Below are positions 1-64,000 of a stretch of 64,000 bases of DNA, piece by piece. Within the stretch, counting starts at the first letter, position 1, and each line of letters opens with the position of its first letter. A program made the translations under genes and the position numbers. Below the pieces are notes generated by a model. That model searched no databases. It saw only the letters and a list, made by a program, of their open reading frames with translations, and had not been told where the DNA came from. Source of the DNA: Flagellimonas meridianipacifica. Its GTDB lineage: Bacteria > Bacteroidota > Bacteroidia > Flavobacteriales > Flavobacteriaceae. The DNA is taken from positions 1,426,001 through 1,490,000 of the forward strand of contig NZ_PVYX01000001.1 in assembly GCF_003001695.1 (NCBI RefSeq). Reading direction: 5' to 3'.

Positions 1-1548
1 CCACTTAAGAATGCGAGGGAAACGGGTGGCCACACCACTCTTATGGCGTTTGGACAGTGCAATTCCTTCGAATGCAATTTCAAAAACATGATGCGGAGTT
101 ACACTTCGCACTGGCCCAAAGCGTTCCAATGTATTTTTCTTTATCCAAGCATCCACTTCCCGGAATTCAGTATCGGTAAGTCCGGAATAGGCTTTGGCGA
201 ACGTGACCAATTCTTTTTCTCCATCCTCGTTGGTTTGCCAAAGTGCAAAGGTATAATCCGTGAAAAGGTTACTTCGTCTGCCGTGTCCACGCATGGCATA
301 GGTAAGCACAGCATCGATGGTCAAAGGTTCAACTTTCCACTTCCACCAATCTCCTTTTTTACGACCCACCTGATACGGAGAATGGTTATGTTTTAGCATC
401 AAACCTTCACTTCGCATTTCACGGGAGCGCGCCCTTTCCTTGGTGACTTCGTCCCATGATTTAAATTGGAGTCGTTCAGATAATAAAAACGAATTCTCGA
501 TTGCTCGGGATTTGGTTTTTTCCTTATTTAGCTGTTCCAATAGCTGCCTACGTTCCAAATAGTTTTTACTTCGGATGTCTTTGCCGTCCCACTCCAGAAG
601 ATCATAGGCCTTTAAAATAACCGGAGTTTTCTCAAGAAGGGATTTGGATACGGTCTTGCGACCAATTCGGGTTTGTAAATCATTGAAAGTCCCAATTTCA
701 CCATTGGGATAGGGTAGAAGCTCCCCATCCAATACGGTTCCATTTGGGATGTTCCCAATAAATTTTTGAAACTCCGGATACTTGTCGGTAACCAACTCCT
801 CACCTCGACTCCATATAAAGATTTCGTCATTGCGAACAATAACCTGTGCACGAATCCCATCCCATTTGTGTTCTGCAGACCAATTGGATACACTTCCTAA
901 ATCTTCAGGTGTTTCTTCTAGGGCGTAAGCCAAATAAAAGGGGTAGGGTTTGGAGAGATAATCACTTTCTTTTTCTTCCAAAATCAAATCTTGAAAGGAT
1001 ATGGTGCTCGGGTTCCAATTGCCCATGAGTTTGTAAGCCAAGACGTCTTCATCCAGTTGCGTAGCTTTGGCCAATGCCTTGGTCATAAGTTTTTGACTTA
1101 CCCCAATCCGGAACCCTCCGGTAATCAACTTGGTAAAAACAAATCTCTCATAATAATTGAGCTGTTCCCAGTTATAAAAAAGATATGTCTTTTTCTCATC
1201 TTCAGTTTTGGGCTTTAAGGCAATCATTTCATCTAAAAAATGGGTTAATGATTTTTCGGTAGAATTTGTAGAAGATGGAATAATCAATGCAATCGTCTCC
1301 GCCAAATCCCCAACAATATGATAGCTTTCCTCAAATAGCCAAAGTGGAATATTCGCCAGTTCAGCAGCCCATTCCCTTAGTAAGGTGGTGTTTACGGGTC
1401 TTGGTGGTCTTCGATGGGATAAAATGGCAATGGTCCAAACCTTATCCGTATCATTTGCCATTACAAAATATTCGGCCAATGCTTTTACCTTTTCATTGGT
1501 CTTGTTGGTACTGTCCAACGTTTTGATGAGCTCTGCAAATCTTTTCAC
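1..1548 (-). CDS. ATP-dependent DNA ligase, 3' end cut by window edge
   Basis: Seals nicks in duplex DNA using ATP. About 516 codons are visible and the frame is still open at base 1, so only the last few residues are missing for a family of about 530. The adenylation motif KWDGIR is visible with the nucleophilic lysine at residue 228, followed by a DGELL motif, EGLMLK (motif IV) and WWKWK (motif V). The N-terminal 200 residues fit the ligase DNA-binding domain. The start is GTG at 1548, chosen because it overlaps the stop of the upstream exonuclease gene in a GTGA junction, which implies translational coupling. The pairing with an MBL-fold exonuclease is the known bacterial ligase-associated repair set (often with an Lhr-type helicase, not visible here). 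Confidence 0.93.
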   Translation of the reverse strand, partial: MKRFAELIKTLDSTNKTNEKVKALAEYFVMANDTDKVWTIAILSHRRPPRPVNTTLLREWAAELANIPLWLFEESYHIVGDLAETIALIIPSSTNSTEKSLTHFLDEMIALKPKTEDEKKTYLFYNWEQLNYYERFVFTKLITGGFRIGVSQKLMTKALAKATQLDEDVLAYKLMGNWNPSTISFQDLILEEKESDYLSKPYPFYLAYALEETPEDLGSVSNWSAEHKWDGIRAQVIVRNDEIFIWSRGEELVTDKYPEFQKFIGNIPNGTVLDGELLPYPNGEIGTFNDLQTRIGRKTVSKSLLEKTPVILKAYDLLEWDGKDIRSKNYLERRQLLEQLNKEKTKSRAIENSFLLSERLQFKSWDEVTKERARSREMRSEGLMLKHNHSPYQVGRKKGDWWKWKVEPLTIDAVLTYAMRGHGRRSNLFTDYTFALWQTNEDGEKELVTFAKAYSGLTDTEFREVDAWIKKNTLERFGPVRSVTPHHVFEIAFEGIALSKRHKSGVATRFPRILKW

Positions 1549-2573
1549 GACACCTCTACATTTTCAGTTTCAGAAGCGCTGATTTCGCTGATTTCGCCTT
1601 CGTATTGGGTACTTTCAGTTCGGGCGTCGTATCCCAGTTCCCCCAGGTATCTGGAAAAAATCTCGGTGTAGCCGTGGGTGCAAATCACCTTTTCTGCACC
1701 GGTAGCTTTAATGCTTTCCAAAAGACCGCTCCAGTCACAATGGTCGCTCAGTACAAAACCTTTGTCAATGGCACGTCTTCTTCGGGCCCCTCGAAAGGCC
1801 ATCCACCCACTGGCCGTTGCGGTTACAAAAGGAACCATTTTACGTATCCAAGTACTTCCATGAGCAGATGGTGGGGCAACAACCATGTTTCCTCGAAGTT
1901 CTTCCTTTTTGGTTTCACGAGTTATCAAATAGGTTTCTGGCAAATCAACCAAAGGGCGTACAACGTTGGTCATATTTTCTACCGCACCATGTGTATATAT
2001 TTTTCCAATAGAAGTATCCAAGTGTTTCAATAATCGCTGCGCTTTTCCCAAACTGTAGCCAAAAAGAACGGAGGTTTTTCCTTCAGCTTGGTTTTGTGAC
2101 CACCATGCATTGATTTCATTGAAGACTTCACTCTGCGGCAACCATTTAAAAGCGGGCAAACCAAAAGTACATTCAGTGATGAACGTATGGCACTTTACAT
2201 TTTCGTATGGGGTACATAATCCATCATCCTCAATTTTATAGTCCCCGGTAAACACCCAGACCTCGCCCTTATGCTCCACTCGAATTTGTGAGGAGCCGAT
2301 AATATGCCCTGCGGGATGCAAGCTGAATTTAACCCCATTGATTAGAAAAGTTTCTCCCCAGTCTTTTCCCGAAACGGTAATATGCCCCAACCTATGTTTG
2401 ATAATAGGAATGTTGCGATGGTGAGTTATATACTGTTTGTGTCCCCAACGACTATGATCCGAATGCCCATGGGATATTATCGCCTTATCCACAGGTCTCC
2501 ACGGGTCCAAATATACTTTGGCGGCTTCACAATAGATTCCCTTTTCGGTAAATTGAAGTAAAGGTGATTTCAT
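1545..2573 (-). CDS. ligase-associated MBL-fold DNA exonuclease
   Basis: 342-residue metallo-beta-lactamase-fold nuclease of the beta-CASP/SNM1-like group that accompanies bacterial ATP-dependent ligases. The metal-binding motif HGHSDH lies at residues 35-40 (H35, H37, D39, H40); further histidines follow in HPAGH and in the C-terminal SDHCDW and THGY segments. It starts at ATG 2573 and overlaps the ligase start by 4 bp, so both are translated from one transcript. Known family members trim DNA ends before ligation; that this one does so is inference from family and context. Confidence 0.9.
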   Translation of the reverse strand: MKSPLLQFTEKGIYCEAAKVYLDPWRPVDKAIISHGHSDHSRWGHKQYITHHRNIPIIKHRLGHITVSGKDWGETFLINGVKFSLHPAGHIIGSSQIRVEHKGEVWVFTGDYKIEDDGLCTPYENVKCHTFITECTFGLPAFKWLPQSEVFNEINAWWSQNQAEGKTSVLFGYSLGKAQRLLKHLDTSIGKIYTHGAVENMTNVVRPLVDLPETYLITRETKKEELRGNMVVAPPSAHGSTWIRKMVPFVTATASGWMAFRGARRRRAIDKGFVLSDHCDWSGLLESIKATGAEKVICTHGYTEIFSRYLGELGYDARTESTQYEGEISEISASETENVEVS

Positions 2574-2634
2574 AGCTCATGAAAAATACGAATTTCTTTT
2601 GGGGATATGTTACCTTGGTTTCTCAGGTAAAAAT

Positions 2635-2642
2635 TATATTTG
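2635..2642 (+). promoter_or_regulatory. Bacteroidota -7 promoter element (TATATTTG)
   Basis: TATATTTG matches the Bacteroidota -7 consensus TAnnTTTG and lies 18 bp before the TerB-like gene start. The -33 element is weak (TTGG near 2615). Confidence 0.5.
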
Positions 2643-2659
2643 CGAACAAACTTTAAAGT

Positions 2660-3082
2660 ATGCCCATTCTAGATTTATACGAGCACGGAGAAAAGAGAAA
2701 AAATTTAGCTCATTTTGCCACCTTAGCTACTCTGGCGACCATAGATGGCGAGGTAAATGAAAAGGAAAAAGCGATTCTGGATAAGTTTGCTTTTAGATTG
2801 AATATCTCCGAAGCCGAATATAAAGAGGTAATGAAAAAGGAGAATAAATACCCTATTGAAACTCCCCATACTTCAGAAAAAAGATTGATGCGACTTTTTG
2901 ATTTCTTTAAAATGGTTTTTGCCGATCAGATTATCGAAGATGAGCAAATGAACTTGATAGAAAGGTATGCCATTGGTTTGGGATATTCCCAAGAAGATGC
3001 CAAAGCATTAATCAAAAAATCGTATGATATTTTCCATGGCAGAATTGATTTTGAAGCTTTTCAATATCTGTTGAACCGTTAG
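2660..3082 (+). CDS. TerB-like helical domain protein
   Basis: 140-residue acidic/basic all-helical protein resembling the TerB/DjlA N-terminal domain. Typical features are the [11 protein letters not shown] segment near residues 25-35 (an acidic metal-binding-type loop after helix 1) and a second acidic loop, IIEDEQMN, near residue 95. No signal peptide or membrane segment. Its stop overlaps the convergent fbp stop by 4 bp. TerB domains bind divalent metals and often act as accessory modules; the role here is unknown and nothing else suggests tellurite resistance. Confidence 0.7.
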
Positions 3083-4089
3083 GCTTGTGCTGCCATAAAT
3101 TCTTCCGCTTTTTCTACCATCTTTCTACTTCCGCAGAAGAAAGGAACCCGTTGATGTAACTCCGTGGGTTGGATGTCCATTATAGGTCCAAAACCATCAC
3201 TTGCTTTGCCATTGGCCTGTTCTGCCAAAAAAGCCATTGGGTTACACTCATAAAGCAAGCGCAATTTTCCGTTATACGCTTTACTACTTTTGGGATACAT
3301 GTAGATTCCGCCCTTGATCATATTCCGGTGAAAATCGGAAACCAAAGAACCAATGTATCTTGAGGTGTAAGGACGATCTCCTTCCTCCATTTGACAGTAT
3401 TTGATATAGTTCTTGACGCCTTGCGGAAAATGAGTATAATTCCCTTCATTTACGGAATAAATCTTACCGGTTTCTGGAAACTGCATATTGGGATGAGAAA
3501 GATAAAAAGTTCCCAGTGCGGGATTCAAGGTAAAGCCATTTACCCCGTGACCTGTAGTATAAACCAGCATGGTGGAAGTACCATAAATAAAATATCCTGC
3601 AGCTATTTGATTTCGTCCTGGTTGAAGAAAATCTTCCAAAGTTACAGGTGTACCAACCGGGGTTACACGGCGGTAGATGGAAAATATGGTTCCCACGGAA
3701 ACATTGACATCAATATTTGAAGACCCGTCCAATGGATCTATCAAGACCACATATTTGTTTTGATGCTTTTCATCAAAACTGTTTATACTAATAAAATCAT
3801 CTTCTTCCTCTGAGGCAATTCCACAAACAATTTCGCGATTCTTTAGGGTCTGAATGAATTTTTCATTGGCCAGAACATCCAACTTTTGTTGATTTTCACC
3901 CTGAATATTCACATCGCCAGCGGTACCAATAATGTCTACCAATCCCGCTTTGTTCACTTCATGGTTTACCACCTTTGCCGCCAATCTTATGCCATTGAGC
4001 AGTCGGGAGAGTTCCCCGGAAGTGTATTGAAAATAGTTCTGATTGGCTATAATAAATTCTCCTAGTGTGCGGTGTTGTTTTTCGAACAT
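3079..4089 (-). CDS. fbp: class 1 fructose-1,6-bisphosphatase
   Basis: Hydrolyses fructose 1,6-bisphosphate to fructose 6-phosphate in gluconeogenesis. 336 residues, the normal length of class 1 enzymes. The metal/substrate motif [10 protein letters not shown] is at residues 118-127, preceded by the acidic EEEDD cluster near 94-98; the C-terminal part has the YEGN-like NEGN and the [13 protein letters not shown] substrate-site segment. Monocistronic, convergent with the TerB-like gene. Confidence 0.97.
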
Positions 4090-4172
4090 TGAGAACTGTT
4101 TTATTTAAAAACAAATATCGGGTATTTTGTGATACTACATCGTTTTCGGCAAACTTTAAATTTAGATATTTA

Positions 4173-4180
4173 TAACTTTG
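4173..4180 (+). promoter_or_regulatory. -7 promoter element (TAACTTTG) for the GNAT/aspartate kinase pair
   Basis: TAACTTTG fits TAnnTTTG and ends 18 bp before ATG 4199. It overlaps the in-frame TTG at 4178, so that TTG is probably upstream of the transcript start and not the initiation codon. Confidence 0.5.
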
Positions 4181-4198
4181 TGTTTTATTTATAACAAT

Positions 4199-4681
4199 AT
4201 GAATTTATCAATCAGAGATGCCAAAGAAGAGGACATGGCGCAAGTCTTGGCATTGGTGCAGGAACTTGCAGATTTTGAAAAAGAATTGGATGCCGTGGAG
4301 GTCAATTTGACGGATTTAAAGGAGCATGGTTTTGGCAATAACCCATTATTTCATTGCTTTGTGGCCGAAAATGAGCAGAGTATTGTGGGAATAGCTTTGG
4401 TTTATCCAAGGTATTCCACATGGAAAGGCCCTGTAATACATTTGGAAGATTTGATAGTAACTCAAAGCATGCGAGGAAAAGGAGTAGGTTCTGCATTGCT
4501 GGACGAAGTGGTGAAGTATGGCGAATCTTTGGGGGTGAAAAGAATCTCGTGGGAGGTTTTGGACTGGAATGAACCTGCCATTACATTTTATGAGAGCAAA
4601 GGGGCTAGGATAATGCGAGATTGGGATGTGGTGCAATTGGATGAAAACGGCATACAGAATTATTTGAATAATCTAAGTTGA
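4199..4681 (+). CDS. GNAT-family N-acetyltransferase
   Basis: 160-residue single-domain acetyltransferase. It has the GNAT fold order: N-terminal beta strand with IRDAKEEDMAQV, a central HLEDLIVTQSMRGKGVGSALL segment (shown here in part: RGKGVG is the acetyl-CoA pyrophosphate loop near residue 95), then WEVLDWNEPAITFYESKGA. This last part is typical of diamine/spermidine acetyltransferase-like members. ATG 4199 is preferred over the upstream TTG 4178 because of the promoter element. The aspartate kinase gene begins 9 bp downstream. Substrate unknown. Confidence 0.85.
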   Translation: MNLSIRDAKEEDMAQVLALVQELADFEKELDAVEVNLTDLKEHGFGNNPLFHCFVAENEQSIVGIALVYPRYSTWKGPVIHLEDLIVTQSMRGKGVGSALLDEVVKYGESLGVKRISWEVLDWNEPAITFYESKGARIMRDWDVVQLDENGIQNYLNNLS

Positions 4682-4690
4682 TTTTTAATA

Positions 4691-5941
4691 ATGCGAATAT
4701 TTAAGTTTGGTGGGGCATCAGTAAAAGATGCAGATGGAGTAAGAAATGTGGTTAGAGTACTCCAGGAGGTTGGATTTGAAGATACCTTGGTGGTAATCTC
4801 CGCCATGGGCAAAACCACCAATGCAATGGAGTCTTTAGTAGCTGCTTATTTTGAGGATAAGAGAAGGATATCTATTGTGCTTGAAGAGATTAAGGACTAT
4901 CATCAAAGTATAATTTCTGAGCTTTTTGAAGATGAAAAAAATCCCATCTATGAAAAAGTACAGCTACTTTTTGAAGAAGTTAAAGGATTCTTGACTTGGA
5001 ACAAGTCGCCCAAATATGCCTTTGTCTATGATCAAGTAGTAGGATACGGTGAGTTGATATCGACATCCATTGTAAGTGCTTACCTGAATCAGGAAGGCCT
5101 GACCAATACGTGGCATGACGTACGTGAATTAATCAAAACGGATAACTCGTATCGAGATGCCCATGTAAACTGGGAAAGAACTGAAAACGAGGTAAAATCC
5201 AGGGTGGATATGTCCAAATTGAATATAACCCAGGGATTTTTGGGAAGCGACGATAACAACTTCACCACCACACTGGGGAGGGAGGGCTCTGATTACACTG
5301 CGGCTATACTGGCCTATTGCCTAAACGCAAATTCTGTGACTATTTGGAAAGATGTTCCAGGAGTCTTGAATGCCGACCCAAGAAATTTTGAAGAAACTCA
5401 ACTTTTGGATGAGATTTCTTATCGAGAAGCCATCGAATTGGCATTTTATGGAGCCTCCGTCATTCACCCAAAAACACTTCAGCCTCTTCAGCGAAAGGAA
5501 ATTCCGCTGCATGTTAAATCCTTCGTGAATCCATCGGGCAATGGCACCAAGGTAAGCACCGGGAAAGGGATTTCTCCGGTTATTCCTTGTTTTATTGTGA
5601 AGAAAAATCAGGTTTTATTGAAATTATCCACATTGGATTTCTCATTTATCGTAGAGGACAACATCAGTGAAATCTTCAAACTTTTCCATGACCACAGATT
5701 AAAGGTGGACCTAATCCAAAATTCCGCTATTAGTTTTTCAGTTTGTTTGGACAACAAATTTGGTGGACTTCAAACCATTTTGGAAGAGCTTGAACAGAAA
5801 TTCAAAGTGATATGTCATGAAGACGTTTCTTTGTACACCATCCGTCATTTTAATGACGCCGCCGTTAAATCCCTTCAAAATGGAAAGTCGGTGTTGGTGG
5901 AGCAACGAGGTAGGGAAACCGTGCAGCTTGTGGTAAAATAA
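4691..5941 (+). CDS. lysC: aspartate kinase (monofunctional)
   Basis: Phosphorylates aspartate, the first step towards lysine, threonine and methionine. 416 residues. N-terminal KFGGASV at 5-11 is the aspartokinase nucleotide motif; GREGSDYTAA and the KDVPGVLNADPR segment are the other kinase signatures. The last 130 residues carry ACT-like strands (LIQNSAISFSVCLD), so feedback control is likely, though with less sequence than the 450-residue enzymes. Follows the GNAT gene closely and probably shares its promoter. Confidence 0.92.
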   Translation: MRIFKFGGASVKDADGVRNVVRVLQEVGFEDTLVVISAMGKTTNAMESLVAAYFEDKRRISIVLEEIKDYHQSIISELFEDEKNPIYEKVQLLFEEVKGFLTWNKSPKYAFVYDQVVGYGELISTSIVSAYLNQEGLTNTWHDVRELIKTDNSYRDAHVNWERTENEVKSRVDMSKLNITQGFLGSDDNNFTTTLGREGSDYTAAILAYCLNANSVTIWKDVPGVLNADPRNFEETQLLDEISYREAIELAFYGASVIHPKTLQPLQRKEIPLHVKSFVNPSGNGTKVSTGKGISPVIPCFIVKKNQVLLKLSTLDFSFIVEDNISEIFKLFHDHRLKVDLIQNSAISFSVCLDNKFGGLQTILEELEQKFKVICHEDVSLYTIRHFNDAAVKSLQNGKSVLVEQRGRETVQLVVK

Positions 5942-5954
5942 ATCAGACCTAACA

Positions 5955-5992
5955 TTTGTTTGTTTCCTTATTTAGGCAATTTGCTATCTTTA
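5955..5992 (+). promoter_or_regulatory. candidate promoter of the acyltransferase operon
   Basis: Tandem TTTG copies at 5955-5962 and TATCTTTA at 5985-5992 (one mismatch to TAnnTTTG) with 22 bp between the second TTTG and the -7 element. The start codon at 6014 lies 21 bp further on. Confidence 0.4.
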
Positions 5993-6013
5993 CTTTTACC
6001 TAATTGATAAAGT

Positions 6014-7807
6014 ATGGGGTTGGTTTCTGCCAAGGAAGTAGCTAAAGTAATAGGAGTCAATCGATATGGTTTTATTGGTACGTTCATAGGCTGGTTGTTG
6101 ATGGTGGTCACAAAGATTACTACTATGAACAGCTTCTATTCCAAAAACAAAAATCTTTCAGGGACTGAGTTTTTGGATTCCATTCTTGAACATTATGAGA
6201 TAGATTTTGAGATTCCTGAAGAGGATTTGAAAAGACTTCCCAAAACCGGACCCTACATCACTATAAGTAATCACCCTCTAGGTGGAATTGATGGGGTTCT
6301 TTTGCTAAAGCTGATGCTTAAAGAACGCGAAGATTTTAAGATAATCGCTAATTTCCTGTTACAGCGCATCGCTCCATTGAAACCTTTCATAATGCCCGTA
6401 AATCCTTTCGAAAATCATAAGGATGCTAAAAGTAGTGTGATGGGTTTTAAAACGGCATTGACCCATTTAAGAGACGGCCACCCCCTAGGAATTTTTCCAG
6501 CTGGCGAGGTTTCCACATACAGGGATGGTAAATTGGTTGTGGACAGACCTTGGGAAGAAGCGGCCATTAAATTAATTCGAAAGGCGGAAGTCCCTGTTGT
6601 TCCTATTTATTTTCATGCCAGAAACAGTCGACTTTTCTATCGTCTATCAAAAATTAATGATGTTTTTAGAACTGCAAAATTGCCATCAGAGCTAACTACC
6701 CAAAGCAGAAGGCCAATCAAAGTTAGGGTGGGTCAACCCATATCCGTAGCTTCTCAAAAAGAGGAGGAAACCTTGGAAGGTTTTACCGAATTACTTCGGA
6801 AGAAAACCTATTTGTTGGCCAATGCTTTTGAAAAAGAGCGGCTTATTGATAAGGTTCCCACAACCTTGAAAATCCCAAAAGCCCCAAAGAAGATTGCTTC
6901 GGCGGTGCGGGTTGAGGTCTTGGAAGGTGAGATTGAAAAGTTACGGGAAAAGGATTGTAGGTTACTGCAGAGCAAGAATTATGAGGTGTATTTGGCCCAA
7001 GAAAAGGAAATGCCGTTTATCCTTAAAGAAATAGGCCGGCAACGGGAGATAACATTTCGTGAAGTAGGCGAGGGTACCAATAACCCTATAGATTTGGACC
7101 AATTTGATTCGTATTATCACCATCTGTTTCTTTGGGATGATGAAGAAAAGGCCATAGTAGGGGCATATAGAATGGGACTGGGCAGTCATATTTTCAAAAA
7201 CTATGGCATTGACGGATTCTATCTTCAGGACCTGTTCCGGTTTGAACCAGAATTATATGATATGATGAGCAAGTCCATTGAAATGGGGCGGGCATACATA
7301 GTAAAGGAATACCAACAGAAACCAATGCCTTTATTTTTACTTTGGAAAGGTATCGTACATACAACCTTACGATTCCCTGAGCATAAATATTTGATTGGAG
7401 GCGTGAGTATAAGCAACCAATTTTCCAATTTTTCAAAATCCCTGATGATTGAATTCATGAAATCCAATTATTGGGATCCCTATGTGGCACAATACATCCG
7501 TCCCAAAAAAGAATTCAAAGTACAGCTGAAGGACGCGGACAAGGAGTTCGTTTTCGATGAAACCCAAGCGGACCTAAATAAATTTGATAGATTGATAAGC
7601 GAAGTTGAACCCGGCAGTTTAAGGTTACCGGTGCTTATAAAAAAGTATATCAAGCAAAATGCAAAGGTAGTTGCGTTTAATGTAGACCCGCTCTTTAACA
7701 ATTCAGTAGATGGATTGATGTACATTAAGATTGCCGATTTGCCTGAAAGTACGGTAAAACCGGTTATGGAAGAATTTCAGGCAGAGCTGGAACGGAAAAC
7801 CGTGTAG
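6014..7807 (+). CDS. olsF: OlsF-like bifunctional acyltransferase (amino-acid lipid synthesis)
   Basis: 597-residue fusion. Residues about 60-290 are a PlsC-type lysophospholipid acyltransferase domain with NHPLGGIDG at 86-94 and FPAGEVS as the substrate motif; residues about 320-590 are an OlsB/GNAT-like N-acyltransferase (hemolysin-like COG3176) domain with GAYRMGLG and EMGRAYI. Known OlsF enzymes make ornithine lipids by performing both acylations in one protein, and related Bacteroidota enzymes make glycine or serine lipids, so the amino acid used here is open. The PlsC motif has five residues between His87 and Asp93 rather than the usual four. The next gene starts 1 bp after the stop. 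Confidence 0.8.
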   Translation: MGLVSAKEVAKVIGVNRYGFIGTFIGWLLMVVTKITTMNSFYSKNKNLSGTEFLDSILEHYEIDFEIPEEDLKRLPKTGPYITISNHPLGGIDGVLLLKLMLKEREDFKIIANFLLQRIAPLKPFIMPVNPFENHKDAKSSVMGFKTALTHLRDGHPLGIFPAGEVSTYRDGKLVVDRPWEEAAIKLIRKAEVPVVPIYFHARNSRLFYRLSKINDVFRTAKLPSELTTQSRRPIKVRVGQPISVASQKEEETLEGFTELLRKKTYLLANAFEKERLIDKVPTTLKIPKAPKKIASAVRVEVLEGEIEKLREKDCRLLQSKNYEVYLAQEKEMPFILKEIGRQREITFREVGEGTNNPIDLDQFDSYYHHLFLWDDEEKAIVGAYRMGLGSHIFKNYGIDGFYLQDLFRFEPELYDMMSKSIEMGRAYIVKEYQQKPMPLFLLWKGIVHTTLRFPEHKYLIGGVSISNQFSNFSKSLMIEFMKSNYWDPYVAQYIRPKKEFKVQLKDADKEFVFDETQADLNKFDRLISEVEPGSLRLPVLIKKYIKQNAKVVAFNVDPLFNNSVDGLMYIKIADLPESTVKPVMEEFQAELERKTV

Positions 7808-7808
7808 C

Positions 7809-8813
7809 ATGGGAACAAGAATTTTGCTTTTTACCCTTTGCTCTTTTATGATTACGTTTGAGTCCTTACTTGCACAGGATTATCTTACCGGTCAGGTAAT
7901 CAGTGCCTCTTCAAATGAACCACTTTCCCACGTATCCATTTTTTACGATGGTACTACGCTCGGAACTACGACTAATGAGGCCGGGTTTTTTGAAATAAGA
8001 TGGGTAAAAGGTCTTTCATCCCCTTTGATAATAAGTTTTATCGGTTTTGAGAGCATTGAAATTGATGAAATAGAGTCCTCAGATTTAGGTGTGCTAAAAC
8101 TGAAACCAAAAACTGTTGAGCTTAACGAGGTGGTTTTGGAAGAAGATATTTGGAGCAGGGAAAAGAAACTTGCCATCTTCTTGGAAGAATTTCTTGGAAC
8201 TACAAAAGCCGGTTTGGAATCAACCATTATGAACCCAGAGGCTTTGATACTTAGGTTTTCAAGTGCAGAAAAAACACTTTATGCTTTTTCAGATAAACCA
8301 TTACTTATTACAAACCCTTATTTGGGTTATTCAATAAGTTGCGTGTTGGAAAATTACGAAACCAAGTTTGTGGATATTGATGAAAAAAGGCCGGATGTAG
8401 AGGTTACAATTTTTTCTACCAGAACCCTTTTTAGTGAAAACAAGGGAAAAAAGATTGACAAAAGAAGAAGAAAGGCCTATGAAGGCTCCGTGCTTCATTT
8501 TATGCGGTCTCTTGCCAGCAAGGACCTTGAAAAACAAGGGTTTAGAGTGTTCAGTGGCGGATTTCAGATTGACCCTTATAGCAGACTAAAGCTCAAAAGC
8601 TTGAAGTTATATACAGAAGTAACAGTTCTTAAAAAAATACTGTATATCCAATTTGAAAACAGGAAAAATTCGTTGATGAAATCGGAATCATCCATTTTTT
8701 TTATTGATGATTACGGGAATCATAGACCAACCAAGAGTGTCCTTTTTGGTGGTGAAATGGGCACCTATAGACTGGCAAACCTACTGCCCTTAGATTATCG
8801 CCCTGTAGACTAA
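7809..8813 (+). CDS. secreted protein with carboxypeptidase-regulatory-like domain
   Basis: 334 residues with an N-terminal signal peptide ending near SLLAQ (residue 23). Residues about 25-105 form a CarboxypepD_reg-like beta-sandwich (LTGQVISASSNEPLSHVSI, GTTTNEAGFFEI), the domain used by many Bacteroidota envelope proteins. The remaining 220 residues are not recognised. It follows olsF with a 1-bp gap, so the two are co-transcribed; a role in the cell envelope is inferred from the signal peptide and partner. Convergent with arsC: the stops overlap by 4 bp. Confidence 0.72.
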   Translation: MGTRILLFTLCSFMITFESLLAQDYLTGQVISASSNEPLSHVSIFYDGTTLGTTTNEAGFFEIRWVKGLSSPLIISFIGFESIEIDEIESSDLGVLKLKPKTVELNEVVLEEDIWSREKKLAIFLEEFLGTTKAGLESTIMNPEALILRFSSAEKTLYAFSDKPLLITNPYLGYSISCVLENYETKFVDIDEKRPDVEVTIFSTRTLFSENKGKKIDKRRRKAYEGSVLHFMRSLASKDLEKQGFRVFSGGFQIDPYSRLKLKSLKLYTEVTVLKKILYIQFENRKNSLMKSESSIFFIDDYGNHRPTKSVLFGGEMGTYRLANLLPLDYRPVD

Positions 8814-9232
8814 TTGGTCAGCTCCTCTTTTACAAATTCATACATAAAATCTTTGATTTCCTCCCTGGTTTTCAAAAAGGCTTCATGGATTTCTTCCCTG
8901 GTTCCTTTAACCTTAGAAGGGTCTGAAAAATTGTGGTGAATTCGTTCTGCATTTTTTGAAGGGATAAATGGACAGTTTTCCTTGGCATGATCGCAAACTG
9001 TAATGATATAATCCCATTCTATGCCTTCATATTCATCCACGTGGTTTGAAGTATGGTTGGAAATATCAATTCCATCTTCTTCCATTATGGAAACCGCTCC
9101 TGGGTTCAATCCATGGGTTTCTATTCCCGCGCTATATACGTTGGCCAAAGAATCTTGGAAATAATTCAGATAGCCATGTGCCATTTGACTTCTACAGGAA
9201 TTACCTGTGCAAAGAACCAATACGTTTTTCAT
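8810..9232 (-). CDS. arsC: thioredoxin-type arsenate reductase / LMW phosphatase family
   Basis: Reduces arsenate to arsenite using a cysteine relay. 140 residues. The phosphatase-like P-loop CTGNSCR is at 8-14 (C8, R14); the redox pair C80 and C87 lies in CDHAKENC, and D104-P105 is the general-acid position. This C8/C80/C87 triad matches thioredoxin-coupled ArsC (C10/C82/C89) rather than a plain tyrosine phosphatase. Last gene of the arsR-led operon. No arsenite pump (ArsB or Acr3) is seen nearby. Confidence 0.88.
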   Translation of the reverse strand: MKNVLVLCTGNSCRSQMAHGYLNYFQDSLANVYSAGIETHGLNPGAVSIMEEDGIDISNHTSNHVDEYEGIEWDYIITVCDHAKENCPFIPSKNAERIHHNFSDPSKVKGTREEIHEAFLKTREEIKDFMYEFVKEELTN

Positions 9233-9251
9233 TATACTGTTGATTTGATGA

Positions 9252-9743
9252 TTAATCTATACCTATTTTATCGCTTCGTTTTTCGAATAGAAAATTGTCC
9301 TTCCAGATTCCATGGATTTTGGCAACACGTTCGCGTTTGCCAATAAACCTAAACCCCACTTTTTCATGAAGTGCAATGCTGGGCTGATTTTCTGGAAAAA
9401 TTCCTGATTGAATGGTCCAAAATCCGGCCTCTTCACTTTCTGTGACCAACTGTTTCAGGAGAGCTTTGCCGACACCTTTGCCTCTGCTATTCTCACCGAT
9501 ATATACGCTAACTTCTCCAACCCCTCCATAAACACATCTGCTCGATACAGGTGACAGGGCCGCCCATCCCAAAATTAGCCCACCATCTTCAGCTACCAAT
9601 CTGCAGGAGTCTACATGTGCATTATCCCAACTTTCATAAGAAGGAACTTGCTGCTCAAATGTGGCAAAACCAGTTTCTATACCTTCAGAATAAATGCGGG
9701 CCACTTGGTCCCAATCAGAAGCGTGCATGCTACGAATCTTCAT
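9252..9743 (-). CDS. GNAT acetyltransferase, ArsN/phosphinothricin-acetyltransferase-like
   Basis: 163 residues. The N-terminal MKIRSMHASDWDQVARIYSEGI and the segment ETGFATFE are typical of phosphinothricin acetyltransferase-like GNATs; RGKGVGKALL near residue 90 is the acetyl-CoA loop and EKVGFRFIGKRERV the C-terminal strand. ArsN-type members occur in ars operons and acetylate organoarsenical or amino-acid-like substrates. Located between arsC (19-bp gap) and the DUF6428 gene (12-bp gap), so a link with arsenic is inferred. Confidence 0.8.
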   Translation of the reverse strand: MKIRSMHASDWDQVARIYSEGIETGFATFEQQVPSYESWDNAHVDSCRLVAEDGGLILGWAALSPVSSRCVYGGVGEVSVYIGENSRGKGVGKALLKQLVTESEEAGFWTIQSGIFPENQPSIALHEKVGFRFIGKRERVAKIHGIWKDNFLFEKRSDKIGID

Positions 9744-9755
9744 GATGTCGCAAAT

Positions 9756-10256
9756 TTAACAACAACCACTGCCAGGAGCACATGAACTTACTGTTGTTTT
9801 TAAGTTATTTTCTTCAACAGTTTCAGGAACCCCACAGGTGTCTTTTGCTTTGCAATCGGTTTTTTGTACAGAAAGCAAAAACTTAAGCGCATCCTCGGTA
9901 ACGGAATAGCCGGAAACATAAAGTTGTGCGGTATGAAACTCATTGTTGCTATATTCCAGTTTAAGTTCGGCATCCTTAACCATAGGTTTTATGCGATTTA
10001 CCTTGTTTAAAATCCCCAAGGCTTTCGAGGCGGACATAAATTCTGTTTTACCCAGCTCTGAAGGACTTTCCCACAATTGGACTACCGTTTCTTTCCAAAA
10101 ATCGGTTCCAGTTCCACAGTCTACAGAGTCAACGGTGATGTTCTTTACCTCGGTGATGTGATAATTGGCCTTTACCAAAGCGCCCGGTTTGTATTCGAAC
10201 AATAGACTTTTTTGTCTGTTTTCTTGTAATACGGATAAAAATTCTTGAGTGTTCAT
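9756..10256 (-). CDS. DUF6428-family cysteine-rich protein of the ars operon
   Basis: 166 residues, soluble. The N-terminal part (residues 10-110) resembles the uncharacterised DUF6428 family that sits next to arsR in Bacteroidota; it has GALVKANYHITEVKN and VDCGTGTDFWKETVVQLWE. The C-terminal third is cysteine rich (CKAKDTC, SCAPGSGCC as the last residues), which could bind soft metals or As(III). The gene starts 3 bp after arsR ends. Function is unknown; a thiol-based arsenite carrier is only a suggestion. Confidence 0.65.
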   Translation of the reverse strand: MNTQEFLSVLQENRQKSLLFEYKPGALVKANYHITEVKNITVDSVDCGTGTDFWKETVVQLWESPSELGKTEFMSASKALGILNKVNRIKPMVKDAELKLEYSNNEFHTAQLYVSGYSVTEDALKFLLSVQKTDCKAKDTCGVPETVEENNLKTTVSSCAPGSGCC

Positions 10257-10259
10257 AGA

Positions 10260-10583
10260 TTAACAACAGTTAAGGTTAATATTGGAAAAGAAATTATTGA
10301 AAGCTTGCTGTAGTTCCAACCATCTTTCTTGGTCAATACAGTAGCACAAGTTTTTACCTTCGTAAGTTCCCTTGAGCAAGCCAATTTTTTTGATTTCATT
10401 GAGATGCTGGGAAATTGTAGGTTGGGCCAAACCTATTTCATCCACTAAATCATTGCAAATACAGCCTTCTTGTTTACTTATGTATTCCAAAATGGCAATA
10501 CGTGCAGGATGAGCTAAAACTTTGGCCGCTTGAGCCAATTCATTTTGTTGGATGGAAAAGATATGTGTTTTGGAACTACCCAA
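10260..10583 (-). CDS. arsR: ArsR-family metalloregulator (TTG start)
   Basis: 107-residue winged-helix repressor. HPARIAILEYI, then C41-I-C43 at the start of the metal-sensing helix, then the recognition helix region AQPTISQHLNEIKKIGL (residues 53-69). The CIC pair plus further C-terminal cysteines (LNCC) can ligate As(III). Starts at TTG 10583 (M-G-S-S-K-T), since no ATG precedes the conserved domain and family members usually begin close to this point. A perfect palindrome lies 14 bp upstream and is probably its own operator. First gene of the four-gene operon. Confidence 0.9.
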   Translation of the reverse strand: MGSSKTHIFSIQQNELAQAAKVLAHPARIAILEYISKQEGCICNDLVDEIGLAQPTISQHLNEIKKIGLLKGTYEGKNLCYCIDQERWLELQQAFNNFFSNINLNCC

Positions 10584-10597
10584 TGTGATTTAAATTT

Positions 10598-10611
10598 AAT
10601 ATTGCAATATT
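10598..10611 (-). promoter_or_regulatory. ArsR operator palindrome
   Basis: AATATTGCAATATT is a perfect 14-bp palindrome immediately upstream of arsR. AT-rich imperfect or perfect dyads of this kind are typical ArsR/SmtB sites; autorepression released by arsenite is inferred. Confidence 0.65.
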
Positions 10612-10631
10612 ACGATAATAATATGAAATAA

Positions 10632-10659
10632 AAAAGCCAGAGGAATTTTTCTGGCTTTT
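10632..10659 (-). terminator. rho-independent terminator after the TM2 gene
   Basis: Arms AAAAGCCAGA (10632-10641) and TCTGGCTTTT (10650-10659) form a perfect 10-bp stem with an A/T-flanked base. It ends the TM2 transcript 8 bp after its stop codon and insulates arsR. Confidence 0.8.
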
Positions 10660-10666
10660 CCGATTC

Positions 10667-11104
10667 TTAGAACCAAGGTTTTTTGCCCGCTTGATAGGTG
10701 TTATAGAATTCTTCATCCGACTTGGTCAAATAAATGATTCCTTCAATAAGCCCGATAAGGCCCGTTGCCCAAACCAAGAATACACCTACTCCAACACATG
10801 TAAGCACCATACCTACAACTGTTATGCCCAACAAGATGAAGCCTTCTTTTTGATACCCTAAAATGAATTTGTGGATTCCCAGTGAACCCACAATAATTGC
10901 AAGAATGCCTACAAGGATTTTTTTATTTTCCCCTTGAGTGGCACCTTTCAATCCTTCGCCAAATTCTTTGGCCGTCTCTTTGGCTTCTTTACTAAAGTCA
11001 CTAGCTGCTTCCTTGGCATCTTCAGCAGCATCTTTCGCAGCTTCTTTGGCTTTGTCAAAAGCTTCTTCTGCCTTATCTCCTAAATCTTTTTTTTCTTCAG
11101 ACAT
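10667..11104 (-). CDS. TM2-domain membrane protein with apolipoprotein-like N-terminus
   Basis: 145 residues. Residues 1-52 are a charged amphipathic helix with repeated DKAKEAAKDAAEDAKEAA-type heptads/undecads, as in LEA or apolipoprotein-like stress proteins. Residues 58-140 are a TM2 domain: two hydrophobic helices (ILVGILAIIVGSLGIHKFILG and a GITVVGMVL/GLIGLIEGIIYL pair) around the GIHKFILGY turn. Likely an inner-membrane protein with a long cytoplasmic or periplasmic helical arm. Single gene with its own terminator. Function unknown. Confidence 0.8.
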   Translation of the reverse strand: MSEEKKDLGDKAEEAFDKAKEAAKDAAEDAKEAASDFSKEAKETAKEFGEGLKGATQGENKKILVGILAIIVGSLGIHKFILGYQKEGFILLGITVVGMVLTCVGVGVFLVWATGLIGLIEGIIYLTKSDEEFYNTYQAGKKPWF

Positions 11105-11159
11105 GGTATTTTATTTTTTGTTGGTTGTACATGCCTAAAAATAAACATTATTTTGCTTG

Positions 11160-11546
11160 TTAAAGGAAAGCTTTATCAACAGGTTCCCAAAGTTCAATTT
11201 TATTCCCTTCAGGGTCTAGAATCCATCCGAACTTGCCATAATCGTATTCCTCAACTTTATCGATTACCGTAACCCCTTCAGATTTTAATACTTCCAATAG
11301 CTCTTTGAGGTTTTCCACCCTAAAGTTCATCATAAACTGCTTTTCGCTAGGACTGAAATATTCCGTGTCTTCCTTGAAAGGGCTCCACTGCGTCATACAG
11401 TCTTTTCCATCTTTATCCTTCCACCAAAAACTCCATCCGTAATTGTCCACAGGTATGCCTAAATGTGTCTTGTACCAAGTTTTGATGTGATCAGGGTCTT
11501 TGGACTTAAAGAAAAATCCTCCTATTCCGGTTACTCTATTTTTCAT
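11160..11546 (-). CDS. VOC-superfamily (glyoxalase-like) protein
   Basis: 128 residues with the paired beta-alpha-beta-beta-beta modules of the vicinal oxygen chelate fold: an N-terminal GGFFFKSKDPDHIKTWYKTHLGI module and a C-terminal WILDPEGNKIELWEPV module with the metal-ligand glutamate position (E122 region). Substrate unknown. Its ATG overlaps the stop of the upstream DUF1801 gene (ATGA at 11543-11546), so the two are coupled and belong to the LuxR/DUF4199 cluster. Confidence 0.85.
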   Translation of the reverse strand: MKNRVTGIGGFFFKSKDPDHIKTWYKTHLGIPVDNYGWSFWWKDKDGKDCMTQWSPFKEDTEYFSPSEKQFMMNFRVENLKELLEVLKSEGVTVIDKVEEYDYGKFGWILDPEGNKIELWEPVDKAFL

Positions 11547-11998
11547 TTTTTGATGTTCTTTTCATATAAATTAATCCAATCTTCAGGGGTCATTTTTTGA
11601 CATAGCTCTGCAATAAGTTTATACGGAATGTTTTCCATTTTCTTGAATCTGATACAGCTCTTACCCATATCCAATTTGGTCTTCACGTATTTTGGATACT
11701 CGCCCACAAACCAATCCAATAGTTTTTTATCCGCATATATCCCTGAATGGTACAAAGCCACAAAGTTCTTCTGTGAAGCAATATTGATAAAGGGTAACGG
11801 CAGTTTTGGGTCACAATGATATCCATTCGGATAAAGGGAATGGGGTACAACATAACCTATCATTTTATAGCTAATGCATTCTTCAAAGCCCTTCGGCAAA
11901 TTTTCTTTAATGGACTTTCTTAATATGGATACTGCTTCCTTTCTTTCTTGTGGAAGTTTGGCAATGTATTCATCCGGAGTTTTTGCATCTATGGTCAT
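11543..11998 (-). CDS. DUF1801 / YdhG-like protein
   Basis: 151 residues. Contains the DUF1801 core: TPDEYIAKLPQERKE at the N-terminus, FEECISYKMIGY and the CIRFKKMENIPYKLIAELC segment near the C-terminus. The family fold is known but its biochemical role is not. It sits 7 bp after the DUF4199 gene and overlaps the VOC gene; this grouping with a LuxR-like regulator is common in flavobacteria. Confidence 0.82.
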   Translation of the reverse strand: MTIDAKTPDEYIAKLPQERKEAVSILRKSIKENLPKGFEECISYKMIGYVVPHSLYPNGYHCDPKLPLPFINIASQKNFVALYHSGIYADKKLLDWFVGEYPKYVKTKLDMGKSCIRFKKMENIPYKLIAELCQKMTPEDWINLYEKNIKK

Positions 11999-12005
11999 GG
12001 TAAAA

Positions 12006-12512
12006 TTATTTTCGTTGCAATATCAGTGCAGAAAGTAATGAAACAATAAATCCGATTACAAAAACGGTTAAGGCCATGAACAGAAATGTCATTAAAGGAT
12101 TGGCAAAGAGTTCTTTTTGGGCATCCATCTCCGCCTTTTTTACCTCAAATTCTTCGGCAGGCATGGTTTCTTCCATGGTTTTAAGGGTTTGCGAGTAGTA
12201 TGTGTCCATAAAGTCAGGATTCAAAACCTCTGTATAGATGACATCCAAAACCCCAAACACCAATGCAGTGATAAGACTTATGAGTAGACCGATGACCAAC
12301 GCGTTTTTGAAACTGACCTTTCCTTCATTTTCTTTATCCCTATAATGCTTGATTCCAAAAAAGACAAAGCTTAAAGACAAAATCATGGATAGGTATCCAA
12401 GAGCTTCTTGGGTTGATAAAGGCAAATCATCAAGGACAAACCAACTGACCAAAAAAAGGCCACAAATGGCTATCGCTCCATATATACCATATTTGATTAC
12501 TGTTTTTTTCAT
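12006..12512 (-). CDS. DUF4199 integral membrane protein
   Basis: 168 residues from ATG 12512, with four predicted membrane helices (residues about 7-27, 35-53, 67-90 and 140-165) and a long loop with ETMPAEEFEVKKAEMDAQKE between the third and fourth. This is the DUF4199 family, function unknown. ATG 12512 is preferred over an in-frame start at 12569 because a -7-like box, TACCTTTG on the minus strand (12536-12543), lies inside that extension and the extension is Ser/Thr-rich and unlike the family. Confidence 0.8.
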   Translation of the reverse strand: MKKTVIKYGIYGAIAICGLFLVSWFVLDDLPLSTQEALGYLSMILSLSFVFFGIKHYRDKENEGKVSFKNALVIGLLISLITALVFGVLDVIYTEVLNPDFMDTYYSQTLKTMEETMPAEEFEVKKAEMDAQKELFANPLMTFLFMALTVFVIGFIVSLLSALILQRK

Positions 12513-12572
12513 ACGGTTCGGTTTTAAGTTTGGTCCAAAGGTAGAAGAGGAGGTAGTTTTGGAACTCATACT

Positions 12573-12601
12573 AAAGTACCAAAAGTGTGGTACTTTGGTA
12601 C
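12573..12601. promoter_or_regulatory. inverted repeat upstream of the DUF4199 promoter
   Basis: Perfect arms AAAGTACC (12573-12580) and GGTACTTT (12589-12596) with an 8-bp spacer, followed directly by another GGTAC half-site. It lies between the LuxR-like gene and the DUF4199 -7 box, where an activator would bind. The neighbouring LuxR-type protein is the obvious candidate. Confidence 0.45.
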
Positions 12602-12609
12602 AAAAAGGG

Positions 12610-13026
12610 CTATTCCGTAATGATTTTAAGCTCTTTTGCCTTTTGGATGGCCTGGGTTCTGCGTTTTACATCCAATTTTACCAACAAATTCGAGACATGG
12701 GTTTTGATGGTGCTTTCGGAAAGATGTAGTTTTTCTCCTATTTCTCTGTTGGATAGTCCTTTTATCACTTGTTCCAATACCTCATATTCTCTTTTGCTTA
12801 TACCAAGGTCTTCCAATTTCTTAAGGTCTATTGGAATAGGTTTTGAACCATCTTTTGTAAGTCCCTTTTTATTGATGTAAACACCGATAACGAAAAACAA
12901 AACGGCAATAATGGAAATCAACAGTTCAATGTTGAGATTCCCAGACCGATAGGAATACTCGCTTAATTTGAATAGAACTAGGAGGGCGATTATAAGGGAA
13001 GAAAAAACGAATACGGTTTTTTTCAC
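12610..13026 (-). CDS. membrane-anchored LuxR-type transcriptional regulator
   Basis: 138 residues. Two hydrophobic helices at the N-terminus (residues 4-20 and 33-52) anchor it in the inner membrane; residues about 73-136 form a LuxR-type HTH with LGISKREYEVLEQVIKGLS, NREIGEKLHLSESTIKTHVSNLLVKL (recognition helix around ESTIKTHVS). There is no receiver domain, so the membrane part may sense or be controlled by the DUF4199 protein encoded next. Starts at GTG 13026. Confidence 0.82.
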   Translation of the reverse strand: MKKTVFVFSSLIIALLVLFKLSEYSYRSGNLNIELLISIIAVLFFVIGVYINKKGLTKDGSKPIPIDLKKLEDLGISKREYEVLEQVIKGLSNREIGEKLHLSESTIKTHVSNLLVKLDVKRRTQAIQKAKELKIITE

Positions 13027-13035
13027 ACCATAAAT

Positions 13036-13968
13036 TTAACAAAAGCGCTCTTTGATTTTATCGACTATGGTTTGGGCCAGCTTTTCCTTGCTTTCAAAGG
13101 TCCAGCCTGCCACATGCGGCGATAGCATGACATTCTTGGCCTTTCTCAAATATTTAAAAGCCTTTGGCTTTTGCAAGAACATATTTTCAAAGGACTTTTT
13201 CTCATACTCCAAAACATCCAAACCAGCGCCCAATACCTTTCCAGTCTTTAGGCCTTTTACTAAATCTTCCGTTACTACGCATTTGCCCCGGGCGGTATTT
13301 ATAAACCAGAAAGGCTTGTGAAACCCTTCAATGAAATCTTTATTTATCATACCCAAAGTAGACTCGGTTTGGGGGACGTGTAGGCTAACAACGTCTGATT
13401 TTTGTTGGAACTCCATAATCCCGACCTGTCTTGCATTTTCATCTCCAACACCTCCGATTATGTCATAGCAGATAATCTCAACATCAAAGCCCCTTAGCTT
13501 TTTGGCAAAAGCCTTGCCCATATTTCCATAGCCCAATATACCCACTGTCTTACCATCCAATTCCACACCCCTGTTTCCTTCTCTGTCCCACTTTCCCTTT
13601 CTAACTTCTCGATGTGCTTTGTTCAATTTGTTTAGCAAGGACAGTAACATGCCAAGAGCATGCTCACCCACTGCATTTCGGTTTCCTTCAGGTGCAGAAG
13701 CAAGGAAGATGTCTTTTTGTTTTGCATATTTTGTGTCAATATTCTCCAGTCCGGCACCAACACGACCAATGAACTTTAAGTTTGTGGCTCTATCCAAAAA
13801 ACTTTGGTCCAGAGTAAACCTACTGCGAATTATCACACCATCATATTCATGTATCTTCTTTTCTATCTCTTCTTTAGAGGAGGTATAATCTTCATGGTTT
13901 TCAAAGCCGAGTGCCGCCAACTGATCTATTAAAAGAGGGTGGTTGGTATCCAGGTGGAGTACTTTCAT
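13036..13968 (-). CDS. D-2-hydroxyacid dehydrogenase (SerA-like)
   Basis: 310 residues from ATG 13968. Contains the Rossmann motif GILGYGNMGKAFAKKL, the catalytic arginine in NTARGK, the ...EYE acidic site and the SPHVAGWT histidine, i.e. the Arg/Glu/His set of NAD-dependent D-2-hydroxyacid dehydrogenases. It resembles 3-phosphoglycerate dehydrogenase but lacks the C-terminal ACT domain. Substrate could be 3-phosphoglycerate or another 2-hydroxyacid. An in-frame upstream start (13989) adds seven unlikely residues. Confidence 0.85.
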   Translation of the reverse strand: MKVLHLDTNHPLLIDQLAALGFENHEDYTSSKEEIEKKIHEYDGVIIRSRFTLDQSFLDRATNLKFIGRVGAGLENIDTKYAKQKDIFLASAPEGNRNAVGEHALGMLLSLLNKLNKAHREVRKGKWDREGNRGVELDGKTVGILGYGNMGKAFAKKLRGFDVEIICYDIIGGVGDENARQVGIMEFQQKSDVVSLHVPQTESTLGMINKDFIEGFHKPFWFINTARGKCVVTEDLVKGLKTGKVLGAGLDVLEYEKKSFENMFLQKPKAFKYLRKAKNVMLSPHVAGWTFESKEKLAQTIVDKIKERFC

Positions 13969-14319
13969 AAAAAATGCGTCTTGTCGCAATTTACAATTTC
14001 CGAATAAATTTCAAATGCCAAATAATTGGAAGAGTTACTATATACATTCGGTCGAAATTTGAATAAACACGACTTAAATTGCAGAATTGATTCATAGCGA
14101 TGGTTAATTTCAATTCAATAGACCTTGTGGTACTGCTAAACAATGTTCAAAGGTCTTTTTTTGACAATTACTTTGCCAATACTTCATCAAAAAAGAACCG
14201 GCCTACAATAATTCAATTACCGAAACAAAATGGAGGTATAGTTTGTTCCGCTGTATACATTGGGGCGATTGGCCTTGGTTTTCCTTTTAAACTAGCGGTA
14301 AACTTTAAAGAAAAACCTC
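13969..14319. other. intergenic region without a recognised gene
   Basis: 350 bp between two divergent genes. AT-rich. A 100-codon open frame from 14100 overlaps the next gene out of frame and looks like chance. Presumably holds the promoters of both neighbours; no clean TAnnTTTG pair was found. Confidence 0.5.
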
Positions 14320-15258
14320 ATGAAAACAATCAAACTCAATTCATTAAAGGGAATCATGGTTTTTTCCATTTCCCTACTTTTTTTATCATCATGTACAGAT
14401 GATTTTATCGGAAAGATTTCCGAAAAAGCCTCAGTGGAAACCGTAGTGCCCAACTTCGCAGGTAATGATGGTGTTTCCATCGACAGACAGGGAAATGTAT
14501 TGACAAGTAATTTTGGCAACTTTTCGGGAACGGAAGTTTTTCGTACCATGCCGAGAACTGGAGAATTCGAGGTTGCCGTGGATAGTGTTTTTGCACCTAC
14601 TGGAAACGCAGTAGACCGACGCGGGAACATTATCGTAGTAAACAATATCCGCTTTACGGCTCAAAATGATGGTAGTACCGAAGCAGATGTGTTAAAAGTA
14701 GCTCCAGATGGTACCCGAACCGTGCTGGCGACCTTACCTGGGTTTCCTGCCGGCCTCACCTTGGACCACAAGGGCAACGCCTATGTTACAAACCTCAATC
14801 TTCCCGTGGTACATAAGGTCACCCCTCAAGGTGAGGTAAGTATTTATGCAGAAGATGCTCGGATAGCGGGTTCTATAGGGCTAGATTTTGATAATAAAGG
14901 TAATCTGTATATAGGTAATTTTGCATCAGGGGAAATAATCAAGGTATCAGTAAGTGGTACCTTAGAATCCCTGGCCACCCTGCCAACCGTGGTTGAAGGT
15001 TTTGTGTTGGGTTATTTAACCCATTTTGCGGGATCCCTTTTTGTAACCGCCATTGGAGAAAATGTAATCTATAGAGTTACCTTGTCGGGAGATATTTCAG
15101 TGTTTGCAGGTACCGGTGAATTGGGCGCAACAGATGGGTCTTTGGAAGAGGCCTCTTTTAATGCTCCCAACGGAATAGCGGTAGACCCCTTGAGAAGGAT
15201 AATTTATATCTCCGAATTTGGAGCAGGTGGTGGATTGAGGTCGATTAAACTTAAGTAG
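14320..15258 (+). CDS. lipoprotein with SMP-30/NHL-type beta-propeller
   Basis: 312 residues. Lipoprotein signal with the lipobox LLFLSSC (Cys near residue 28). The rest is six-bladed propeller repeats of the type DGVSIDRQGNVLTSN, GNAVDRRGNIIVVNN, AGLTLDHKGNAYVTN, IGLDFDNKGNLYIGN and NGIAVDPLRRIIYIS, each with the G-x-D-x-x-G-N pattern of SMP-30/gluconolactonase and NHL repeats. Probably an envelope-bound lactonase-like or scaffold protein; catalytic metal ligands were not assigned. Confidence 0.82.
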   Translation: MKTIKLNSLKGIMVFSISLLFLSSCTDDFIGKISEKASVETVVPNFAGNDGVSIDRQGNVLTSNFGNFSGTEVFRTMPRTGEFEVAVDSVFAPTGNAVDRRGNIIVVNNIRFTAQNDGSTEADVLKVAPDGTRTVLATLPGFPAGLTLDHKGNAYVTNLNLPVVHKVTPQGEVSIYAEDARIAGSIGLDFDNKGNLYIGNFASGEIIKVSVSGTLESLATLPTVVEGFVLGYLTHFAGSLFVTAIGENVIYRVTLSGDISVFAGTGELGATDGSLEEASFNAPNGIAVDPLRRIIYISEFGAGGGLRSIKLK

Positions 15259-15275
15259 TGTGACCAGTTGTTGAG

Positions 15276-15318
15276 GAACACCGGTGGTTTTTTTAAAAAT
15301 CACTGGTGTTCTATTTTT
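15276..15318 (+). terminator. rho-independent terminator after the propeller lipoprotein
   Basis: GAACACCGGTG (15276-15286) pairs with CACTGGTGTTC (15301-15311), one G-U, followed by TATTTTTTT. The loop also contains T7/A5 runs. It lies 17 bp after the stop. Confidence 0.8.
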
Positions 15319-15335
15319 TTATGATTTAGGAGCGG

Positions 15336-15701
15336 TTATATTTTCGGGTATTCCGTTTGGGTCATTTCATGTTGGACGTTACCTGTATGGGCTGTATCAA
15401 GTTTTTCAAACAATAATAAATGCACTTCTTCCCCGTCTTTGGTGGAAGGGCAGTGTTCCACTCCTTTGGGTACAACAATAATCTCTCCTTCTTTCACTTC
15501 TTCCGTTCTGTCCCGAAACTTCATATACAGCGTCCCTTTCAGGACCTGAAAAAGTTCATCTTCATTGTCATGTGAATGCCAAACAAATTCTCCCTGTACT
15601 TTGGCCAAGATTACCTGCATGTCATCCACCGTGGCAATTTGGTGGGGATGCCATTGTTTTGAAAAGGCAGCATGTTTTTCCTTTAGATTGATAGGTTTCA
15701 T
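15336..15701 (-). CDS. cupin-domain protein
   Basis: 121-residue single-domain cupin. Motif 1 is WHSHDNEDELFQVLKG (His-x-His, Glu) and motif 2 is VPKGVEHCP, giving the 3-His/1-Glu metal site. Soluble, no signal. Lies just downstream of mgtE on the same strand (13-bp gap) and may be read with it. Substrate or ligand unknown. Confidence 0.83.
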   Translation of the reverse strand: MKPINLKEKHAAFSKQWHPHQIATVDDMQVILAKVQGEFVWHSHDNEDELFQVLKGTLYMKFRDRTEEVKEGEIIVVPKGVEHCPSTKDGEEVHLLLFEKLDTAHTGNVQHEMTQTEYPKI

Positions 15702-15714
15702 ACAATAAGCTGAT

Positions 15715-17067
15715 TTAGATTCCTAAAATAATTTTTGCAATCCAGAAATAGATAAGGATTCCGAAAATATCATTACTGGTGGTAATAAAAGGCCCAGTCG
15801 CTATAGCTGGGTCAATTCCACGTTGATTTAAAAAAAGTGGTATAAAAGTGCCGATTATTCCAGCTACCACAATCACGGCAACCAAAGAAATGGAGATGGC
15901 CATTGCAGTTGATAAGTCACCTTTCCATATCCAAGTGAAGAACAACAGCAAAATAGCAAGAATCAATCCATTTAAAAGGGCCAAAAGCATTTCTTTCCAT
16001 AGGCGATTTCCAACACTTCCTTTAAGGTCATCATTGGCCAAACCTTGCACTATGATTGCGCTGGACTGTACTCCGACGTTTCCTGCCATTGCAGCAATAA
16101 GTGGGGTGAAGAAAAAAAGTATGGCGTGTTGTGCTATCATCTCTTCAAAGCCACCCATAATGGCCGCTGCCCCCAATCCGCCAAACAATCCTAAAATCAA
16201 CCAAGGTAAGCGGGCACGCGTCAATTCCCAAATACTATCGTCCGCTTCCACATCTTGGGAAATACCCGCGGCCAATTGATAATCCTTATCCGCTTCTTCA
16301 CGAATAACATCGACAATATCGTCAATGGTGATGCGACCTACCAAACGTCCAATTTCGTCTACCACAGGTATTGCCTCCAAATCGTATTTGGACATGATTT
16401 TGGCCACTTCTTCACCCTTTTCATTGACGGTAACAGAATCTACTTTAGGAATGTAAACATCTTTGATGTGCGTCTTAGTGGATGTTGTCAAAAGGTCCTT
16501 TAAGGAGAGTCTCCCTTTTAATTTGCCTTCATCGTCCACTACATAAATGGAATGGACTCGGGTTACATTCTCAGCTTGAGCCCTCATTTCCTTGACACAG
16601 GTAAGCACATTCCAGTTTTCATTGACTTGAACCAACTCCTTTGCCATAAGACCCCCTGCGGTATCTTCATCGTAGCGTAACAGGTCTACAATATCCTTCG
16701 CATGTTCCTTGTCCTCAATTTCAGAGATGACCTTCTGAACAATATCCTTGGGCAGTTCACTGACAATGTCGGCCGCGTCATCCGTGTCCAGCTCCTCCAA
16801 CTCTCCGGCAATCTCTTTTACCGATAGATTGTTAAGAACGGCCTCACGCATATCCTCGTCCATCTCCGCAAGAATATCCGAGGTTTTTTCGCTGTCCAAT
16901 AGCTTAATGAGATAGGTAGCCTCTTCAACTTCAAGCTCATCCGCAATTTCGGCGATATCCGCATAGTGAAACTCCTTCATCATGAGTCGCAAATCGCCAT
17001 TTTTGCGGTCTGCAATCAGTTGTTGGATTTCAACAAGAAGCTCATCTGTAAGTTTAAACGGAGTCAT
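15715..17067 (-). CDS. mgtE: magnesium transporter MgtE
   Basis: 450 residues in the order expected for MgtE: an N-terminal superhelical MgtE_N domain with repeated [15 protein letters not shown]-type acidic helices (residues 20-130), two CBS domains (about 135-255), then a five-helix membrane domain (285-450) with the [17 protein letters not shown] pore-type segment and [17 protein letters not shown] at the end. Mg2+ uptake channel gated by cytoplasmic Mg2+. The start overlaps the rsmA end by 14 bp, so the two are coupled. Confidence 0.95.
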
Positions 17068-17905
17068 TGGCTATCTGCTGTGTCAGTGAAACAAAATCAG
17101 CTACATCAAGCTGTTCAGGACGCTGACCAAAGATAGTATCTTCTTTTAGATTATCGGAGAGATTGAAGGTTTTAAGGCTGTTTCGCAAAGTCTTTCTCCT
17201 TTGGTTGAAAGCAGCTTTCACAACTTTAAAGAACAGATGCTCATCGCAAGGGAGTTTATACTCATTTTTGCGTGTAAGGCGCAATACTCCCGACTGAACT
17301 TTTGGCGGTGGGTCAAACACTTGGGGATGAACCGTGAAAAGATATTCGGCCTTATAAAAGGCTTGGACCAAAACGGATAAAATCCCATAAGTTTTGCTTC
17401 CTGATGTTTCGCAAATACGCTGGGCGACTTCTTTTTGGAACATTCCTGAAAACTCAGGGATTTGGTTGCGCATTTCCAAAACCTTGAAAACAATTTGGCT
17501 TGAAATATTGTAGGGAAAATTACCGGTTATTGCGAATTGCTCATCACCATAAAGTTGCTTTAAATCAAACTTTAGAAAATCAGCCTCAATCACATTGAGT
17601 CTATTGTTCTTTTCTAAAACGTTTGGGTGTTCCAGCGGAAAACTATGATTGAGATAAACTATGGATTCGGCATCCAAATCCATTGCTACTAAGTCTAAAT
17701 CCCTTAAAAGAAGATATTTTGTCAATACGCCCATACCTGGGCCAATTTCCAAAACATTGGTATATCCCTCTAGGGATAGGGTTTCCGCAATACGCTTGGC
17801 TATAGCTTCATCTTTCAAGAAATGTTGACCAAGATGCTTCTTTGCCTTTACTAGGTTTTCGTCATGTCCATTTGGGGTAGGTTTTTTTTTCTTTTTTTTG
17901 GACAC
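17054..17905 (-). CDS. rsmA: 16S rRNA adenine dimethyltransferase RsmA/KsgA
   Basis: Dimethylates two adjacent adenines near the 3' end of 16S rRNA. 283 residues. SAM motif [16 protein letters not shown], the catalytic [11 protein letters not shown] motif and the C-terminal [13 protein letters not shown] helix are all present. Starts at GTG 17905 and opens with a run of lysines (KKKKKK) encoded by an A-rich homopolymer, a site prone to slippage. Overlaps mgtE by 14 bp. Confidence 0.95.
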
Positions 17906-17972
17906 GGTAGGTTTTTTTGCAAGTTACTGGGATTTTTTGACTTGGATTAGAGTCGGTTTCGAAAAAGCCGTT

Positions 17973-18299
17973 TTACAGATTTTGCGGAATCTGTTGACTT
18001 ACCACCTCCAGTTCAGTTCGGAAAGCCACAAATTTGTCTGCAAAAAGCTTCAAGCCATCTTGCCTTAATCTATCTGCATCTTCTTTATAATAGGCTTCTA
18101 GTGTAGACCGGTCTTTCGTGGTATATTGAATGGAATATGAAGTTCCTCCCATTTCCTCCTCAACAAGTATTCGGGTCATTTTGGCATGGGAAAACTTGCC
18201 TGTGGCCAACATATCTGGAATATGTTTATCCCGCATCCAATTCAACCAATCATCATGGGCAGAGTCATCTATGTTTATGGTAACATTATAAATGAGCAT
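17973..18299 (-). CDS. DUF4286 family protein
   Basis: 108 residues. Ferredoxin-like alpha/beta monooxygenase-type fold predicted from YNVTINIDDSAHDDWLNWMRDKHIPDMLATGKF and YSIQYTTKDRSTLEAYYKEDADRLRQD, the DUF4286 signature. Function unknown. Positioned between the TPR gene and rsmA on the same strand, an order conserved in flavobacteria. Confidence 0.8.
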   Translation of the reverse strand: MLIYNVTINIDDSAHDDWLNWMRDKHIPDMLATGKFSHAKMTRILVEEEMGGTSYSIQYTTKDRSTLEAYYKEDADRLRQDGLKLFADKFVAFRTELEVVSQQIPQNL

Positions 18300-18333
18300 G
18301 AAACAAAGCTTTTCGCTCTAAAAGTAGGGAGAA

Positions 18334-20118
18334 TTAGTTAATGATATCACCTCGTAGCCTTCTAAAATGCTTCCTGGCTTTAGGGAAGTAATAGCTATCT
18401 TGATAGTTATAAATAATTTTTTCGTACTGAATTTTGGCATTTTCAGGCTCATCGAGCACATTTCTGTACAGTTCGCCCAAGGCGAAGTGGGCATCATCCG
18501 CCAAAATACCGTCCGCATAGAACTCGGTAATTTTTTTATAGTTGAATTCGGCATCCTTGTATTTGCCAATAGTTTCAAGTAACTCACCTTGTTTTAGCAA
18601 AGCCTCATCCTCAATTTTTTCACCTTTGTGATTTTGAAGAATATCTTCCAATGAATCTATGGCTTCGTTGGTTTTGTTCTGATAGGCCAGCAAATCGGCT
18701 CTTGCATATTTTTTAAGTGCGGTTTGGGTTGAATCTTCTAGTGAATTATCGGAAATAAGCAAACTCAATTGCATGGCGTCATTGGCAATGAGCTGAGAAG
18801 TAGAGCCTCGTAAGACCTTAAGTTGGGTCAAAGCCCAGTCAAAATCCCCTTTATAGAAACTTGTCTGCGCTACTTTGTAACGAGCATCTTGACCCAAAAC
18901 ATCGTTTTTTAGGCTTTTTTGAATCTGGGTGAAGTAAATGAGCGCTTGATTGAATTTTTGGTCGAATACCAAAATATCGCCAAGAGCCATCTTTATGTAG
19001 GCTTTGGGCATTCTTCCCATGGGAAGTTCCAGGCTTTCCTTCAGCATGGAAATCGCTGGTTTTGGAGTGTTCTTTTTGAAGGTCAAAAAGTTGGCATAGG
19101 CAATCTGAAGCTGCTGGGTTTGACTTTGATTACCATACTCCAAAATCAAATCCTGGTATTTTTTTTCTGCGGATACCAAAGCTTTTGGACTAATTTCCAT
19201 CAACTCAATGTCAATAAGGTTCAGATTTGCATTAAGTTTGGTGACAGGGTCATTTGCGTTCTCAACCACAAATTCAAAGACTTCAACAGCACTATCCGTA
19301 TCCCGGTCCTCCAAAGCAATATGGCCGAGACTCTCCATACGTTCCATTGAAGTTATTTCTGAGCGTTTATAGATGGCCTTTTCTTGGTTAAATGCACTTT
19401 TGTACTGCTTTTGTTGTATAAACAGCCAGCTTAAAAGTTCATTCCAAAGGATATCCGGGTTCTTTTGTGCGTTTTTTAATAACACCTTTCTCAGGGTTAC
19501 ATTATTTGGTTGCGAAGCATCTTCCGAAATAAACTCGTCTATGTTCCTTAGAACATTTGACCTGGACGTTCTTCCGTCAACGATGAGATTCAGATAGGCC
19601 TGGTACATTTTTTCAATATTGCCTTGTTCACCATAGATTCGGGCCAGTTGAAAGTCGTAGTTCAAATCCGGCTTTAAGTCCATGGCTCTGGAATACGCTT
19701 TTATTGCTTGGTCCAAAAGAGCATATTTTTGAAAACGATACCCTACGCTATATCCAAAATTTGGGTTTTCATCAATTTTCAATAAAGCTTTTTCATAATA
19801 TTCAGCCGCCTTTTCAGGCTGATTCTGTAATGCATAATTGTAGCCCAGCTCAATGAAAAAAGTGGGAAACGCATAGGATTCTTCTACTTTTTTAAGAAGA
19901 AAGTTTTCGGCATCCTCATAGCGTTCCAATTGCTGGTAACAGGCTACCAGACCTTCACCGTAATCAGTTCTTCGTGGATTTTTTTTGGCCAATTTTTCGA
20001 AAAAGACAACCGCTTTTTCATACTCTCCATCATTGAAGTATTGCTTGGCCAAAAAGTCTTCTTGACCATAAGAATGGGAAAAAAGTAGAAATATAGCTAT
20101 GATACCTATCCATCGCAT
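18334..20118 (-). CDS. secreted/periplasmic tetratricopeptide-repeat protein
   Basis: 594 residues. Signal peptide ends near SHSYGQ (residue 19), followed by tandem TPR helices across the full length (for example DGEYEKAVVFFEKLAKKNP at 32-50, PEKAAEYYEKALLKIDENP near 108, ALYRNVLDEPENAKIQYEKI near the end). No enzymatic domain. TPR solenoids act as protein scaffolds; partners are unknown. Followed by the DUF4286 gene 34 bp later. Confidence 0.85.
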   Translation of the reverse strand: MRWIGIIAIFLLFSHSYGQEDFLAKQYFNDGEYEKAVVFFEKLAKKNPRRTDYGEGLVACYQQLERYEDAENFLLKKVEESYAFPTFFIELGYNYALQNQPEKAAEYYEKALLKIDENPNFGYSVGYRFQKYALLDQAIKAYSRAMDLKPDLNYDFQLARIYGEQGNIEKMYQAYLNLIVDGRTSRSNVLRNIDEFISEDASQPNNVTLRKVLLKNAQKNPDILWNELLSWLFIQQKQYKSAFNQEKAIYKRSEITSMERMESLGHIALEDRDTDSAVEVFEFVVENANDPVTKLNANLNLIDIELMEISPKALVSAEKKYQDLILEYGNQSQTQQLQIAYANFLTFKKNTPKPAISMLKESLELPMGRMPKAYIKMALGDILVFDQKFNQALIYFTQIQKSLKNDVLGQDARYKVAQTSFYKGDFDWALTQLKVLRGSTSQLIANDAMQLSLLISDNSLEDSTQTALKKYARADLLAYQNKTNEAIDSLEDILQNHKGEKIEDEALLKQGELLETIGKYKDAEFNYKKITEFYADGILADDAHFALGELYRNVLDEPENAKIQYEKIIYNYQDSYYFPKARKHFRRLRGDIIN

Positions 20119-20171
20119 CGTCTAAATATAACGGGGAAAGATTGATTTTTATGTTAATTGAATCTCAAAAA

Positions 20172-21443
20172 TCAACGTATACTGTCGAATCCACAGTAGG
20201 GTATTAGGACCTCAGGGATTTCTATCCCATCTTTAGTTTGATAGTTTTCCAGGATTCCAGCCAAGACCCGCGGCAGTGCTAAAGAGCTTCCGTTTAGGGT
20301 ATGAGCTAATTGACTTTTTCCATTTTTATCCTTGAACCTAAGTTTAAGTCGGTTCGCTTGGAAGGTTTCAAAATTGGAGACCGAACTAATTTCCAGCCAG
20401 CGGTCTTGCGCGGTGGAAAACACTTCAAAATCAAAAGTTAGGGCAGAGGTAAACCCTAAATCACCACCACATAACCTTAAGATTCTGTAAGGCAGTTTAA
20501 GGTCTCTTAGAATATCTTTTACATGTTCCACCATACCATCCAAGGCTTCATATGAAGCGTCAGGGTGTTCTATCCTAACCAGCTCAACTTTATCAAATTG
20601 GTGCAGTCGATTGAGCCCTCTTACATGGGCACCATAGCTGCCCGCTTCTCGCCTAAAACATGGAGTGTACCCTGTATATGTAATCGGAAAATCCTTTTCG
20701 GATAGCAAATCTCCTCGGTGCATATTGGTAATCGGAACTTCGGAGGTAGGAATAAGATATAGGTCGTCTTCTTGAACGTGGTACATCTGTCCCTCCTTAT
20801 CAGGCAGTTGACCTGTGCCATATCCTGATGCTTCATTTATCATAAGAGGTGGTTGTACTTCAAAATATCCCGCATCGGTATTTTTATCCAAGAAATAGGA
20901 AATCAAGGCACGCTGTAGTCGAGCGCCTTTACCCTTATATATGGGAAAACCAGCTCCTGTAATTTTCGCACCAAGTTCAAAATCGATAAGGTCATATTTT
21001 TTGGCCAATTCCCAATGGGGAAGTGCATCTTCGCTCAATTTCGGAATGTCACCTTCTCTAAAAACCTCTTCGTTGTCCTCATCTGAACTTCCGGGGGGCA
21101 CCGATTCATGAGGGACATTGGGTATTAGGTATAGGTTTTGCTGAAGTGCCTCAGCAGCTTGATTCAAATCCTCATTCAGTTGTTTAGAACTTTCTTTTAG
21201 TTCTGCAGTCTTTGCCTTTAAGAGGTTTGCCTCTTCAGCTTTTCCAGACTTGTATAGGGTGCCGATTTCTTTGGACAGCTTATTGGACTCAGCCAACGAA
21301 CTATCCAGCTTTGCTTGAATAGAGCGTCTTTTTTCATCCAAATCCAATACGGTTTCCAGTATGGATTCCGCATCAAAGTTTCGCTTTTTCAATGCTTTGC
21401 AAACTGCATCTTTATTTTCCCGTAGAACCTGTAATTGAAGCAT
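20172..21443 (-). CDS. serS: serine-tRNA ligase
   Basis: 423 residues. N-terminal antiparallel coiled coil (residues about 28-105) that binds the tRNA-Ser long arm, then the class II catalytic core with motif 2 (PCFRREAGSYGAHVRGLNR) and motif 3 (LNGSSLALPRVLAGILENYQ, quoted in part). Charges tRNA-Ser and tRNA-Sec with serine. Standard length and complete. Confidence 0.97.
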   Translation of the reverse strand: MLQLQVLRENKDAVCKALKKRNFDAESILETVLDLDEKRRSIQAKLDSSLAESNKLSKEIGTLYKSGKAEEANLLKAKTAELKESSKQLNEDLNQAAEALQQNLYLIPNVPHESVPPGSSDEDNEEVFREGDIPKLSEDALPHWELAKKYDLIDFELGAKITGAGFPIYKGKGARLQRALISYFLDKNTDAGYFEVQPPLMINEASGYGTGQLPDKEGQMYHVQEDDLYLIPTSEVPITNMHRGDLLSEKDFPITYTGYTPCFRREAGSYGAHVRGLNRLHQFDKVELVRIEHPDASYEALDGMVEHVKDILRDLKLPYRILRLCGGDLGFTSALTFDFEVFSTAQDRWLEISSVSNFETFQANRLKLRFKDKNGKSQLAHTLNGSSLALPRVLAGILENYQTKDGIEIPEVLIPYCGFDSIR

Positions 21444-21498
21444 GGGCTGAGTTTTTGAACGGCAAATTTACATCAATCTGTGAAAGAAGAACAAGGGA

Positions 21499-22824
21499 TT
21501 AGTCGCTTTGTGATGGTCGAATCCACTCATTGTGCGAAAAGTGCTTCCATGGCACGTTGGCTAAATCAACCTTAGGGTCGATAAACTCTGAAAATTTACT
21601 TTGGTTGACCCTTACCTTATTGATGGCAAATACTTGAATATCCTCTCCTTTTTTTGCGTACTCTTTTTTGAGATATTGGGCAAATTGCCAAGCAAAATCT
21701 GGATAACAAGCCACTTTTCGTTTCTGTTTCTTGGTCAAATGGTCATTAAGCTTTACATATTCGGATTTGCCATTTTCTTTGTTCACTACTTTAAAGCGGA
21801 TGTTGCCTGAACGGCTACGCAGCATCATTCGCCAGCTTAAACGATGCCCCTCCTCAGTCCAGAGCACATCATCGGGAAAGGTATGATGGCGAAGTGGAAG
21901 CAGAACTTGGATTACAAAGTATATACCCAGTGCACTAACAATCCATTTACTGTACTTAGGAAAAGAGATTTCTTGTGGGATTTCCACTTTTTTCTTTTTC
22001 AAGAAAATGTTTCGAATGGTTTGGGGTTCATAAAAAAAGACTATGAACGCTAGGGATAAATATGGGAATATCCCTATTTGGAAAACAATGCTATTGAACA
22101 AATGGAAGAAAATGGAAAATATGAAGGCAATATTTCTGGTCGGTTTCCAAAGTAAAGCCGGGACCACCAAAAGGTCAAAGAAAATCCCGAAGAACCCTAT
22201 GATTTTGTGAACCCATTTTTGCTGTAGCAAATCACCAATCAAATAATAATCCTTCTTGCCACTCATCAAAATCTCAATGATGCTAAAATCCAACCAATCA
22301 CCATATAATTTGGCGATAGAGGCATAGGTGTACACGATAAAAAGTTGAAGTATGATAATCCAACGAAAATAATTGGACATGCTATGCGACCTAAAGTCAG
22401 GATTCAATTTACTGTCCAATGATACATCTCTATGGGCTGGAAACATGGCCATAATAAAGCCCAAAAGCATTAATAAGTAATAGTGGTTATTATAGGATGT
22501 TTTTTGCATTAGGTACACTCCAGCCCACATGAAGGCAAAAGTGAATGCACTGAAACGATATTTATACCCAATGGTAATCAATATGCCCATGATGCCCATG
22601 ACAACAAAGTAGATGTACATTCCATTACCGGGTAAAGGTTGCAACCATTCAAACCCAATAAATGAAAAGGTGAATTTCGGTTCAATAAAGGTTCTACGTA
22701 CCCAACCCGTGGCAATGGCTCCAAAAGCTTCGGCACAAATCAATAGTCCGTAGAAAATCCTAAAAACCACTAATTGCGCATTGTCTATTTTTTTAAACAG
22801 AAATTGATTAAGCATAGTGTTCAT
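21499..22824 (-). CDS. HTTM-domain membrane protein (gamma-carboxylase-like)
   Basis: About 441 residues from ATG 22824 (ATG 22815 also possible). Horizontally transferred transmembrane (HTTM) domain, related to vitamin K-dependent gamma-glutamyl carboxylase: an N-terminal RIFYGLLICAEAFGAI helix, then several helices, including the W-Y-x-Q KTSYNNHYYLLMLLGFIM segment. The last 150 residues are soluble with a WRMMLRSRSGNIRF segment. Starts inside the end of ribF. Bacterial substrates of this family are unknown. Confidence 0.85.
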   Translation of the reverse strand: MNTMLNQFLFKKIDNAQLVVFRIFYGLLICAEAFGAIATGWVRRTFIEPKFTFSFIGFEWLQPLPGNGMYIYFVVMGIMGILITIGYKYRFSAFTFAFMWAGVYLMQKTSYNNHYYLLMLLGFIMAMFPAHRDVSLDSKLNPDFRSHSMSNYFRWIIILQLFIVYTYASIAKLYGDWLDFSIIEILMSGKKDYYLIGDLLQQKWVHKIIGFFGIFFDLLVVPALLWKPTRNIAFIFSIFFHLFNSIVFQIGIFPYLSLAFIVFFYEPQTIRNIFLKKKKVEIPQEISFPKYSKWIVSALGIYFVIQVLLPLRHHTFPDDVLWTEEGHRLSWRMMLRSRSGNIRFKVVNKENGKSEYVKLNDHLTKKQKRKVACYPDFAWQFAQYLKKEYAKKGEDIQVFAINKVRVNQSKFSEFIDPKVDLANVPWKHFSHNEWIRPSQSD

Positions 22825-23743
22825 CAATTAGTTGCAATGATTTCTGTTTGTCTTTTTCCAATTGTTTCCGTAATTCTTCCACAGAATCAAACTTGTGCTC
22901 ATCCCTAAGGCGATGCAGTAACTTTACCTGGACAGATTTGTTGTAGAGGTCCGCATTTATATGAAAAAAATTAACCTCAATGGTTTGTTCTTTTCCAGAG
23001 ACTGTAGGATTGCTCCCAATGTTCATCATCCCAAAATACTCACTGGAATCCAAAGTGCCCTTAACGACATAGACTCCTTTTTTTGGAATGAGTTTGTAGG
23101 ACTCCTTTATATGAATGTTGGCGGTGGGGAATCCAAATTGCTTACCTAACCCTTTACCTGCCTTAATAGTGCCGGAAAGTGTATAGGGATAACCCAAATA
23201 AGCATTTGCCGTAGCAATATCACCTTCCAACAAAGCGTTTCTGATTTTGGTCGAACTTACGGAAACATCATCTATTTCTTGAGCAGGTATTTCCTCCACC
23301 TCAAAATCCAGACTGTTACCAAAACCAATTAAATCTTGAATACTGGCATTCCGATTTCTTCCAAATCGGTGGTCATACCCAATGATGATTCTTTTGGTGT
23401 TCAGAGTATTTACCAAAATATCGCGAACAAATTCGGTGGCAGACAATCGGGAAAACTCCTTGGTAAATGGGTGGATAATTAGATAATCCAGTCCCAAACT
23501 CTTCAGAATTTCAATCTTTTCGTCAAGTGTGTTAAGAAGTTTGATTTCAGTGTCTTTCTGCAAAACCATTCTGGGATGGGGGAAAAAAGTAAGTACCGTG
23601 GATTTGTGCCCGGCGGTTTTGGCATCATTTATGAGGCGTTCCAGTATCTTCCGATGTCCAATATGTACACCGTCAAAAGTGCCTATGGTCACGGCAGTTG
23701 AAATTGAACTTTTGAATTGGGATATGCCTTGAATTGTCTTCAC
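22808..23743 (-). CDS. ribF: bifunctional riboflavin kinase / FAD synthetase
   Basis: Makes FMN and FAD from riboflavin. 311 residues. FAD synthetase domain with GTFDGVHIGHRKIL (residues 22-35) and SSTKIRNAL; flavokinase domain from about 180 with GKGLGKQFGFPTANIH and the GVYVVKG strand. Complete. Divergent from the protease gene at 23801; the HTTM gene overlaps its 3' end. Confidence 0.96.
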   Translation of the reverse strand: MKTIQGISQFKSSISTAVTIGTFDGVHIGHRKILERLINDAKTAGHKSTVLTFFPHPRMVLQKDTEIKLLNTLDEKIEILKSLGLDYLIIHPFTKEFSRLSATEFVRDILVNTLNTKRIIIGYDHRFGRNRNASIQDLIGFGNSLDFEVEEIPAQEIDDVSVSSTKIRNALLEGDIATANAYLGYPYTLSGTIKAGKGLGKQFGFPTANIHIKESYKLIPKKGVYVVKGTLDSSEYFGMMNIGSNPTVSGKEQTIEVNFFHINADLYNKSVQVKLLHRLRDEHKFDSVEELRKQLEKDKQKSLQLIDEHYA

Positions 23744-23768
23744 CTAAAAACGAAAAAATAAAAAGCCT

Positions 23769-23776
23769 TATTTTTG
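23769..23776 (+). promoter_or_regulatory. -7 promoter element (TATTTTTG) of the metalloprotease operon
   Basis: TATTTTTG matches TAnnTTTG exactly and lies 24 bp before ATG 23801. It overlaps the in-frame TTG at 23774, so that codon is not the start. Confidence 0.5.
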
Positions 23777-23800
23777 GACCGATTTACACCCCACTTATGC

Positions 23801-26800
23801 ATGAGAGCTAAATTACATCTTGTTTGTTCAATTACCATATTTTTTAGCTTCTTTTACACTTCTGCTCAACAACAGTATTGGAGTCAATCGTCAGGTTCCG
23901 GAATGAAGAGTATTTCCTTGGGGAATATAAAATCAGAGAATACTGTTTTTACTTTAAATACTTTAGATTTTGAAAAGGACTTGAATGCTCTTAGTGCTTC
24001 AAAATCCACAACTAATCTTGTATATCTTCCGAAGGCTAGTGGAGACATAATCCCATTCAAGCTGCAAGAGAAATCAGTCTTACATCCAGAGTTGGCAAAA
24101 AAGTTTCCAAATATCAAGTCGTATGTGGGGCAAAGTGTAGATGGAAAATATCGGGTTAGACTGAGCAGTTCACATAAAGGCTTGCAAAGTATGATAGTTC
24201 AGTTGGATGGACTAGAAGCGACTTTTATGGAGCCTGTACTAGGACAAAAAGGGACCTACGTAGTCTATGACAAACACAATTCCGCAAAGACCGCATTCGT
24301 TTGTGGAACTGAAAAGATAAAACAACAAGTTCAAAAGACTTTGAATCCCCTTGTTGATGACCAGGTTTTGCGAACCTTCAGAATCGCGGTTTCTACTACC
24401 GGTGAATATACAGATTATCATGGAGGAACTGTGGCGGATGCACTCGCGGCCATTAATGCGACACTGACCAGGGTGAATGAAGTATTTGAAACAGATTTAG
24501 GGGCAACTTTAGAGTTGATTGCCAACAATGATCTGGTCATTTTCACAAATGCGGCAACCGACCCATACAATGGAAACTTAAATGCTCAGACGCAAAGTAC
24601 TTTGACGTCGACTATTGGTGAGGCAAACTATGATGTTGGACATCTTTTTGCAAGGGCGCAACAGGGCCAGGATAATGGTAATGCAGGATTCATAGGGTCC
24701 GTTTGTCAAGATAATCGAAAGGGGAGCGCTTTCGCCTCCGGATTTATCCCGGAAGGTGATGTTTTTGATTTGGATTTCGTAGCGCATGAATTGGGACATC
24801 AATTTGGAGCGAACCACACTTGGTCCTTTGAATCCGAGGGTACTGGTGTTCAGGCAGAGCCGGCAAGTGGTACAACCATTATGGGATATGCTGGAATCGT
24901 TCCTGGGAATAATGTGGAGCCCAATGGGGACGATTACTTCCATTACAACAGTATAGTTCAAATTCGCGATTACCTAGAAACGGTTAGTTGTGGAGTTTCA
25001 TCTGGATTATCCAATAATCCACCTTCGGTAACTCCTATAGGAGATTTTATTATCCCCAAAGGAACCGCCTTTGTGTTAGAAGGCATCGCAACAGACCCAG
25101 ACCCTGGAGATGTGCTTACGTATACTTGGGAACAAATAGATGATGGTGTGGTTACTACTGGCTCATTTGGACCAGAGAATCCGGTGGGTGCCAATTTTAG
25201 GTCTTTGCCACCTTCCACTAATCCCGCTCGTTATTTTCCTAGATTGTCGCGAGTTGCACAGGGTAATCTAACCCAAACCAATCCCCCCCAAAGTGGTGCC
25301 TGGGAAACAGTATCAAATATTCAAAGGGATTTAAGCTTTGCGCTCACTGTTAGAGATAATGCATTGGGTGGAGGACAGGTGATTTCAGATATTTTAGATG
25401 TTAAGGTAATCAACTCCGCAGGCCCATTTGAGGTTACTTCGCAGGGGGCCAATGTTACTTACGATGCTGGAACGATTCAAACGGTAACTTGGGATGTGGC
25501 AGATACCGATGTTTCTCCTGTTAATGCCCAGACGGTTGATATTTTTCTAAGCATTGACGGTGGACTTTCATTTCCTATCACTTTGCTCGAAAATACGGTT
25601 AACGATGGTAGTGAAGAAGTATTGCTTCCAGGAGATGTAACCAGTACTGCCCGAGTTATGGTAAAGGCAAGTGACAACGTATTTTTTGCCATGAATTCCT
25701 CAAATTTCACGATTCAAGCCTCTGAAGTTGTGTTGGATTTTGAAAGTTTGTCCTATGAAGTGTGTGAGCCGAACGACTTGGTCATTCCATTTAATTATCA
25801 AACTTTTAACGGTTTTAATGAAACCTCCACTTTTTCGGCAGATGTTCCTGTAGGTATGTCGGCTGTTTTTTCCCCAATACAAAGTAATACCAATAACACG
25901 CCAGTTGATTTGACACTGTCAGGGACCAACGCGGTTGCTCCAGGAGAATATGTAATAACTGTAAGATCTGAATCCGCCTCTCAAACTACTGAGGTGGATT
26001 TGACAGTGAATGTCCAAAATACGACCTTTTCAAATGTGACTTTGATTTCACCATCGGATACAGCGACAGACGTTTCTCTTCAAACCGAATTCAATTGGCA
26101 AATTGAACCAAATAGCGGCAGTTATGATATTGAAATCGCAACAGATGCCGGTTTTACAAACATTGTTGAAGCTGACAATACTGTTTTGAATAACTACAAA
26201 ACGAATTCTTTGCTTCCTGACACTAACTACTTTTGGCGAATCCGCCCACAGAATGATTGCGGTCAAGGAAGTTTTAGTTCACCGTTTTCTTTCAATACCA
26301 TAAACGTAAACTGTCAAAATAAAGAGACCAGTGACACACCAATTTCCATTTCTTCTGCTGGTGTTTCAACACAAACCGCGACAGTTCAGTTTATTGATGA
26401 CCTTCCGGTTGCGGATATCAATGTGAACCTGATCCTTAATCATACTTTTGTTGGAGATTTGGTGATAAACCTTATTTCTCCATTGGGAACCAAAGTGGCG
26501 CTGTTGGCCAATACGTGTGGCGATTTAAACAACATCAATGCTACTTTTGATGATGATGGTGCGGAAATAGTCTGCTCAGGAAACCCAGTAATATCAGGAA
26601 CCGTAAAGCCAGTTGGGGATTTATCTGCCTTCAGGGGTGAACCAACCTTTGGGGAATGGACGCTGGAAGTTAGGGATACAGCTCCCGGAGATGGAGGTTC
26701 AATACAATCATTTTCTTTGGAAATCTGTGCGGAGGGTGAATTTAGACCGGATGATGATGGGGATGGTGTTTTTGATGATGGAGATGATCTTTGTTTGGGG

Positions 26801-27562
26801 ACACCTGAGGGAGTAGAGGTTGACGTAACAGGATGTCCTGTGAACCGATTGCCAACTGATAACTTTTTGGTAGAAATCAATAGTGAAAGCTGTAGAAACA
26901 ACAATGATGGGACAGTGGAGATAACACCAGTAAATGCCTCCTTGCTGTACACTGCTGTTTTGGATAATGGAAGCTCTACATTGAATTCCGATTTTTCTTC
27001 CTCCGGATTATTTGAAAACTTAAGTGCTGGAACCTACAGATTGTGTATTTCCGCAACTGATGGTTCAATTACTTATCAAGAAACTTGCTTTGACGTGGTA
27101 TTGACGGAACCAGAGCCGTTATCAGTTGTCGCATCTGCAGAAGGCGGTACTGCTTCATTGATTTTGGACGGTGGGACTTTATATAATGTAGAGCTGAATG
27201 GAATAGTTACCCAAACCGAAGACTCCCAAATCGAACTAAATTTGAAAAATGGATTGAATACCTTAAGGGTATCCACTGCTTTGCCTTGTCAAGGAACTTT
27301 TGTCAAAACCTTTATTGTTGGTTCGGTTGGGATTTTATATCCCAATCCTGTAGGTGAAGAGACTAAACTTTTTGTCAATGAACTGAGAGGAGATGTCAAT
27401 CTAAAAGTGTATTCCGTTACTGGGAGGTTGGTAATGGAAGACAACAGAACAATGAACGCCAGTGAACTGATAATGGACTTTTCTTCGTTATCAACAGGAA
27501 CCTATTATTTGCGAATTGAGGGAGAAGGATTTAATGATGTATTTAAAATGATTAAACAATGA
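23801..27562 (+). CDS. T9SS-secreted reprolysin-type zinc metalloprotease
   Basis: 1253 residues. Signal peptide (ending near TSAQQQ), a propeptide-like region to about 190, then an M12B/reprolysin-like catalytic domain with the zinc motif HELGHQFGANH (H329, E330, H333, H339) and a downstream IMGY Met-turn. It continues with Ig/Fn3-like repeats, a proprotein-convertase P-domain near 850-980 (DDLPVADINVNLILNH, GEWTLEVRDTAPGDGG), a DDDGDGVFDDGDD calcium-binding linker, and a C-terminal Por/T9SS type A sorting domain (LYPNPVGEE ... STGTYYLRIEGEG). Secreted protein-degrading enzyme, probably cell-surface attached or released by the type IX system. The lipoprotein gene overlaps its stop. Confidence 0.92.
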   Translation: MRAKLHLVCSITIFFSFFYTSAQQQYWSQSSGSGMKSISLGNIKSENTVFTLNTLDFEKDLNALSASKSTTNLVYLPKASGDIIPFKLQEKSVLHPELAKKFPNIKSYVGQSVDGKYRVRLSSSHKGLQSMIVQLDGLEATFMEPVLGQKGTYVVYDKHNSAKTAFVCGTEKIKQQVQKTLNPLVDDQVLRTFRIAVSTTGEYTDYHGGTVADALAAINATLTRVNEVFETDLGATLELIANNDLVIFTNAATDPYNGNLNAQTQSTLTSTIGEANYDVGHLFARAQQGQDNGNAGFIGSVCQDNRKGSAFASGFIPEGDVFDLDFVAHELGHQFGANHTWSFESEGTGVQAEPASGTTIMGYAGIVPGNNVEPNGDDYFHYNSIVQIRDYLETVSCGVSSGLSNNPPSVTPIGDFIIPKGTAFVLEGIATDPDPGDVLTYTWEQIDDGVVTTGSFGPENPVGANFRSLPPSTNPARYFPRLSRVAQGNLTQTNPPQSGAWETVSNIQRDLSFALTVRDNALGGGQVISDILDVKVINSAGPFEVTSQGANVTYDAGTIQTVTWDVADTDVSPVNAQTVDIFLSIDGGLSFPITLLENTVNDGSEEVLLPGDVTSTARVMVKASDNVFFAMNSSNFTIQASEVVLDFESLSYEVCEPNDLVIPFNYQTFNGFNETSTFSADVPVGMSAVFSPIQSNTNNTPVDLTLSGTNAVAPGEYVITVRSESASQTTEVDLTVNVQNTTFSNVTLISPSDTATDVSLQTEFNWQIEPNSGSYDIEIATDAGFTNIVEADNTVLNNYKTNSLLPDTNYFWRIRPQNDCGQGSFSSPFSFNTINVNCQNKETSDTPISISSAGVSTQTATVQFIDDLPVADINVNLILNHTFVGDLVINLISPLGTKVALLANTCGDLNNINATFDDDGAEIVCSGNPVISGTVKPVGDLSAFRGEPTFGEWTLEVRDTAPGDGGSIQSFSLEICAEGEFRPDDDGDGVFDDGDDLCLGTPEGVEVDVTGCPVNRLPTDNFLVEINSESCRNNNDGTVEITPVNASLLYTAVLDNGSSTLNSDFSSSGLFENLSAGTYRLCISATDGSITYQETCFDVVLTEPEPLSVVASAEGGTASLILDGGTLYNVELNGIVTQTEDSQIELNLKNGLNTLRVSTALPCQGTFVKTFIVGSVGILYPNPVGEETKLFVNELRGDVNLKVYSVTGRLVMEDNRTMNASELIMDFSSLSTGTYYLRIEGEGFNDVFKMIKQ

Positions 27563-28248
27563 GGTACTTCATACTTATAAGTTTCTTATTGGGGCTAACA
27601 ATGATTTCATGTGGTGGAAGCGATGACCCACCAAGAGTCCCAGGTACGGTACAACTAATATTCCCGGAGGAAAACTCTGAGTGCACAACAGGTGTAAGTG
27701 TAAATGAAGAACTGAGTCAGGTTACTTTTGAGTGGCAGGCTTCTGAAAATACTGAAAGTTATACGCTTAGGGCAGTAAATCTGAATACGAACGCGCCACA
27801 AACAATTACTACGGCTTCTACCTCAGCAAGCATTTCCATAAATAAGGGGACTCCATACTCTTGGTCGGTAAGCTCTTCAAATTCTCAATCCAGCGAGACT
27901 GCTATCAGTGAGACATGGCTTTTCTACAATTCGGGATCACAGACTACGTATGCTCCATTTCCTGCACAACTGGAGAGCCCGGCTTCTGGGTCAACAATTT
28001 TACCCAGTTCATCCAATGAAGTGGTTTTGGATTGGTTGGGTGCCGATGTGGAAAATGATATAGAAGAATATCAGGTATTTTTTTCAAACCAAAATCCACC
28101 AACAACTGAGCTGGGAACATTTGATGCTTTCACCTCCTCAGTTTCCGCTTCGGTCTCTGCCAATACGGTTTATTTTTGGAGGGTAATAACCCGCGATGCT
28201 GAGGGGAATACTTCAGATTCTGGAGTGTTCGAATTCAAAACCCTCTAG
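27559..28248 (+). CDS. lipoprotein with two Fn3-like domains
   Basis: 229 residues. Signal with lipobox TMISC (Cys18) followed by GGSDDPP, the Gly-Ser-Asp-Asp start often seen in surface-exported Bacteroidota lipoproteins. Two fibronectin-III-like repeats: residues 32-115 (LIFPEENSECTTGVSV, FEWQASENTESYTL) and 140-229 (LESPASGSTILPSSSNEVVLDWLGAD). Overlaps the protease stop by 4 bp (ATGA), so translation is coupled. It may anchor or present the protease; this is inference. Confidence 0.82.
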   Translation: MRYFILISFLLGLTMISCGGSDDPPRVPGTVQLIFPEENSECTTGVSVNEELSQVTFEWQASENTESYTLRAVNLNTNAPQTITTASTSASISINKGTPYSWSVSSSNSQSSETAISETWLFYNSGSQTTYAPFPAQLESPASGSTILPSSSNEVVLDWLGADVENDIEEYQVFFSNQNPPTTELGTFDAFTSSVSASVSANTVYFWRVITRDAEGNTSDSGVFEFKTL

Positions 28249-28250
28249 GT

Positions 28251-28880
28251 TTAGGTTCCATTAAATTGGTTCATAGTGTTTTTTGCACCTGCGAAGACAA
28301 AGGATCTAACAAGCTCAGAGGCCTTGTCCAACCGTTCAGGTAAAGACGCCCGTTCTTCTTCGTTCCATTTTCCCAAAACATATTCTATTTGTCTGCCTTT
28401 CCCAAAATTAGCGCTTATCCCAAATCGGAATCGGGGATATTGAGTGGTTTGAAGTAGGTCTTGGATATTCTTTAAACCGTTATGTCCACCATCGCTGCCC
28501 TTTATTTTTAGTCGTAGTGTACCGAAAGGGAGGTTAATGTCATCTGTCACAATCAAGACATTCTCCAAGGGTATTTTCTCCTTTTCCATCCAATACTTCA
28601 CCGCTTTTCCGCTTAGATTCATGTAGGTGGATGGTTTTAGGCACAACACACTTTTTCCCTTGTGTTTGAAGGTTCCCACGGCACCCAGTTTGTCAGTTTC
28701 AAAAGAAAACCCTTCTTGTTCAGCAAGATGCTCTAGAATCATGAAGCCAATATTATGGCGTGTCTCTTCATAATCCGGTCCAATATTTCCCAAGCCAACT
28801 ATCAAAAATTTTTTCATTGCGTCCTCTTCTTCAAGTAAACGTGTAGATGAACTCAGCCATGTTTTTAAACTTTTCCACAT
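28251..28880 (-). CDS. pth: peptidyl-tRNA hydrolase
   Basis: Releases tRNA from stalled peptidyl-tRNA. The core begins [13 protein letters not shown] (ATG 28817) and carries TRHNIGF (catalytic His), [10 protein letters not shown] and [10 protein letters not shown] (catalytic Asp). An in-frame ATG at 28880 adds 21 residues ([21 protein letters not shown]) that read like a real amphipathic extension, so the longer form is given; the shorter 188-residue form equals the usual family length. Part of the prs-rplY-pth cluster. Confidence 0.93.
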
Positions 28881-28903
28881 CTTGTTTTGAAATGCCCAAA
28901 AAT

Positions 28904-28937
28904 AAAAAGCATCCCACTAAAATCTATTAGGGGATGC
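28904..28937 (-). terminator. rho-independent terminator after rplY
   Basis: On the minus strand GCATCCC ... GGGATGC (28937-28931 and 28915-28909), with an inner CTAA/TTAG pairing, is followed by T5. Lies between rplY and pth, so pth needs its own promoter or readthrough. Confidence 0.8.
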
Positions 28938-28959
28938 TATCTTACAAAAATAAAATTAT

Positions 28960-29610
28960 CTATTCCGCAGCAGCAGCCTCTGGTGCAGCTTCTCCACCTT
29001 CAGCACCTTCGGCACCTTCAGTAGATTCTTCTCCTTCTTCCTCTTCTTCCTCATCTGCAACCGAAGTTCTAGAAGCTTTCACTTGAACAACAGCTGTGCT
29101 GTCAGGGTGCATGATAGTGTAATCATCACTTAAAAGCGTTTCAACCGAGATGGTTCCACCAATTCTAAGCTTGGAGATGTCCACAGTAATAAAATCCGGA
29201 AGCAACTCTGGCAACGCCTTGATGGAAAGCTTACGTTTTCTGAAAAGCAAACGCCCACCGTTACGTACCCCTGGGGAATTTCCTTCCAAACGTACAGGGA
29301 TGTTCATGGTAACCGGTTTGTCCTTGAACAATTGATAAAAATCAATGTGAAGGATTTTGTCAGTCACTGGGTGGAACTGAATATCTTGCAAAACCGCTTC
29401 CAACTTGGTGCCATCTTCCAGCTCAATTACAGCTGTGTGGGCGTTAGGGGTGTACACTAAGTTTTTGAACGCTAGTTCATCAGCTGAAAAGTGTAATGGA
29501 TTTTCCCCTCCGTACAGCACGCAAGGGACCTTTCCAGCATTACGTAAGGCTTTGGTAGATACCTTGCCCACGCTTTCTCTTTGGGATCCTTTGATTGTAA
29601 TTGACTTCAT
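28960..29610 (-). CDS. rplY: 50S ribosomal protein L25 / general stress protein Ctc
   Basis: Binds 5S rRNA. 216 residues: the L25 beta-barrel (residues 1-92; [28 protein letters not shown] in part) plus the Ctc-type TL5 C-terminal domain to about 180, and a low-complexity acidic/alanine tail ([10 protein letters not shown] ... PEAAAAE). Follows prs with a 17-bp gap. Confidence 0.96.
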
Positions 29611-29627
29611 TATATTGAATTAAAAAT

Positions 29628-30569
29628 TTACATTAAAAATTTTGATGAAATTGAGGTGTTATGATGTACTCGGTGCATTACATCGGCAAACAAATCAGAA
29701 CAGCTCAATACTTTTAATTTATCGTGTGATTTTTCAACAGGAATCGAGTCCGTTATTATTAGCTCCTTTAACTGCGAGCTTTCAATTTTTTCGAAAGCAT
29801 CGCCAGACAATAATCCATGTGTGGTAATGGCCCTTACACTTATTGCGCCTCTTTCCATCATTAGGTCGGCCGCCTTGGTCAAAGTGCCCGCGGTATCCAC
29901 TAAATCGTCTACTAGAACCACATTTTTCCCTTTTACCTCACCAATAAGTTCCATATGGGATATCACATTGGCTTTAGCTCGCTGTTTGTAACAAATCACT
30001 ACATCACTTTCCAATGCCCTTGAATAGGCATATGCTCTTTTGGAACCACCCATGTCAGGTGAAGCGATACAGAGATTGTCCAAATTCAATTCCTTGAGAT
30101 AAGGTAAAAAGAGGGTAGAGGCGAACAAATGATCTACAGGTTTTTCAAAGAACCCTTGAATCTGGTCCGCATGAAGGTCCATGGTGATGATTCTAGTAGC
30201 ACCAGCGGTTTCCAACATTTTGGCCACTAATTTGGCAGCAATAGGCACCCGTGGTTTGTCTTTTCGGTCTTGTCGAGCCCAACCAAAATAGGGCATTACC
30301 GCCGTAATATGTCTAGCTGAAGCTCTTTTGGCCGCATCCAGCATCAACAGCATTTCCATAAGATTCTGTGGTCCCGGATTGGTAGAACCAATAATGAAAA
30401 TTCTGGCACCTCGAATGGATTCCTCAAAAGAAGGTTGAAACTCCCCGTCGCTATATCGGGAAAAACGTATCTTGCCCAATTCAGCGCCGTAGGACTTCGC
30501 TATTTTTTCTGCCAAAACCGTACTTTGAGTACAGGCAAAAATCTTGGGTTCTGGAACTTGATACGGCAT
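29628..30569 (-). CDS. prs: ribose-phosphate pyrophosphokinase
   Basis: Makes PRPP from ribose 5-phosphate and ATP for nucleotide, His and Trp synthesis. 313 residues. Contains RFSRYSDGE, the PYFGWARQDRK ATP-binding motif, TMDLHADQIQGFF and the PRPP-loop VLVDDLVDTAGTL. First gene of the prs-rplY pair; the adjacent tRNA genes are divergent from it. Confidence 0.97.
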   Translation of the reverse strand: MPYQVPEPKIFACTQSTVLAEKIAKSYGAELGKIRFSRYSDGEFQPSFEESIRGARIFIIGSTNPGPQNLMEMLLMLDAAKRASARHITAVMPYFGWARQDRKDKPRVPIAAKLVAKMLETAGATRIITMDLHADQIQGFFEKPVDHLFASTLFLPYLKELNLDNLCIASPDMGGSKRAYAYSRALESDVVICYKQRAKANVISHMELIGEVKGKNVVLVDDLVDTAGTLTKAADLMMERGAISVRAITTHGLLSGDAFEKIESSQLKELIITDSIPVEKSHDKLKVLSCSDLFADVMHRVHHNTSISSKFLM

Positions 30570-30672
30570 TATAAACTATTGTTGTCTAGTTTTTTAAACT
30601 TTCTTTTTTTCAAAAGAGGTGCAAATTTAAAAATTTATTCGGCTTGCTAAAGGATAAATGTGAAATTTTAGT

Positions 30673-30702
30673 TTTGCAAATACGAAGTATTTTTTAGCTT
30701 TG
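30673..30702 (+). promoter_or_regulatory. promoter of the tRNA-Leu locus
   Basis: TTTG at 30673-30676 and TAGCTTTG at 30695-30702, 18 bp apart: a near-ideal Bacteroidota sigma-A promoter. The first tRNA-like sequence starts 34 bp after the -7 element. Confidence 0.7.
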
Positions 30703-30735
30703 CAGTCCCAATTTTATGGGGAGTCTATTTTTTAG

Positions 30736-30779
30736 GCCTTGGTGGCGGAATTGGTAGACGCGCTGGATTCAAAATCCAG
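30736..30779 (+). pseudogene. truncated tRNA-Leu(CAA), 5' half only
   Basis: 44 nt identical in layout to the first 44 nt of the intact tRNA at 30793, ending just after the anticodon stem; the variable arm, T arm and acceptor 3' strand are missing. It differs from the intact copy at acceptor position 5 (T for C) and by a paired change in the anticodon stem (CTGGA/TCCAG versus CCGGA/TCCGG). The paired change shows it descends from a functional paralogue and is not just a decayed copy of its neighbour. Confidence 0.8.
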
Positions 30780-30792
30780 ATTTTAAATAGAG

Positions 30793-30874
30793 GCCTCGGT
30801 GGCGGAATTGGTAGACGCGCCGGATTCAAAATCCGGTTCTTTCGGGAGTGTGGGTTCGATTCCCACCCGAGGTA
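30793..30874 (+). tRNA. tRNA-Leu (anticodon CAA)
   Basis: 82 nt. Acceptor GCCTCGG/CCGAGGT (G-U at 1:72, then A73), D arm with GAATTGGTAGAC, anticodon stem CCGGA/TCCGG around loop TTCAAAA (anticodon CAA), a long class II variable arm (TTCTTTCGGGAG), and T arm GTGGG-TTCGATT-CCCAC. The 3' CCA is not encoded. It marks the left side of the integrated element. Confidence 0.95.
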
Positions 30875-30880
30875 CAGAAA

Positions 30881-30910
30881 AAGCTTAGATGAAAATCTAG
30901 GCTTTTTTTA
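30881..30910 (+). terminator. terminator of the tRNA-Leu transcript
   Basis: AAGCTTAGAT (30881-30890) pairs with ATCTAGGCTT (30895-30904) over a GAAA tetraloop, followed by TTTTTT. Seven bases after the tRNA. Confidence 0.85.
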
Positions 30911-31200
30911 TGCTCAGGTAAAACATAGGTACAACAAATTGTGATTTCTCGCATGAATATATAATCTGATGTAAATTAATAGCATATGATGATATTCTTC
31001 ATTGATATTAACCTATGAAAACAGACTTACTCATCGGGATTAGCTTGTATTTATCAATTTTCATAGAAAAAGAGTGCTTTGGAATTAAATGAAACCTGTG
31101 CACAGTTTTTTTGTGTTAGCTGTTGATAATGAAGCATATAATAACCAAATATTTGACTTAAAAAATGTACATTGCTCAATAGTCAGGCTCAAAAAGAAAA
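30911..31200. other. gene-free left end of the element
   Basis: 290 AT-rich bases between the tRNA terminator and the first element gene. No integrase remnant, promoter or repeat recognised. Confidence 0.4.
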
Positions 31201-32373
31201 ATGAATTTTAAAGACGAATTTCAAAAATATGACATTGATGAAGAGAATAATCTTCGATATAAAAGAGATTTAGAGGAAAGATTGTCTAAGAAATCTAGGA
31301 TTGCTTTTTATGAGAGACCAAAGTCCTTGATGAAAGGCAATCTATTATTTGCCTCTGCTCTTTTCGCGACAAGTTTATTTCTCATTCATTTTGTTGCGTC
31401 CTTCTTCGAAAATGAAAATGTTACCGCCAATACTATAATCGAAGATTTCTCCTTTTTTATCTCGATTTTATGTGGAGTGGGCTTTTATTTAATAAACCTT
31501 GCAGCTGATAAATTGAGAAGTTTTATCGTCAATTTAGTCGATTTGACGAGGGATGTTAACAGAGAAAAAGCTGAATCCTTCTTTAAAATTTACATAACGG
31601 ATTTTTTAAGCAAAAAACGACAACTACTATTTGGATTAATTTTTGGAGCTCTTAATGTTATTGTTGCTCTGATTTTAGGAGTTTGTTACCAAGAGATGAA
31701 GTATTACTATGTGTTTACAACTCTCATGATTCAAATATTTATTATTGGGTTTATTGGAGGAATATCTGTAAATCAGACTATAGTTGTTTTAAAGTTGATT
31801 GATAAAATTTCTGTAAAAGACGACATTAATTTAAAACATTTTTACCCTGATAAATGTGCTGGTACTTTGATAATAGGAGACATACTATTTCGCTTTTCAA
31901 TATACTTTATTACTATAGGTATATTCATTTTCATTTTCATGCATAATTTTGAGTGGACTAATCTTAAAAATGGATTTGCTTATAAGTACTATGTTAAAGG
32001 ATTGGCTATTTTTTGGGAGATTTTCCCTTTTTTGTTAGCTGCTGCAATTTTCTTTCTCCCGGCCAAAAAAATAAATTCAATTTTGGATGAATATAAAGTT
32101 TTTGAACAGCTGAAGATTCGTAAAAGACTGAAACATTTATCTGATTTAATGCTAGATTTAAAACCTGAAAATCCTGATTCTAAGCAAAAACTGAAAGTGC
32201 TAAATCATCATTTTAAAAGACTAGAAAAAATTGATAGTTCTCTAGAAGAATTGAATACATGGCCTTATGATTTCAAATATAGAGCAACATTTCTAAGTGT
32301 TTTTATTCCTGTGTGTGTTGCCGTAATACTGGAGATTACCAAACAAATAATATCTAACTTTTTACAATTTTGA
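31201..32373 (+). CDS. unknown polytopic membrane protein
   Basis: 390 residues, not recognised. Charged N-terminus (residues 1-45) rich in Lys/Glu/Arg, then six or seven hydrophobic helices (about 48-68, 80-100, 140-165, 170-195, 225-250, 265-290 and 365-385), with a charged cytoplasmic-looking coiled segment KVFEQLKIRKRLKHLSDLM at about 300-350. No catalytic motif visible. Strongly AT-rich compared with the chromosomal genes, as expected of recent transfer. It stands alone next to the attachment side of the element. Confidence 0.6.
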   Translation: MNFKDEFQKYDIDEENNLRYKRDLEERLSKKSRIAFYERPKSLMKGNLLFASALFATSLFLIHFVASFFENENVTANTIIEDFSFFISILCGVGFYLINLAADKLRSFIVNLVDLTRDVNREKAESFFKIYITDFLSKKRQLLFGLIFGALNVIVALILGVCYQEMKYYYVFTTLMIQIFIIGFIGGISVNQTIVVLKLIDKISVKDDINLKHFYPDKCAGTLIIGDILFRFSIYFITIGIFIFIFMHNFEWTNLKNGFAYKYYVKGLAIFWEIFPFLLAAAIFFLPAKKINSILDEYKVFEQLKIRKRLKHLSDLMLDLKPENPDSKQKLKVLNHHFKRLEKIDSSLEELNTWPYDFKYRATFLSVFIPVCVAVILEITKQIISNFLQF

Positions 32374-32541
32374 TATTTTCGCATAGCTCTCAATACTCAT
32401 ATTTAGACTCTTGTCGTCGATTATTAATGAGTTCAAGCAATATTTACTTCGCTTTTGTTAGTTAACCCGTTCAGCACATTCCCCTATATTCCGTTGCTCT
32501 TCATTCTGGGAAAAGAGCTTCACTCAAATATTCTTGGACAC

Positions 32542-32629
32542 AATCCCCAATTTTAGCTTTCCATTCTGCTAACCCTTCCCGCTGGGGGCTGGGAAGGAAC
32601 TCTTCATTCCCTAGCTAAAATTGGGGATT
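32542..32629. repeat. long nested hairpin 1
   Basis: Perfect 17-bp outer arms AATCCCCAATTTTAGCT (32542-32558) and its complement (32613-32629); an inner 7-bp stem CCTTCCC (32574-32580) / GGGAAGG (32591-32597). Confidence 0.85.
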
Positions 32630-32632
32630 AAG

Positions 32633-32739
32633 TCCGCTTTTTCAGCGGAAAGACATCGCCATGGTTTTCTTAACGGTATTTATGGCAAGGACTTCCTTAG
32701 TCCTTGCTCGGAAATCCCTAAAAACCAAACCGCTGTCTT
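32633..32739. repeat. hairpins 2 and 3, directly abutting
   Basis: Hairpin 2: TCCGCT (32633-32638) / AGCGGA (32644-32649). Hairpin 3: AAGACA (32650-32655) / TGTCTT (32734-32739), GGTTTT (32663-32668) / AAAACC (32721-32726) and an apical perfect 9-bp stem GCAAGGACT (32685-32693) / AGTCCTTGC (32699-32707). Confidence 0.8.
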
Positions 32740-33137
32740 ACACATTTTAAGGGGTTTATAATGGCTGAAGCCTTTGCTGTTTTTCGGGTCATCGAAAAAC
32801 AGGACGTACATAACCAATTCTACATTAAACCCAACTGCTCAAATCGCTTAACTGTCGGTACGCTCTGATCGCAACCGGCTTTAAAAGAATTGCTAATGCC
32901 CTTATGGAACTTGTCAAGACCTTGACGAGTTTTCGTGAAAAATAAGGTATCTACTTCCTTGAATCCGCCTTTGGCGTGATTACTACGTCTCAGACACACC
33001 TGATTTTTCCCAAAAAGTCTTGACAAAACCCACTTCACCCATTGGTGCCTTGCACGGAAGAAATCAAACAAACACCCCTTAAAATTTAATGTTGATTGAA
33101 TGGAAAAGGGATAATAGTAATCTTTAAATCTTTAGTT

Positions 33138-33482
33138 ATGAGTACGATTAAAAATCACGTGCAATTGATTGGAAACGTTGGTCAAGAGCCAACCATTACG
33201 AACCTAGAAAGCGGGAAGAAAGTCGCCCGATTTTCTGTAGCCACAAATGAGAACTACAAAGACAGCAAAGGCGAGAAACAAACGGACACTAACTGGCATA
33301 CTATTGTTGCTTGGGGCAAGTCTGCTGAAATCGTCGAACAGTATGTAGCGAAAGGAAAGGAAGTGGGTATTGCAGGAAAGCTAAAAACAAGAACCTACAC
33401 CATTGACGATGGCAACCAACGCTATGTTACCGAGGTGGTCGCAGGTGAGATCCTATTGATGGGTTCAAAGGATAACAAGTAA
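33138..33482 (+). CDS. ssb: single-stranded DNA-binding protein
   Basis: 114 residues from ATG 33138. OB-fold SSB core: HVQLIGNVGQEPTITNLESGKKVARFSVATNENY, TNWHTIVAWGKSAEIVEQYVAKGKEVGIAGKL and a YVTEVVAGEILLMG strand (quoted in pieces). Unlike chromosomal SSB it stops at LLMGSKDNK with no disordered linker and no acidic DDDIPF-type tail, so it probably coats transferred DNA without recruiting host repair proteins through the tail. A strong terminator follows. Confidence 0.93.
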   Translation: MSTIKNHVQLIGNVGQEPTITNLESGKKVARFSVATNENYKDSKGEKQTDTNWHTIVAWGKSAEIVEQYVAKGKEVGIAGKLKTRTYTIDDGNQRYVTEVVAGEILLMGSKDNK

Positions 33483-33490
33483 TCAAAAGA

Positions 33491-33527
33491 AAGAGGGCGT
33501 GCCTGTTTAAAAGACGCGCCCTCTTTT
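33491..33527 (+). terminator. rho-independent terminator after ssb
   Basis: AAGAGGGCGTG (33491-33501) with CGCGCCCTCTT (33515-33525), one T-G pair, then TT. GC-rich stem, 8 bp after the stop. Confidence 0.85.
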
Positions 33528-33555
33528 CATTATCCAAACTTAAAATTATTGAACA

Positions 33556-33936
33556 ATGAAAACTCAAGTTAATGAAATAAATGAGAATTTACAGCACTTC
33601 ACGGGAACAGAAGTGTTTTACCAAATACCACTATTGAGAACAAGATTCACCGATGGTTTGAAATACCTGTCCGAAGTTGCCGAATGCTTTTGGCTTATTA
33701 CGGATGCTTCGGTAATAGCGAAAAGTCTAATGAACCGGAGCAAGTTTATCACTATTGATTATCAAAGGTTGTCAGAGGACAAACAAGACTATACAGGTTA
33801 TGAAGCTGAAATCATTTACAGCGATGGCAACGACAATGTTTTGGAAACATACCGTTACAACGCGACCGATTTTCCATTAGATGAACTACGATTGTTTTTT
33901 GTAAATAATACATTAATGTTGCCGAGTGAATATTGA
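33556..33936 (+). CDS. DUF6876 family protein
   Basis: 126 residues. Matches the DUF6876 pattern of conjugative-element proteins: LQHFTGTEVFYQIPLLRTRFTDGLKYLSEVAECFWLITD in pieces, then ITIDYQRLSEDKQDYTGYEAEIIYSDGN and a LPSEY end. Small soluble protein of unknown function regularly found beside element-borne ssb genes. Has its own terminator downstream. Confidence 0.78.
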   Translation: MKTQVNEINENLQHFTGTEVFYQIPLLRTRFTDGLKYLSEVAECFWLITDASVIAKSLMNRSKFITIDYQRLSEDKQDYTGYEAEIIYSDGNDNVLETYRYNATDFPLDELRLFFVNNTLMLPSEY

Positions 33937-33957
33937 GAGTTTATTGACTTGGACAAT

Positions 33958-33990
33958 ACACCCTTGACTATTCGGGGGTGTTTTTGTTTT
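33958..33990 (+). terminator. terminator after the DUF6876 gene
   Basis: ACACCC (33958-33963) / GGGTGT (33976-33981) followed by TTTTGTTTT. Confidence 0.7.
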
Positions 33991-34054
33991 GATAGACCAT
34001 TCGAACCAAGAAAAAAACGTATCTTTATTTTGCTGAATTACAGCAATAAAATTT

Positions 34055-34360
34055 ATATAGCTATCCCAATTTTTGACTTTCGCTGGTAGCTATATCCATC
34101 TATATTTTAGGCTTTGGGATTGTTGAAATTCCCAAAAAATGCAATCAGCTTTTTAGCTGGATTGTATGGAATTTTTGTCCCGCTCGCGGGACGAAATGGA
34201 ATAGCAAGAGGGTAACACGCTGCGCGGTGTTAGGTATTCCATTTCTGTTGTAAATCATTGATTTTTAGTTTGGTGAAAATCAATCGGATTTTGAAATTTT
34301 CCGCGATTTACGTCAAATACACTCAGAATGCCTGAAAATAGGGATGGATTTACGTCAAAT
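34055..34360. other. oriT: candidate origin of transfer (oriT) with hairpins and direct repeats
   Basis: In the 444-bp gap before the mobilisation genes: ATATAGCTA/TAGCTATAT (34055-34063, 34087-34095); CAATCAGCT/AGCTGGATTG (34142-34150, 34155-34164); GTCCCG/CGGGAC (34177-34182, 34187-34192); AAATGGAATA/TATTCCATTT (34194-34203, 34235-34244) enclosing AACAC/GTGTT; then two copies of GATTTACGTCAAAT (34305-34318, 34347-34360). Hairpins plus repeats next to a relaxase gene are how an oriT usually looks. The nick site is not identified. Confidence 0.6.
34305..34360. repeat. 14-bp direct repeats upstream of the mobilisation operon
   Basis: GATTTACGTCAAAT occurs at 34305-34318 and 34347-34360, starts 42 bp apart (four helical turns), which suits two bound copies of the same protein, possibly the BfmA/BtgA-like accessory protein. 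Confidence 0.75.
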
Positions 34361-34380
34361 CTTCAAAAAAGCGAAAGAAA

Positions 34381-34761
34381 ATGGACTCATTCATTACCAT
34401 CCGGTTCAAACGGAAAACCGCAAAGCGTTTTCAGGAATTTTCCAAGATGCACTTCAAAACGCACACCGATGCGATGGAAGCAATTCTCGATTTTTTCTTC
34501 TATAACGAGATTTCACCAAAGGAAAATTTAGGACCAACGGGGCGCACCATCGAAGCCAGATTACTGAAGCGCATCAATGCGGTAATTGCCATTATGCGCG
34601 ATGTGGAAAAGACCCAAACCAAACCCACGGTCGCAATGTTGCAATCGCTGTTTGAACTAGAAGAACCCAAAAAGAAACCCTTGATTCTTGAAAAGAAATT
34701 TACACAAGAAAGTAAAGAAGTCCGCTTTCGCGAAAAGCGAAACACCACCGATGAACTTTAA
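34381..34761 (+). CDS. BfmA/BtgA-family mobilisation accessory protein
   Basis: 126 residues. The N-terminal FITIRFKRKTAKRFQEFSKMHFKTHTDAMEAILDFF is a ribbon-helix-helix-like DNA-binding segment typical of BfmA/BtgA accessory proteins; then a helical part with GRTIEARLLKRINAVIAIMRDVEKTQTKPTV. It probably binds oriT and helps load the relaxase. First gene of a three-gene mobilisation operon; 11 bp before the relaxase gene. Confidence 0.82.
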   Translation: MDSFITIRFKRKTAKRFQEFSKMHFKTHTDAMEAILDFFFYNEISPKENLGPTGRTIEARLLKRINAVIAIMRDVEKTQTKPTVAMLQSLFELEEPKKKPLILEKKFTQESKEVRFREKRNTTDEL

Positions 34762-34772
34762 AAATTGTCACT

Positions 34773-35804
34773 ATGTACTTCAATATTACCGCACAAAAAT
34801 TAGGAACGAATTATAGTCAAAGTTCGGTGGATTTTGTAGACTATCTCGAAAAGGAAAATAAGGGTTTGGAAAAGGAAGAGATGGAACATTTCTTTAACCA
34901 ATATGGGGATGAGATTTCAGCCAACGAAGTGGTCAAAGAGATTGATGGAAATACGGCAAAACTCAAAAAGAAAGAACCAAAATTCTATTCCATTACAGTC
35001 AGTCCATCCAAATATGAATTGCGAAAACTTCAGAACATCAGCGAAGATTTAAAGCTATACACTCGTGAGCTGATGAAGGATTATGCCGCATCATTTAATC
35101 GGGAAATAAACGGACGACCAGTTGCAGTAGATGACATAAAATACTTCGCCAAAATTGAACACCAACGCACCTTTAAGGGCACGGATTTTCAGGTGCGAGA
35201 AAACCAACCTTTTGCTACCAAGATACTTGAACTAAAACAGGAAATCCGGCAAATTCAGCGAGGCGCATCCAAAGGAAGCATCGATAGGTTAAAGCTCAAA
35301 ATTGCCAAACTGGAACGTGAAGCGCCGCACCAGCAAAACAGTAAGCGCATTGTCCAGGGAATGAAAAAGGAAGGCAACCAAAGCCATATCCATGTTATCG
35401 TCAGTCGAAAGGATGCATCTAATTCCTTTAGTCTTTCCCCAGGAAGTAAGCACAAGGCATCTGAAGTTGAAATGCACGGTAAAAAAGTAAAGCGTGGGTT
35501 TGACCGAGACCAATTTTTTGAAAGGGCCGAAAAGACGTTTGATAAGACTTTCGGCTACAAACGCAACTATGCTGAGACCTATAAAGCGAAGAAAGATTTT
35601 GTGAAGAATCCTAAACTCTACTTTGCTGCTTTAATGAAATTACCAGCCAATGAAAAAGCCTTTGCTTTTAAAATGATGGGCAAATCTGGTGTGCCATTGG
35701 TGCCTAATATCCCAACAAGTAAAGCGCAACTGGCACTCAAAGCTATTAAACAGTTGCGAAAAGGCGTTGAAGTCGCAGTGAAATCAAGCTCTATAGGAAT
35801 ATGA
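34773..35804 (+). CDS. DUF5712 / MobB-type relaxase
   Basis: 343 residues. N-terminal MYFNITAQKLGTNYSQSSVDFVDYLEKEN, then FYSITVSPSKYEL and, near residue 205, the NQSHIHVIVSRKD segment with the His-x-His expected of relaxase metal sites. A tyrosine in the N-terminal region (Y14 or Y24) may be the DNA nucleophile. Nicks oriT and pilots the strand. Its stop overlaps the coupling-protein start (ATGA). Confidence 0.8.
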   Translation: MYFNITAQKLGTNYSQSSVDFVDYLEKENKGLEKEEMEHFFNQYGDEISANEVVKEIDGNTAKLKKKEPKFYSITVSPSKYELRKLQNISEDLKLYTRELMKDYAASFNREINGRPVAVDDIKYFAKIEHQRTFKGTDFQVRENQPFATKILELKQEIRQIQRGASKGSIDRLKLKIAKLEREAPHQQNSKRIVQGMKKEGNQSHIHVIVSRKDASNSFSLSPGSKHKASEVEMHGKKVKRGFDRDQFFERAEKTFDKTFGYKRNYAETYKAKKDFVKNPKLYFAALMKLPANEKAFAFKMMGKSGVPLVPNIPTSKAQLALKAIKQLRKGVEVAVKSSSIGI

Positions 35805-37243
35805 GTTGGTCATTGGTAGAAATAGTAATCTATATTGTAGTGCCTGTGCTGTCATTAGTCATATTGTTCTATGCTCTTTACAATAGCGAACCCACAGGTA
35901 AAACGGATAAAAAGTATCAGGTAAAGTTTCCCACGAAATCGGGAAACTTAAAAATTGATAACATAAAGCGTGGCGCATCCGTCATAGGATCTGCAGGAAG
36001 TGGGAAGACCGAAAGTGTGGTATATGGATTTCTAAAGCACTTTAGTAAAAACGGTTTTTGCGGTATCATACATGACTACAAAGATTTTGAATTGACTGAA
36101 ATGGCATATCCGCTTTTTAAGGATAGCAACATCCCTATGAAGGTCATCTCTTTTGACAAGATTATCCACAGGGTCAATCCCATTGCACCAAAGTACTTAG
36201 AGAATGAAGAAAGTGTCAACGAAGTTTCAAGGGTACTTATTGAAAACCTTTTGGAACAACGAGAATCGGGAACTACCGGAACAACTAAATTCTTCAACGA
36301 TGCTGCAGAAGGGCTAATCGGAGGACTAATTTGGAAACTGAAATCCGATTATCCGCAGTTCTGCACACTACCACATTTGATCGCGATATACCAAATGCTC
36401 GATACTGATAGCCTGATTCAGTTTTTGGAAACCAATACGACATCAAGGGCACTAGCAGATGCATTCATAAGTGGCAAAGATTCTGAACGGCAGACTGCGG
36501 GTGTTAAAAGCACCTTGGCGAATGCGTTGAAACGCATCAGCACCCAACGGATTTTTATGGTATTGTCCGCAGATGAAGTACCATTAAATATCAACAGCGA
36601 AGAAAATCCAGCAGTCATTTCGGTGGTGAACAATCCCAAATTTGAAACCTCATATTCACCAGTTATTGCCACTATAATACATACGATTATCAAGCAAATG
36701 AGTGTGCGCAACTCCAAACCTTCTTTTTTGTTGATGGAAGAAGCACCTACCATAAGATTATTGAATATGCACCGCATTCCCGCAACGCTGAGGAGCTATG
36801 ACATTGCCACCATCTATGTAATGCAAGATAAAATCCAAAATGATATGATGTATGGTGACAAAGCAAGCAAGGCGATTTTGAGTAACCTATCCTATCAGTT
36901 TTTTGGTAAAGTCAACGATCCAGAAACCGCTAAATATTATGAACGCTTTTTTGAAATTATCAAGAACCCTACTAAAAGTGTGAGCAAAGCTGCAAACATT
37001 TTTAAAACCGATACCCGAATTACTAAAGGTGAAAGGGAAGTTTCTAAGAGACGTGCTGATATTTTCTTTAGATTAAAGCAGGGTGAGTTCGTCACTTTTG
37101 CGGATGGGAGAGATAAAAGAGTACAGTTCATCCTACCTAAAATCAAAAAATTACTTCTTGAGAAAAAAGAAGAGTTTTCAAATGTTGAGATTAAGAAGAA
37201 CTTTGACAATGTATATCAAGAAGTAAAGTCCATTTTTCAATAA
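35801..37243 (+). CDS. type IV coupling protein (VirD4/TraG-family)
   Basis: 480 residues. One N-terminal membrane helix (residues 7-27), Walker A GSAGSGKT at 63-70, Walker B-like FLLMEEAPTIRLL near 310, and the SNLSYQFFGKVNDPETAKYYERFF segment usual in Bacteroidota coupling proteins. Links the relaxosome to the secretion channel. Third gene of the mobilisation operon (BfmC/MobC position). Confidence 0.88.
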   Translation: MSWSLVEIVIYIVVPVLSLVILFYALYNSEPTGKTDKKYQVKFPTKSGNLKIDNIKRGASVIGSAGSGKTESVVYGFLKHFSKNGFCGIIHDYKDFELTEMAYPLFKDSNIPMKVISFDKIIHRVNPIAPKYLENEESVNEVSRVLIENLLEQRESGTTGTTKFFNDAAEGLIGGLIWKLKSDYPQFCTLPHLIAIYQMLDTDSLIQFLETNTTSRALADAFISGKDSERQTAGVKSTLANALKRISTQRIFMVLSADEVPLNINSEENPAVISVVNNPKFETSYSPVIATIIHTIIKQMSVRNSKPSFLLMEEAPTIRLLNMHRIPATLRSYDIATIYVMQDKIQNDMMYGDKASKAILSNLSYQFFGKVNDPETAKYYERFFEIIKNPTKSVSKAANIFKTDTRITKGEREVSKRRADIFFRLKQGEFVTFADGRDKRVQFILPKIKKLLLEKKEEFSNVEIKKNFDNVYQEVKSIFQ

Positions 37244-37337
37244 ACATACCTCTGATTCTTTGATTATGACCAGCACCTAAACAAGGGAGGAGGTCAATTT
37301 TGGGGAAGGCCGCGGGCTCTTTATTCTATCTATATTA

Positions 37338-37345
37338 TAAATTTG
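37338..37345 (+). promoter_or_regulatory. -7 promoter element (TAAATTTG) of the AraC gene
   Basis: Exact TAnnTTTG match, 33 bp before ATG 37379; it overlaps the in-frame TTG at 37343, which argues against that codon as the start. Confidence 0.5.
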
Positions 37346-37378
37346 AATCGGAATAATCATTCTAATATCAAAAAATCA

Positions 37379-38236
37379 ATGCGCAAATTCAAATTTGATG
37401 GAAAAAAATACGGCTATGATTTAGCAATGGATTTACATCCCTTAGATGGTCGTCCTGCGGATTATTTTGAACATCAACTACATACTATAGATTTTTTTGA
37501 GATTATGTTTTTAAAAAATAGTACTGGTCACATAAACATCAATGGGTTTAATGCTGCTTTAAAACCTTTTACTATACTTTGCAGTTCACCAAATCAGAGG
37601 AAAACAAATGCTATTTTGGAGGTTGAGGGGTATCACTTAGTATTTAAAGATGATTTTTTTGCCGATTTTTTCTTGGACAAACTCTTTGTTTACAAACTAC
37701 ACTTTTTTTACAACGCCATACATCCGCAATTCTTCCAAATAGACCAAACTGAATATAATATCATCGCGGACAGTTTAGAATTAATTACTAAGGAAATTGA
37801 AAATTTTAGGGAAGATAGTCGCCATATTATTCGTTCACTATTATACTTTGTCCTTACTAGATTAAACCGACAGTATTCTGATTTTTATGATATTGGATTA
37901 TCTACTTACACAGATTCTATGGTCTATAGTTTCAAAGACTTGTTGGAAAAGAATATAAGGACATTGCATTTGGTCAATGATTACGCTAATCTTTTGAATA
38001 TTGAAAGAAGCACACTGAATAGATTGGTAAAGAAACAATTTGGCGCAACAACAAAAGAAATGATTCAACATAGGTTGCTTATTGAAATAAAAAATGAATT
38101 GGTGTTTACTACAAAATCGGTTTCTGAAATTGCCAATGACCTAAATTTCAGTGAGCCTAATAATTTATCCCGTTTTTTTCAAAGATTGTCAGGAATATCC
38201 CCATTGGATTATAGATCAAATAGCAAAATGATATAA
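37379..38236 (+). CDS. AraC-family transcriptional regulator
   Basis: 285 residues from ATG 37379. N-terminal cupin-like sensing domain (residues 30-140, HQLHTIDFFEIMFLKNSTGHINING in pieces), a linker, and a C-terminal double HTH: HLVNDYANLLNIERSTLNRLVKKQFG and KSVSEIANDLNFSEPNNLSRFFQRLSGISPLDYR (in pieces). Lies directly before the phosphodiesterase gene on the same strand and is probably its regulator. Not part of the usual mob-tra backbone, so it is cargo. Confidence 0.88.
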   Translation: MRKFKFDGKKYGYDLAMDLHPLDGRPADYFEHQLHTIDFFEIMFLKNSTGHININGFNAALKPFTILCSSPNQRKTNAILEVEGYHLVFKDDFFADFFLDKLFVYKLHFFYNAIHPQFFQIDQTEYNIIADSLELITKEIENFREDSRHIIRSLLYFVLTRLNRQYSDFYDIGLSTYTDSMVYSFKDLLEKNIRTLHLVNDYANLLNIERSTLNRLVKKQFGATTKEMIQHRLLIEIKNELVFTTKSVSEIANDLNFSEPNNLSRFFQRLSGISPLDYRSNSKMI

Positions 38237-38270
38237 ATAAAAATGTAAATGATAGGTGTGTAGAGAGGTT

Positions 38271-38278
38271 TAGATTTG
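38271..38278 (+). promoter_or_regulatory. -7 promoter element (TAGATTTG) of the phosphodiesterase gene
   Basis: Exact TAnnTTTG match 26 bp before ATG 38305, so the gene has its own promoter, a possible AraC target. Confidence 0.55.
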
Positions 38279-38304
38279 ATTTTAGCGTCTACAAAAGTAA
38301 TGAC

Positions 38305-40230
38305 ATGAAATCACGAATTTACACTTCGACCATATACTGTTTTCTATTGATGCTTATCAGTATGTCCACCTTTGGACAAAACCCAAAACAAAAGACAAAA
38401 GTTGTTCTAATATCTGTTGATGGTGCTGCGGACTGGATACTTGATGATTTACTAAAGCACAAAGCTTTGCCAGAAAATGGTGCCTTCTCTAAAATGAAGA
38501 GAAAAGGTGCATATGCCCTTAATATGATACCGGTCAGCATTAGTGCAACAGCTGTTTCACATATCTCTCTATTTACGGGAGTTCATCCAAATATACATGG
38601 TGTTGTTGGTAATAATATCCTAATGCCTGGTGAAGAAATAAAATCACCTAGGGGAACTTCAGGATTTTCAGCTTCCCTGGAAACTGAAACTATTTGGAAT
38701 GCAGCTATGCGACAAGGTAAAAACGTAACCAATATAAATGCAGTAGGGCAGGACAACACCACTCCTGAAAGAAGAGGCACTAGAACCTTTGGGTATGGAA
38801 AAAAAATGGCCAATTCCGTAGTATCTGATTTAACTATCTCCCAAACCCGTACAGCTGTCCATGTAGCAGGTTTTGAGTACGTAGGCAAACTTAGTTCAAA
38901 AAGCAGGGCTTTTTTTAAGCTTTTTAAAGGGGGTGAAATTCCAGTTTTCTATTTTCTCGCTGATAGCACTTTTGATGGAATTACCAATTATGATACGATT
39001 TTGGTTGACCTTGATGAAAATATTGATAACGGATACATTGGCAAACTAAAGACAAATGAATGGTCAGAAATGACTTTTGAAGTAGGAGAACAAAAAGTTG
39101 CTAGTTGGTCCTATATCATGGATTTGAATCCAAGAACAGGAGAGTCCAAGGTTTATCTCGGAGCAATTGGTTTTAACCCTTCCAGCCCAATAAGCTTTAA
39201 ACAGAAAATGGATAATAAGGTCGGTATTTGGCCCTGTGAGCAAGATAATATTAAGCTTAGCAAAGGGTTGATTACCGAGAAGATGTGGTTCGACCAAGCT
39301 GAACGCTTGGCCAAATACTACCAAAAACTAATTTTATCCAATATAAAGGAAGAGAATTGGGATTTGCTGAGCGGCTACTTTACGCTTATAGATGATGTAC
39401 AGCACCGCTTTCTTCTAAAAGATGAGCGTCAATTAGACTATACCATGGAAAACGGAGATAGGCGCGAACGATATGAACGTTATATATTTTGGGCTTATCA
39501 AACAATAGATAGTTTACTAAGTGAACTTATTCAAGCTGCACCTGAAGATGTTAATTTCATAATTGTTTCGGACCACGGAATGGCTCCTATCCATTCCATT
39601 GTACTTATAAATAAGTTTTTAGAAGATCATGGAATAAATGTAAAAGGGGATAAAGTTGAAGCAAGGGCCTATAGCACCGGCCCAGCCGCTCATATATATG
39701 TAAATGTAATGGGTAGACAGAAAAACGGTGTTGTTCCCAAAAAAGAACTTTCCAAACATATAGATAACATCGTAAAAATCTGTAAAGAACTCAAGGATCC
39801 AGTAACCGAATTACCTGTTTTTCAAACCGTTTTAAAATCTTCTGAACTCAAAAAAATTCAAATAGACCATCCAAATAGATCAGGAGATGTATTTGTTAGT
39901 GCACGAATAGGTTGGTCTATTTCATCTAAACTAGTTTCCGGGATACCTTCCATTGTTCCTAACTCTTTTAACAAAGATTCCTATTCGCATTTAGATAAGA
40001 AAGTACAGCAATTTCTGAGTTCTGGTTTTATGAATGAAACTGGACTTGGTGTTCATGGTAATCTGGGAACCAGAAGAAAAATGCACGCTATTTTTTATGC
40101 TATTGGGCCTGATGTACCAAATAGGAGATTGAGTTCTATAAGTGCTTTGGACGTAGTGCCCACAATTGCTGAATTACTCAAAATTAAGCCCCCGAAAAAA
40201 GCAAGAGGTATTGATGTTTTTGAGAATTAG
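38305..40230 (+). CDS. secreted alkaline-phosphatase-superfamily phosphodiesterase (NPP-like)
   Basis: 641 residues. Signal peptide ending near STFGQ (residue 25). Type I phosphodiesterase/nucleotide pyrophosphatase fold: metal ligand in LISVDGA (D39), nucleophile region SISATAVSHISLFTGVHP with Thr82 at the catalytic position, YFTLIDDVQHRF and IVSDHGMAPIHS as second metal-site motifs, and GVHGNLG near the end. Probably cleaves phosphodiester or phosphomonoester substrates in the periplasm. Cargo of the element, likely controlled by the AraC gene before it. Confidence 0.87.
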   Translation: MKSRIYTSTIYCFLLMLISMSTFGQNPKQKTKVVLISVDGAADWILDDLLKHKALPENGAFSKMKRKGAYALNMIPVSISATAVSHISLFTGVHPNIHGVVGNNILMPGEEIKSPRGTSGFSASLETETIWNAAMRQGKNVTNINAVGQDNTTPERRGTRTFGYGKKMANSVVSDLTISQTRTAVHVAGFEYVGKLSSKSRAFFKLFKGGEIPVFYFLADSTFDGITNYDTILVDLDENIDNGYIGKLKTNEWSEMTFEVGEQKVASWSYIMDLNPRTGESKVYLGAIGFNPSSPISFKQKMDNKVGIWPCEQDNIKLSKGLITEKMWFDQAERLAKYYQKLILSNIKEENWDLLSGYFTLIDDVQHRFLLKDERQLDYTMENGDRRERYERYIFWAYQTIDSLLSELIQAAPEDVNFIIVSDHGMAPIHSIVLINKFLEDHGINVKGDKVEARAYSTGPAAHIYVNVMGRQKNGVVPKKELSKHIDNIVKICKELKDPVTELPVFQTVLKSSELKKIQIDHPNRSGDVFVSARIGWSISSKLVSGIPSIVPNSFNKDSYSHLDKKVQQFLSSGFMNETGLGVHGNLGTRRKMHAIFYAIGPDVPNRRLSSISALDVVPTIAELLKIKPPKKARGIDVFEN

Positions 40231-40261
40231 CAGCTGAGTTCAACTGCAAATAAGTAATGTT

Positions 40262-40624
40262 TCAAAAAGGCCCACGTTCCTTTGGTCCTTTACTCGTTAC
40301 CTTCCACTGACCATCGACTCGAACCAGTTTAAATATGCCAGGTCTGTTGTCAAAGGAGGTAGTGTACTTCACCCAGGCGGTTTCGCCTTCAATAGCTTCG
40401 TCCAAAATTTCAACAGTGATGTCCTTATCTGAGGTTTGCATCATACTTTGAACGGTCACAAGGCTGGCATAGCCCTCTTCTGTCGTGTGCTTCTTTAAAG
40501 CGGATTCATCTTTATTGAAAAAGCTTTGCGCTACTTTCTTGCCAGTTTCCGAAGGCGTAAGGGATTCTTGTTCACCGCAGGAAACAAAAAGTATCACCAT
40601 TACATAAATCATTATTTGCTTCAT
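40262..40624 (-). CDS. DUF4878-like lipoprotein of the tra operon
   Basis: 120 residues from ATG 40624. Lipobox LFVSC (Cys17) then a small NTF2-like domain: TPSETGKKVAQSFFNKDESALKKHT and WVKYTTSFDNRPGIFKLVRVDGQWKV (in pieces), the DUF4878 pattern. Last gene of the tra operon, 7 bp after traN, where other CTnDOT-type elements have traO/P/Q. Envelope lipoprotein, perhaps an assembly or entry-exclusion factor; unproven. Confidence 0.75.
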   Translation of the reverse strand: MKQIMIYVMVILFVSCGEQESLTPSETGKKVAQSFFNKDESALKKHTTEEGYASLVTVQSMMQTSDKDITVEILDEAIEGETAWVKYTTSFDNRPGIFKLVRVDGQWKVTSKGPKERGPF

Positions 40625-40631
40625 AATCAAA

Positions 40632-41456
40632 TCAATTTGGGTTATTAATCAATCGATGTGGAATTTTCATTTTGATGTTGCGCTCACCATTGTCTTCATT
40701 TACCTCCAATACCACACGCCTTTCATTGGATATCGAAAACTTGGGCAACACATAAACCAACCTTTCCGAGGAACCTTCTTTGATTTTGGAAGGCAGTTGA
40801 TATTTATAAATCGGTTCTTTATAGATACGTTGCAACGACTTCCTTTTGCCTTTTTGTCGGGTTTCGATGTATAAGTTTAGAAAGTTCACATCATAGTCCA
40901 TCGAACTGTTGTTCTTGATTTCGACCACGACATACAATTCCTCTTTATCGAAAACAATACTTTCAAGGCTCAAAACAACACCATTGTTTCGTTTTCTTTT
41001 TAAAGCACCGTTGGTTTTTTGATTTAAAAGATAAGCGGAAAACCGTTCATAATTGTGGCTCTTATTAACTGGAATTTCATTGATGTCATCGGTATCGATT
41101 TCGTCTGTCCCAGCCCTGTTTTCATTACCGATACTACTCGAATTCGAAATAAAATAATTCAGTTTTGAAAGCTTCGCTCTATACTTAACAATATACGAAA
41201 AAATAGCTCCATTTTTGTTGATTACCAGTAGATTGCTTTCCTTGCCGGGCTTGGCTTGAAGCAGTCCCAAGTGCTGTTCTTTTTCCCTATTGAAGGTGAA
41301 TACAAAATTGTCCGAACCCGTGATTCCTTGACGGATAGGCTCGGGGAAAAACAGCGCAACATTTTTGGTGTCGTTAGCGTAAATGGTATCGAGGGGTTTC
41401 TGGGCAAGTAACGGTATTGAGCAAAACAGTATTGCTGTAAAAACGAATGTTTTCAT
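40632..41456 (-). CDS. traN: conjugative transposon protein TraN (DUF4138)
   Basis: 274 residues with a signal peptide (ending near PLLAQK). DUF4138/TraN beta-rich domain: TIYANDTKNVALFFPEPIRQGITGSDNFVFTFNREKEQ (in pieces) and LYVVVEIKNNSSMDYDVNFLNLYIETRQKGKRKS. VirB9-like outer-membrane-side component of the mating channel. Follows traM by 11 bp. Confidence 0.88.
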   Translation of the reverse strand: MKTFVFTAILFCSIPLLAQKPLDTIYANDTKNVALFFPEPIRQGITGSDNFVFTFNREKEQHLGLLQAKPGKESNLLVINKNGAIFSYIVKYRAKLSKLNYFISNSSSIGNENRAGTDEIDTDDINEIPVNKSHNYERFSAYLLNQKTNGALKRKRNNGVVLSLESIVFDKEELYVVVEIKNNSSMDYDVNFLNLYIETRQKGKRKSLQRIYKEPIYKYQLPSKIKEGSSERLVYVLPKFSISNERRVVLEVNEDNGERNIKMKIPHRLINNPN

Positions 41457-41467
41457 AATGAAATAAT

Positions 41468-42403
41468 TTATTGCCGATAATCGGCTTTAAGGATGAGTTT
41501 GTAATTGTTGACCACCGTGACCTTTACATTACGGTTACTACGACGAAGTACTTGGCCGATACCGCTTACTTGTGGTACGCCGGGTACGTTCACGTCTTGG
41601 ATGATGTCGTCAAGGACTTCACGGCTGGCATCTGCCCGAAAGTTGTTCTCTACGTAGATACCCTCAGAACCATCTTGTAAATCGAATGCCTTGAGACTCG
41701 TTGGATGATAGTTGATATTTTCAATCGAGATTAGGGCGCGATTGGGCCGAAAGCTGATAAAACCAAAGACGGGAGTGTTCTTGGGCATCAGCTTGCCATT
41801 GATTTGGGCCGCCTCGGTCAATCGCATTCGAAGACGGCTATTGTTTTTTACCACCTGATTGCCATCGACGATTACTTGAATCGTTTCATCGGTATGTCCA
41901 ATAATTGCTAATTCGTTGGCCTTTGGCGAGGCGGCAAAGAACAATTGATGCTCCAGTCCGATTTCTTGGGCCGCGATTTTTTGTCTCTTTTGAGAGGCTA
42001 TCGTATCAGTAGTTTCGGTTTTCTTTGCGGTGGTCGGCTTTCTACTGTGGCGCTTACGGCTTTTCCCTGAGTATTGAATCCTGTTCGCCTTATAGATACT
42101 ATCCACAATTTGCTGTTTTCTCTGCTCTGGTAAATCAGGATTGTACAGCCCTGTGGAGTCCAACAATTTTTCATCATAGATGCTTGGCGCTGTACTCTCC
42201 CGTACCTCCTTGAGGTCGTTGATGGCATCTAGCTTTGAATCGTATTCCTTTTGGTCTTCCTCCAGTTCTGGAATCAAAGTCTGTTGCAGGGTATCTGTAT
42301 CAGCATCCTCATCGTCCATCAGCATTACCGAATAAGCAATGAGAAACAGGAAAATGACAGCTAGCACCGCTGCAAAAATGATTTTATTCTTTTCAACTTT
42401 CAT
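41468..42403 (-). CDS. traM: conjugative transposon protein TraM
   Basis: 311 residues. One N-terminal membrane helix (residues 9-28), a proline/charge-rich linker with KSRKRHSRKPTT and a C-terminal beta domain (FFAASPKANELAIIGHTDETIQV, NTPVFGFISFRPNRALISIENINY in pieces). VirB10-like protein spanning the periplasm. Its start overlaps the traK end by 11 bp. Confidence 0.88.
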   Translation of the reverse strand: MKVEKNKIIFAAVLAVIFLFLIAYSVMLMDDEDADTDTLQQTLIPELEEDQKEYDSKLDAINDLKEVRESTAPSIYDEKLLDSTGLYNPDLPEQRKQQIVDSIYKANRIQYSGKSRKRHSRKPTTAKKTETTDTIASQKRQKIAAQEIGLEHQLFFAASPKANELAIIGHTDETIQVIVDGNQVVKNNSRLRMRLTEAAQINGKLMPKNTPVFGFISFRPNRALISIENINYHPTSLKAFDLQDGSEGIYVENNFRADASREVLDDIIQDVNVPGVPQVSGIGQVLRRSNRNVKVTVVNNYKLILKADYRQ

Positions 42404-43007
42404 CGTTAATCTTTTTTAAAGTGTTCTCGAAATAATTGGTGATTAACAATCCGTGTGGATTATTGGGGAAGTTCCTATCCACTAGTATCAGATTCCCCGA
42501 GGAAACCAGCTCGTAGGTATCGATGACCGAACCGCGGTTGATTTCAAAAATGGTAACCGTTCTGAAGACAAAAGTGCTATTTTGTTGCTCTACCTGAGAT
42601 TCAATGCTCAGCACTTTTTGAACTAGGGAATACTGTAACAGGCGATTGTAAACACCATCGGCTTTCTTCTGGCGGTACAGATTATCCACAGAACTGTTGC
42701 CCAGCCAAAGTGCCTTTTTCAGATTACGTTCGTAATTGCTGGCATCGATGTTATAGAAATAGGTGTGGAACAGTTCCAAGTGCGCCAACGCCTCCACTTG
42801 AAAATTTTCCTTCTGGGTGACGAGCTTCAGAGGAATGATGGTGCCATCGGTATTGATGGCAAAGGCACTGTTGAGCGCATCCTTTTTAGTCTGGAAAGCC
42901 ATCCAAATTGAAAAACTACTGGACAGCAGGGAACAGACCACAACGGCCAAAACGATAAATCGATTCAGTTTGAGGACACTGTAAATGTTTTTGTAAGGTG
43001 TTTTCAT
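42393..43007 (-). CDS. traK: conjugative transposon protein TraK
   Basis: 204 residues from ATG 43007, which lies 3 bp after the traJ stop; longer in-frame starts would run deep into traJ. N-terminal anchor (residues 13-35), then a VirB8-like periplasmic domain with HLELFHTYFYNIDASNYERNLKKALWLG (in pieces) and TVTIFEINRGSVIDTYELVSSGNLI. Inner-membrane assembly factor of the secretion channel. Confidence 0.88.
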   Translation of the reverse strand: MKTPYKNIYSVLKLNRFIVLAVVVCSLLSSSFSIWMAFQTKKDALNSAFAINTDGTIIPLKLVTQKENFQVEALAHLELFHTYFYNIDASNYERNLKKALWLGNSSVDNLYRQKKADGVYNRLLQYSLVQKVLSIESQVEQQNSTFVFRTVTIFEINRGSVIDTYELVSSGNLILVDRNFPNNPHGLLITNYFENTLKKINDES

Positions 43008-43009
43008 AA

Positions 43010-43834
43010 TCAATTGGTAAAGAGTCTGAGTGTAAAAGAAGTTGCACGACGATACAGTTTGAATTTCAGGAAAACGATGAATCCGACAGAACCCAATTGA
43101 ACTACTGGTGCAAAAAAGCCTTGCCCTGTATCGGTACCAAAGAGTGATGTCCAAAAGTTGGTGTTGAGTTCCGTATAGAGCGCATTCACAAAAATGTTGA
43201 CCAAGAAGAATGCCGGCACCAACATATACACAGCGGCATACAACTTAAAAAAGGTATAGGCCAACGAACGGAACTTTTCAAATACGGCCAAACTTATAAC
43301 CAAAGGGAAAAACGCCTGCATTATTCCCAAAAGGAAAAACCGCTCGGCCAAGAACAAGGGATAGATGAACAAGTCCAAAAGCCAAAGAATCACACCTAGG
43401 ATAAAGGCAAAGATTTTAAATCCAAACAGAGGAGTGACCAAAGCCTCGTACAATAAAGACATTGCGGCCTGGGCTACTTCGATAATACTTACTTCCTCCT
43501 CAATGGGAACATCCTGTAATTGCAAGGGCAGTAATGCCGGCGCGGTGCCGCGATATTGGGCTTCGATGGAAACCAAAATGGCATCGAAGAATCCTAATAC
43601 TTGCGTCGAAAAGATGACCAGGAGAACAATGGCAAAGTTCTTTGCCAGTTCCCCCGGACTCAACCCCCAAGTGTAGCCATCTTTATTCGCAACCCCTTCG
43701 TTGTATTTTTTGAGAATATTGACCAGAAAGAACAGTACTGCAAGTGCCTTCATTCCCGCAATGGTGTACTGCGAGAAACTGCTGTTCTGTATGGTCTGAA
43801 AGACCGTGTCGATATATTCCAGTCCGAAAGACAT
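43010..43834 (-). CDS. traJ: conjugative transposon protein TraJ (VirB6-like)
   Basis: 274 residues, polytopic: about six membrane helices (25-45, 70-90, 125-150, 155-175, 190-215 and 245-262). Signature segments are LSPGELAKNFAIVLLVIFSTQVL and LLDLFIYPLFLAERFFLLGIMQAFFPLVISLAVFEKFRS (in pieces). Inner-membrane channel component. Gap to traI is 3 bp. Confidence 0.87.
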   Translation of the reverse strand: MSFGLEYIDTVFQTIQNSSFSQYTIAGMKALAVLFFLVNILKKYNEGVANKDGYTWGLSPGELAKNFAIVLLVIFSTQVLGFFDAILVSIEAQYRGTAPALLPLQLQDVPIEEEVSIIEVAQAAMSLLYEALVTPLFGFKIFAFILGVILWLLDLFIYPLFLAERFFLLGIMQAFFPLVISLAVFEKFRSLAYTFFKLYAAVYMLVPAFFLVNIFVNALYTELNTNFWTSLFGTDTGQGFFAPVVQLGSVGFIVFLKFKLYRRATSFTLRLFTN

Positions 43835-43837
43835 TGG

Positions 43838-44425
43838 TTAGTAGGCTGTTTCGCGATTATTGACTTTGTCCTGCATTTTTCTGAAAGAAATGATGTCACG
43901 ATACCGCTTGGTTCTGAGGTTGATGCTCGATACCATTTCGTTGGATTCCGCTTCTTTCTTTTTGAGGATTTCTGCACGCTCGGCATCACTCATTTTCAGG
44001 TAGTCACTGGATAGAATTTCATCAATGAAATCCATTGTATCCAAAGAATCTTGAACAATGGCCTCAAAGGATTCCGTGACCCGCACGACTTCCTCGGGTT
44101 TAATGTAGGGCGAGTTCAAAATGTCTTGCATATCGTTTTGCATCACTTGAATGAGCCTTTGGTTATTGCGTCCGATTTCCTCGACAGCCCTCAACTGTTG
44201 AACCACGCTGGATACCTTCTCTATGGCGTCTTTAGCATCCTTCAGAAATTTTACGGATTTAATCATCTCGGCCGTTTGCTTGCCTGATTCTATAAGCTGT
44301 TTTACGAGGCTTACGAAGTTGGTGTTGTCATAGACTGGCATCCCTTGGGCGGAGACATCAGTTGCAAATAATAGCGCTTTCGCGAAAGCGAAAACCAAAA
44401 GCATTTTTTTAAATCTTTTTCTCAT
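43838..44425 (-). CDS. traI: conjugative transposon protein TraI-like (VirB5-type)
   Basis: 195 residues with a signal peptide ending near DVSAQG (residue 28). Mature part helical: MPVYDNTNFVSLVKQLIESGKQTAEM and coiled-coil segments up to the C-terminus (LSSDYLKMSDAERAEILKKKEAE), as in VirB5/TraI-type secreted pilus-associated proteins. Sits between traG and traJ as in CTnDOT. Confidence 0.8.
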   Translation of the reverse strand: MRKRFKKMLLVFAFAKALLFATDVSAQGMPVYDNTNFVSLVKQLIESGKQTAEMIKSVKFLKDAKDAIEKVSSVVQQLRAVEEIGRNNQRLIQVMQNDMQDILNSPYIKPEEVVRVTESFEAIVQDSLDTMDFIDEILSSDYLKMSDAERAEILKKKEAESNEMVSSINLRTKRYRDIISFRKMQDKVNNRETAY

Positions 44426-44427
44426 AA

Positions 44428-46833
44428 TTACTGGGTTTTAGATGTGAATTGAATGATTGCCTTTTCCATATCTTGATGCTCATTGTAGAGCTTCATTATT
44501 TGCTCGTTCTCTTCGCCATCGGTGAGGTAGGCTGCATACACTTCCCTTGGAACTTCCAGGCGGAAGATGTTGCTTTCCTTCCCGATTTTGATAAGCAGCT
44601 CGGTGTAGATGCGGGAACCAACAAAATTGTTCTTGATTGATTTCAATTGGTTCAAATCGTGGCTGGAAAGGTTGAGCCGTTTGACCAGTTCGTCATACCC
44701 TTTTTCATTGTTTAGGCTATAGATGACCTGTGTATTTTCGAGGATGCTTGCCGATGTGGAATTATTGGGAAGTTGATTGATGGATTGTAAGATGATACCG
44801 ATGGCACCGTTCTGTTTCCGAATAGCCTGGTAATAGAATTCCACGCTTTCCAGTACGTTCTCAAACTTCAGTTGCTTCGCAAACTCATCAAAAAGGATGA
44901 TGCCCTTTTCGGCTCGGTTACGCCAAATGGTTCTTTGGATGGCCGATTTGATGAGCTTGAGCATCACGGAAAGGATTTCCTTGTTATCCTTCACTTCATC
45001 CAGCTCAAAGACAATCAAGCGTTTGTCCTCAATTTTATAGGTCTGGTCTTCGCTGACCTCAAACAGGAAGCTGTATAGACCATCACCGACATACTCAGAC
45101 ATCACGTGCAGAAAGCTCGTGACATTAAAGTAGTCGGGATGGATTTTCAGGTCACTCAGAATGCTTTCCTGATGCCTTTCTATAAAATTGTAAAAACCTT
45201 CAAGCGAATAACTATCCGAGGTACTGTTGTAGTAATGGCGCAGAATCTTTTTGACTGAAACGGATTGAGCCTTGGTCACCTTTAAATCCGAAGCAAATAG
45301 TTCAAAGAGAAATACCGATAAATCTTCAAGACGCTCTGGTGTCAAGTCATTTCGGTTACTGATAAAAAATGGATTGATGCCCAGATTCTTTCCGCTTTCA
45401 TAACGAAGCACGGTGTATTTGTCAGGATAGAGCTTTGCAAATTTGGTGTACGAGCCACCCAAGTCGATGATGACCAAGCGGACACCGTTTTCAAAATATT
45501 GACGTAGAATGTTATTGGCCAAAAAGGATTTGCCCTCACCCGTAGGTGCAAAAATGGCAAAGTTCCGTGCTTTGATGCGTTTCTTTTGTTCATCCCAAAC
45601 ATCCTTCAGTACCGGTATGTTATGCTCACGGTCGTTAAAGATGATTCCGGTATCGTCAGATTTGTAGTTACTATTGTTGATGAACAGGCACAGGGCGTGT
45701 TTCAAATCCGTGACGTATAAATCATTGTTCGAGAAATTGGAAGAGAAACAGCAAAAGCTATTCAGTATATAATTTTTCCGTTCCGTGCCTCTTGGGTAAT
45801 AGGGTACGATGTCCAGCTCCTTGAACTCCGTTTTGATTTTCGAAGTAATCTTATCCAGATTTCTACTGTCCTTCGCCCAATACACCACATTTAAGTGGCC
45901 ACGGATTACCCGTGCATTGTCATCGGCGTTGATTTGGTCAAGAATGTACTGGATTTTCCTAAGTACCACCTTGTTCTGCGACCCGAAGTTTGAACTCTTG
46001 TTCAGCTCTTCAACTTTCTTGTCAAGCAGTTTGCGCCACTTTTGTTTGTCATCGAGATAGAGAATCTGGTTGACAATGTGGTTCTCATTTAGGGTAAGCC
46101 CTAAGCCATCAATAAACCCTTGATGAAATACAAAATCGTCAGAAGTGAATTTCTCATTGGTCTTGCTACTCTGCACACTTTCGCCAAAGCACAGTTCGCT
46201 ATTGACGGCCAGGGCATCAAAATGGTTTTTCCCTATGTAGATGTCATCTTTACCGAGAATGACATCGGTATCTAGATCTTCATTAAACCCGTTGAAATAG
46301 GTCGTGGTCAGTTCTTCTATTTCTTTCGCTTTAAGGGAAACAAACCGCATCTTTCGGCTGTTGTTGATGAAGGCTATGGAATCACTTACCGAACCCACAA
46401 AGCCTTTGATATTTTCATCATAATCCTGAATGATACTCTTAGAAACCTTGCGGAAGGGATTGACGTATTTCGCATTGTTAAGTGCCTTGTTTTTGGTCAG
46501 GATGAAAAACAGGTAGCACGAATGCTCAATGTATTGTCTTCCCTTAAAATGTTGATGGGTTGCTTCCGCCAGAAAGGTGTCATTTGGGAGTGCTGCCGAA
46601 GAATAGGATTTCTTCAAGTAGATATCCTGTTTGTGGACAACCGTTCCAACAGGCAATGATTTCAGGGCTTGGAACCAAGCACCGTGGATGTCTTCAAAAT
46701 CCTTTTCGGACAAAGAATAGATTTCAGGAAGCTCGCCTCTATAACACACTACCACATTGCCATTATTGGCAAATACGATATTATCCTGAATATCAACGAT
46801 GGGTCGGTATGCCGAAAGGTTGATTTTATTCAT
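44428..46833 (-). CDS. traG: TraG-family conjugative transposon ATPase (VirB4-like)
   Basis: 801 residues. N-terminal half typical of VirB4/TraG (FANNGNVVVCYRGELPEIYSLSEKDFEDIHGAWFQ in pieces); Walker A APTGEGKS at 429-436; Walker B region KGIILFDEFAKQLKF near 650; ILQSINQLP and LENTQVIYSLNNEKGYDELVKRLNLSS after it. Energises pilus assembly and transfer. Starts 8 bp inside the end of traF. Confidence 0.93.
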   Translation of the reverse strand: MNKINLSAYRPIVDIQDNIVFANNGNVVVCYRGELPEIYSLSEKDFEDIHGAWFQALKSLPVGTVVHKQDIYLKKSYSSAALPNDTFLAEATHQHFKGRQYIEHSCYLFFILTKNKALNNAKYVNPFRKVSKSIIQDYDENIKGFVGSVSDSIAFINNSRKMRFVSLKAKEIEELTTTYFNGFNEDLDTDVILGKDDIYIGKNHFDALAVNSELCFGESVQSSKTNEKFTSDDFVFHQGFIDGLGLTLNENHIVNQILYLDDKQKWRKLLDKKVEELNKSSNFGSQNKVVLRKIQYILDQINADDNARVIRGHLNVVYWAKDSRNLDKITSKIKTEFKELDIVPYYPRGTERKNYILNSFCCFSSNFSNNDLYVTDLKHALCLFINNSNYKSDDTGIIFNDREHNIPVLKDVWDEQKKRIKARNFAIFAPTGEGKSFLANNILRQYFENGVRLVIIDLGGSYTKFAKLYPDKYTVLRYESGKNLGINPFFISNRNDLTPERLEDLSVFLFELFASDLKVTKAQSVSVKKILRHYYNSTSDSYSLEGFYNFIERHQESILSDLKIHPDYFNVTSFLHVMSEYVGDGLYSFLFEVSEDQTYKIEDKRLIVFELDEVKDNKEILSVMLKLIKSAIQRTIWRNRAEKGIILFDEFAKQLKFENVLESVEFYYQAIRKQNGAIGIILQSINQLPNNSTSASILENTQVIYSLNNEKGYDELVKRLNLSSHDLNQLKSIKNNFVGSRIYTELLIKIGKESNIFRLEVPREVYAAYLTDGEENEQIMKLYNEHQDMEKAIIQFTSKTQ

Positions 46834-47104
46834 AAGTAAAACCGGAGTTGCGTTTGTTGCTGATGATTTTTGGGAAGGGATTGCCCATTTGAAACAGCTG
46901 TGGACGGTTCGCTATTCGCAATAGAATGACATAGAGACTACCGTTGCATACCATCAGCGCGATGATGATGCCAAAGCTGAACGAGAAGATGATAATAAGC
47001 AGAGACGCCAGGATGGATACCATCATCAAGGCAAAAAGGGAAATGGGCAGGCCAAAAATGACTGCCCGTTTCCGCATATTTCTATAGACCTCGAACCGCT
47101 TCAT
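46826..47104 (-). CDS. traF: conjugative transposon protein TraF (DUF4133, VirB3-like)
   Basis: 92 residues with two adjacent membrane helices (residues 17-37 and 39-60) and a short KRFEVYRNMRKRAVIFGLPI N-terminus, ending MGNPFPKIISNKRNS, the DUF4133 pattern. 1-bp gap after traE, 8-bp overlap with traG. Confidence 0.86.
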   Translation of the reverse strand: MKRFEVYRNMRKRAVIFGLPISLFALMMVSILASLLIIIFSFSFGIIIALMVCNGSLYVILLRIANRPQLFQMGNPFPKIISNKRNSGFTYE

Positions 47105-47105
47105 A

Positions 47106-47393
47106 TTAAACTACGATGCCTATGAGGTAGGTAAAGATTCCGACTACGGCACCTGCGATAAGTACAAAGACCAATACACGGGTTATCCCTTTTTTGAGGT
47201 CGGCATTCTCACCAAAGAAATGTCCCGCATTAAATAGGAAGCCTATTAAGAAGATGACCCCCAAGATGATGGGGAAGATGGTTCGAATGGTATCGGAAAC
47301 ATCATTGACCGAATCTTCGATGCCACCAATTTGAGCAAACAATGAAGTTGAAAAGAGCGAAAGAAATGTCGCCAGATAAAGCGTTTTTTTCAT
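47106..47393 (-). CDS. traE: conjugative transposon protein TraE (DUF4134, VirB2-like)
   Basis: 95 residues. Signal-like helix (residues 4-20, ending SLFAQ) and two further helices with FPIILGVIFLIGFLFNAGHFFG and GITRVLVFVLIAGAVVGIFTYLIG. Pilin-like first gene of the tra operon, divergent from the amidase gene with a 24-bp palindrome between them. Confidence 0.87.
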   Translation of the reverse strand: MKKTLYLATFLSLFSTSLFAQIGGIEDSVNDVSDTIRTIFPIILGVIFLIGFLFNAGHFFGENADLKKGITRVLVFVLIAGAVVGIFTYLIGIVV

Positions 47394-47518
47394 AACGAAT
47401 GGGTTTAAATTTTTGGTTCATTTTCATTATGAAAAATTTATGTAGATTTAACATTCAAATACCTGATAATCAGTTATTTGTTAATAAAATATTATTTGAA
47501 TTCGGATGAATTATTTTG

Positions 47519-47542
47519 ATAGTATTTGATATCAAATGCTAT
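47519..47542. promoter_or_regulatory. 24-bp palindrome between the tra operon and the amidase gene
   Basis: ATAGTATTTGAT followed by ATCAAATGCTAT: two 12-bp half-sites, one mismatch, no spacer. It lies 126 bp before traE and 42 bp before the amidase ATG in a 190-bp divergent region that also has CTGATAATCAG (47463-47473). Good candidate operator for a dimeric regulator controlling both directions. Confidence 0.6.
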
Positions 47543-47583
47543 GAAAATTTGAAAGTCGATTGTTAATAACTCAAAAACTGTAA

Positions 47584-48243
47584 ATGAAAAAGTGGCTCAA
47601 AAACGTCAATTTGGTGATTTTGCTCTTGAAAAGTTGCATCCTTTTGGGGCAGGATTTGGATGTAAAAAAGAGAGTTGTCATTGACCCTGGTCACGGTGGA
47701 AATGATTCGGGTGCTGTGGGTCAAAATTCGGTGCAGGAAAAAGAGGTCATATTCAATATTGCGGACGCCATTTTGAGGCTTAATGAGAAAGCCAATTCGC
47801 CTTTGGAAATATATTTGACCCGATACAATGATACGCTTGTTTCACTATCGGATAGAGCCAATTTGGCCAAAGCTTTGAAAGCGAATTTGTTCTTGTCTTT
47901 GCATTGCAATTATTCCGATAATTCTAATGCAAGAGGTGTGGAAGCGTTTGTGGCCAATCAAGATTCCAAGTTTTTGGATGATGCCACTTGGTTGGCATTT
48001 CAGCTACAAGCTGACTTGAACGAAAATGTGGGCTTTGAAATTCGTGGCGTAAAGTCTGCCAACTTTCAGGTGCTTCAAGAAACAGCGGGCTTTATGCCGT
48101 CTCTGCTGTTGGAACTGGGGTTTTTGAGTAATGGGGATGAGGGTGGTTATTTGATAAAACCAGAATCTCTTAAAGCTTTGGCGGTCGTAATATGGGAATG
48201 TTTAATCAAAAATTTAGATAGTTATGAGAGAGTTGGGGATTGA
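47584..48243 (+). CDS. N-acetylmuramoyl-L-alanine amidase (Amidase_3)
   Basis: 219 residues. Signal-like N-terminus (residues 9-23, ILLLKSCILLGQ). Zinc amidase motifs: VVIDPGHGGNDSG (His37), the QEKEV glutamate (E54), LSLHCNYSD (His near 108) and the catalytic glutamate in LLLELGFLSN. Cuts the peptide from muramic acid; in conjugative elements such enzymes open the wall for the channel. Divergent from the tra operon. Confidence 0.9.
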   Translation: MKKWLKNVNLVILLLKSCILLGQDLDVKKRVVIDPGHGGNDSGAVGQNSVQEKEVIFNIADAILRLNEKANSPLEIYLTRYNDTLVSLSDRANLAKALKANLFLSLHCNYSDNSNARGVEAFVANQDSKFLDDATWLAFQLQADLNENVGFEIRGVKSANFQVLQETAGFMPSLLLELGFLSNGDEGGYLIKPESLKALAVVIWECLIKNLDSYERVGD

Positions 48244-48316
48244 AGTGATAAAATCCTTGAAGATGATTATAACAGCTATTTGGAAAGAAATCAAGTTAAT
48301 AGCAAGAAGCCTCTAG
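48224..48316 (+). CDS. possible 30-residue peptide after the amidase
   Basis: ATG at 48224 overlaps the end of the amidase gene in another frame and runs to TAG at 48316: M-R-E-L-G-I-E-V-I-K then SLKMIITAIWKEIKLIARSL. Amphipathic, basic, with alternating Ile/Leu and Lys. No homologue recognised; it could be a chance frame or a small membrane-active protein translated with the amidase. Confidence 0.25.
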   Translation: MRELGIEVIKSLKMIITAIWKEIKLIARSL

Positions 48317-49263
48317 CCATTATAAATATTAGTGTTGTGCCAATCTAGATATGCTGATTTCGGTCTATGTTCATTTCTAGCAGGCATATTTATCATAGAT
48401 TGACCTTGTAGCTTATAGTAGTCTTTTCCATTTTCAAACTCTTCTTTAATTTTCCTCGAAACTTCAACCTTAAATCCCTTATTGATAGTTAAATACCCTG
48501 CATCAAAAAGTTTATGCAAGTCAGCTCTCAACAGGAGTCCATTTTGGATATAATTTGGTCCTGATTCCGAGTATGGTTTTATATGGGCAGCTTCTAGAGT
48601 GGGTAGGGTTTTTTCACCTGAAATTGCACATCTTCTAGCATAGGCATCAGTAATCTTTACCCTGAAAGCACCCTGGCCCAACCTAACTTTAGTCAAATAT
48701 TTCTTTGAATAGCCTACCTCGCCTTGCTCAAGAATTAATTGGCTTTTTTGGCTTTCTTCTCTATCGAATAGTTTATAACGACCTAGTCGTTCCTCTACTT
48801 GATTCCACAGGCTTTTACCAATTTCGTCGATGGTGTCATAGACCTTGCCCTGTACAATACTTTTACTCCAATTGGATGGTACAGGTATCCAGTCTTCTTC
48901 GGAAAAAAAGATCGGGTCAGTTAAAACTATGCAGCCAATATTGGAATTTTTACGAAACGGATTGTTAAGAGTGTTTCTGTATGCTGTTATCTTTTTCTTG
49001 AACTCGAAATACGAATCTAGACCATTTCTTTGCTTGAATACATCCCAAGCTACGTCTAAGGGTAGAATAGAACTTGAACTGAAAAATCCTATGCCTCCTA
49101 TGGCATTCGCTGGATATTTAAGTTTAAATAGAAAAGGTGCCCCGGATTCAATTGCCTTAAAGTTGGTATTTCCACTAGGTTGCCAGAAATTGATATCCTC
49201 ATTTGACCGTTGAGCCAAAAACGAAAACCATTCATTATCTGTAACACCTAGATAGAATTTCAT
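48313..49263 (-). CDS. HNH endonuclease with PUA/EVE-like N-terminal domain
   Basis: 316 residues. N-terminal domain (residues 1-150) of the type YLGVTDNEWFSFLA, INFWQPSGNTNFKAI, GAPFLFKLKYP, IGGIGFFSSSSILPLDVAWDVF, which resembles the PUA/EVE-like modules that read modified bases. C-terminal HNH domain with CAISG, EAAHIKPYSESG and NGLLLRADLHKLFDAGYL (residues about 213-265). Probably the cleaving subunit of the operon that ends here. Follows the methyltransferase gene by 17 bp. Confidence 0.85.
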   Translation of the reverse strand: MKFYLGVTDNEWFSFLAQRSNEDINFWQPSGNTNFKAIESGAPFLFKLKYPANAIGGIGFFSSSSILPLDVAWDVFKQRNGLDSYFEFKKKITAYRNTLNNPFRKNSNIGCIVLTDPIFFSEEDWIPVPSNWSKSIVQGKVYDTIDEIGKSLWNQVEERLGRYKLFDREESQKSQLILEQGEVGYSKKYLTKVRLGQGAFRVKITDAYARRCAISGEKTLPTLEAAHIKPYSESGPNYIQNGLLLRADLHKLFDAGYLTINKGFKVEVSRKIKEEFENGKDYYKLQGQSMINMPARNEHRPKSAYLDWHNTNIYNG

Positions 49264-49280
49264 AGTTCATCTGCAATTTG

Positions 49281-51197
49281 TTAAGAAGTAAAGTCGATAT
49301 CAGTTATATTATATTTTTTCAAAAGGAAATTTTCGAGAGATTTTTTATTCCTATATGCCATAATACGATTCTTCTCTGCATCTGTAAAATGCGGCACGCT
49401 AAAGTTTTTAATGTAATTCTTTGCCAAAGCATAGTAATCATTTGTATAGGGTTTACTAGTATGCCTTATATAATACCAAAAAATGCGCGTCATCAAAAGT
49501 CTCTTGATAAATAACAAATCATCCTGACTATCTGAAACTAATGCATAACCGTTGTAGAAAAGTAAATCTTCATCTTCTGTTAAGACAAAATAGGGTGCAT
49601 CGGAGATATATGGGAATAAAAGTTTTATACCACTGATGTAAAGTGCCTGGCTTCTACCAAAAGCAAACCAAGTTTCATATTCCCTCTTGCCTTTGTCGCG
49701 CTTTGCTAGTTCTTCTTTCTGTGAATTTAGGTATCTATAAGCGAACGGAAATCTCCTTCTAAAAGTTGGTTCATCAATAGGTTTGACATACCTATTTGTA
49801 CTCTCTTCAAATAAATTGTCGTTTTGCCTGTCAAGATAGGTATAGGGAAAAATTAATTTTTCTTTGAATCTCGGAATGTCATCTTCCTTCTTGAGAATAT
49901 TTGGTTTAATGGCTTCTTTGCATACCTCCCGTTCTATTTGATATCTTGTTTCATTCTTTTCAAAATAGTAGAAATCTTCATCCTCACGAATCGGATTAAT
50001 GAGATAGATTTTATTTCTCAGTGTTGCAAAACCATTACGTATGGGAAACAAATCTCCTAATTTCTGCCCTGTGTTTTCCAACTTTGAGATATTCAGTTTA
50101 GTGTTTAAATCATCTAAATGCCATCCCTCAAAATCATTTAGGTCAGCATACTCCAATGGGATATAGTCCTTGGAATCTAAACTTTTGATTTCAGTTGGGA
50201 GTGACCTTGTATATTGAATACCACCAGTTTGTTTTGTAATAAGGCAGATACACGTATAGGTCAGTCTCGATTTAAATACTTGCGAACCTCCAAAATCGAT
50301 GAGTTGAAAATGAAATTCATTTTCGGAGAAATATTTGCGAAGACCTCTGCCATTTAGGCTTCGGTAAAAATTGTTTACCGTTATATAGCCAAGAATCCCT
50401 CCGTCTCTAAGCCACTTAAGTCCAATTTCGAAAAATGGAATATACAAATCTAATTTGCCAGTAGATGCGACAGACCAGTTCGCCATAAGCTTTTTAGTTT
50501 GGTCATCTAGATTTGATGAACCAACATAGGGTGGATTACTAAAAACATATTGAAATCCTCCATTATTTTTGATGTTATCGTCAACTTCAAACCAGTCAAA
50601 CTCCAACGAGTCACCAACATAGAGATTAAAATGGTATTCTTGCCTATCCTCACCATTGGATATTGCCAATAGTGACAGTAATATTTTGGTTCTTTCAATA
50701 CTATATTCGGTAATGTCTATACCATAAAGATTTTCACGAATAATACCGGTAAGGGATTTATTTGTATTTCGGTGAAGTAACAAGGCATATTCGTATAGAA
50801 ACCCGCCACATCCGCAGGCCACGTCGCAAGCGGTCGCCGACTTCGGCTTTTCAGCCTTACCCAAAGCCTCTTGAACAATGAATTGTCTTATATATTTTGG
50901 CGTATAAACCGCACCATTGACGATTTTATCATTTGGGGATATGACAAACTCAAACAACTCAATTAAACATTCAAAATTAAAAGCTTGTTTCGTTTTCTCA
51001 AAAAGCTTGCATAAGTTATCGAGTGCTAGTATTTCTTTTCTATTTGAATCATTTATCAATAAATTTCTAATGAGTTGATTCTTAGTATTGACTAGGTCGT
51101 TTTCTTTACAGAAAGCAGATGTAATTAGGCGATTTATTTGCTCGACATCATACGAATAATTTTTAAGGAAGGAGAGTATGGATTTATCTATGGTCAT
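49281..51197 (-). CDS. N6-adenine DNA methyltransferase, Eco57I/TaqI type
   Basis: 638 residues. SAM motif I in ATACDVACGCGGFLYEYALLL (near residue 125), catalytic motif IV FSNPPY (near 220), then YVGSSN. The C-terminal 250 residues (from about LGDLFPIRNGFAT) resemble the TaqI-type target-recognition domain. No nuclease domain of its own, so the HNH protein downstream is the likely partner. ATG 51197 directly abuts the stop of the preceding gene. Confidence 0.9.
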   Translation of the reverse strand: MTIDKSILSFLKNYSYDVEQINRLITSAFCKENDLVNTKNQLIRNLLINDSNRKEILALDNLCKLFEKTKQAFNFECLIELFEFVISPNDKIVNGAVYTPKYIRQFIVQEALGKAEKPKSATACDVACGCGGFLYEYALLLHRNTNKSLTGIIRENLYGIDITEYSIERTKILLSLLAISNGEDRQEYHFNLYVGDSLEFDWFEVDDNIKNNGGFQYVFSNPPYVGSSNLDDQTKKLMANWSVASTGKLDLYIPFFEIGLKWLRDGGILGYITVNNFYRSLNGRGLRKYFSENEFHFQLIDFGGSQVFKSRLTYTCICLITKQTGGIQYTRSLPTEIKSLDSKDYIPLEYADLNDFEGWHLDDLNTKLNISKLENTGQKLGDLFPIRNGFATLRNKIYLINPIREDEDFYYFEKNETRYQIEREVCKEAIKPNILKKEDDIPRFKEKLIFPYTYLDRQNDNLFEESTNRYVKPIDEPTFRRRFPFAYRYLNSQKEELAKRDKGKREYETWFAFGRSQALYISGIKLLFPYISDAPYFVLTEDEDLLFYNGYALVSDSQDDLLFIKRLLMTRIFWYYIRHTSKPYTNDYYALAKNYIKNFSVPHFTDAEKNRIMAYRNKKSLENFLLKKYNITDIDFTS

Positions 51198-51977
51198 TTA
51201 AGCGTTCAAAATTTGCGGGTAAATACTAACACACTCCCATTCAAATCTCGAATCATCATCTGGATAACCAGGCCAGTTCCTCGCCACGGAATGTGTGTAT
51301 GGCCTCCAAATCAATCTTTGAATATTACTAACTGAGGTAGTATATGGTCTTATGGCACAGAGATTTTGCCTTTGTTCTCCAAAAAAATTAGAAAGCACAA
51401 AATCAACGCCGAGAATTATATCAAGTGGAGGGTGCACGAGTCTAGGTGAATCAAGTACTAAATGCCTGCCATATGCATTGTTCGGTAGCGAAAGTCTTTT
51501 GCCTCCGTATTGAAAGTGATATGCTGGATGAGCCGAAATTGAATCACTTTTGTCAGGTTGGCGGTCAAGATGCCAACTTGAAATGTAAGTATCCCCAGAT
51601 TTGTCAATACCTTGAACAGTAAGATTGAACTCAAGATGAGATAGGGGGTCTTCCGCATAATCTTCTCTCGTAAAATTCCCTATGACCTTCGAAGCAATGT
51701 TTATGGAATTAATACTCACTTCTTTTGGAAATATTTCTAGTGTTGGATTACTTTGAGTAAAGATGATTTGAAGATTTGGTATCTCATACCCCCAAGAGTT
51801 GGCATAGTCAATATTTACTCCTTTAATATCGGGCAAAGGCCCATTTATGCATTGATTTGCGGCAGTCTCGAAAACCTTTTTATCGTGAATTAAACCAGCA
51901 TCAAACAGCGCTTTCCCAAATAACTTCAAATCTCTTGACAAATCCGATTTAAATACTTTCTTTTGATGCTTATTCAT
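51198..51977 (-). CDS. unknown protein between receiver and methyltransferase genes
   Basis: 259 residues, not recognised. Soluble, no signal or membrane segment. Striking segments: YISSWHLDRQPDKSDS, HPAYHFQYGGKRLSLP and HLVLDSPRLVHPPLDIILGVDFVLSNFF (residues about 150-210), rich in His, Asp, Arg and aromatic residues, which look conserved and possibly metal- or nucleotide-binding. It overlaps the receiver gene by 8 bp and abuts the methyltransferase gene, so it is made in step with both. Function unknown. Confidence 0.75.
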   Translation of the reverse strand: MNKHQKKVFKSDLSRDLKLFGKALFDAGLIHDKKVFETAANQCINGPLPDIKGVNIDYANSWGYEIPNLQIIFTQSNPTLEIFPKEVSINSINIASKVIGNFTREDYAEDPLSHLEFNLTVQGIDKSGDTYISSWHLDRQPDKSDSISAHPAYHFQYGGKRLSLPNNAYGRHLVLDSPRLVHPPLDIILGVDFVLSNFFGEQRQNLCAIRPYTTSVSNIQRLIWRPYTHSVARNWPGYPDDDSRFEWECVSIYPQILNA

Positions 51978-53085
51978 TCTTAAGAATTTTAGAAAACGCC
52001 TTTACCTTTTCCTTTTCGGATGGATGTGGAATAAGTCCAGCAGCTTTACTACCAACATCTAAGGCGGCCTTCATAGAGATGTATCTATTCTCTTGCCAAG
52101 GCTGGCTAAGGTTATCTTCCTCTAGTACAACACCATCAGTATAAGGGTCTAAAGGCTTTTTGTAAAACTCGCATAATGCCCAAAACTTACTACTGTAATT
52201 AGAAGCCAATGCTTTGGCAGATTTCAGTTCTTCTAGCTTAACTATTCTTTTAAGTTCATCGACACGTTCTTCTGCAGTCATAAAAGAAAGTTTGAAATTA
52301 GACTTGCTACTAAACCAATTTTCTATTAAGGGCCACCACCATCTTTCCCAGTGGTCTCCGAACGCACCTTTATACTTATAATTATTGATTTTACTTAAAA
52401 GCTCCTCTAATTCTGGTGAATTTTCATCTACACCTAGTCTAGCCAATACGTTTCCCTTATCGAGTAATATTCCCGGTGGGATTATAAGTTTATCGAAGAC
52501 GAAGCTGGCATACTCGTGAATTGGTAATCTGGTTTTATATTTATTAAAGAATTCGAATACTCTTTTATCAATAAATTTTAATTGAGAATCGTTTAGCAAA
52601 AGGAATTTATCGAGTTGCACTCCCTTTCCTTTAAGGTCTGATTTTATAGAAGATAGTAGAGCGTATCCCTTTGCCAGGGATACCAGTTCATTTGCTACCG
52701 TCTTTGAATCGTCACCTAAATCTTTTGTTTTTAAATATTTCCTGTCAAAAAGGTCTTGGCCCGAAGTATCTTTGTTATACGATGCCTTTAGTTTTCTATC
52801 TGTTGAACATACTACTATAGGAATATCCTTCATAGTACCTTCCGTTGCTCTCGTTCTTATCTCTTGGGCCAAAGAAAATGCTCTGTATTCTGCATCAGAC
52901 TTCTGGTCTAATCGTAAATCAAGCATTAAACCATCATATACTTCTGATTTCAATCTTTTAATCTCTTCTCCGAAGGACTTGGGTTGAGACCAAATTATTT
53001 CTAGGTCATCTCTTTCCGATTCCAACAATTCAACAATATCTTGAGTTAGCTGAATCTGTTCATCATCTAGGTATAAATACTTCAT
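51970..53085 (-). CDS. receiver-domain protein with novel C-terminal output
   Basis: 371 residues. Residues 1-125 are a response-regulator receiver: acidic pair D7/D8 in YLYLDDE, phospho-acceptor D56 in GLMLDLRLD, S94/T95 in VVCST and K116 in FDRKYLK. The remaining 245 residues have no DNA-binding fold I recognise; they include LPIHEYASFVFDKLIIPPGILLDKG and KGAFGDHWERWWWPLIENWF (in pieces), a tryptophan-rich helical region. Encoded 2 bp after the GHKL kinase gene and surely its partner; the output is probably protein-protein rather than transcriptional. Confidence 0.82.
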   Translation of the reverse strand: MKYLYLDDEQIQLTQDIVELLESERDDLEIIWSQPKSFGEEIKRLKSEVYDGLMLDLRLDQKSDAEYRAFSLAQEIRTRATEGTMKDIPIVVCSTDRKLKASYNKDTSGQDLFDRKYLKTKDLGDDSKTVANELVSLAKGYALLSSIKSDLKGKGVQLDKFLLLNDSQLKFIDKRVFEFFNKYKTRLPIHEYASFVFDKLIIPPGILLDKGNVLARLGVDENSPELEELLSKINNYKYKGAFGDHWERWWWPLIENWFSSKSNFKLSFMTAEERVDELKRIVKLEELKSAKALASNYSSKFWALCEFYKKPLDPYTDGVVLEEDNLSQPWQENRYISMKAALDVGSKAAGLIPHPSEKEKVKAFSKILKNE

Positions 53086-53087
53086 AT

Positions 53088-55436
53088 TTAAGCTGTTTCT
53101 AAATCTTTATCAGTCGCTTCGGGTATTTCTATTCGTATACAAGTGGAAAATCCTTTTGGCGAATCAACGACTTCAATATTTCCGCCGTAAGCATCGATAA
53201 TATCCTTTACAATTTTTAATCCTAAGCCAGTGCCAAGTAGTTCCTCATCCTCATCTGTAAAGTGCCCAGATGAATTGGAAGTTGTGAAAAAAGGCTCAAA
53301 AATTTTATCCTGGTTGTCCTCGGGTATTCCATCTCCATTATCACTAAATTCTAGGTATATCATATGATCATCACTACCTATCTCTATAAAAATTTCTCCG
53401 TTATTTATTTCGGCTCTTTTTATTGCCTTCAAGGAGTTTGTGTACAGATTATATAGAATAGTAGCCCATTCTGAAGAGTGCATAGGTATTGTGTACAGGT
53501 CACTTCCTTTAATTTTCAAAGGATGTATTTGGGTTTTGTTTTTATGATTGTCTAGTGAAATTGTCTTAAAGAACTGGGTAACCAAAACAGGAATTTCTTG
53601 TGGCACTAATTCCCTAGTAACATTTTCGGATACGGTCTTATCGAAATAGGAGGTGTACGTCGTTAATATTTCGACATTTTTCCTTAGACGTTCTATCTTG
53701 CTTTGATAACTTTTGTCATCTGGAAACTTTTTGGAAAGAAATTTTACTGAAGCATTGATGGATGCTAAATACTGTCTTACTTCGTGAGTATATATCCCTA
53801 TAGATAATCCTAGACTCGCCAAAACCCTCAAAATACTTATCTCTTTGAGTTGAAATTGATTTTCTTGCTCTTGTTGCAGAATAACCTCATCAATTGTTTC
53901 AACTACTTGCTTCAACTTGTTTGACTTCTTGTCTAACTCTTCGGCAATATCGGATTTGGTTTTTCCGCTGTAATTTTCAATTTTGGTGTTTTCTGATTCC
54001 TTCTTTAAATCATCCTTAATAATTTTTAATCTTTCGACAGGTCTTTCGTATTTTCTTTCCCAGTTTTTTTGGTTAGTTGTTACTTTAACTTCTCTCTCAT
54101 TAGCTATTCTAACTATACCTGTTGTTAGCGCTCTATACAGAAAGTCCCTCAGTTCTTGGAAGCTTTCGGTCTCTAAAAGTCCCTCGCGACTTGAGGTTTC
54201 TTCAAACTCGACACCATCTCTGTCAATTACCTCTACAAAACCAAAAAAATTAGAATTACTATGCACAGGAAGGAAGGTTCTTTTCTTTACAGATTCATCT
54301 AATTCTAGCCAGTCATCACCGAATTCACCGTATGGCAAAACTCTAAATCCGTTCCTGTAAAGTCTTATTCCACCTGAATGCTGAGCCAAATCGACAATTT
54401 TTTTTCTTTGTTGTGAGGGAATGAATTCAGGCAGATATAAAAAATAGTGTGCTTTGAAATGAACGTTCTTTAAATTGGCATATTTAGATTTGGGGAAGTC
54501 CTTTTTAGCACCCAATTCTACAAGTTCGGAAATGCCTAATTTTTTGCTCTCAATTGAAACGAAGCTACTGCCTTCTTTGTCCACATATCCTTCGAAAACT
54601 GCGGCTGCATAATCCAAAATCATTGATTGTTCATCGGCTATGGTAACAACTTTGTTTTCCTGCTTCTTAAACATTTCGGCTTTAAAGCCAGGGTCTTGAC
54701 TAGTTTTATTTCTTTCTTCTTCCTGAAGAACCCTAATTTTGGATAACGGGAAAGGCTGGATGAGACCTGATACATATCGGTAGATTCTTTCGATACTTGC
54801 TTTTGTCCATTTATCCCTAAGCCCTATAAGTCTAAGACTCGTACCATTAATATCCTCCGAGGGGGTTTCTTCTATTTTATTGGTGATATAAAGCAGATTT
54901 TTGTCACCCTTGTATTTTGACCAATCGATTTCCAGCCTATGGGCAATGTTATCTCCTTCCTTTTTTGTGAGAATTACGAGTTCCTTTGCTAATCGTTGAA
55001 CTGCAAAGCGTCCAATGCCTTTTCTACCTGCTCTGTGCCTTTTAAATTTAGGTGATAATGGATTGTGAATCTTATCGGTTGAGGAAATCTTCATAAAACC
55101 ATTTATCAATTCTTCTCTAGACATACCAACCCCATCATCCTCAATAATAAGTGTCCCGCCCTCCTCATCCGAATTGTCAAAGATTAATCGCACAACCGTT
55201 GCATCAGCATCGTACGCATTTTTAACCAGTTCGGAAACGGCAGTTTCCTTTTTGCCAACTAACTCAGTCCCCAGTCTGTTAATAATTCCTGCATCTACTG
55301 AGAATCGAACATTATCCACATCAAGATTGGCTATTTGCTGAGATAATGATAGTATCACGTTATTATCAGGTTTAGTTTTTTCAAGCTCTAGACTTAACCT
55401 ATTTTTAAGTTCTTGTATGTCTGGTTTCTTCTCCAT
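53088..55436 (-). CDS. dual GHKL ATPase: Hsp90/MORC-like module plus histidine kinase
   Basis: 782 residues, cytosolic. Module 1 (about 45-450): Hsp90/MutL/MORC-like ATPase with ELVKNAYDADAT (E69, N73), EDDGVGMS (99-106) and GRKGIGRF (137-144), followed by a transducer-like region with RNGFRVLPYGEFGDDWLELD. Then a coiled coil (about 480-540). Module 2: dimerisation/phosphotransfer-like helix with candidate His551 in THEVRQYL, then a histidine-kinase ATPase with LYNLYTNSLKAI (N box), DNGDGIP, FEPFFTTS and GTGLGLKIV (735-743). Such tandem GHKL proteins are unusual. Heads the receiver-methylase-HNH genes and follows abiEii by 14 bp. Confidence 0.88.
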   Translation of the reverse strand: MEKKPDIQELKNRLSLELEKTKPDNNVILSLSQQIANLDVDNVRFSVDAGIINRLGTELVGKKETAVSELVKNAYDADATVVRLIFDNSDEEGGTLIIEDDGVGMSREELINGFMKISSTDKIHNPLSPKFKRHRAGRKGIGRFAVQRLAKELVILTKKEGDNIAHRLEIDWSKYKGDKNLLYITNKIEETPSEDINGTSLRLIGLRDKWTKASIERIYRYVSGLIQPFPLSKIRVLQEEERNKTSQDPGFKAEMFKKQENKVVTIADEQSMILDYAAAVFEGYVDKEGSSFVSIESKKLGISELVELGAKKDFPKSKYANLKNVHFKAHYFLYLPEFIPSQQRKKIVDLAQHSGGIRLYRNGFRVLPYGEFGDDWLELDESVKKRTFLPVHSNSNFFGFVEVIDRDGVEFEETSSREGLLETESFQELRDFLYRALTTGIVRIANEREVKVTTNQKNWERKYERPVERLKIIKDDLKKESENTKIENYSGKTKSDIAEELDKKSNKLKQVVETIDEVILQQEQENQFQLKEISILRVLASLGLSIGIYTHEVRQYLASINASVKFLSKKFPDDKSYQSKIERLRKNVEILTTYTSYFDKTVSENVTRELVPQEIPVLVTQFFKTISLDNHKNKTQIHPLKIKGSDLYTIPMHSSEWATILYNLYTNSLKAIKRAEINNGEIFIEIGSDDHMIYLEFSDNGDGIPEDNQDKIFEPFFTTSNSSGHFTDEDEELLGTGLGLKIVKDIIDAYGGNIEVVDSPKGFSTCIRIEIPEATDKDLETA

Positions 55437-55450
55437 ATTGGTTTGATATT

Positions 55451-56815
55451 CTATCGAGCATCTATTTTATATTTTACCCTTGTTCTCAGATTAGATAAGG
55501 GCTCCAATACTTTCCGTTTATTCATCACCGAGGTCTGAAAATCAAGACCAACATATTCGTATTCCTGCATAAAAGCTATGTTCTCATCAATCACTTTGAG
55601 CATGAGTGATAGCTCATTTCGATTGTATCCTACAAACGGGCAGTTCTCCTTGATTTTTGATTGCACTTTTATAATAGGGTCACTAGTCGAAAAATTACCC
55701 TCTCTGCTCCTGTAATATGAATAGGCTGTGTTAAATGTTGCCGTATCAGTTTGGCTCAATACGAGTTCTTGTTGTTGATAAAGTACTATCACTTTATACC
55801 AATAGAAAAACGCTTCAGGATTGCTCTTCTTTAACTTATTCAACCTGTTATAAGGTGCGAGTTCTATAAGCCAATCTTTTATATCCATTGGGTCATTATA
55901 TCTCTCAATGGATTGCCCTTCCCTTTTAAGAATTTCGGATAGATAAGCAACTTTAGCAGCTGCTATTATCGCTTCATCAATATTGAACCTAATCAAAGTA
56001 AAATTGGTAAAGTTGGTGATGCCTGTTTGCAAATGATTGAACGCTTCTGATTTGTCTCGGGTAGATAGCGTGAAGCAGTTTTGCTGGGTGTCTTCCAAGA
56101 CTTCAATTGGTTCGATATCCAATTTTCTAAACCCTATTTCCTCGGCAACGACTTGCAAATAGCTCTTTCTTACCAGTGGTAGGTCTTTTAGATTGTCCAT
56201 CAAAAAGGCGACATCAAACAGCTGCTTGATTATCTCTACCGGTCTGTTCTTTGTATATAGAATGCCTGTGGTCTGTGGTGCAAAGGCTGTTAGCTTATCA
56301 CCCAATATGGAATCAAATGTTGGCATATTTACGAGTATCGGTTCCCCCTGAGTTTCTATCCAGTTATGGCTGATGGGTACTTGCATCAGTTCTGGATATG
56401 GGTTTGGTGCAAACAATAGGTCGAGAAGGATGGGCTCATTTTTTCCATCGATAGCACTATCATAGTACATTTTGTAATGCCCAATGGGTGCATCTGGGGT
56501 GTGTTTCCTGTCATTGTCGTCTTCCCAATGGGTAAAGATTTCTTCTTTGGATATTTTATCTAAAATGGCTTCGATGCCCTTCTGGTTTTCTTCTGTAATG
56601 ATGTCAATGTCTATGGAAAATCTTTTCGGCTCTTCCGTAGCAAGCAATAGTGCCGTACCACCTTTAAAGATGAAATCCAGTTTATTGACTTTAAGTTGTT
56701 CTAAAAATGTCAGGGCATAGACTACCTTTTCTATGAGCTTGGGGTCATATTTTCTTCCAAGCCGGCTTCTGAGTTCAAAAATCCAATCGGGATGGTATGT
56801 AGTTGACTTAATCAT
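55451..56815 (-). CDS. AbiEii/AbiGii-type nucleotidyltransferase toxin
   Basis: 454 residues. Nucleotidyltransferase (DUF1814) core: FKGGTALLLA at 50-59 and the metal-binding D-x-D in SIDIDI (D69, D71), followed by a helical C-terminus. AbiEii proteins are toxins in type IV toxin-antitoxin/abortive-infection pairs; related MenT enzymes add nucleotides to tRNA. Longer than the usual 300 residues because of an extra C-terminal helical region (after about 300). Preceded by an operator copy and paired with the AbiEi-like gene 21 bp upstream. Confidence 0.88.
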   Translation of the reverse strand: MIKSTTYHPDWIFELRSRLGRKYDPKLIEKVVYALTFLEQLKVNKLDFIFKGGTALLLATEEPKRFSIDIDIITEENQKGIEAILDKISKEEIFTHWEDDNDRKHTPDAPIGHYKMYYDSAIDGKNEPILLDLLFAPNPYPELMQVPISHNWIETQGEPILVNMPTFDSILGDKLTAFAPQTTGILYTKNRPVEIIKQLFDVAFLMDNLKDLPLVRKSYLQVVAEEIGFRKLDIEPIEVLEDTQQNCFTLSTRDKSEAFNHLQTGITNFTNFTLIRFNIDEAIIAAAKVAYLSEILKREGQSIERYNDPMDIKDWLIELAPYNRLNKLKKSNPEAFFYWYKVIVLYQQQELVLSQTDTATFNTAYSYYRSREGNFSTSDPIIKVQSKIKENCPFVGYNRNELSLMLKVIDENIAFMQEYEYVGLDFQTSVMNKRKVLEPLSNLRTRVKYKIDAR

Positions 56816-56825
56816 ATATTAAAGA

Positions 56826-56851
56826 TTGGCAAAAATTTATTTTTTTGCCAA
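56826..56851. promoter_or_regulatory. operator copy 2, at the abiEi-abiEii junction
   Basis: TTGGCAAAAA (56826-56835) and TTTTTGCCAA (56842-56851). It covers the last codons of the antitoxin gene and lies 10 bp before the AbiEii start. Flanks (TTTTGCCAAAGTT) match operator 1 at 57579-57614. Confidence 0.65.
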
Positions 56852-57565
56852 AGTTAAATCTGTTAGCTTTTCAACTTCCTGTTCTCTATTTCTTCGATAC
56901 GCATAGCGCTTCATTTTGTTTTTATTCACCTCGTACTTATCAAAAGCATTTTCGTAAATAAACCTTAATTCACCCTGTTGTGCAGCATACAATTCGGTAT
57001 CAATGGTCATGTCCACCAGAAGCTTTTCAAGAGTTGGTGTTTTCACTTTGTTCGCTTTTTTTAAAGGTGATTCTGAAACCAGTTGCTTTACAATCAACGC
57101 TTCCGAACTATTGGAAATGTATAGCTGAAAAGTCTCAGCATCGGGCTCAAGGAACACTGGTTTTCCTTCACCATTAAGAGCGTGAAATACCGATTCAGCA
57201 ACCTCTTTCTCTACTTCCAATACGGTGTAATATTTAAAAGGCTGATGCCGCATAAATTCGTTCAACCACTTTGTATTCCAAACGCAGAGTTCAGCAAACG
57301 GGAACTCTTTTTTTACTCTATTGAATAGCCGTTTGAGCTTGATGTCCACATTGGGTTGGTATCCTTCCTTGCCTTTTATACTGTAAAATCCCCTGGATGG
57401 GTTTTTTATTACACCTTCTTTTTTAAGCTGGGACAGATATACATTTATAGAGCTTTTCTTAAGCTTTGGAAACTCACCATATATATATTCCAAGAGCGTT
57501 TCTTTGGAAACAGTCTGTCCTATATCTAAAAATGATTTTATTTTATTGGTAAATTCGGTGTTCAA
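56837..57565 (-). CDS. AbiEi-like antitoxin/repressor with winged-helix N-terminus
   Basis: 242 residues. N-terminal winged helix (TVSKETLLEYIYGEFPKLKKSSINVYLSQLKKEGVI in pieces, residues 18-54), then a domain with FAELCVWNTKWLNEFMRHQPFKYYTVLEVEKE and a central ISNSSEALIVKQLVSESP segment as in AbiEi/DUF6577-type proteins; the basic C-terminus ends YAYRRNREQEVEKLTDLTLAKK (in pieces). AbiEi antitoxins repress their own operon by binding inverted repeats, and one lies 13 bp upstream. Starts at TTG 57565; no ATG is available before the HTH. Confidence 0.78.
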   Translation of the reverse strand: MNTEFTNKIKSFLDIGQTVSKETLLEYIYGEFPKLKKSSINVYLSQLKKEGVIKNPSRGFYSIKGKEGYQPNVDIKLKRLFNRVKKEFPFAELCVWNTKWLNEFMRHQPFKYYTVLEVEKEVAESVFHALNGEGKPVFLEPDAETFQLYISNSSEALIVKQLVSESPLKKANKVKTPTLEKLLVDMTIDTELYAAQQGELRFIYENAFDKYEVNKNKMKRYAYRRNREQEVEKLTDLTLAKK

Positions 57566-57578
57566 CCCAATAATTTTT

Positions 57579-57614
57579 AAACTTTGGCAAAATACAATTT
57601 TTTTGCCAAAGTTT
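57579..57614. promoter_or_regulatory. operator copy 1, upstream of the AbiE/defence operon
   Basis: Perfect 14-bp arms AAACTTTGGCAAAA (57579-57592) and TTTTGCCAAAGTTT (57601-57614) with an 8-bp spacer, 13 bp before the antitoxin start. Expected target of the AbiEi-like protein. Confidence 0.8.
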
Positions 57615-57631
57615 AATTTTTGAAGACCACA

Positions 57632-58294
57632 TTATTTCCTCTTATCCCCAGCCTCTTTATCAAAAGCCACCAGATTAAACAGCTCGCGCATCCGGCTACG
57701 AACACGGTTACCATAGCGTTCTTCCAATTCCTCAGCATTAAGGTTGGTGGTGGCATGGGTCTTTATTTTTCGTTTGGTGCTTAGGTATAGTTCATATCGT
57801 GAGAGTAACACTTCGCCCATCACGTTCAGATCCTTGCCATAGAAACGACCGGCAGGTTCAACGCCCAAATCGTCAAAGCAATAGAATTTAGTGTTTCCAT
57901 ATTCTTCAACGGTTTTGAAGCCCAAGTGGTTAAAACTAAAGGTAACATTCCGACAGGGAATCATCTCGTACGGGCGTTGCAGTGGAACGATATGGCGCAG
58001 CAGTTTCATTAAACTGGTCTTGCCACATCCTACTGGTCCTGAAAGCAAGATGCCTTTATCTATATCGATTTCATACTTTTCGCAATTGGCCTTATCACGG
58101 ATGAAATAAGAACAGAGCTTCAAGAGAATCTCCTTATCCTCGTGATAAATCCTAAACTTTTTGCCAAACAACAGCTTGCCTTTGGCATTCAGATAAATCA
58201 AGATTTTAGGGAAATCGTAAACAACATTTTTTCCATCAAACTTGCCCAGCGAGTATTCCACGCCACCTTCCGTGATTTTAGAGGGGTTGTCCAT
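57632..58294 (-). CDS. DnaC/IstB-like ATPase of the element
   Basis: 220 residues from ATG 58294. AAA+ ATPase: Walker A GPVGCGKTS (near residue 75), Walker B KFYCFDDLGVEP (near 130), sensor-1 TKRKIKTHATTNLNAEELEERYGNRVRSRM (in pieces) with the R-S-R-M arginine finger. Resembles helicase loaders DnaC/DnaI and IstB. It overlaps the upstream DnaD-like gene by 17 bp, so a primosome-like pair for element replication is inferred. Confidence 0.82.
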   Translation of the reverse strand: MDNPSKITEGGVEYSLGKFDGKNVVYDFPKILIYLNAKGKLLFGKKFRIYHEDKEILLKLCSYFIRDKANCEKYEIDIDKGILLSGPVGCGKTSLMKLLRHIVPLQRPYEMIPCRNVTFSFNHLGFKTVEEYGNTKFYCFDDLGVEPAGRFYGKDLNVMGEVLLSRYELYLSTKRKIKTHATTNLNAEELEERYGNRVRSRMRELFNLVAFDKEAGDKRK

Positions 58295-59030
58295 AGTCTT
58301 TGTTTTTAGTGGTTCGCAAGTTGTCCTTGATTTGGGATGCTTCTTTTTGGTTTGGCTTGTTTTCCAATTCAAAAAGTTCGGTTCTATCCATCCAATTGAT
58401 GGCCACAGCTCGCCAATCACGAATCGGTTCACCATCGCCTGTTTGCCATTCTCTGTCAGCGTAATGCGTATAAAACTTTTCAGCTTCAGCTATTTCAAAA
58501 CTCTTTTCTTCAAAAAAGTCAATGACGGTCTGACAGTCTTTTGGCTGTTTTATAAAGTTTTCCTGTTTGGTATTGTTTGTATTAGATACCAATGCTTGTC
58601 CATTGGTGGGACGGTGCGGGTACACAGCCTGTCTGTTTGCGGGATGGTGGTGTCCCTCAAGTGGTACACCTCTGGGATAGTACTGTTCTGCAAGTTGTTC
58701 CAATATGGGATTGTACTGTCCCGTTACCGGTTCATCACTTGTACCAATAATGGTCATTTTGATTTTGCTGCCCTTATATGGATTGTTGGATGGAAAGTAA
58801 GATAGGTAAAGCCAAGCATCTAAATCAACAATGCATCTGTGGTACGTGGACTTTGACCCAATCTTTGCCACGCGCATCAGTTCCCTGCGATTCACATAAA
58901 ATTCATCGGCAAAACGGCAACTATTCCATTCCTGGAACAGCGCCATATACAGACTGATATGGGTAGGATTTAGGCGGTCATCAAAATAGAACTTTTCAAA
59001 AGCCGCATTGAGTAGCTTTATGTAGTTCAT
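58278..59030 (-). CDS. winged-helix / DnaD-like replication protein of the element
   Basis: 250 residues. N-terminal helical/winged domain (FYFDDRLNPTHISLYMALFQEWNSCRF, VNRRELMRVAKIGSKSTYHRCIVDLDAWLYL in pieces; residues 14-80) as in replication initiators and DnaD; a low-complexity middle with HHHPANRQAVYPHRPTNGQ; a C-terminal DnaD-tail-like segment KFYTHYADREWQTGDGEPIRDWRAVAINWM (in pieces). Coupled to the DnaC-like gene downstream and 3 bp after the HTH gene. Role in element replication is inferred. Confidence 0.65.
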   Translation of the reverse strand: MNYIKLLNAAFEKFYFDDRLNPTHISLYMALFQEWNSCRFADEFYVNRRELMRVAKIGSKSTYHRCIVDLDAWLYLSYFPSNNPYKGSKIKMTIIGTSDEPVTGQYNPILEQLAEQYYPRGVPLEGHHHPANRQAVYPHRPTNGQALVSNTNNTKQENFIKQPKDCQTVIDFFEEKSFEIAEAEKFYTHYADREWQTGDGEPIRDWRAVAINWMDRTELFELENKPNQKEASQIKDNLRTTKNKDYGQPL

Positions 59031-59033
59031 ACG

Positions 59034-59318
59034 CTAGGAATTTAATCCGTGATGCACACGGTTGGCTTCCATTACATTTTGAATTTCTTCGGCATCGTAG
59101 TAGATGATTCCACCTACTTTGGTGTAAGGCAAAGTACCATTGATACGAAGGTTTTGAAGTGTGCCCGGACTTACCTGAAGCAAATCCATTACTTCAGAAG
59201 ATTTTAGATATTTCTTCAATCTTCCTTTGGATTGTTTAGCGAGTAGATTTTTGATATCATCGAGCAATTCCATCTTGAATTCCCGAAGGTCATCGGTAGT
59301 AATAATTGATGTTGGCAT
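59034..59318 (-). CDS. excisionase-like helix-turn-helix protein
   Basis: 94 residues from ATG 59318. A coiled N-terminus (TTDDLREFKMELLDDIKNLLAK) then a MerR/Xis-type winged helix: YLKSSEVMDLLQVSPGTLQNLRINGTLPYTKVGGIIYYDAEEI (in pieces, residues about 45-88). In Bacteroidota elements such proteins control excision or operon expression. Preceded by a nested hairpin (59340-59378). Confidence 0.83.
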   Translation of the reverse strand: MPTSIITTDDLREFKMELLDDIKNLLAKQSKGRLKKYLKSSEVMDLLQVSPGTLQNLRINGTLPYTKVGGIIYYDAEEIQNVMEANRVHHGLNS

Positions 59319-59339
59319 AATAGAACGATTTAAAAGAAA

Positions 59340-59378
59340 GGGACTATCGCCTTGCATTCAAGGAATTCTGATAGCCCC
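59340..59378 (-). promoter_or_regulatory. nested hairpin in the leader of the HTH gene
   Basis: GGGACTATC (59340-59348) pairs with GATAGCCCC (59370-59378) around an inner CCTTG/CAAGG stem. It starts 21 bp upstream of ATG 59318. Could be an attenuator or a protein-binding site. Confidence 0.5.
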
Positions 59379-59582
59379 TGACCTGATTTGACTTTCGTTC
59401 TACAAAATTGAAGTGGATTAATGGGTTTTGTTCACAAGGTGCACCCAAGCTGTGTGATGTTTAACATTCATAATTATCATAATAGTTTGAATTGATTTGG
59501 TGGGTATTTGGAGGCGAAGCACTTTAAAATTTTTCATAATTTGAGCCCTCAAATAGGACACCCAACTTGGGGATACCTTGGG

Positions 59583-60452
59583 TTATTTTTCTCCCTCCTG
59601 AATCCTACTTTCCAAGGAGTTTTTTAGAACATCAATAAATTTGGTTTGGCCCGTTTTTCGAGACTTTAGCTCAAGAAAAGTTCTGTAGTAATCCCCTAGT
59701 TCGACATTGAAAATTTTTTCAAACGTGAGCGCAATTTCCTTTAGGTCCGCTGTTCCGCTATTTATTGCACCGCAACTTTGCAACGCATAGATTAGTTCTA
59801 TTAGATCGGTCTTACTACTAGTCCAGAAAAGCTTCGTATTTAGATTTGTGTAAAGGGAGGTATTGTTTTCCATATATTGGTTGTTCTCAATTTTGTCTAT
59901 TTCTTTTTTTAAATGGACGATTAACATATCATAAGCCATAATGGTGGCTACGACACTATCATGGCTGGTCGAAAATTCCTCATCGGTGAAGAAGTGATAA
60001 GAATCTATGGCTAATCTTATATCGGCCATACCACGCACGAAATACTGCTTATCAAAAGCTGTGGAATTTCTTCTGTAATAATGATAGAACTCTAGGTTGT
60101 CATTGAAAAATAGTTGCAATCGGCTAATATGTTCATTAAGGTATTTCACCTGGGATTTTCTACTTCCTCTGGGTTTCTTGCTCTCTACATTAAAAAGTTT
60201 TACATAGTATATCAGCTTACTATAGACCTGTGGTTTGATGTGTTTAAAAAATTGAATCTCTTCTTTTTCATCAATAAAACCTTTTTGCAAAATCTCGTTT
60301 CTTAAATCATGCAATGCTTGTTTTACAACTCGAATAGCATTCTCGGAAATCAACAATTCATCTTTGTTGTCTACTTCCAAATGCTCAAGTTGTTTTTCAA
60401 GCTCATTCAATATGTTTTCAAACCTTTGCAAAACCAATCCATTGATGTACAT
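59583..60452 (-). CDS. rteC: RteC-family excision/transfer regulator
   Basis: 289 residues. The RteC domain is clear: an N-terminal helical part (LQRFENILNELEKQLEHLEVDN), HIKPQVYSKLIYYVKLFNVE, FYHYYRRNSTAFDKQYFVRG and a C-terminal LFWTSSKTDLIELIYALQSCGAINSGTADLKEIALTFEKIFNVELGDYYRTFLELKSRKTGQTKFID segment (in pieces). In CTnDOT, RteC activates the excision operon under RteA/RteB control; no rteA/rteB is in this window. Last element gene before the chromosomal junction. Confidence 0.9.
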   Translation of the reverse strand: MYINGLVLQRFENILNELEKQLEHLEVDNKDELLISENAIRVVKQALHDLRNEILQKGFIDEKEEIQFFKHIKPQVYSKLIYYVKLFNVESKKPRGSRKSQVKYLNEHISRLQLFFNDNLEFYHYYRRNSTAFDKQYFVRGMADIRLAIDSYHFFTDEEFSTSHDSVVATIMAYDMLIVHLKKEIDKIENNQYMENNTSLYTNLNTKLFWTSSKTDLIELIYALQSCGAINSGTADLKEIALTFEKIFNVELGDYYRTFLELKSRKTGQTKFIDVLKNSLESRIQEGEK

Positions 60453-60536
60453 TAATTTCAGGAATTTATCGGTCTATGGCTTGTTGTATTGGTTCTTGAA
60501 CTTAACTGAAAAGTTCATTTAAATCATCTTCAGTAA

Positions 60537-62747
60537 TTAAAATTGCTTTAGAAACGTAATCTTGCTGATAAACTGTGTATTCCTTTGCATCGGATCAAAA
60601 ATATCTGTCTGGGTATCGTTAAAGACCAAGTAAATAAAGGAAAGTGGCATATACTCCCAACTGAACCTAACATTCCATCTGCCCTGTTCGTTAAAACTAT
60701 TGTATTGGTAAAATGTGGATAGCTGAACCCTTGGGTTAAGTGCCAGGCGTAAACTTCCTGTATACAGGTCTGCATCCAAATCTTCATTATCAATCCCAAT
60801 CCCATTGAGATTGTTCCTTTCATAATCCGCAGTTAAGGAAACATGTGGCAAGGGTGCGTACCTTAAACCCAAGTTCAAGGTGTTTCGGGTTCCGTTATAA
60901 AAGTCTCCGAATTCAAAACGTGCAGAGCCTGACAATTTCTTTGATTGGTCTGAATTGTAGCGCATCAAATAACGCGTGTAGCTGTAATTATCTTGCTCAA
61001 TTTGTATCCCTAATGGCGCAAAATCAAAATTGATATTCTGCCAAGTAGGGGTAAACGAAATCTCTAAAAAGCTGTTATCCCTAAACCAGGTATAAACGGG
61101 AAAGATGTAAAGACTGGACTGTTGAAAATTACCAAAATCTTCAAAGTCATGATAGTAGTAAAAGTATGCACCAGGATCCCACCGGCGAATAAAGGGAACC
61201 CACTTCGGGCGTAGAATGGCATAGGCCCCAGGAGTATGGTACATTACGTCTTTTTGAAATACAAATCCCATATCTGGCGTGTAATTCTGGCTTACAAAGG
61301 CATTGGTGTATCGTAGAAAATATTTATTGGTCCTTTTGCTTATTCCGATACGTCCGGCAAATCCAGTTTGGGATACTTCACTGTCCAATGATGTTGACAA
61401 TAGGTAGGAGAAGGTTGTTTCACTTTTTGGTCGAATAAGTCCGTCAATGGAAATGGTGGTGTTGTTTCGGTTGCCGATGGCCAAATCTGTAGTAGAATCA
61501 TCCAAACGATAGGTTACCATGGCCCCAATATTGTTCTCTTTACCATAATTTTGAGTATATCTAGCCACCCCAAAGGTGCTTCCCGGGCTATTAGCGGTTT
61601 CTCTCTGCCGAACGGCCAATGCCGCAATCGTTCGATTTTCATTTCTATCAGTGTAACGAGCTCCTGCATCCAGAGGAGCTGGAGCTGCATTAAAGGTGTT
61701 TTCCAAGCCAATGGTACGGCTAAAAAATGGTCTTACTTGGGAGTTGCCTGAACCTGCCCAAATACCGGAATTTTCCAAAAAGAACTGCCTACGTTCAGGG
61801 AAGAATATGTTGAAACGCTCTAAGTTGTTTACGGCTCTGTCCACATCGGCCTGGGCAAAATCAGTATTAATGGTCAGGTCTAAAACAGCGTTGGGGTTCA
61901 TGGCCCACTTTACATCGCCACCTATCTTTGGTTCATTAAGTTTAGAGGTAAGCATATCGCCTGCTCTGTTTTCATCGTACTGATATAAGGCGTAGGGCTC
62001 GACTCTGATATTTGCTGATGGTGGATGCACCTCCAATCCTGTAAGTTTGGCGGCATATACCATCCTGTTTTCCGAAAAGGATTGGGGAATAGCTGGAAAT
62101 ACTATTTTTTCAAAGTCCTTTCGGGCTAAACGATAAAAGGTAATACCCCATTCTACTTCCTTTCCTTCAATCGGTTTGTCGTAACGAATGGACTTAAAAG
62201 GAATGGCAAATTCAGCGTAGTAACCTTCCTTGGTACGGGTTGTTCGTACACTCCATAAAGCATTCCAATCCGTATCGGTACTATTTCCATTGAAATTTTG
62301 TAAATCCAATTGGTTTCCGTGCGGTGTCGTTTGAAAAGATGCCGCATATTGCTTGGTGTTTTGGGCATCAATTTGAATTCCAAAGACGTCGTTTTCCGTT
62401 CTATTGAAATCACGTCTGAGGTCTTGCATTCGTAGACCTTTTTTGCCCATGGTGTCTGTGGCAAAAACTCCAAAATATAGGTGCTTATCATCAAAAAGTA
62501 CCTTGACCGTGGTTTTGTTTTTAATCGGTCCACCTTGAACAGGTTCAACCCTAAAAAAGTCTGTGATAGCTTCTGCTTTTTGCCAATCCTCTTCATTTAA
62601 CTTACCATCCAAATCTATTTTAGAGGAAGTTCTGAAAGCTTTTATTTCAACTGGATTTTCTGGTGGTGGAAAGTTGTCTGTTATTTTCTCCTGTGCTACT
62701 GAAATTGTTTGAACGATTAGAAGAATAATTAATATGCGTATTCTCAT
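60537..62747 (-). CDS. DUF5916 outer-membrane protein with CBM9-like domain
   Basis: 736 residues with a signal peptide (ending SVAQE, residue 19). Residues about 35-215 are a carbohydrate-binding family 9-like domain (KIDLDGKLNEEDWQKAEAITDF, GGPIKNKTTVKVLFDDKHLYFGVFATD in pieces); the rest is a DUF5916 beta-barrel with alternating strands and the RRQFFLENSGIW motif, ending in an aromatic residue (KQF) as outer-membrane barrels do. Chromosomal, right of the element. Function unknown; linked to surface glycan or peptide handling in other species. Confidence 0.88.
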   Translation of the reverse strand: MRIRILIILLIVQTISVAQEKITDNFPPPENPVEIKAFRTSSKIDLDGKLNEEDWQKAEAITDFFRVEPVQGGPIKNKTTVKVLFDDKHLYFGVFATDTMGKKGLRMQDLRRDFNRTENDVFGIQIDAQNTKQYAASFQTTPHGNQLDLQNFNGNSTDTDWNALWSVRTTRTKEGYYAEFAIPFKSIRYDKPIEGKEVEWGITFYRLARKDFEKIVFPAIPQSFSENRMVYAAKLTGLEVHPPSANIRVEPYALYQYDENRAGDMLTSKLNEPKIGGDVKWAMNPNAVLDLTINTDFAQADVDRAVNNLERFNIFFPERRQFFLENSGIWAGSGNSQVRPFFSRTIGLENTFNAAPAPLDAGARYTDRNENRTIAALAVRQRETANSPGSTFGVARYTQNYGKENNIGAMVTYRLDDSTTDLAIGNRNNTTISIDGLIRPKSETTFSYLLSTSLDSEVSQTGFAGRIGISKRTNKYFLRYTNAFVSQNYTPDMGFVFQKDVMYHTPGAYAILRPKWVPFIRRWDPGAYFYYYHDFEDFGNFQQSSLYIFPVYTWFRDNSFLEISFTPTWQNINFDFAPLGIQIEQDNYSYTRYLMRYNSDQSKKLSGSARFEFGDFYNGTRNTLNLGLRYAPLPHVSLTADYERNNLNGIGIDNEDLDADLYTGSLRLALNPRVQLSTFYQYNSFNEQGRWNVRFSWEYMPLSFIYLVFNDTQTDIFDPMQRNTQFISKITFLKQF

Positions 62748-62818
62748 GTAAATTTTAAACTGGCATTTGAACTAAACTGCCATCCGATATTTTTTGGTTA
62801 AACATTCAATCTTTTGAG

Positions 62819-63805
62819 TTAAAGCCCTAGTTTCTCCATTTTTGGTTTCTCATAGCGACTATCCTCTGCGGGATACCTTAATTTTTCATTATAGTTGCCC
62901 GTTTCTTTGGCCATGGCCCAAATCAAACTTTCCCCGGCCGGGATGATGTTGAGAACATATTCGTATACTTCATCCGTAAAAGCGCTTCTACTATCAACCA
63001 GTTCCCATCCCTCATCTTTGAACCTTTGAATTAAATCTGGGAGAAAAAGAGCACTGGTAAGGTTGTGGTGTAGTAACAAGGTATGGTCAATATGCCTCCT
63101 AGTTAGCTCAAAAGAGAGTCGTTCATAGTAGGTAGCGCGTTCTAAAATATGCTGCAAATAGAATTCTTTGTACTTGGCAATTTTAGGGCTGTTGATTCCT
63201 TCTTCATCAATACACTTTATCAACTCTGAATTCACGTACCAATCTGACGCATCTATGGTAACATGACCGTTTTTATATCCGTGTTTCTTGAGAATCTCTC
63301 GAAATCCCAAAACCTTTTCTTCGGTATTGCCCTCTTTCAGGTAAGGGAATCGGAATAGCTTTGAAAAAGTACTGTACTTTGAAATTACAGAGTCGGTTTT
63401 TAAAAGTTCCTCTTCGAAATCGGCAACTGTTTTCTTGTCACTATTGAAATAGGGATGCGTAAATGTATGGTTGGCTATTTGGTGCCCCTTGCTTGACCAA
63501 CTTTCCAATAAAGAGATTCCTTTTGCATCAAGTTTGTTTGAACCGGTAACAAAGAAGGTCGAATTAAGTTCAGCCTCATCTAAGGCATCCAAGATCATTT
63601 GATTCCACTCTTCAAACTTGAAAGTGGCGAGGTCGGTGGTAATGCCATCGTCAAAAGTGAAACTCACTTTTGGTCTGTTTTTTGGCTCGTTGATTTTATC
63701 CGCATTCACATCCGTAGTTTTGACGGATTCTTTGGAATCATGCTTCATAGTTTGATTGCAACTTGCCAAAAGTATTGACGAGACCATTAACAATTTTATC
63801 CTCAT
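62819..63805 (-). CDS. lipoprotein polysaccharide deacetylase (NodB/CE4)
   Basis: 328 residues from ATG 63805. Lipobox ILLASC (Cys16). NodB-homology domain: catalytic/metal motif SFTFDDG (about residue 49-55), the H-x3-H metal pair in QIANHTFTHPYF, RFPYLKEG and LLLHHNL near the end. Removes acetyl groups from cell-wall or extracellular polysaccharide. Five bases separate it from the stop of the partial upstream gene, so the two are co-transcribed. Confidence 0.88.
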   Translation of the reverse strand: MRIKLLMVSSILLASCNQTMKHDSKESVKTTDVNADKINEPKNRPKVSFTFDDGITTDLATFKFEEWNQMILDALDEAELNSTFFVTGSNKLDAKGISLLESWSSKGHQIANHTFTHPYFNSDKKTVADFEEELLKTDSVISKYSTFSKLFRFPYLKEGNTEEKVLGFREILKKHGYKNGHVTIDASDWYVNSELIKCIDEEGINSPKIAKYKEFYLQHILERATYYERLSFELTRRHIDHTLLLHHNLTSALFLPDLIQRFKDEGWELVDSRSAFTDEVYEYVLNIIPAGESLIWAMAKETGNYNEKLRYPAEDSRYEKPKMEKLGL

Positions 63806-63809
63806 AGTG

Positions 63810-64000
63810 CTACTTTTTGACAAACCATTTGATAGGATACCCAAAAAGTTTAGGTTCGTAATTAATAACGGTATCATTTACTTTGTTTACCATCATACTG
63901 CTCCGCAGGCCATTGGTACTCAATATCCAATGGGTTTCATTGGCCATAGGTACAATAGACAATGTATCGCTCTTGAGGTTGGGTCGTTGTGCCCAAAAAG
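63810..64000 (-). CDS. 3' end of an unidentified gene
   Basis: About 63 C-terminal residues are in the window (FWAQRPNLKSDTLSIVPMAN ... LFGYPIKWFVKK, stop TAG at 63810-63812); the 5' part lies beyond base 64000. Beta-strand-like, not recognised. Just upstream of the deacetylase on the same strand. Confidence 0.7.
   Translation of the reverse strand, partial: FWAQRPNLKSDTLSIVPMANETHWILSTNGLRSSMMVNKVNDTVINYEPKLFGYPIKWFVKK

Follow-up and report, generated by a model that had tools for sequence, protein, structure and literature searches.

What does a gene-free stretch of 198 nucleotides, folded into hairpins that abut one another, do upstream of ssb? The question arises in a 64,000-nucleotide stretch of Flagellimonas meridianipacifica DNA (the window, to which all coordinates refer). 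An initial annotation had described three adjacent hairpins at 32542-32739 and had suggested a structured non-coding RNA, a single-strand origin (sso) or an ssi-like priming site. Inverted repeats and folding place the hairpins exactly there. They form the left end of a larger structure, conserved, non-coding and built of several domains, which extends from about 32465 to 33087 between a cargo gene and ssb of a Flavobacteriaceae ICE. Its parts are:

32465..32532, minus strand: conserved flank, CAGCACATTCCCC..GGGAAAAGAGCTTCA, the outer limit of similarity
32533..32636, minus strand by association with the core only: first hairpin, with 17-bp perfect arms and an inner 7-bp stem
32536-32558/32613-32635: inverted repeat of the first hairpin, 91% complementary
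32542-32558/32613-32629: perfect 17-bp arms within this repeat
32633-32649, minus strand: six-bp hairpin TCCGCT/AGCGGA between the two long hairpins, read in the sequence and paired in the folds of both strands
32650..32739, minus strand by association with the core only: third hairpin, with three tiers and a 9-bp apex
32650-32668/32721-32739: inverted repeat of the three-tier hairpin, 79% complementary
32685-32693/32699-32707: perfect 9-bp apex of the three-tier hairpin
32744..33085, minus strand: core, 342 nt here, three-armed, with a second stem besides the terminal stem that closes it; the most conserved part
32744-32754/33075-33085: terminal stem of the core, ATTTTAAGGGG/CCCCTTAAAAT, with small variation in most copies

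Folded as RNA, the 198 nt reach −79.1 kcal/mol on the plus strand (shuffled controls −48.5 ± 4.0; z −7.7), a value attained by none of 200 shuffles, and −83.6 kcal/mol on the minus strand (z −7.0); folding is thus far better than in shuffled controls on both strands. The annotation had also regarded the stretch as gene-free and as more structured than a terminator needs; there is indeed no open frame of at least 80 aa in 32542-32739, and the stems are far above terminator size. What it had taken for the whole is one end of a larger structure reaching about 33087.

Conservation of the structure

In a DNA search with 32360-33110, the most widespread part, 32741-33087, lies to the right of the hairpins first reported, and the longest matches start at 32453-32471 of the window (query positions 94-112). 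Altogether, 85 copies were located. Three without an ssb match (L011, L028, L078) were dropped, leaving 82 with a downstream ssb on the same strand; core ends were not found in L018, L071 and L087, and the remaining 79 cores with both ends (334-359 nt) were reduced to the 47 that differ by more than 5% from one another, which form the alignment set. A second core match in L145, by its coordinates the self-complement of one arm, was also dropped.

Besides its terminal stem and a second stem, the core has three arms, two of them long and one short. RNAalifold finds 88 pairs in the 47-core alignment, 41 of which have changes on both sides; the Ribosum-scored structure has 106 pairs, 44 of them with changes on both sides, and 94.9% of cells are paired. 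The covariation score is 0.242 against 0.125 in shuffles, with none of 500 shuffles reaching 0.242; the structure is derived from the same 47 sequences and the shuffles leave relatedness in, so that these figures are not probabilities. When pairing partners are slid along the alignment, paired cells fall to 35-56%. The loops are well conserved in the same alignment.

The core is non-coding: no frame is stop-free in more than one of the 47 copies, and the lengths of the cores are distributed over the three phases (18/16/13). Open stretches of at least 100 aa occur in at most five of the 47 cores in any single frame, L003 being an example.

Two candidate explanations were set aside. The window's core contains an 83-aa minus-strand frame with a TTG start (32820-33071), and a coding remnant was rejected since frames are not kept across the 47 copies. 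A terminator was rejected as well; runs of six or more T follow the minus-strand core in only 8 of 47 copies, and the stems are too large.

Both long flanking hairpins are conserved as well. Judged by eye from individual folds, the three-tier hairpin is present in 42 of 49 distinct copies; the seven without a clear one (L070, L075-L077, L081-L083) were left out. Folding energy of this region lies below z −2 in 34 of the 49 copies on the minus strand and in 30 on the plus strand. All 42 hairpins together aligned poorly (16 pairs), and 16 close copies were therefore used for the count: 90.5% of cells are paired and 12 of 32 pairs have changes on both sides, a number reached by 4 of 500 shuffles, while further pair types are no more frequent than in shuffles (269/500). 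The 17-bp hairpin was found in 58 distinct stretches, other genera included, some of which are partial matches of one copy. Its 18 aligned copies, from which three of 21 distinct units were omitted (diverged second copies in L179 and L010, plus L200), are 95.5% paired, with both-side changes in 11 of 32 pairs (0/500 shuffles). A diverged second form of this unit lies near the first at L100:9005-9083, L110:7284-7364 and L185:2261-2339.

Pairing is thus kept among homologues in the core and in both long hairpins. The annotation had proposed covariation as a check and had named unconserved pairing among relatives, together with the lack of a transcript, as the outcome that would speak against it; the pairing is conserved. 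Conserved, non-coding stem-loops, a feature expected of an sso, are accordingly present in all three domains.

Strand preference

For the core, the consensus structure of the plus strand has an energy of −135.8 with 76 G-U and 95 A-C cells, and that of the minus strand −156.9 with 359 and 21. Such a comparison, in which each strand is scored on its own consensus, is biased towards the folded strand, and it was therefore repeated with predictions that allowed no G-U pairs. Minus-strand pairs of the core then hold 23 G-U cells in 13 pairs against one A-C cell, and the pairs predicted on both strands nine against one; pairs common to both unrestricted structures have 74 G-U and 43 A-C cells. Minus-strand energy is lower in all 47 distinct cores, with RNA and DNA parameters alike. 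As DNA, 32645-33090 folds to −84.1 on the minus strand (z −9.0) and −67.8 on the plus strand (z −6.6). That the folding strand is the minus strand, which is antisense to ssb and its template, is well supported for the core, to which this support is limited.

Signals from the flanking hairpins are mixed. For the three-tier hairpin, G-U and A-C cells number 51 and 13 in the minus-strand structure, 19 and 39 in the plus-strand structure, and 37 and 13 in common pairs; the corresponding values for the 17-bp hairpin are 81 and 7, 54 and 24, and 10 and 3. With G-U forbidden, they become 4 and 4 for the former and 1 and 6 for the latter, so the strict test does not favour the minus strand.

Genomic context

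To the right of the core lie ssb and a set of mobilization genes:

33138..33482, plus strand: ssb, 114 aa (PF00436, 7.3e-34), starting about 50 nt past the core
33556..33936, plus strand: DUF6876 protein, in a position that a RadC-like protein occupies in most of the relatives compared
34143..34270 (end approximate), plus strand: predicted oriT-like block, with AGCAAGAGG at 34203-34211 followed by a TAACAC/GTGTTA inverted repeat at 34213-34232
34381..34761, plus strand: BfmA/BtgA family mobilization protein, mobA (NF041200, 3.8e-24)
34773..35804, plus strand: MobB family relaxase, DUF5712 (NF041495, 1.1e-121)
35801..37243, plus strand: T4SS coupling protein (PF10412, PF02534)

This arrangement was compared across 72 contexts (71 relatives and the window), which are non-independent, with several per genome. 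In 71 of them ssb follows on the right in the orientation of the core, which ends 43-189 nt ahead of it, and mobA is placed likewise in 67. The same holds for the DUF5712 relaxase in all 58 contexts that have one and for the coupling protein in 56 of 56. On the left, DUF932 is co-oriented in each of the nine contexts having it, and ParB-like genes occur in some.

A further 20 contexts were selected mostly because their scores were low or their location unusual, and they over-represent exceptions; 11 have an intact ssb (L199, L201-L204, L209-L212, L214, L215), whereas of the other nine L196 has a split ssb, L205 a broken one and the rest none. Cores, some of them partial, occur without an intact ssb in L105, L197, L198, L200, L205, L206, L207, L208 and L213. 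In L213 the core stands directly ahead of radC; in L105 (9374-9709) it precedes a relaxase of the Bacteroides MobB subfamily, with no ssb, no oriT-like block and an AGCTAG-rich gap. L205 retains a full-length core match and the oriT block with its broken ssb. L200, L207 and L208 are fragments without mobilization genes. Because of such exceptions (L105, the first of two cores in L199 and nine of the 20 odd contexts, L213 among them), the core is not strictly tied to ssb; it mostly accompanies mobilization genes.

Four islands (L122, L148, L149, L150) carry the core, ssb, radC, the oriT block, mobA and, judged by eye, an integrase-like gene, with no recognised relaxase within the fetched 7.5 kb; a helper ICE probably mobilizes them. 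Genes are broken or missing at the small copies L198, L205 and L206, which may be remnants in decay and not small elements that are still active; little weight is therefore given to them. No exact direct repeats of at least 13 nt were found in limited stretches around these copies.

Two other features of the window belong to this neighbourhood. Just past ssb, an inverted repeat at 33490-33526 ends in a short T run and is a probable terminator. Left of the element, a tRNA gene (30793-30874) is a possible integration site; its terminal 12-18 bases do not recur exactly anywhere else in the window.

The predicted oriT

The oriT-like block, between radC/DUF6876 and mobA, is conserved. A profile of it matches 69 of the 72 first contexts (all except L105, L151 and L154) and 14 of 21 second contexts, and the nearest match is always right of the core and co-oriented; as the profile was built from 66 sequences right of the core, the side is given by construction there, and the 21 second contexts are the freer test. 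L103 has an additional match on the opposite strand 6.6 kb away.

On the strand that is transferred, nicking usually takes place 3' of the inverted repeat. Since the conserved non-repeat flank of the block is on the left, this usual placement would make the minus strand the transferred strand and put ssb on the leading side.

Left of the block, 34048-34095 contains TTTTTGACTTTC, similar in most aligned copies and flanked by the inverted repeat ATATAGCTA/TAGCTATAT. Just ahead of mobA, at 34290-34380, the word GATTTACGTCAAAT occurs twice, and other copies have a different repeated word of their own; these words are perhaps sites for the mobilization protein.

Distribution

With 32360-33110 as the query of the DNA search, 48 of 99 genomes, among them the window's own, gave matches at E ≤ 0.01, a few of which are short and weak; these genomes are nearly all of the same genus, often with several matches each. 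A covariance model of the core reaches further. In a family sample it matches 59 of 397 genomes, which represent 48 of 237 genera, some few with partial matches only; in an order sample it matches 8 of 296 and in a phylum sample 7 of 395, all in Flavobacteriaceae. The window's genome is part of these samples, which overlap one another, and with strict filters and few candidates per genome weak relatives may escape. The exact core motif is present in ten records: eight from Muricauda, Allomuricauda, Flagellimonas or Seonamhaeicola, one from an uncultured Tenacibaculum and one from a Bacteroidia.

Kinship with catalogued elements was sought in several collections. The sole Rfam 15 match in the window is the tRNA at 30793-30874, with none for the element. 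When 32450-33140 was searched permissively, five unrelated families matched weakly (the best at 18.1 bits, where 55 are needed); a known RNA family was rejected, no Rfam 15 score of the element exceeding the gathering threshold. In distant mode, 32460-33110 matched none of 72,556 plasmid records, among which F-type plasmids are assumed to be, and one exact motif pattern found no match in viral contigs. A phage or plasmid origin was rejected, as neither the phage nor the plasmid collection gave a match. No description of the element was found in a literature search that covered mainly open-access papers.

Possible modes of action

The element is probably a cis-acting single-strand DNA element of an ICE leading region, which would start RNA synthesis on the minus strand. 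The reading builds on the conserved structure, the strand bias of the core, and position and orientation relative to ssb and the mobilization genes; from these we infer that the minus strand is the T-strand and that the element acts, and starts RNA synthesis, as single-stranded DNA. In conjugation, the minus strand, as ssb template, would enter the recipient from the predicted oriT at about 34.2 kb, and the core with its companion hairpins would fold some 1-2 kb behind the nick into a duplex-like start site. RNA polymerase or primase of the recipient could begin RNA there, towards oriT, through ssb and the RadC/DUF6876 gene; the same start may also, or instead, yield a primer for the second strand.

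Covariation in three domains, the fixed orientation and folding of the core on the ssb-template strand argue for this mode of action, as do the relaxase-less islands (L122, L148-L150) and L205, which keep core and oriT block. On the other side, the predicted oriT and the T-strand direction are drawn from conservation only, the flanking hairpins fail the strand test, and L105 is an exception. The fixed orientation could partly be inherited synteny, and unpaired positions are highly conserved, as one would expect of an RNA too. ParB, DUF932, SSB and RadC domains resemble a leading-region set; against this, the main text of PMC11541004 names neither DUF932 nor RadC.

Promoter signals were also sought. 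A linear scan of the core/ssb junction on both strands for the Bacteroidota promoter consensus, which is TTTG and TAnnTTTG, gave chance level (0/47 score 9/10), and no −35/−10 or −33/−7 boxes were recognised in the element. The lack of an ordinary promoter at the junction counts for the single-strand reading, the lack of boxes in the element against it. The annotation's interpretation (non-coding RNA, single-strand origin or ssi-like site) is partly supported: pairing is conserved, and the fixed orientation, the folding strand of the core and the predicted oriT on the right suit a T-strand element; promoter boxes were not found. Its argument that the neighbouring ssb favours a single-strand role agrees with a core upstream of ssb in 71 of 72 contexts.

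A structured non-coding minus-strand RNA that targets the mobilization machinery or works in trans, like the sgm-sRNA of SGI1, is rather unlikely. Strong core covariation with G-U changes and the well conserved loops would suit it, and there is a precedent, since an essential sRNA of SGI1 is encoded beside oriT (PMC9299015). It is opposed by the lack of any promoter above chance upstream of the minus-strand core (0/47 score 9/10), by T runs of six or more within 260 nt past the core in only 8 of 47 copies, and by retention of the core in islands that a helper ICE could presumably supply with the RNA; neither the missing signals nor the island retention is decisive. If the element were such an RNA, it would be a new, large mobile-element RNA found across many genera of one family.

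Another role as DNA is improbable: extruded hairpins could serve a relaxosome, excision or segregation protein or as a recombination site, or a selfish hairpin repeat could hitch-hike with the ICE, as the diverged second copies of the first hairpin near it (L100, L110, L185) might suggest, but place and orientation beside ssb and the mob genes are constant and the branched core is much more elaborate than any simple repeat. It is very improbable that plus-strand RNA serves the ssb mRNA as a structured 5' leader or attenuator; the core does end 43-189 nt ahead of a co-oriented ssb in 71 contexts and the plus strand folds well too, but it folds worse in 47 of 47 cores, in its own best structure A-C cells outnumber G-U cells by 95 to 76, and cores occur without an intact ssb in nine contexts, ssb being split in L196.

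Relation to known single-strand elements

For the preferred reading, a single-strand DNA element, the closest parallels are Frpo1 and Frpo2, single-strand promoters of F-like plasmids. PMC9849209 describes Frpo as non-coding sequences of the F leading region that, once single-stranded, fold into a stem-loop carrying promoter boxes. On F, Frpo2 precedes ssb and is required for early ssb expression: after its deletion, an Ssb fusion no longer rose significantly in transconjugants. Like these ssi sequences, the present element is non-coding, strongly folded, upstream of ssb and, with the oriT predicted, probably in a leading region; as in Frpo, the folded strand is the ssb template, which is well supported here for the core. 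Unlike Frpo, it is multi-branched, spans about 340-620 nt, shows no −35/−10 boxes in a linear scan and belongs to Bacteroidota rather than Enterobacteriaceae; sequence kinship to Frpo/ssi was not found in the plasmid records, in distant mode.

ICEBs1 provides a second parallel. Its sso1 is an orientation-specific single-strand origin near mobilization genes, just past the relaxase gene, with three predicted stem-loops; a 76% identity with the sso of a plasmid led to its discovery (PMC4595007). The present element resembles sso1 and the sso of rolling-circle plasmids as a folded candidate single-strand element of an ICE near mobilization genes; it differs in having no known relative, in its phylum and in standing ahead of ssb, and the orientation-specific activity in that account is that of sso1. 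With the sgm-sRNA of SGI1 (PMC9299015) it shares being non-coding and beside the oriT (here predicted) of a mobile island, but that RNA is a processed transcript, and no promoter or terminator pattern is seen here.

Because of its size and branching, the lack of a match in the plasmid collection and the absence of recognisable promoter boxes, the element is not classed as an Frpo or as a known sso, although it most likely works like one. Bacteroidota RNA polymerase is not known to use the boxes that define Frpo. It is possible, if somewhat doubtful, that the element represents a new class of folded single-stranded DNA control element, about 620 nt long and many-branched, RNA-like in build and working as DNA, which would start early expression and second-strand synthesis in ICEs and relaxase-less islands of Flavobacteriaceae.

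How the incoming strand of an ICE is first read and copied is poorly known; PMC4595007 stated in 2015 that virtually nothing was known of how the transferred single-stranded DNA of ICEBs1, or of any ICE, becomes double-stranded. With the present element, transcription or priming on single strands can be tested directly outside the Enterobacteriaceae model. It is widespread, well bounded and alignable, with arms and conserved loops, and the mobile elements in which it lies also carry ssb and RadC-like genes.

The F plasmid, with Frpo1 and Frpo2, carries more than one copy per element (PMC9849209), and so does L199, in tandem. Its cores, at 7363-7707 and 8688-9033, are about 1 kb apart; the first stands before an uncharacterised 180-aa frame and the second before ssb, so that nature itself offers a way to ask if more than one gene is served by the core.
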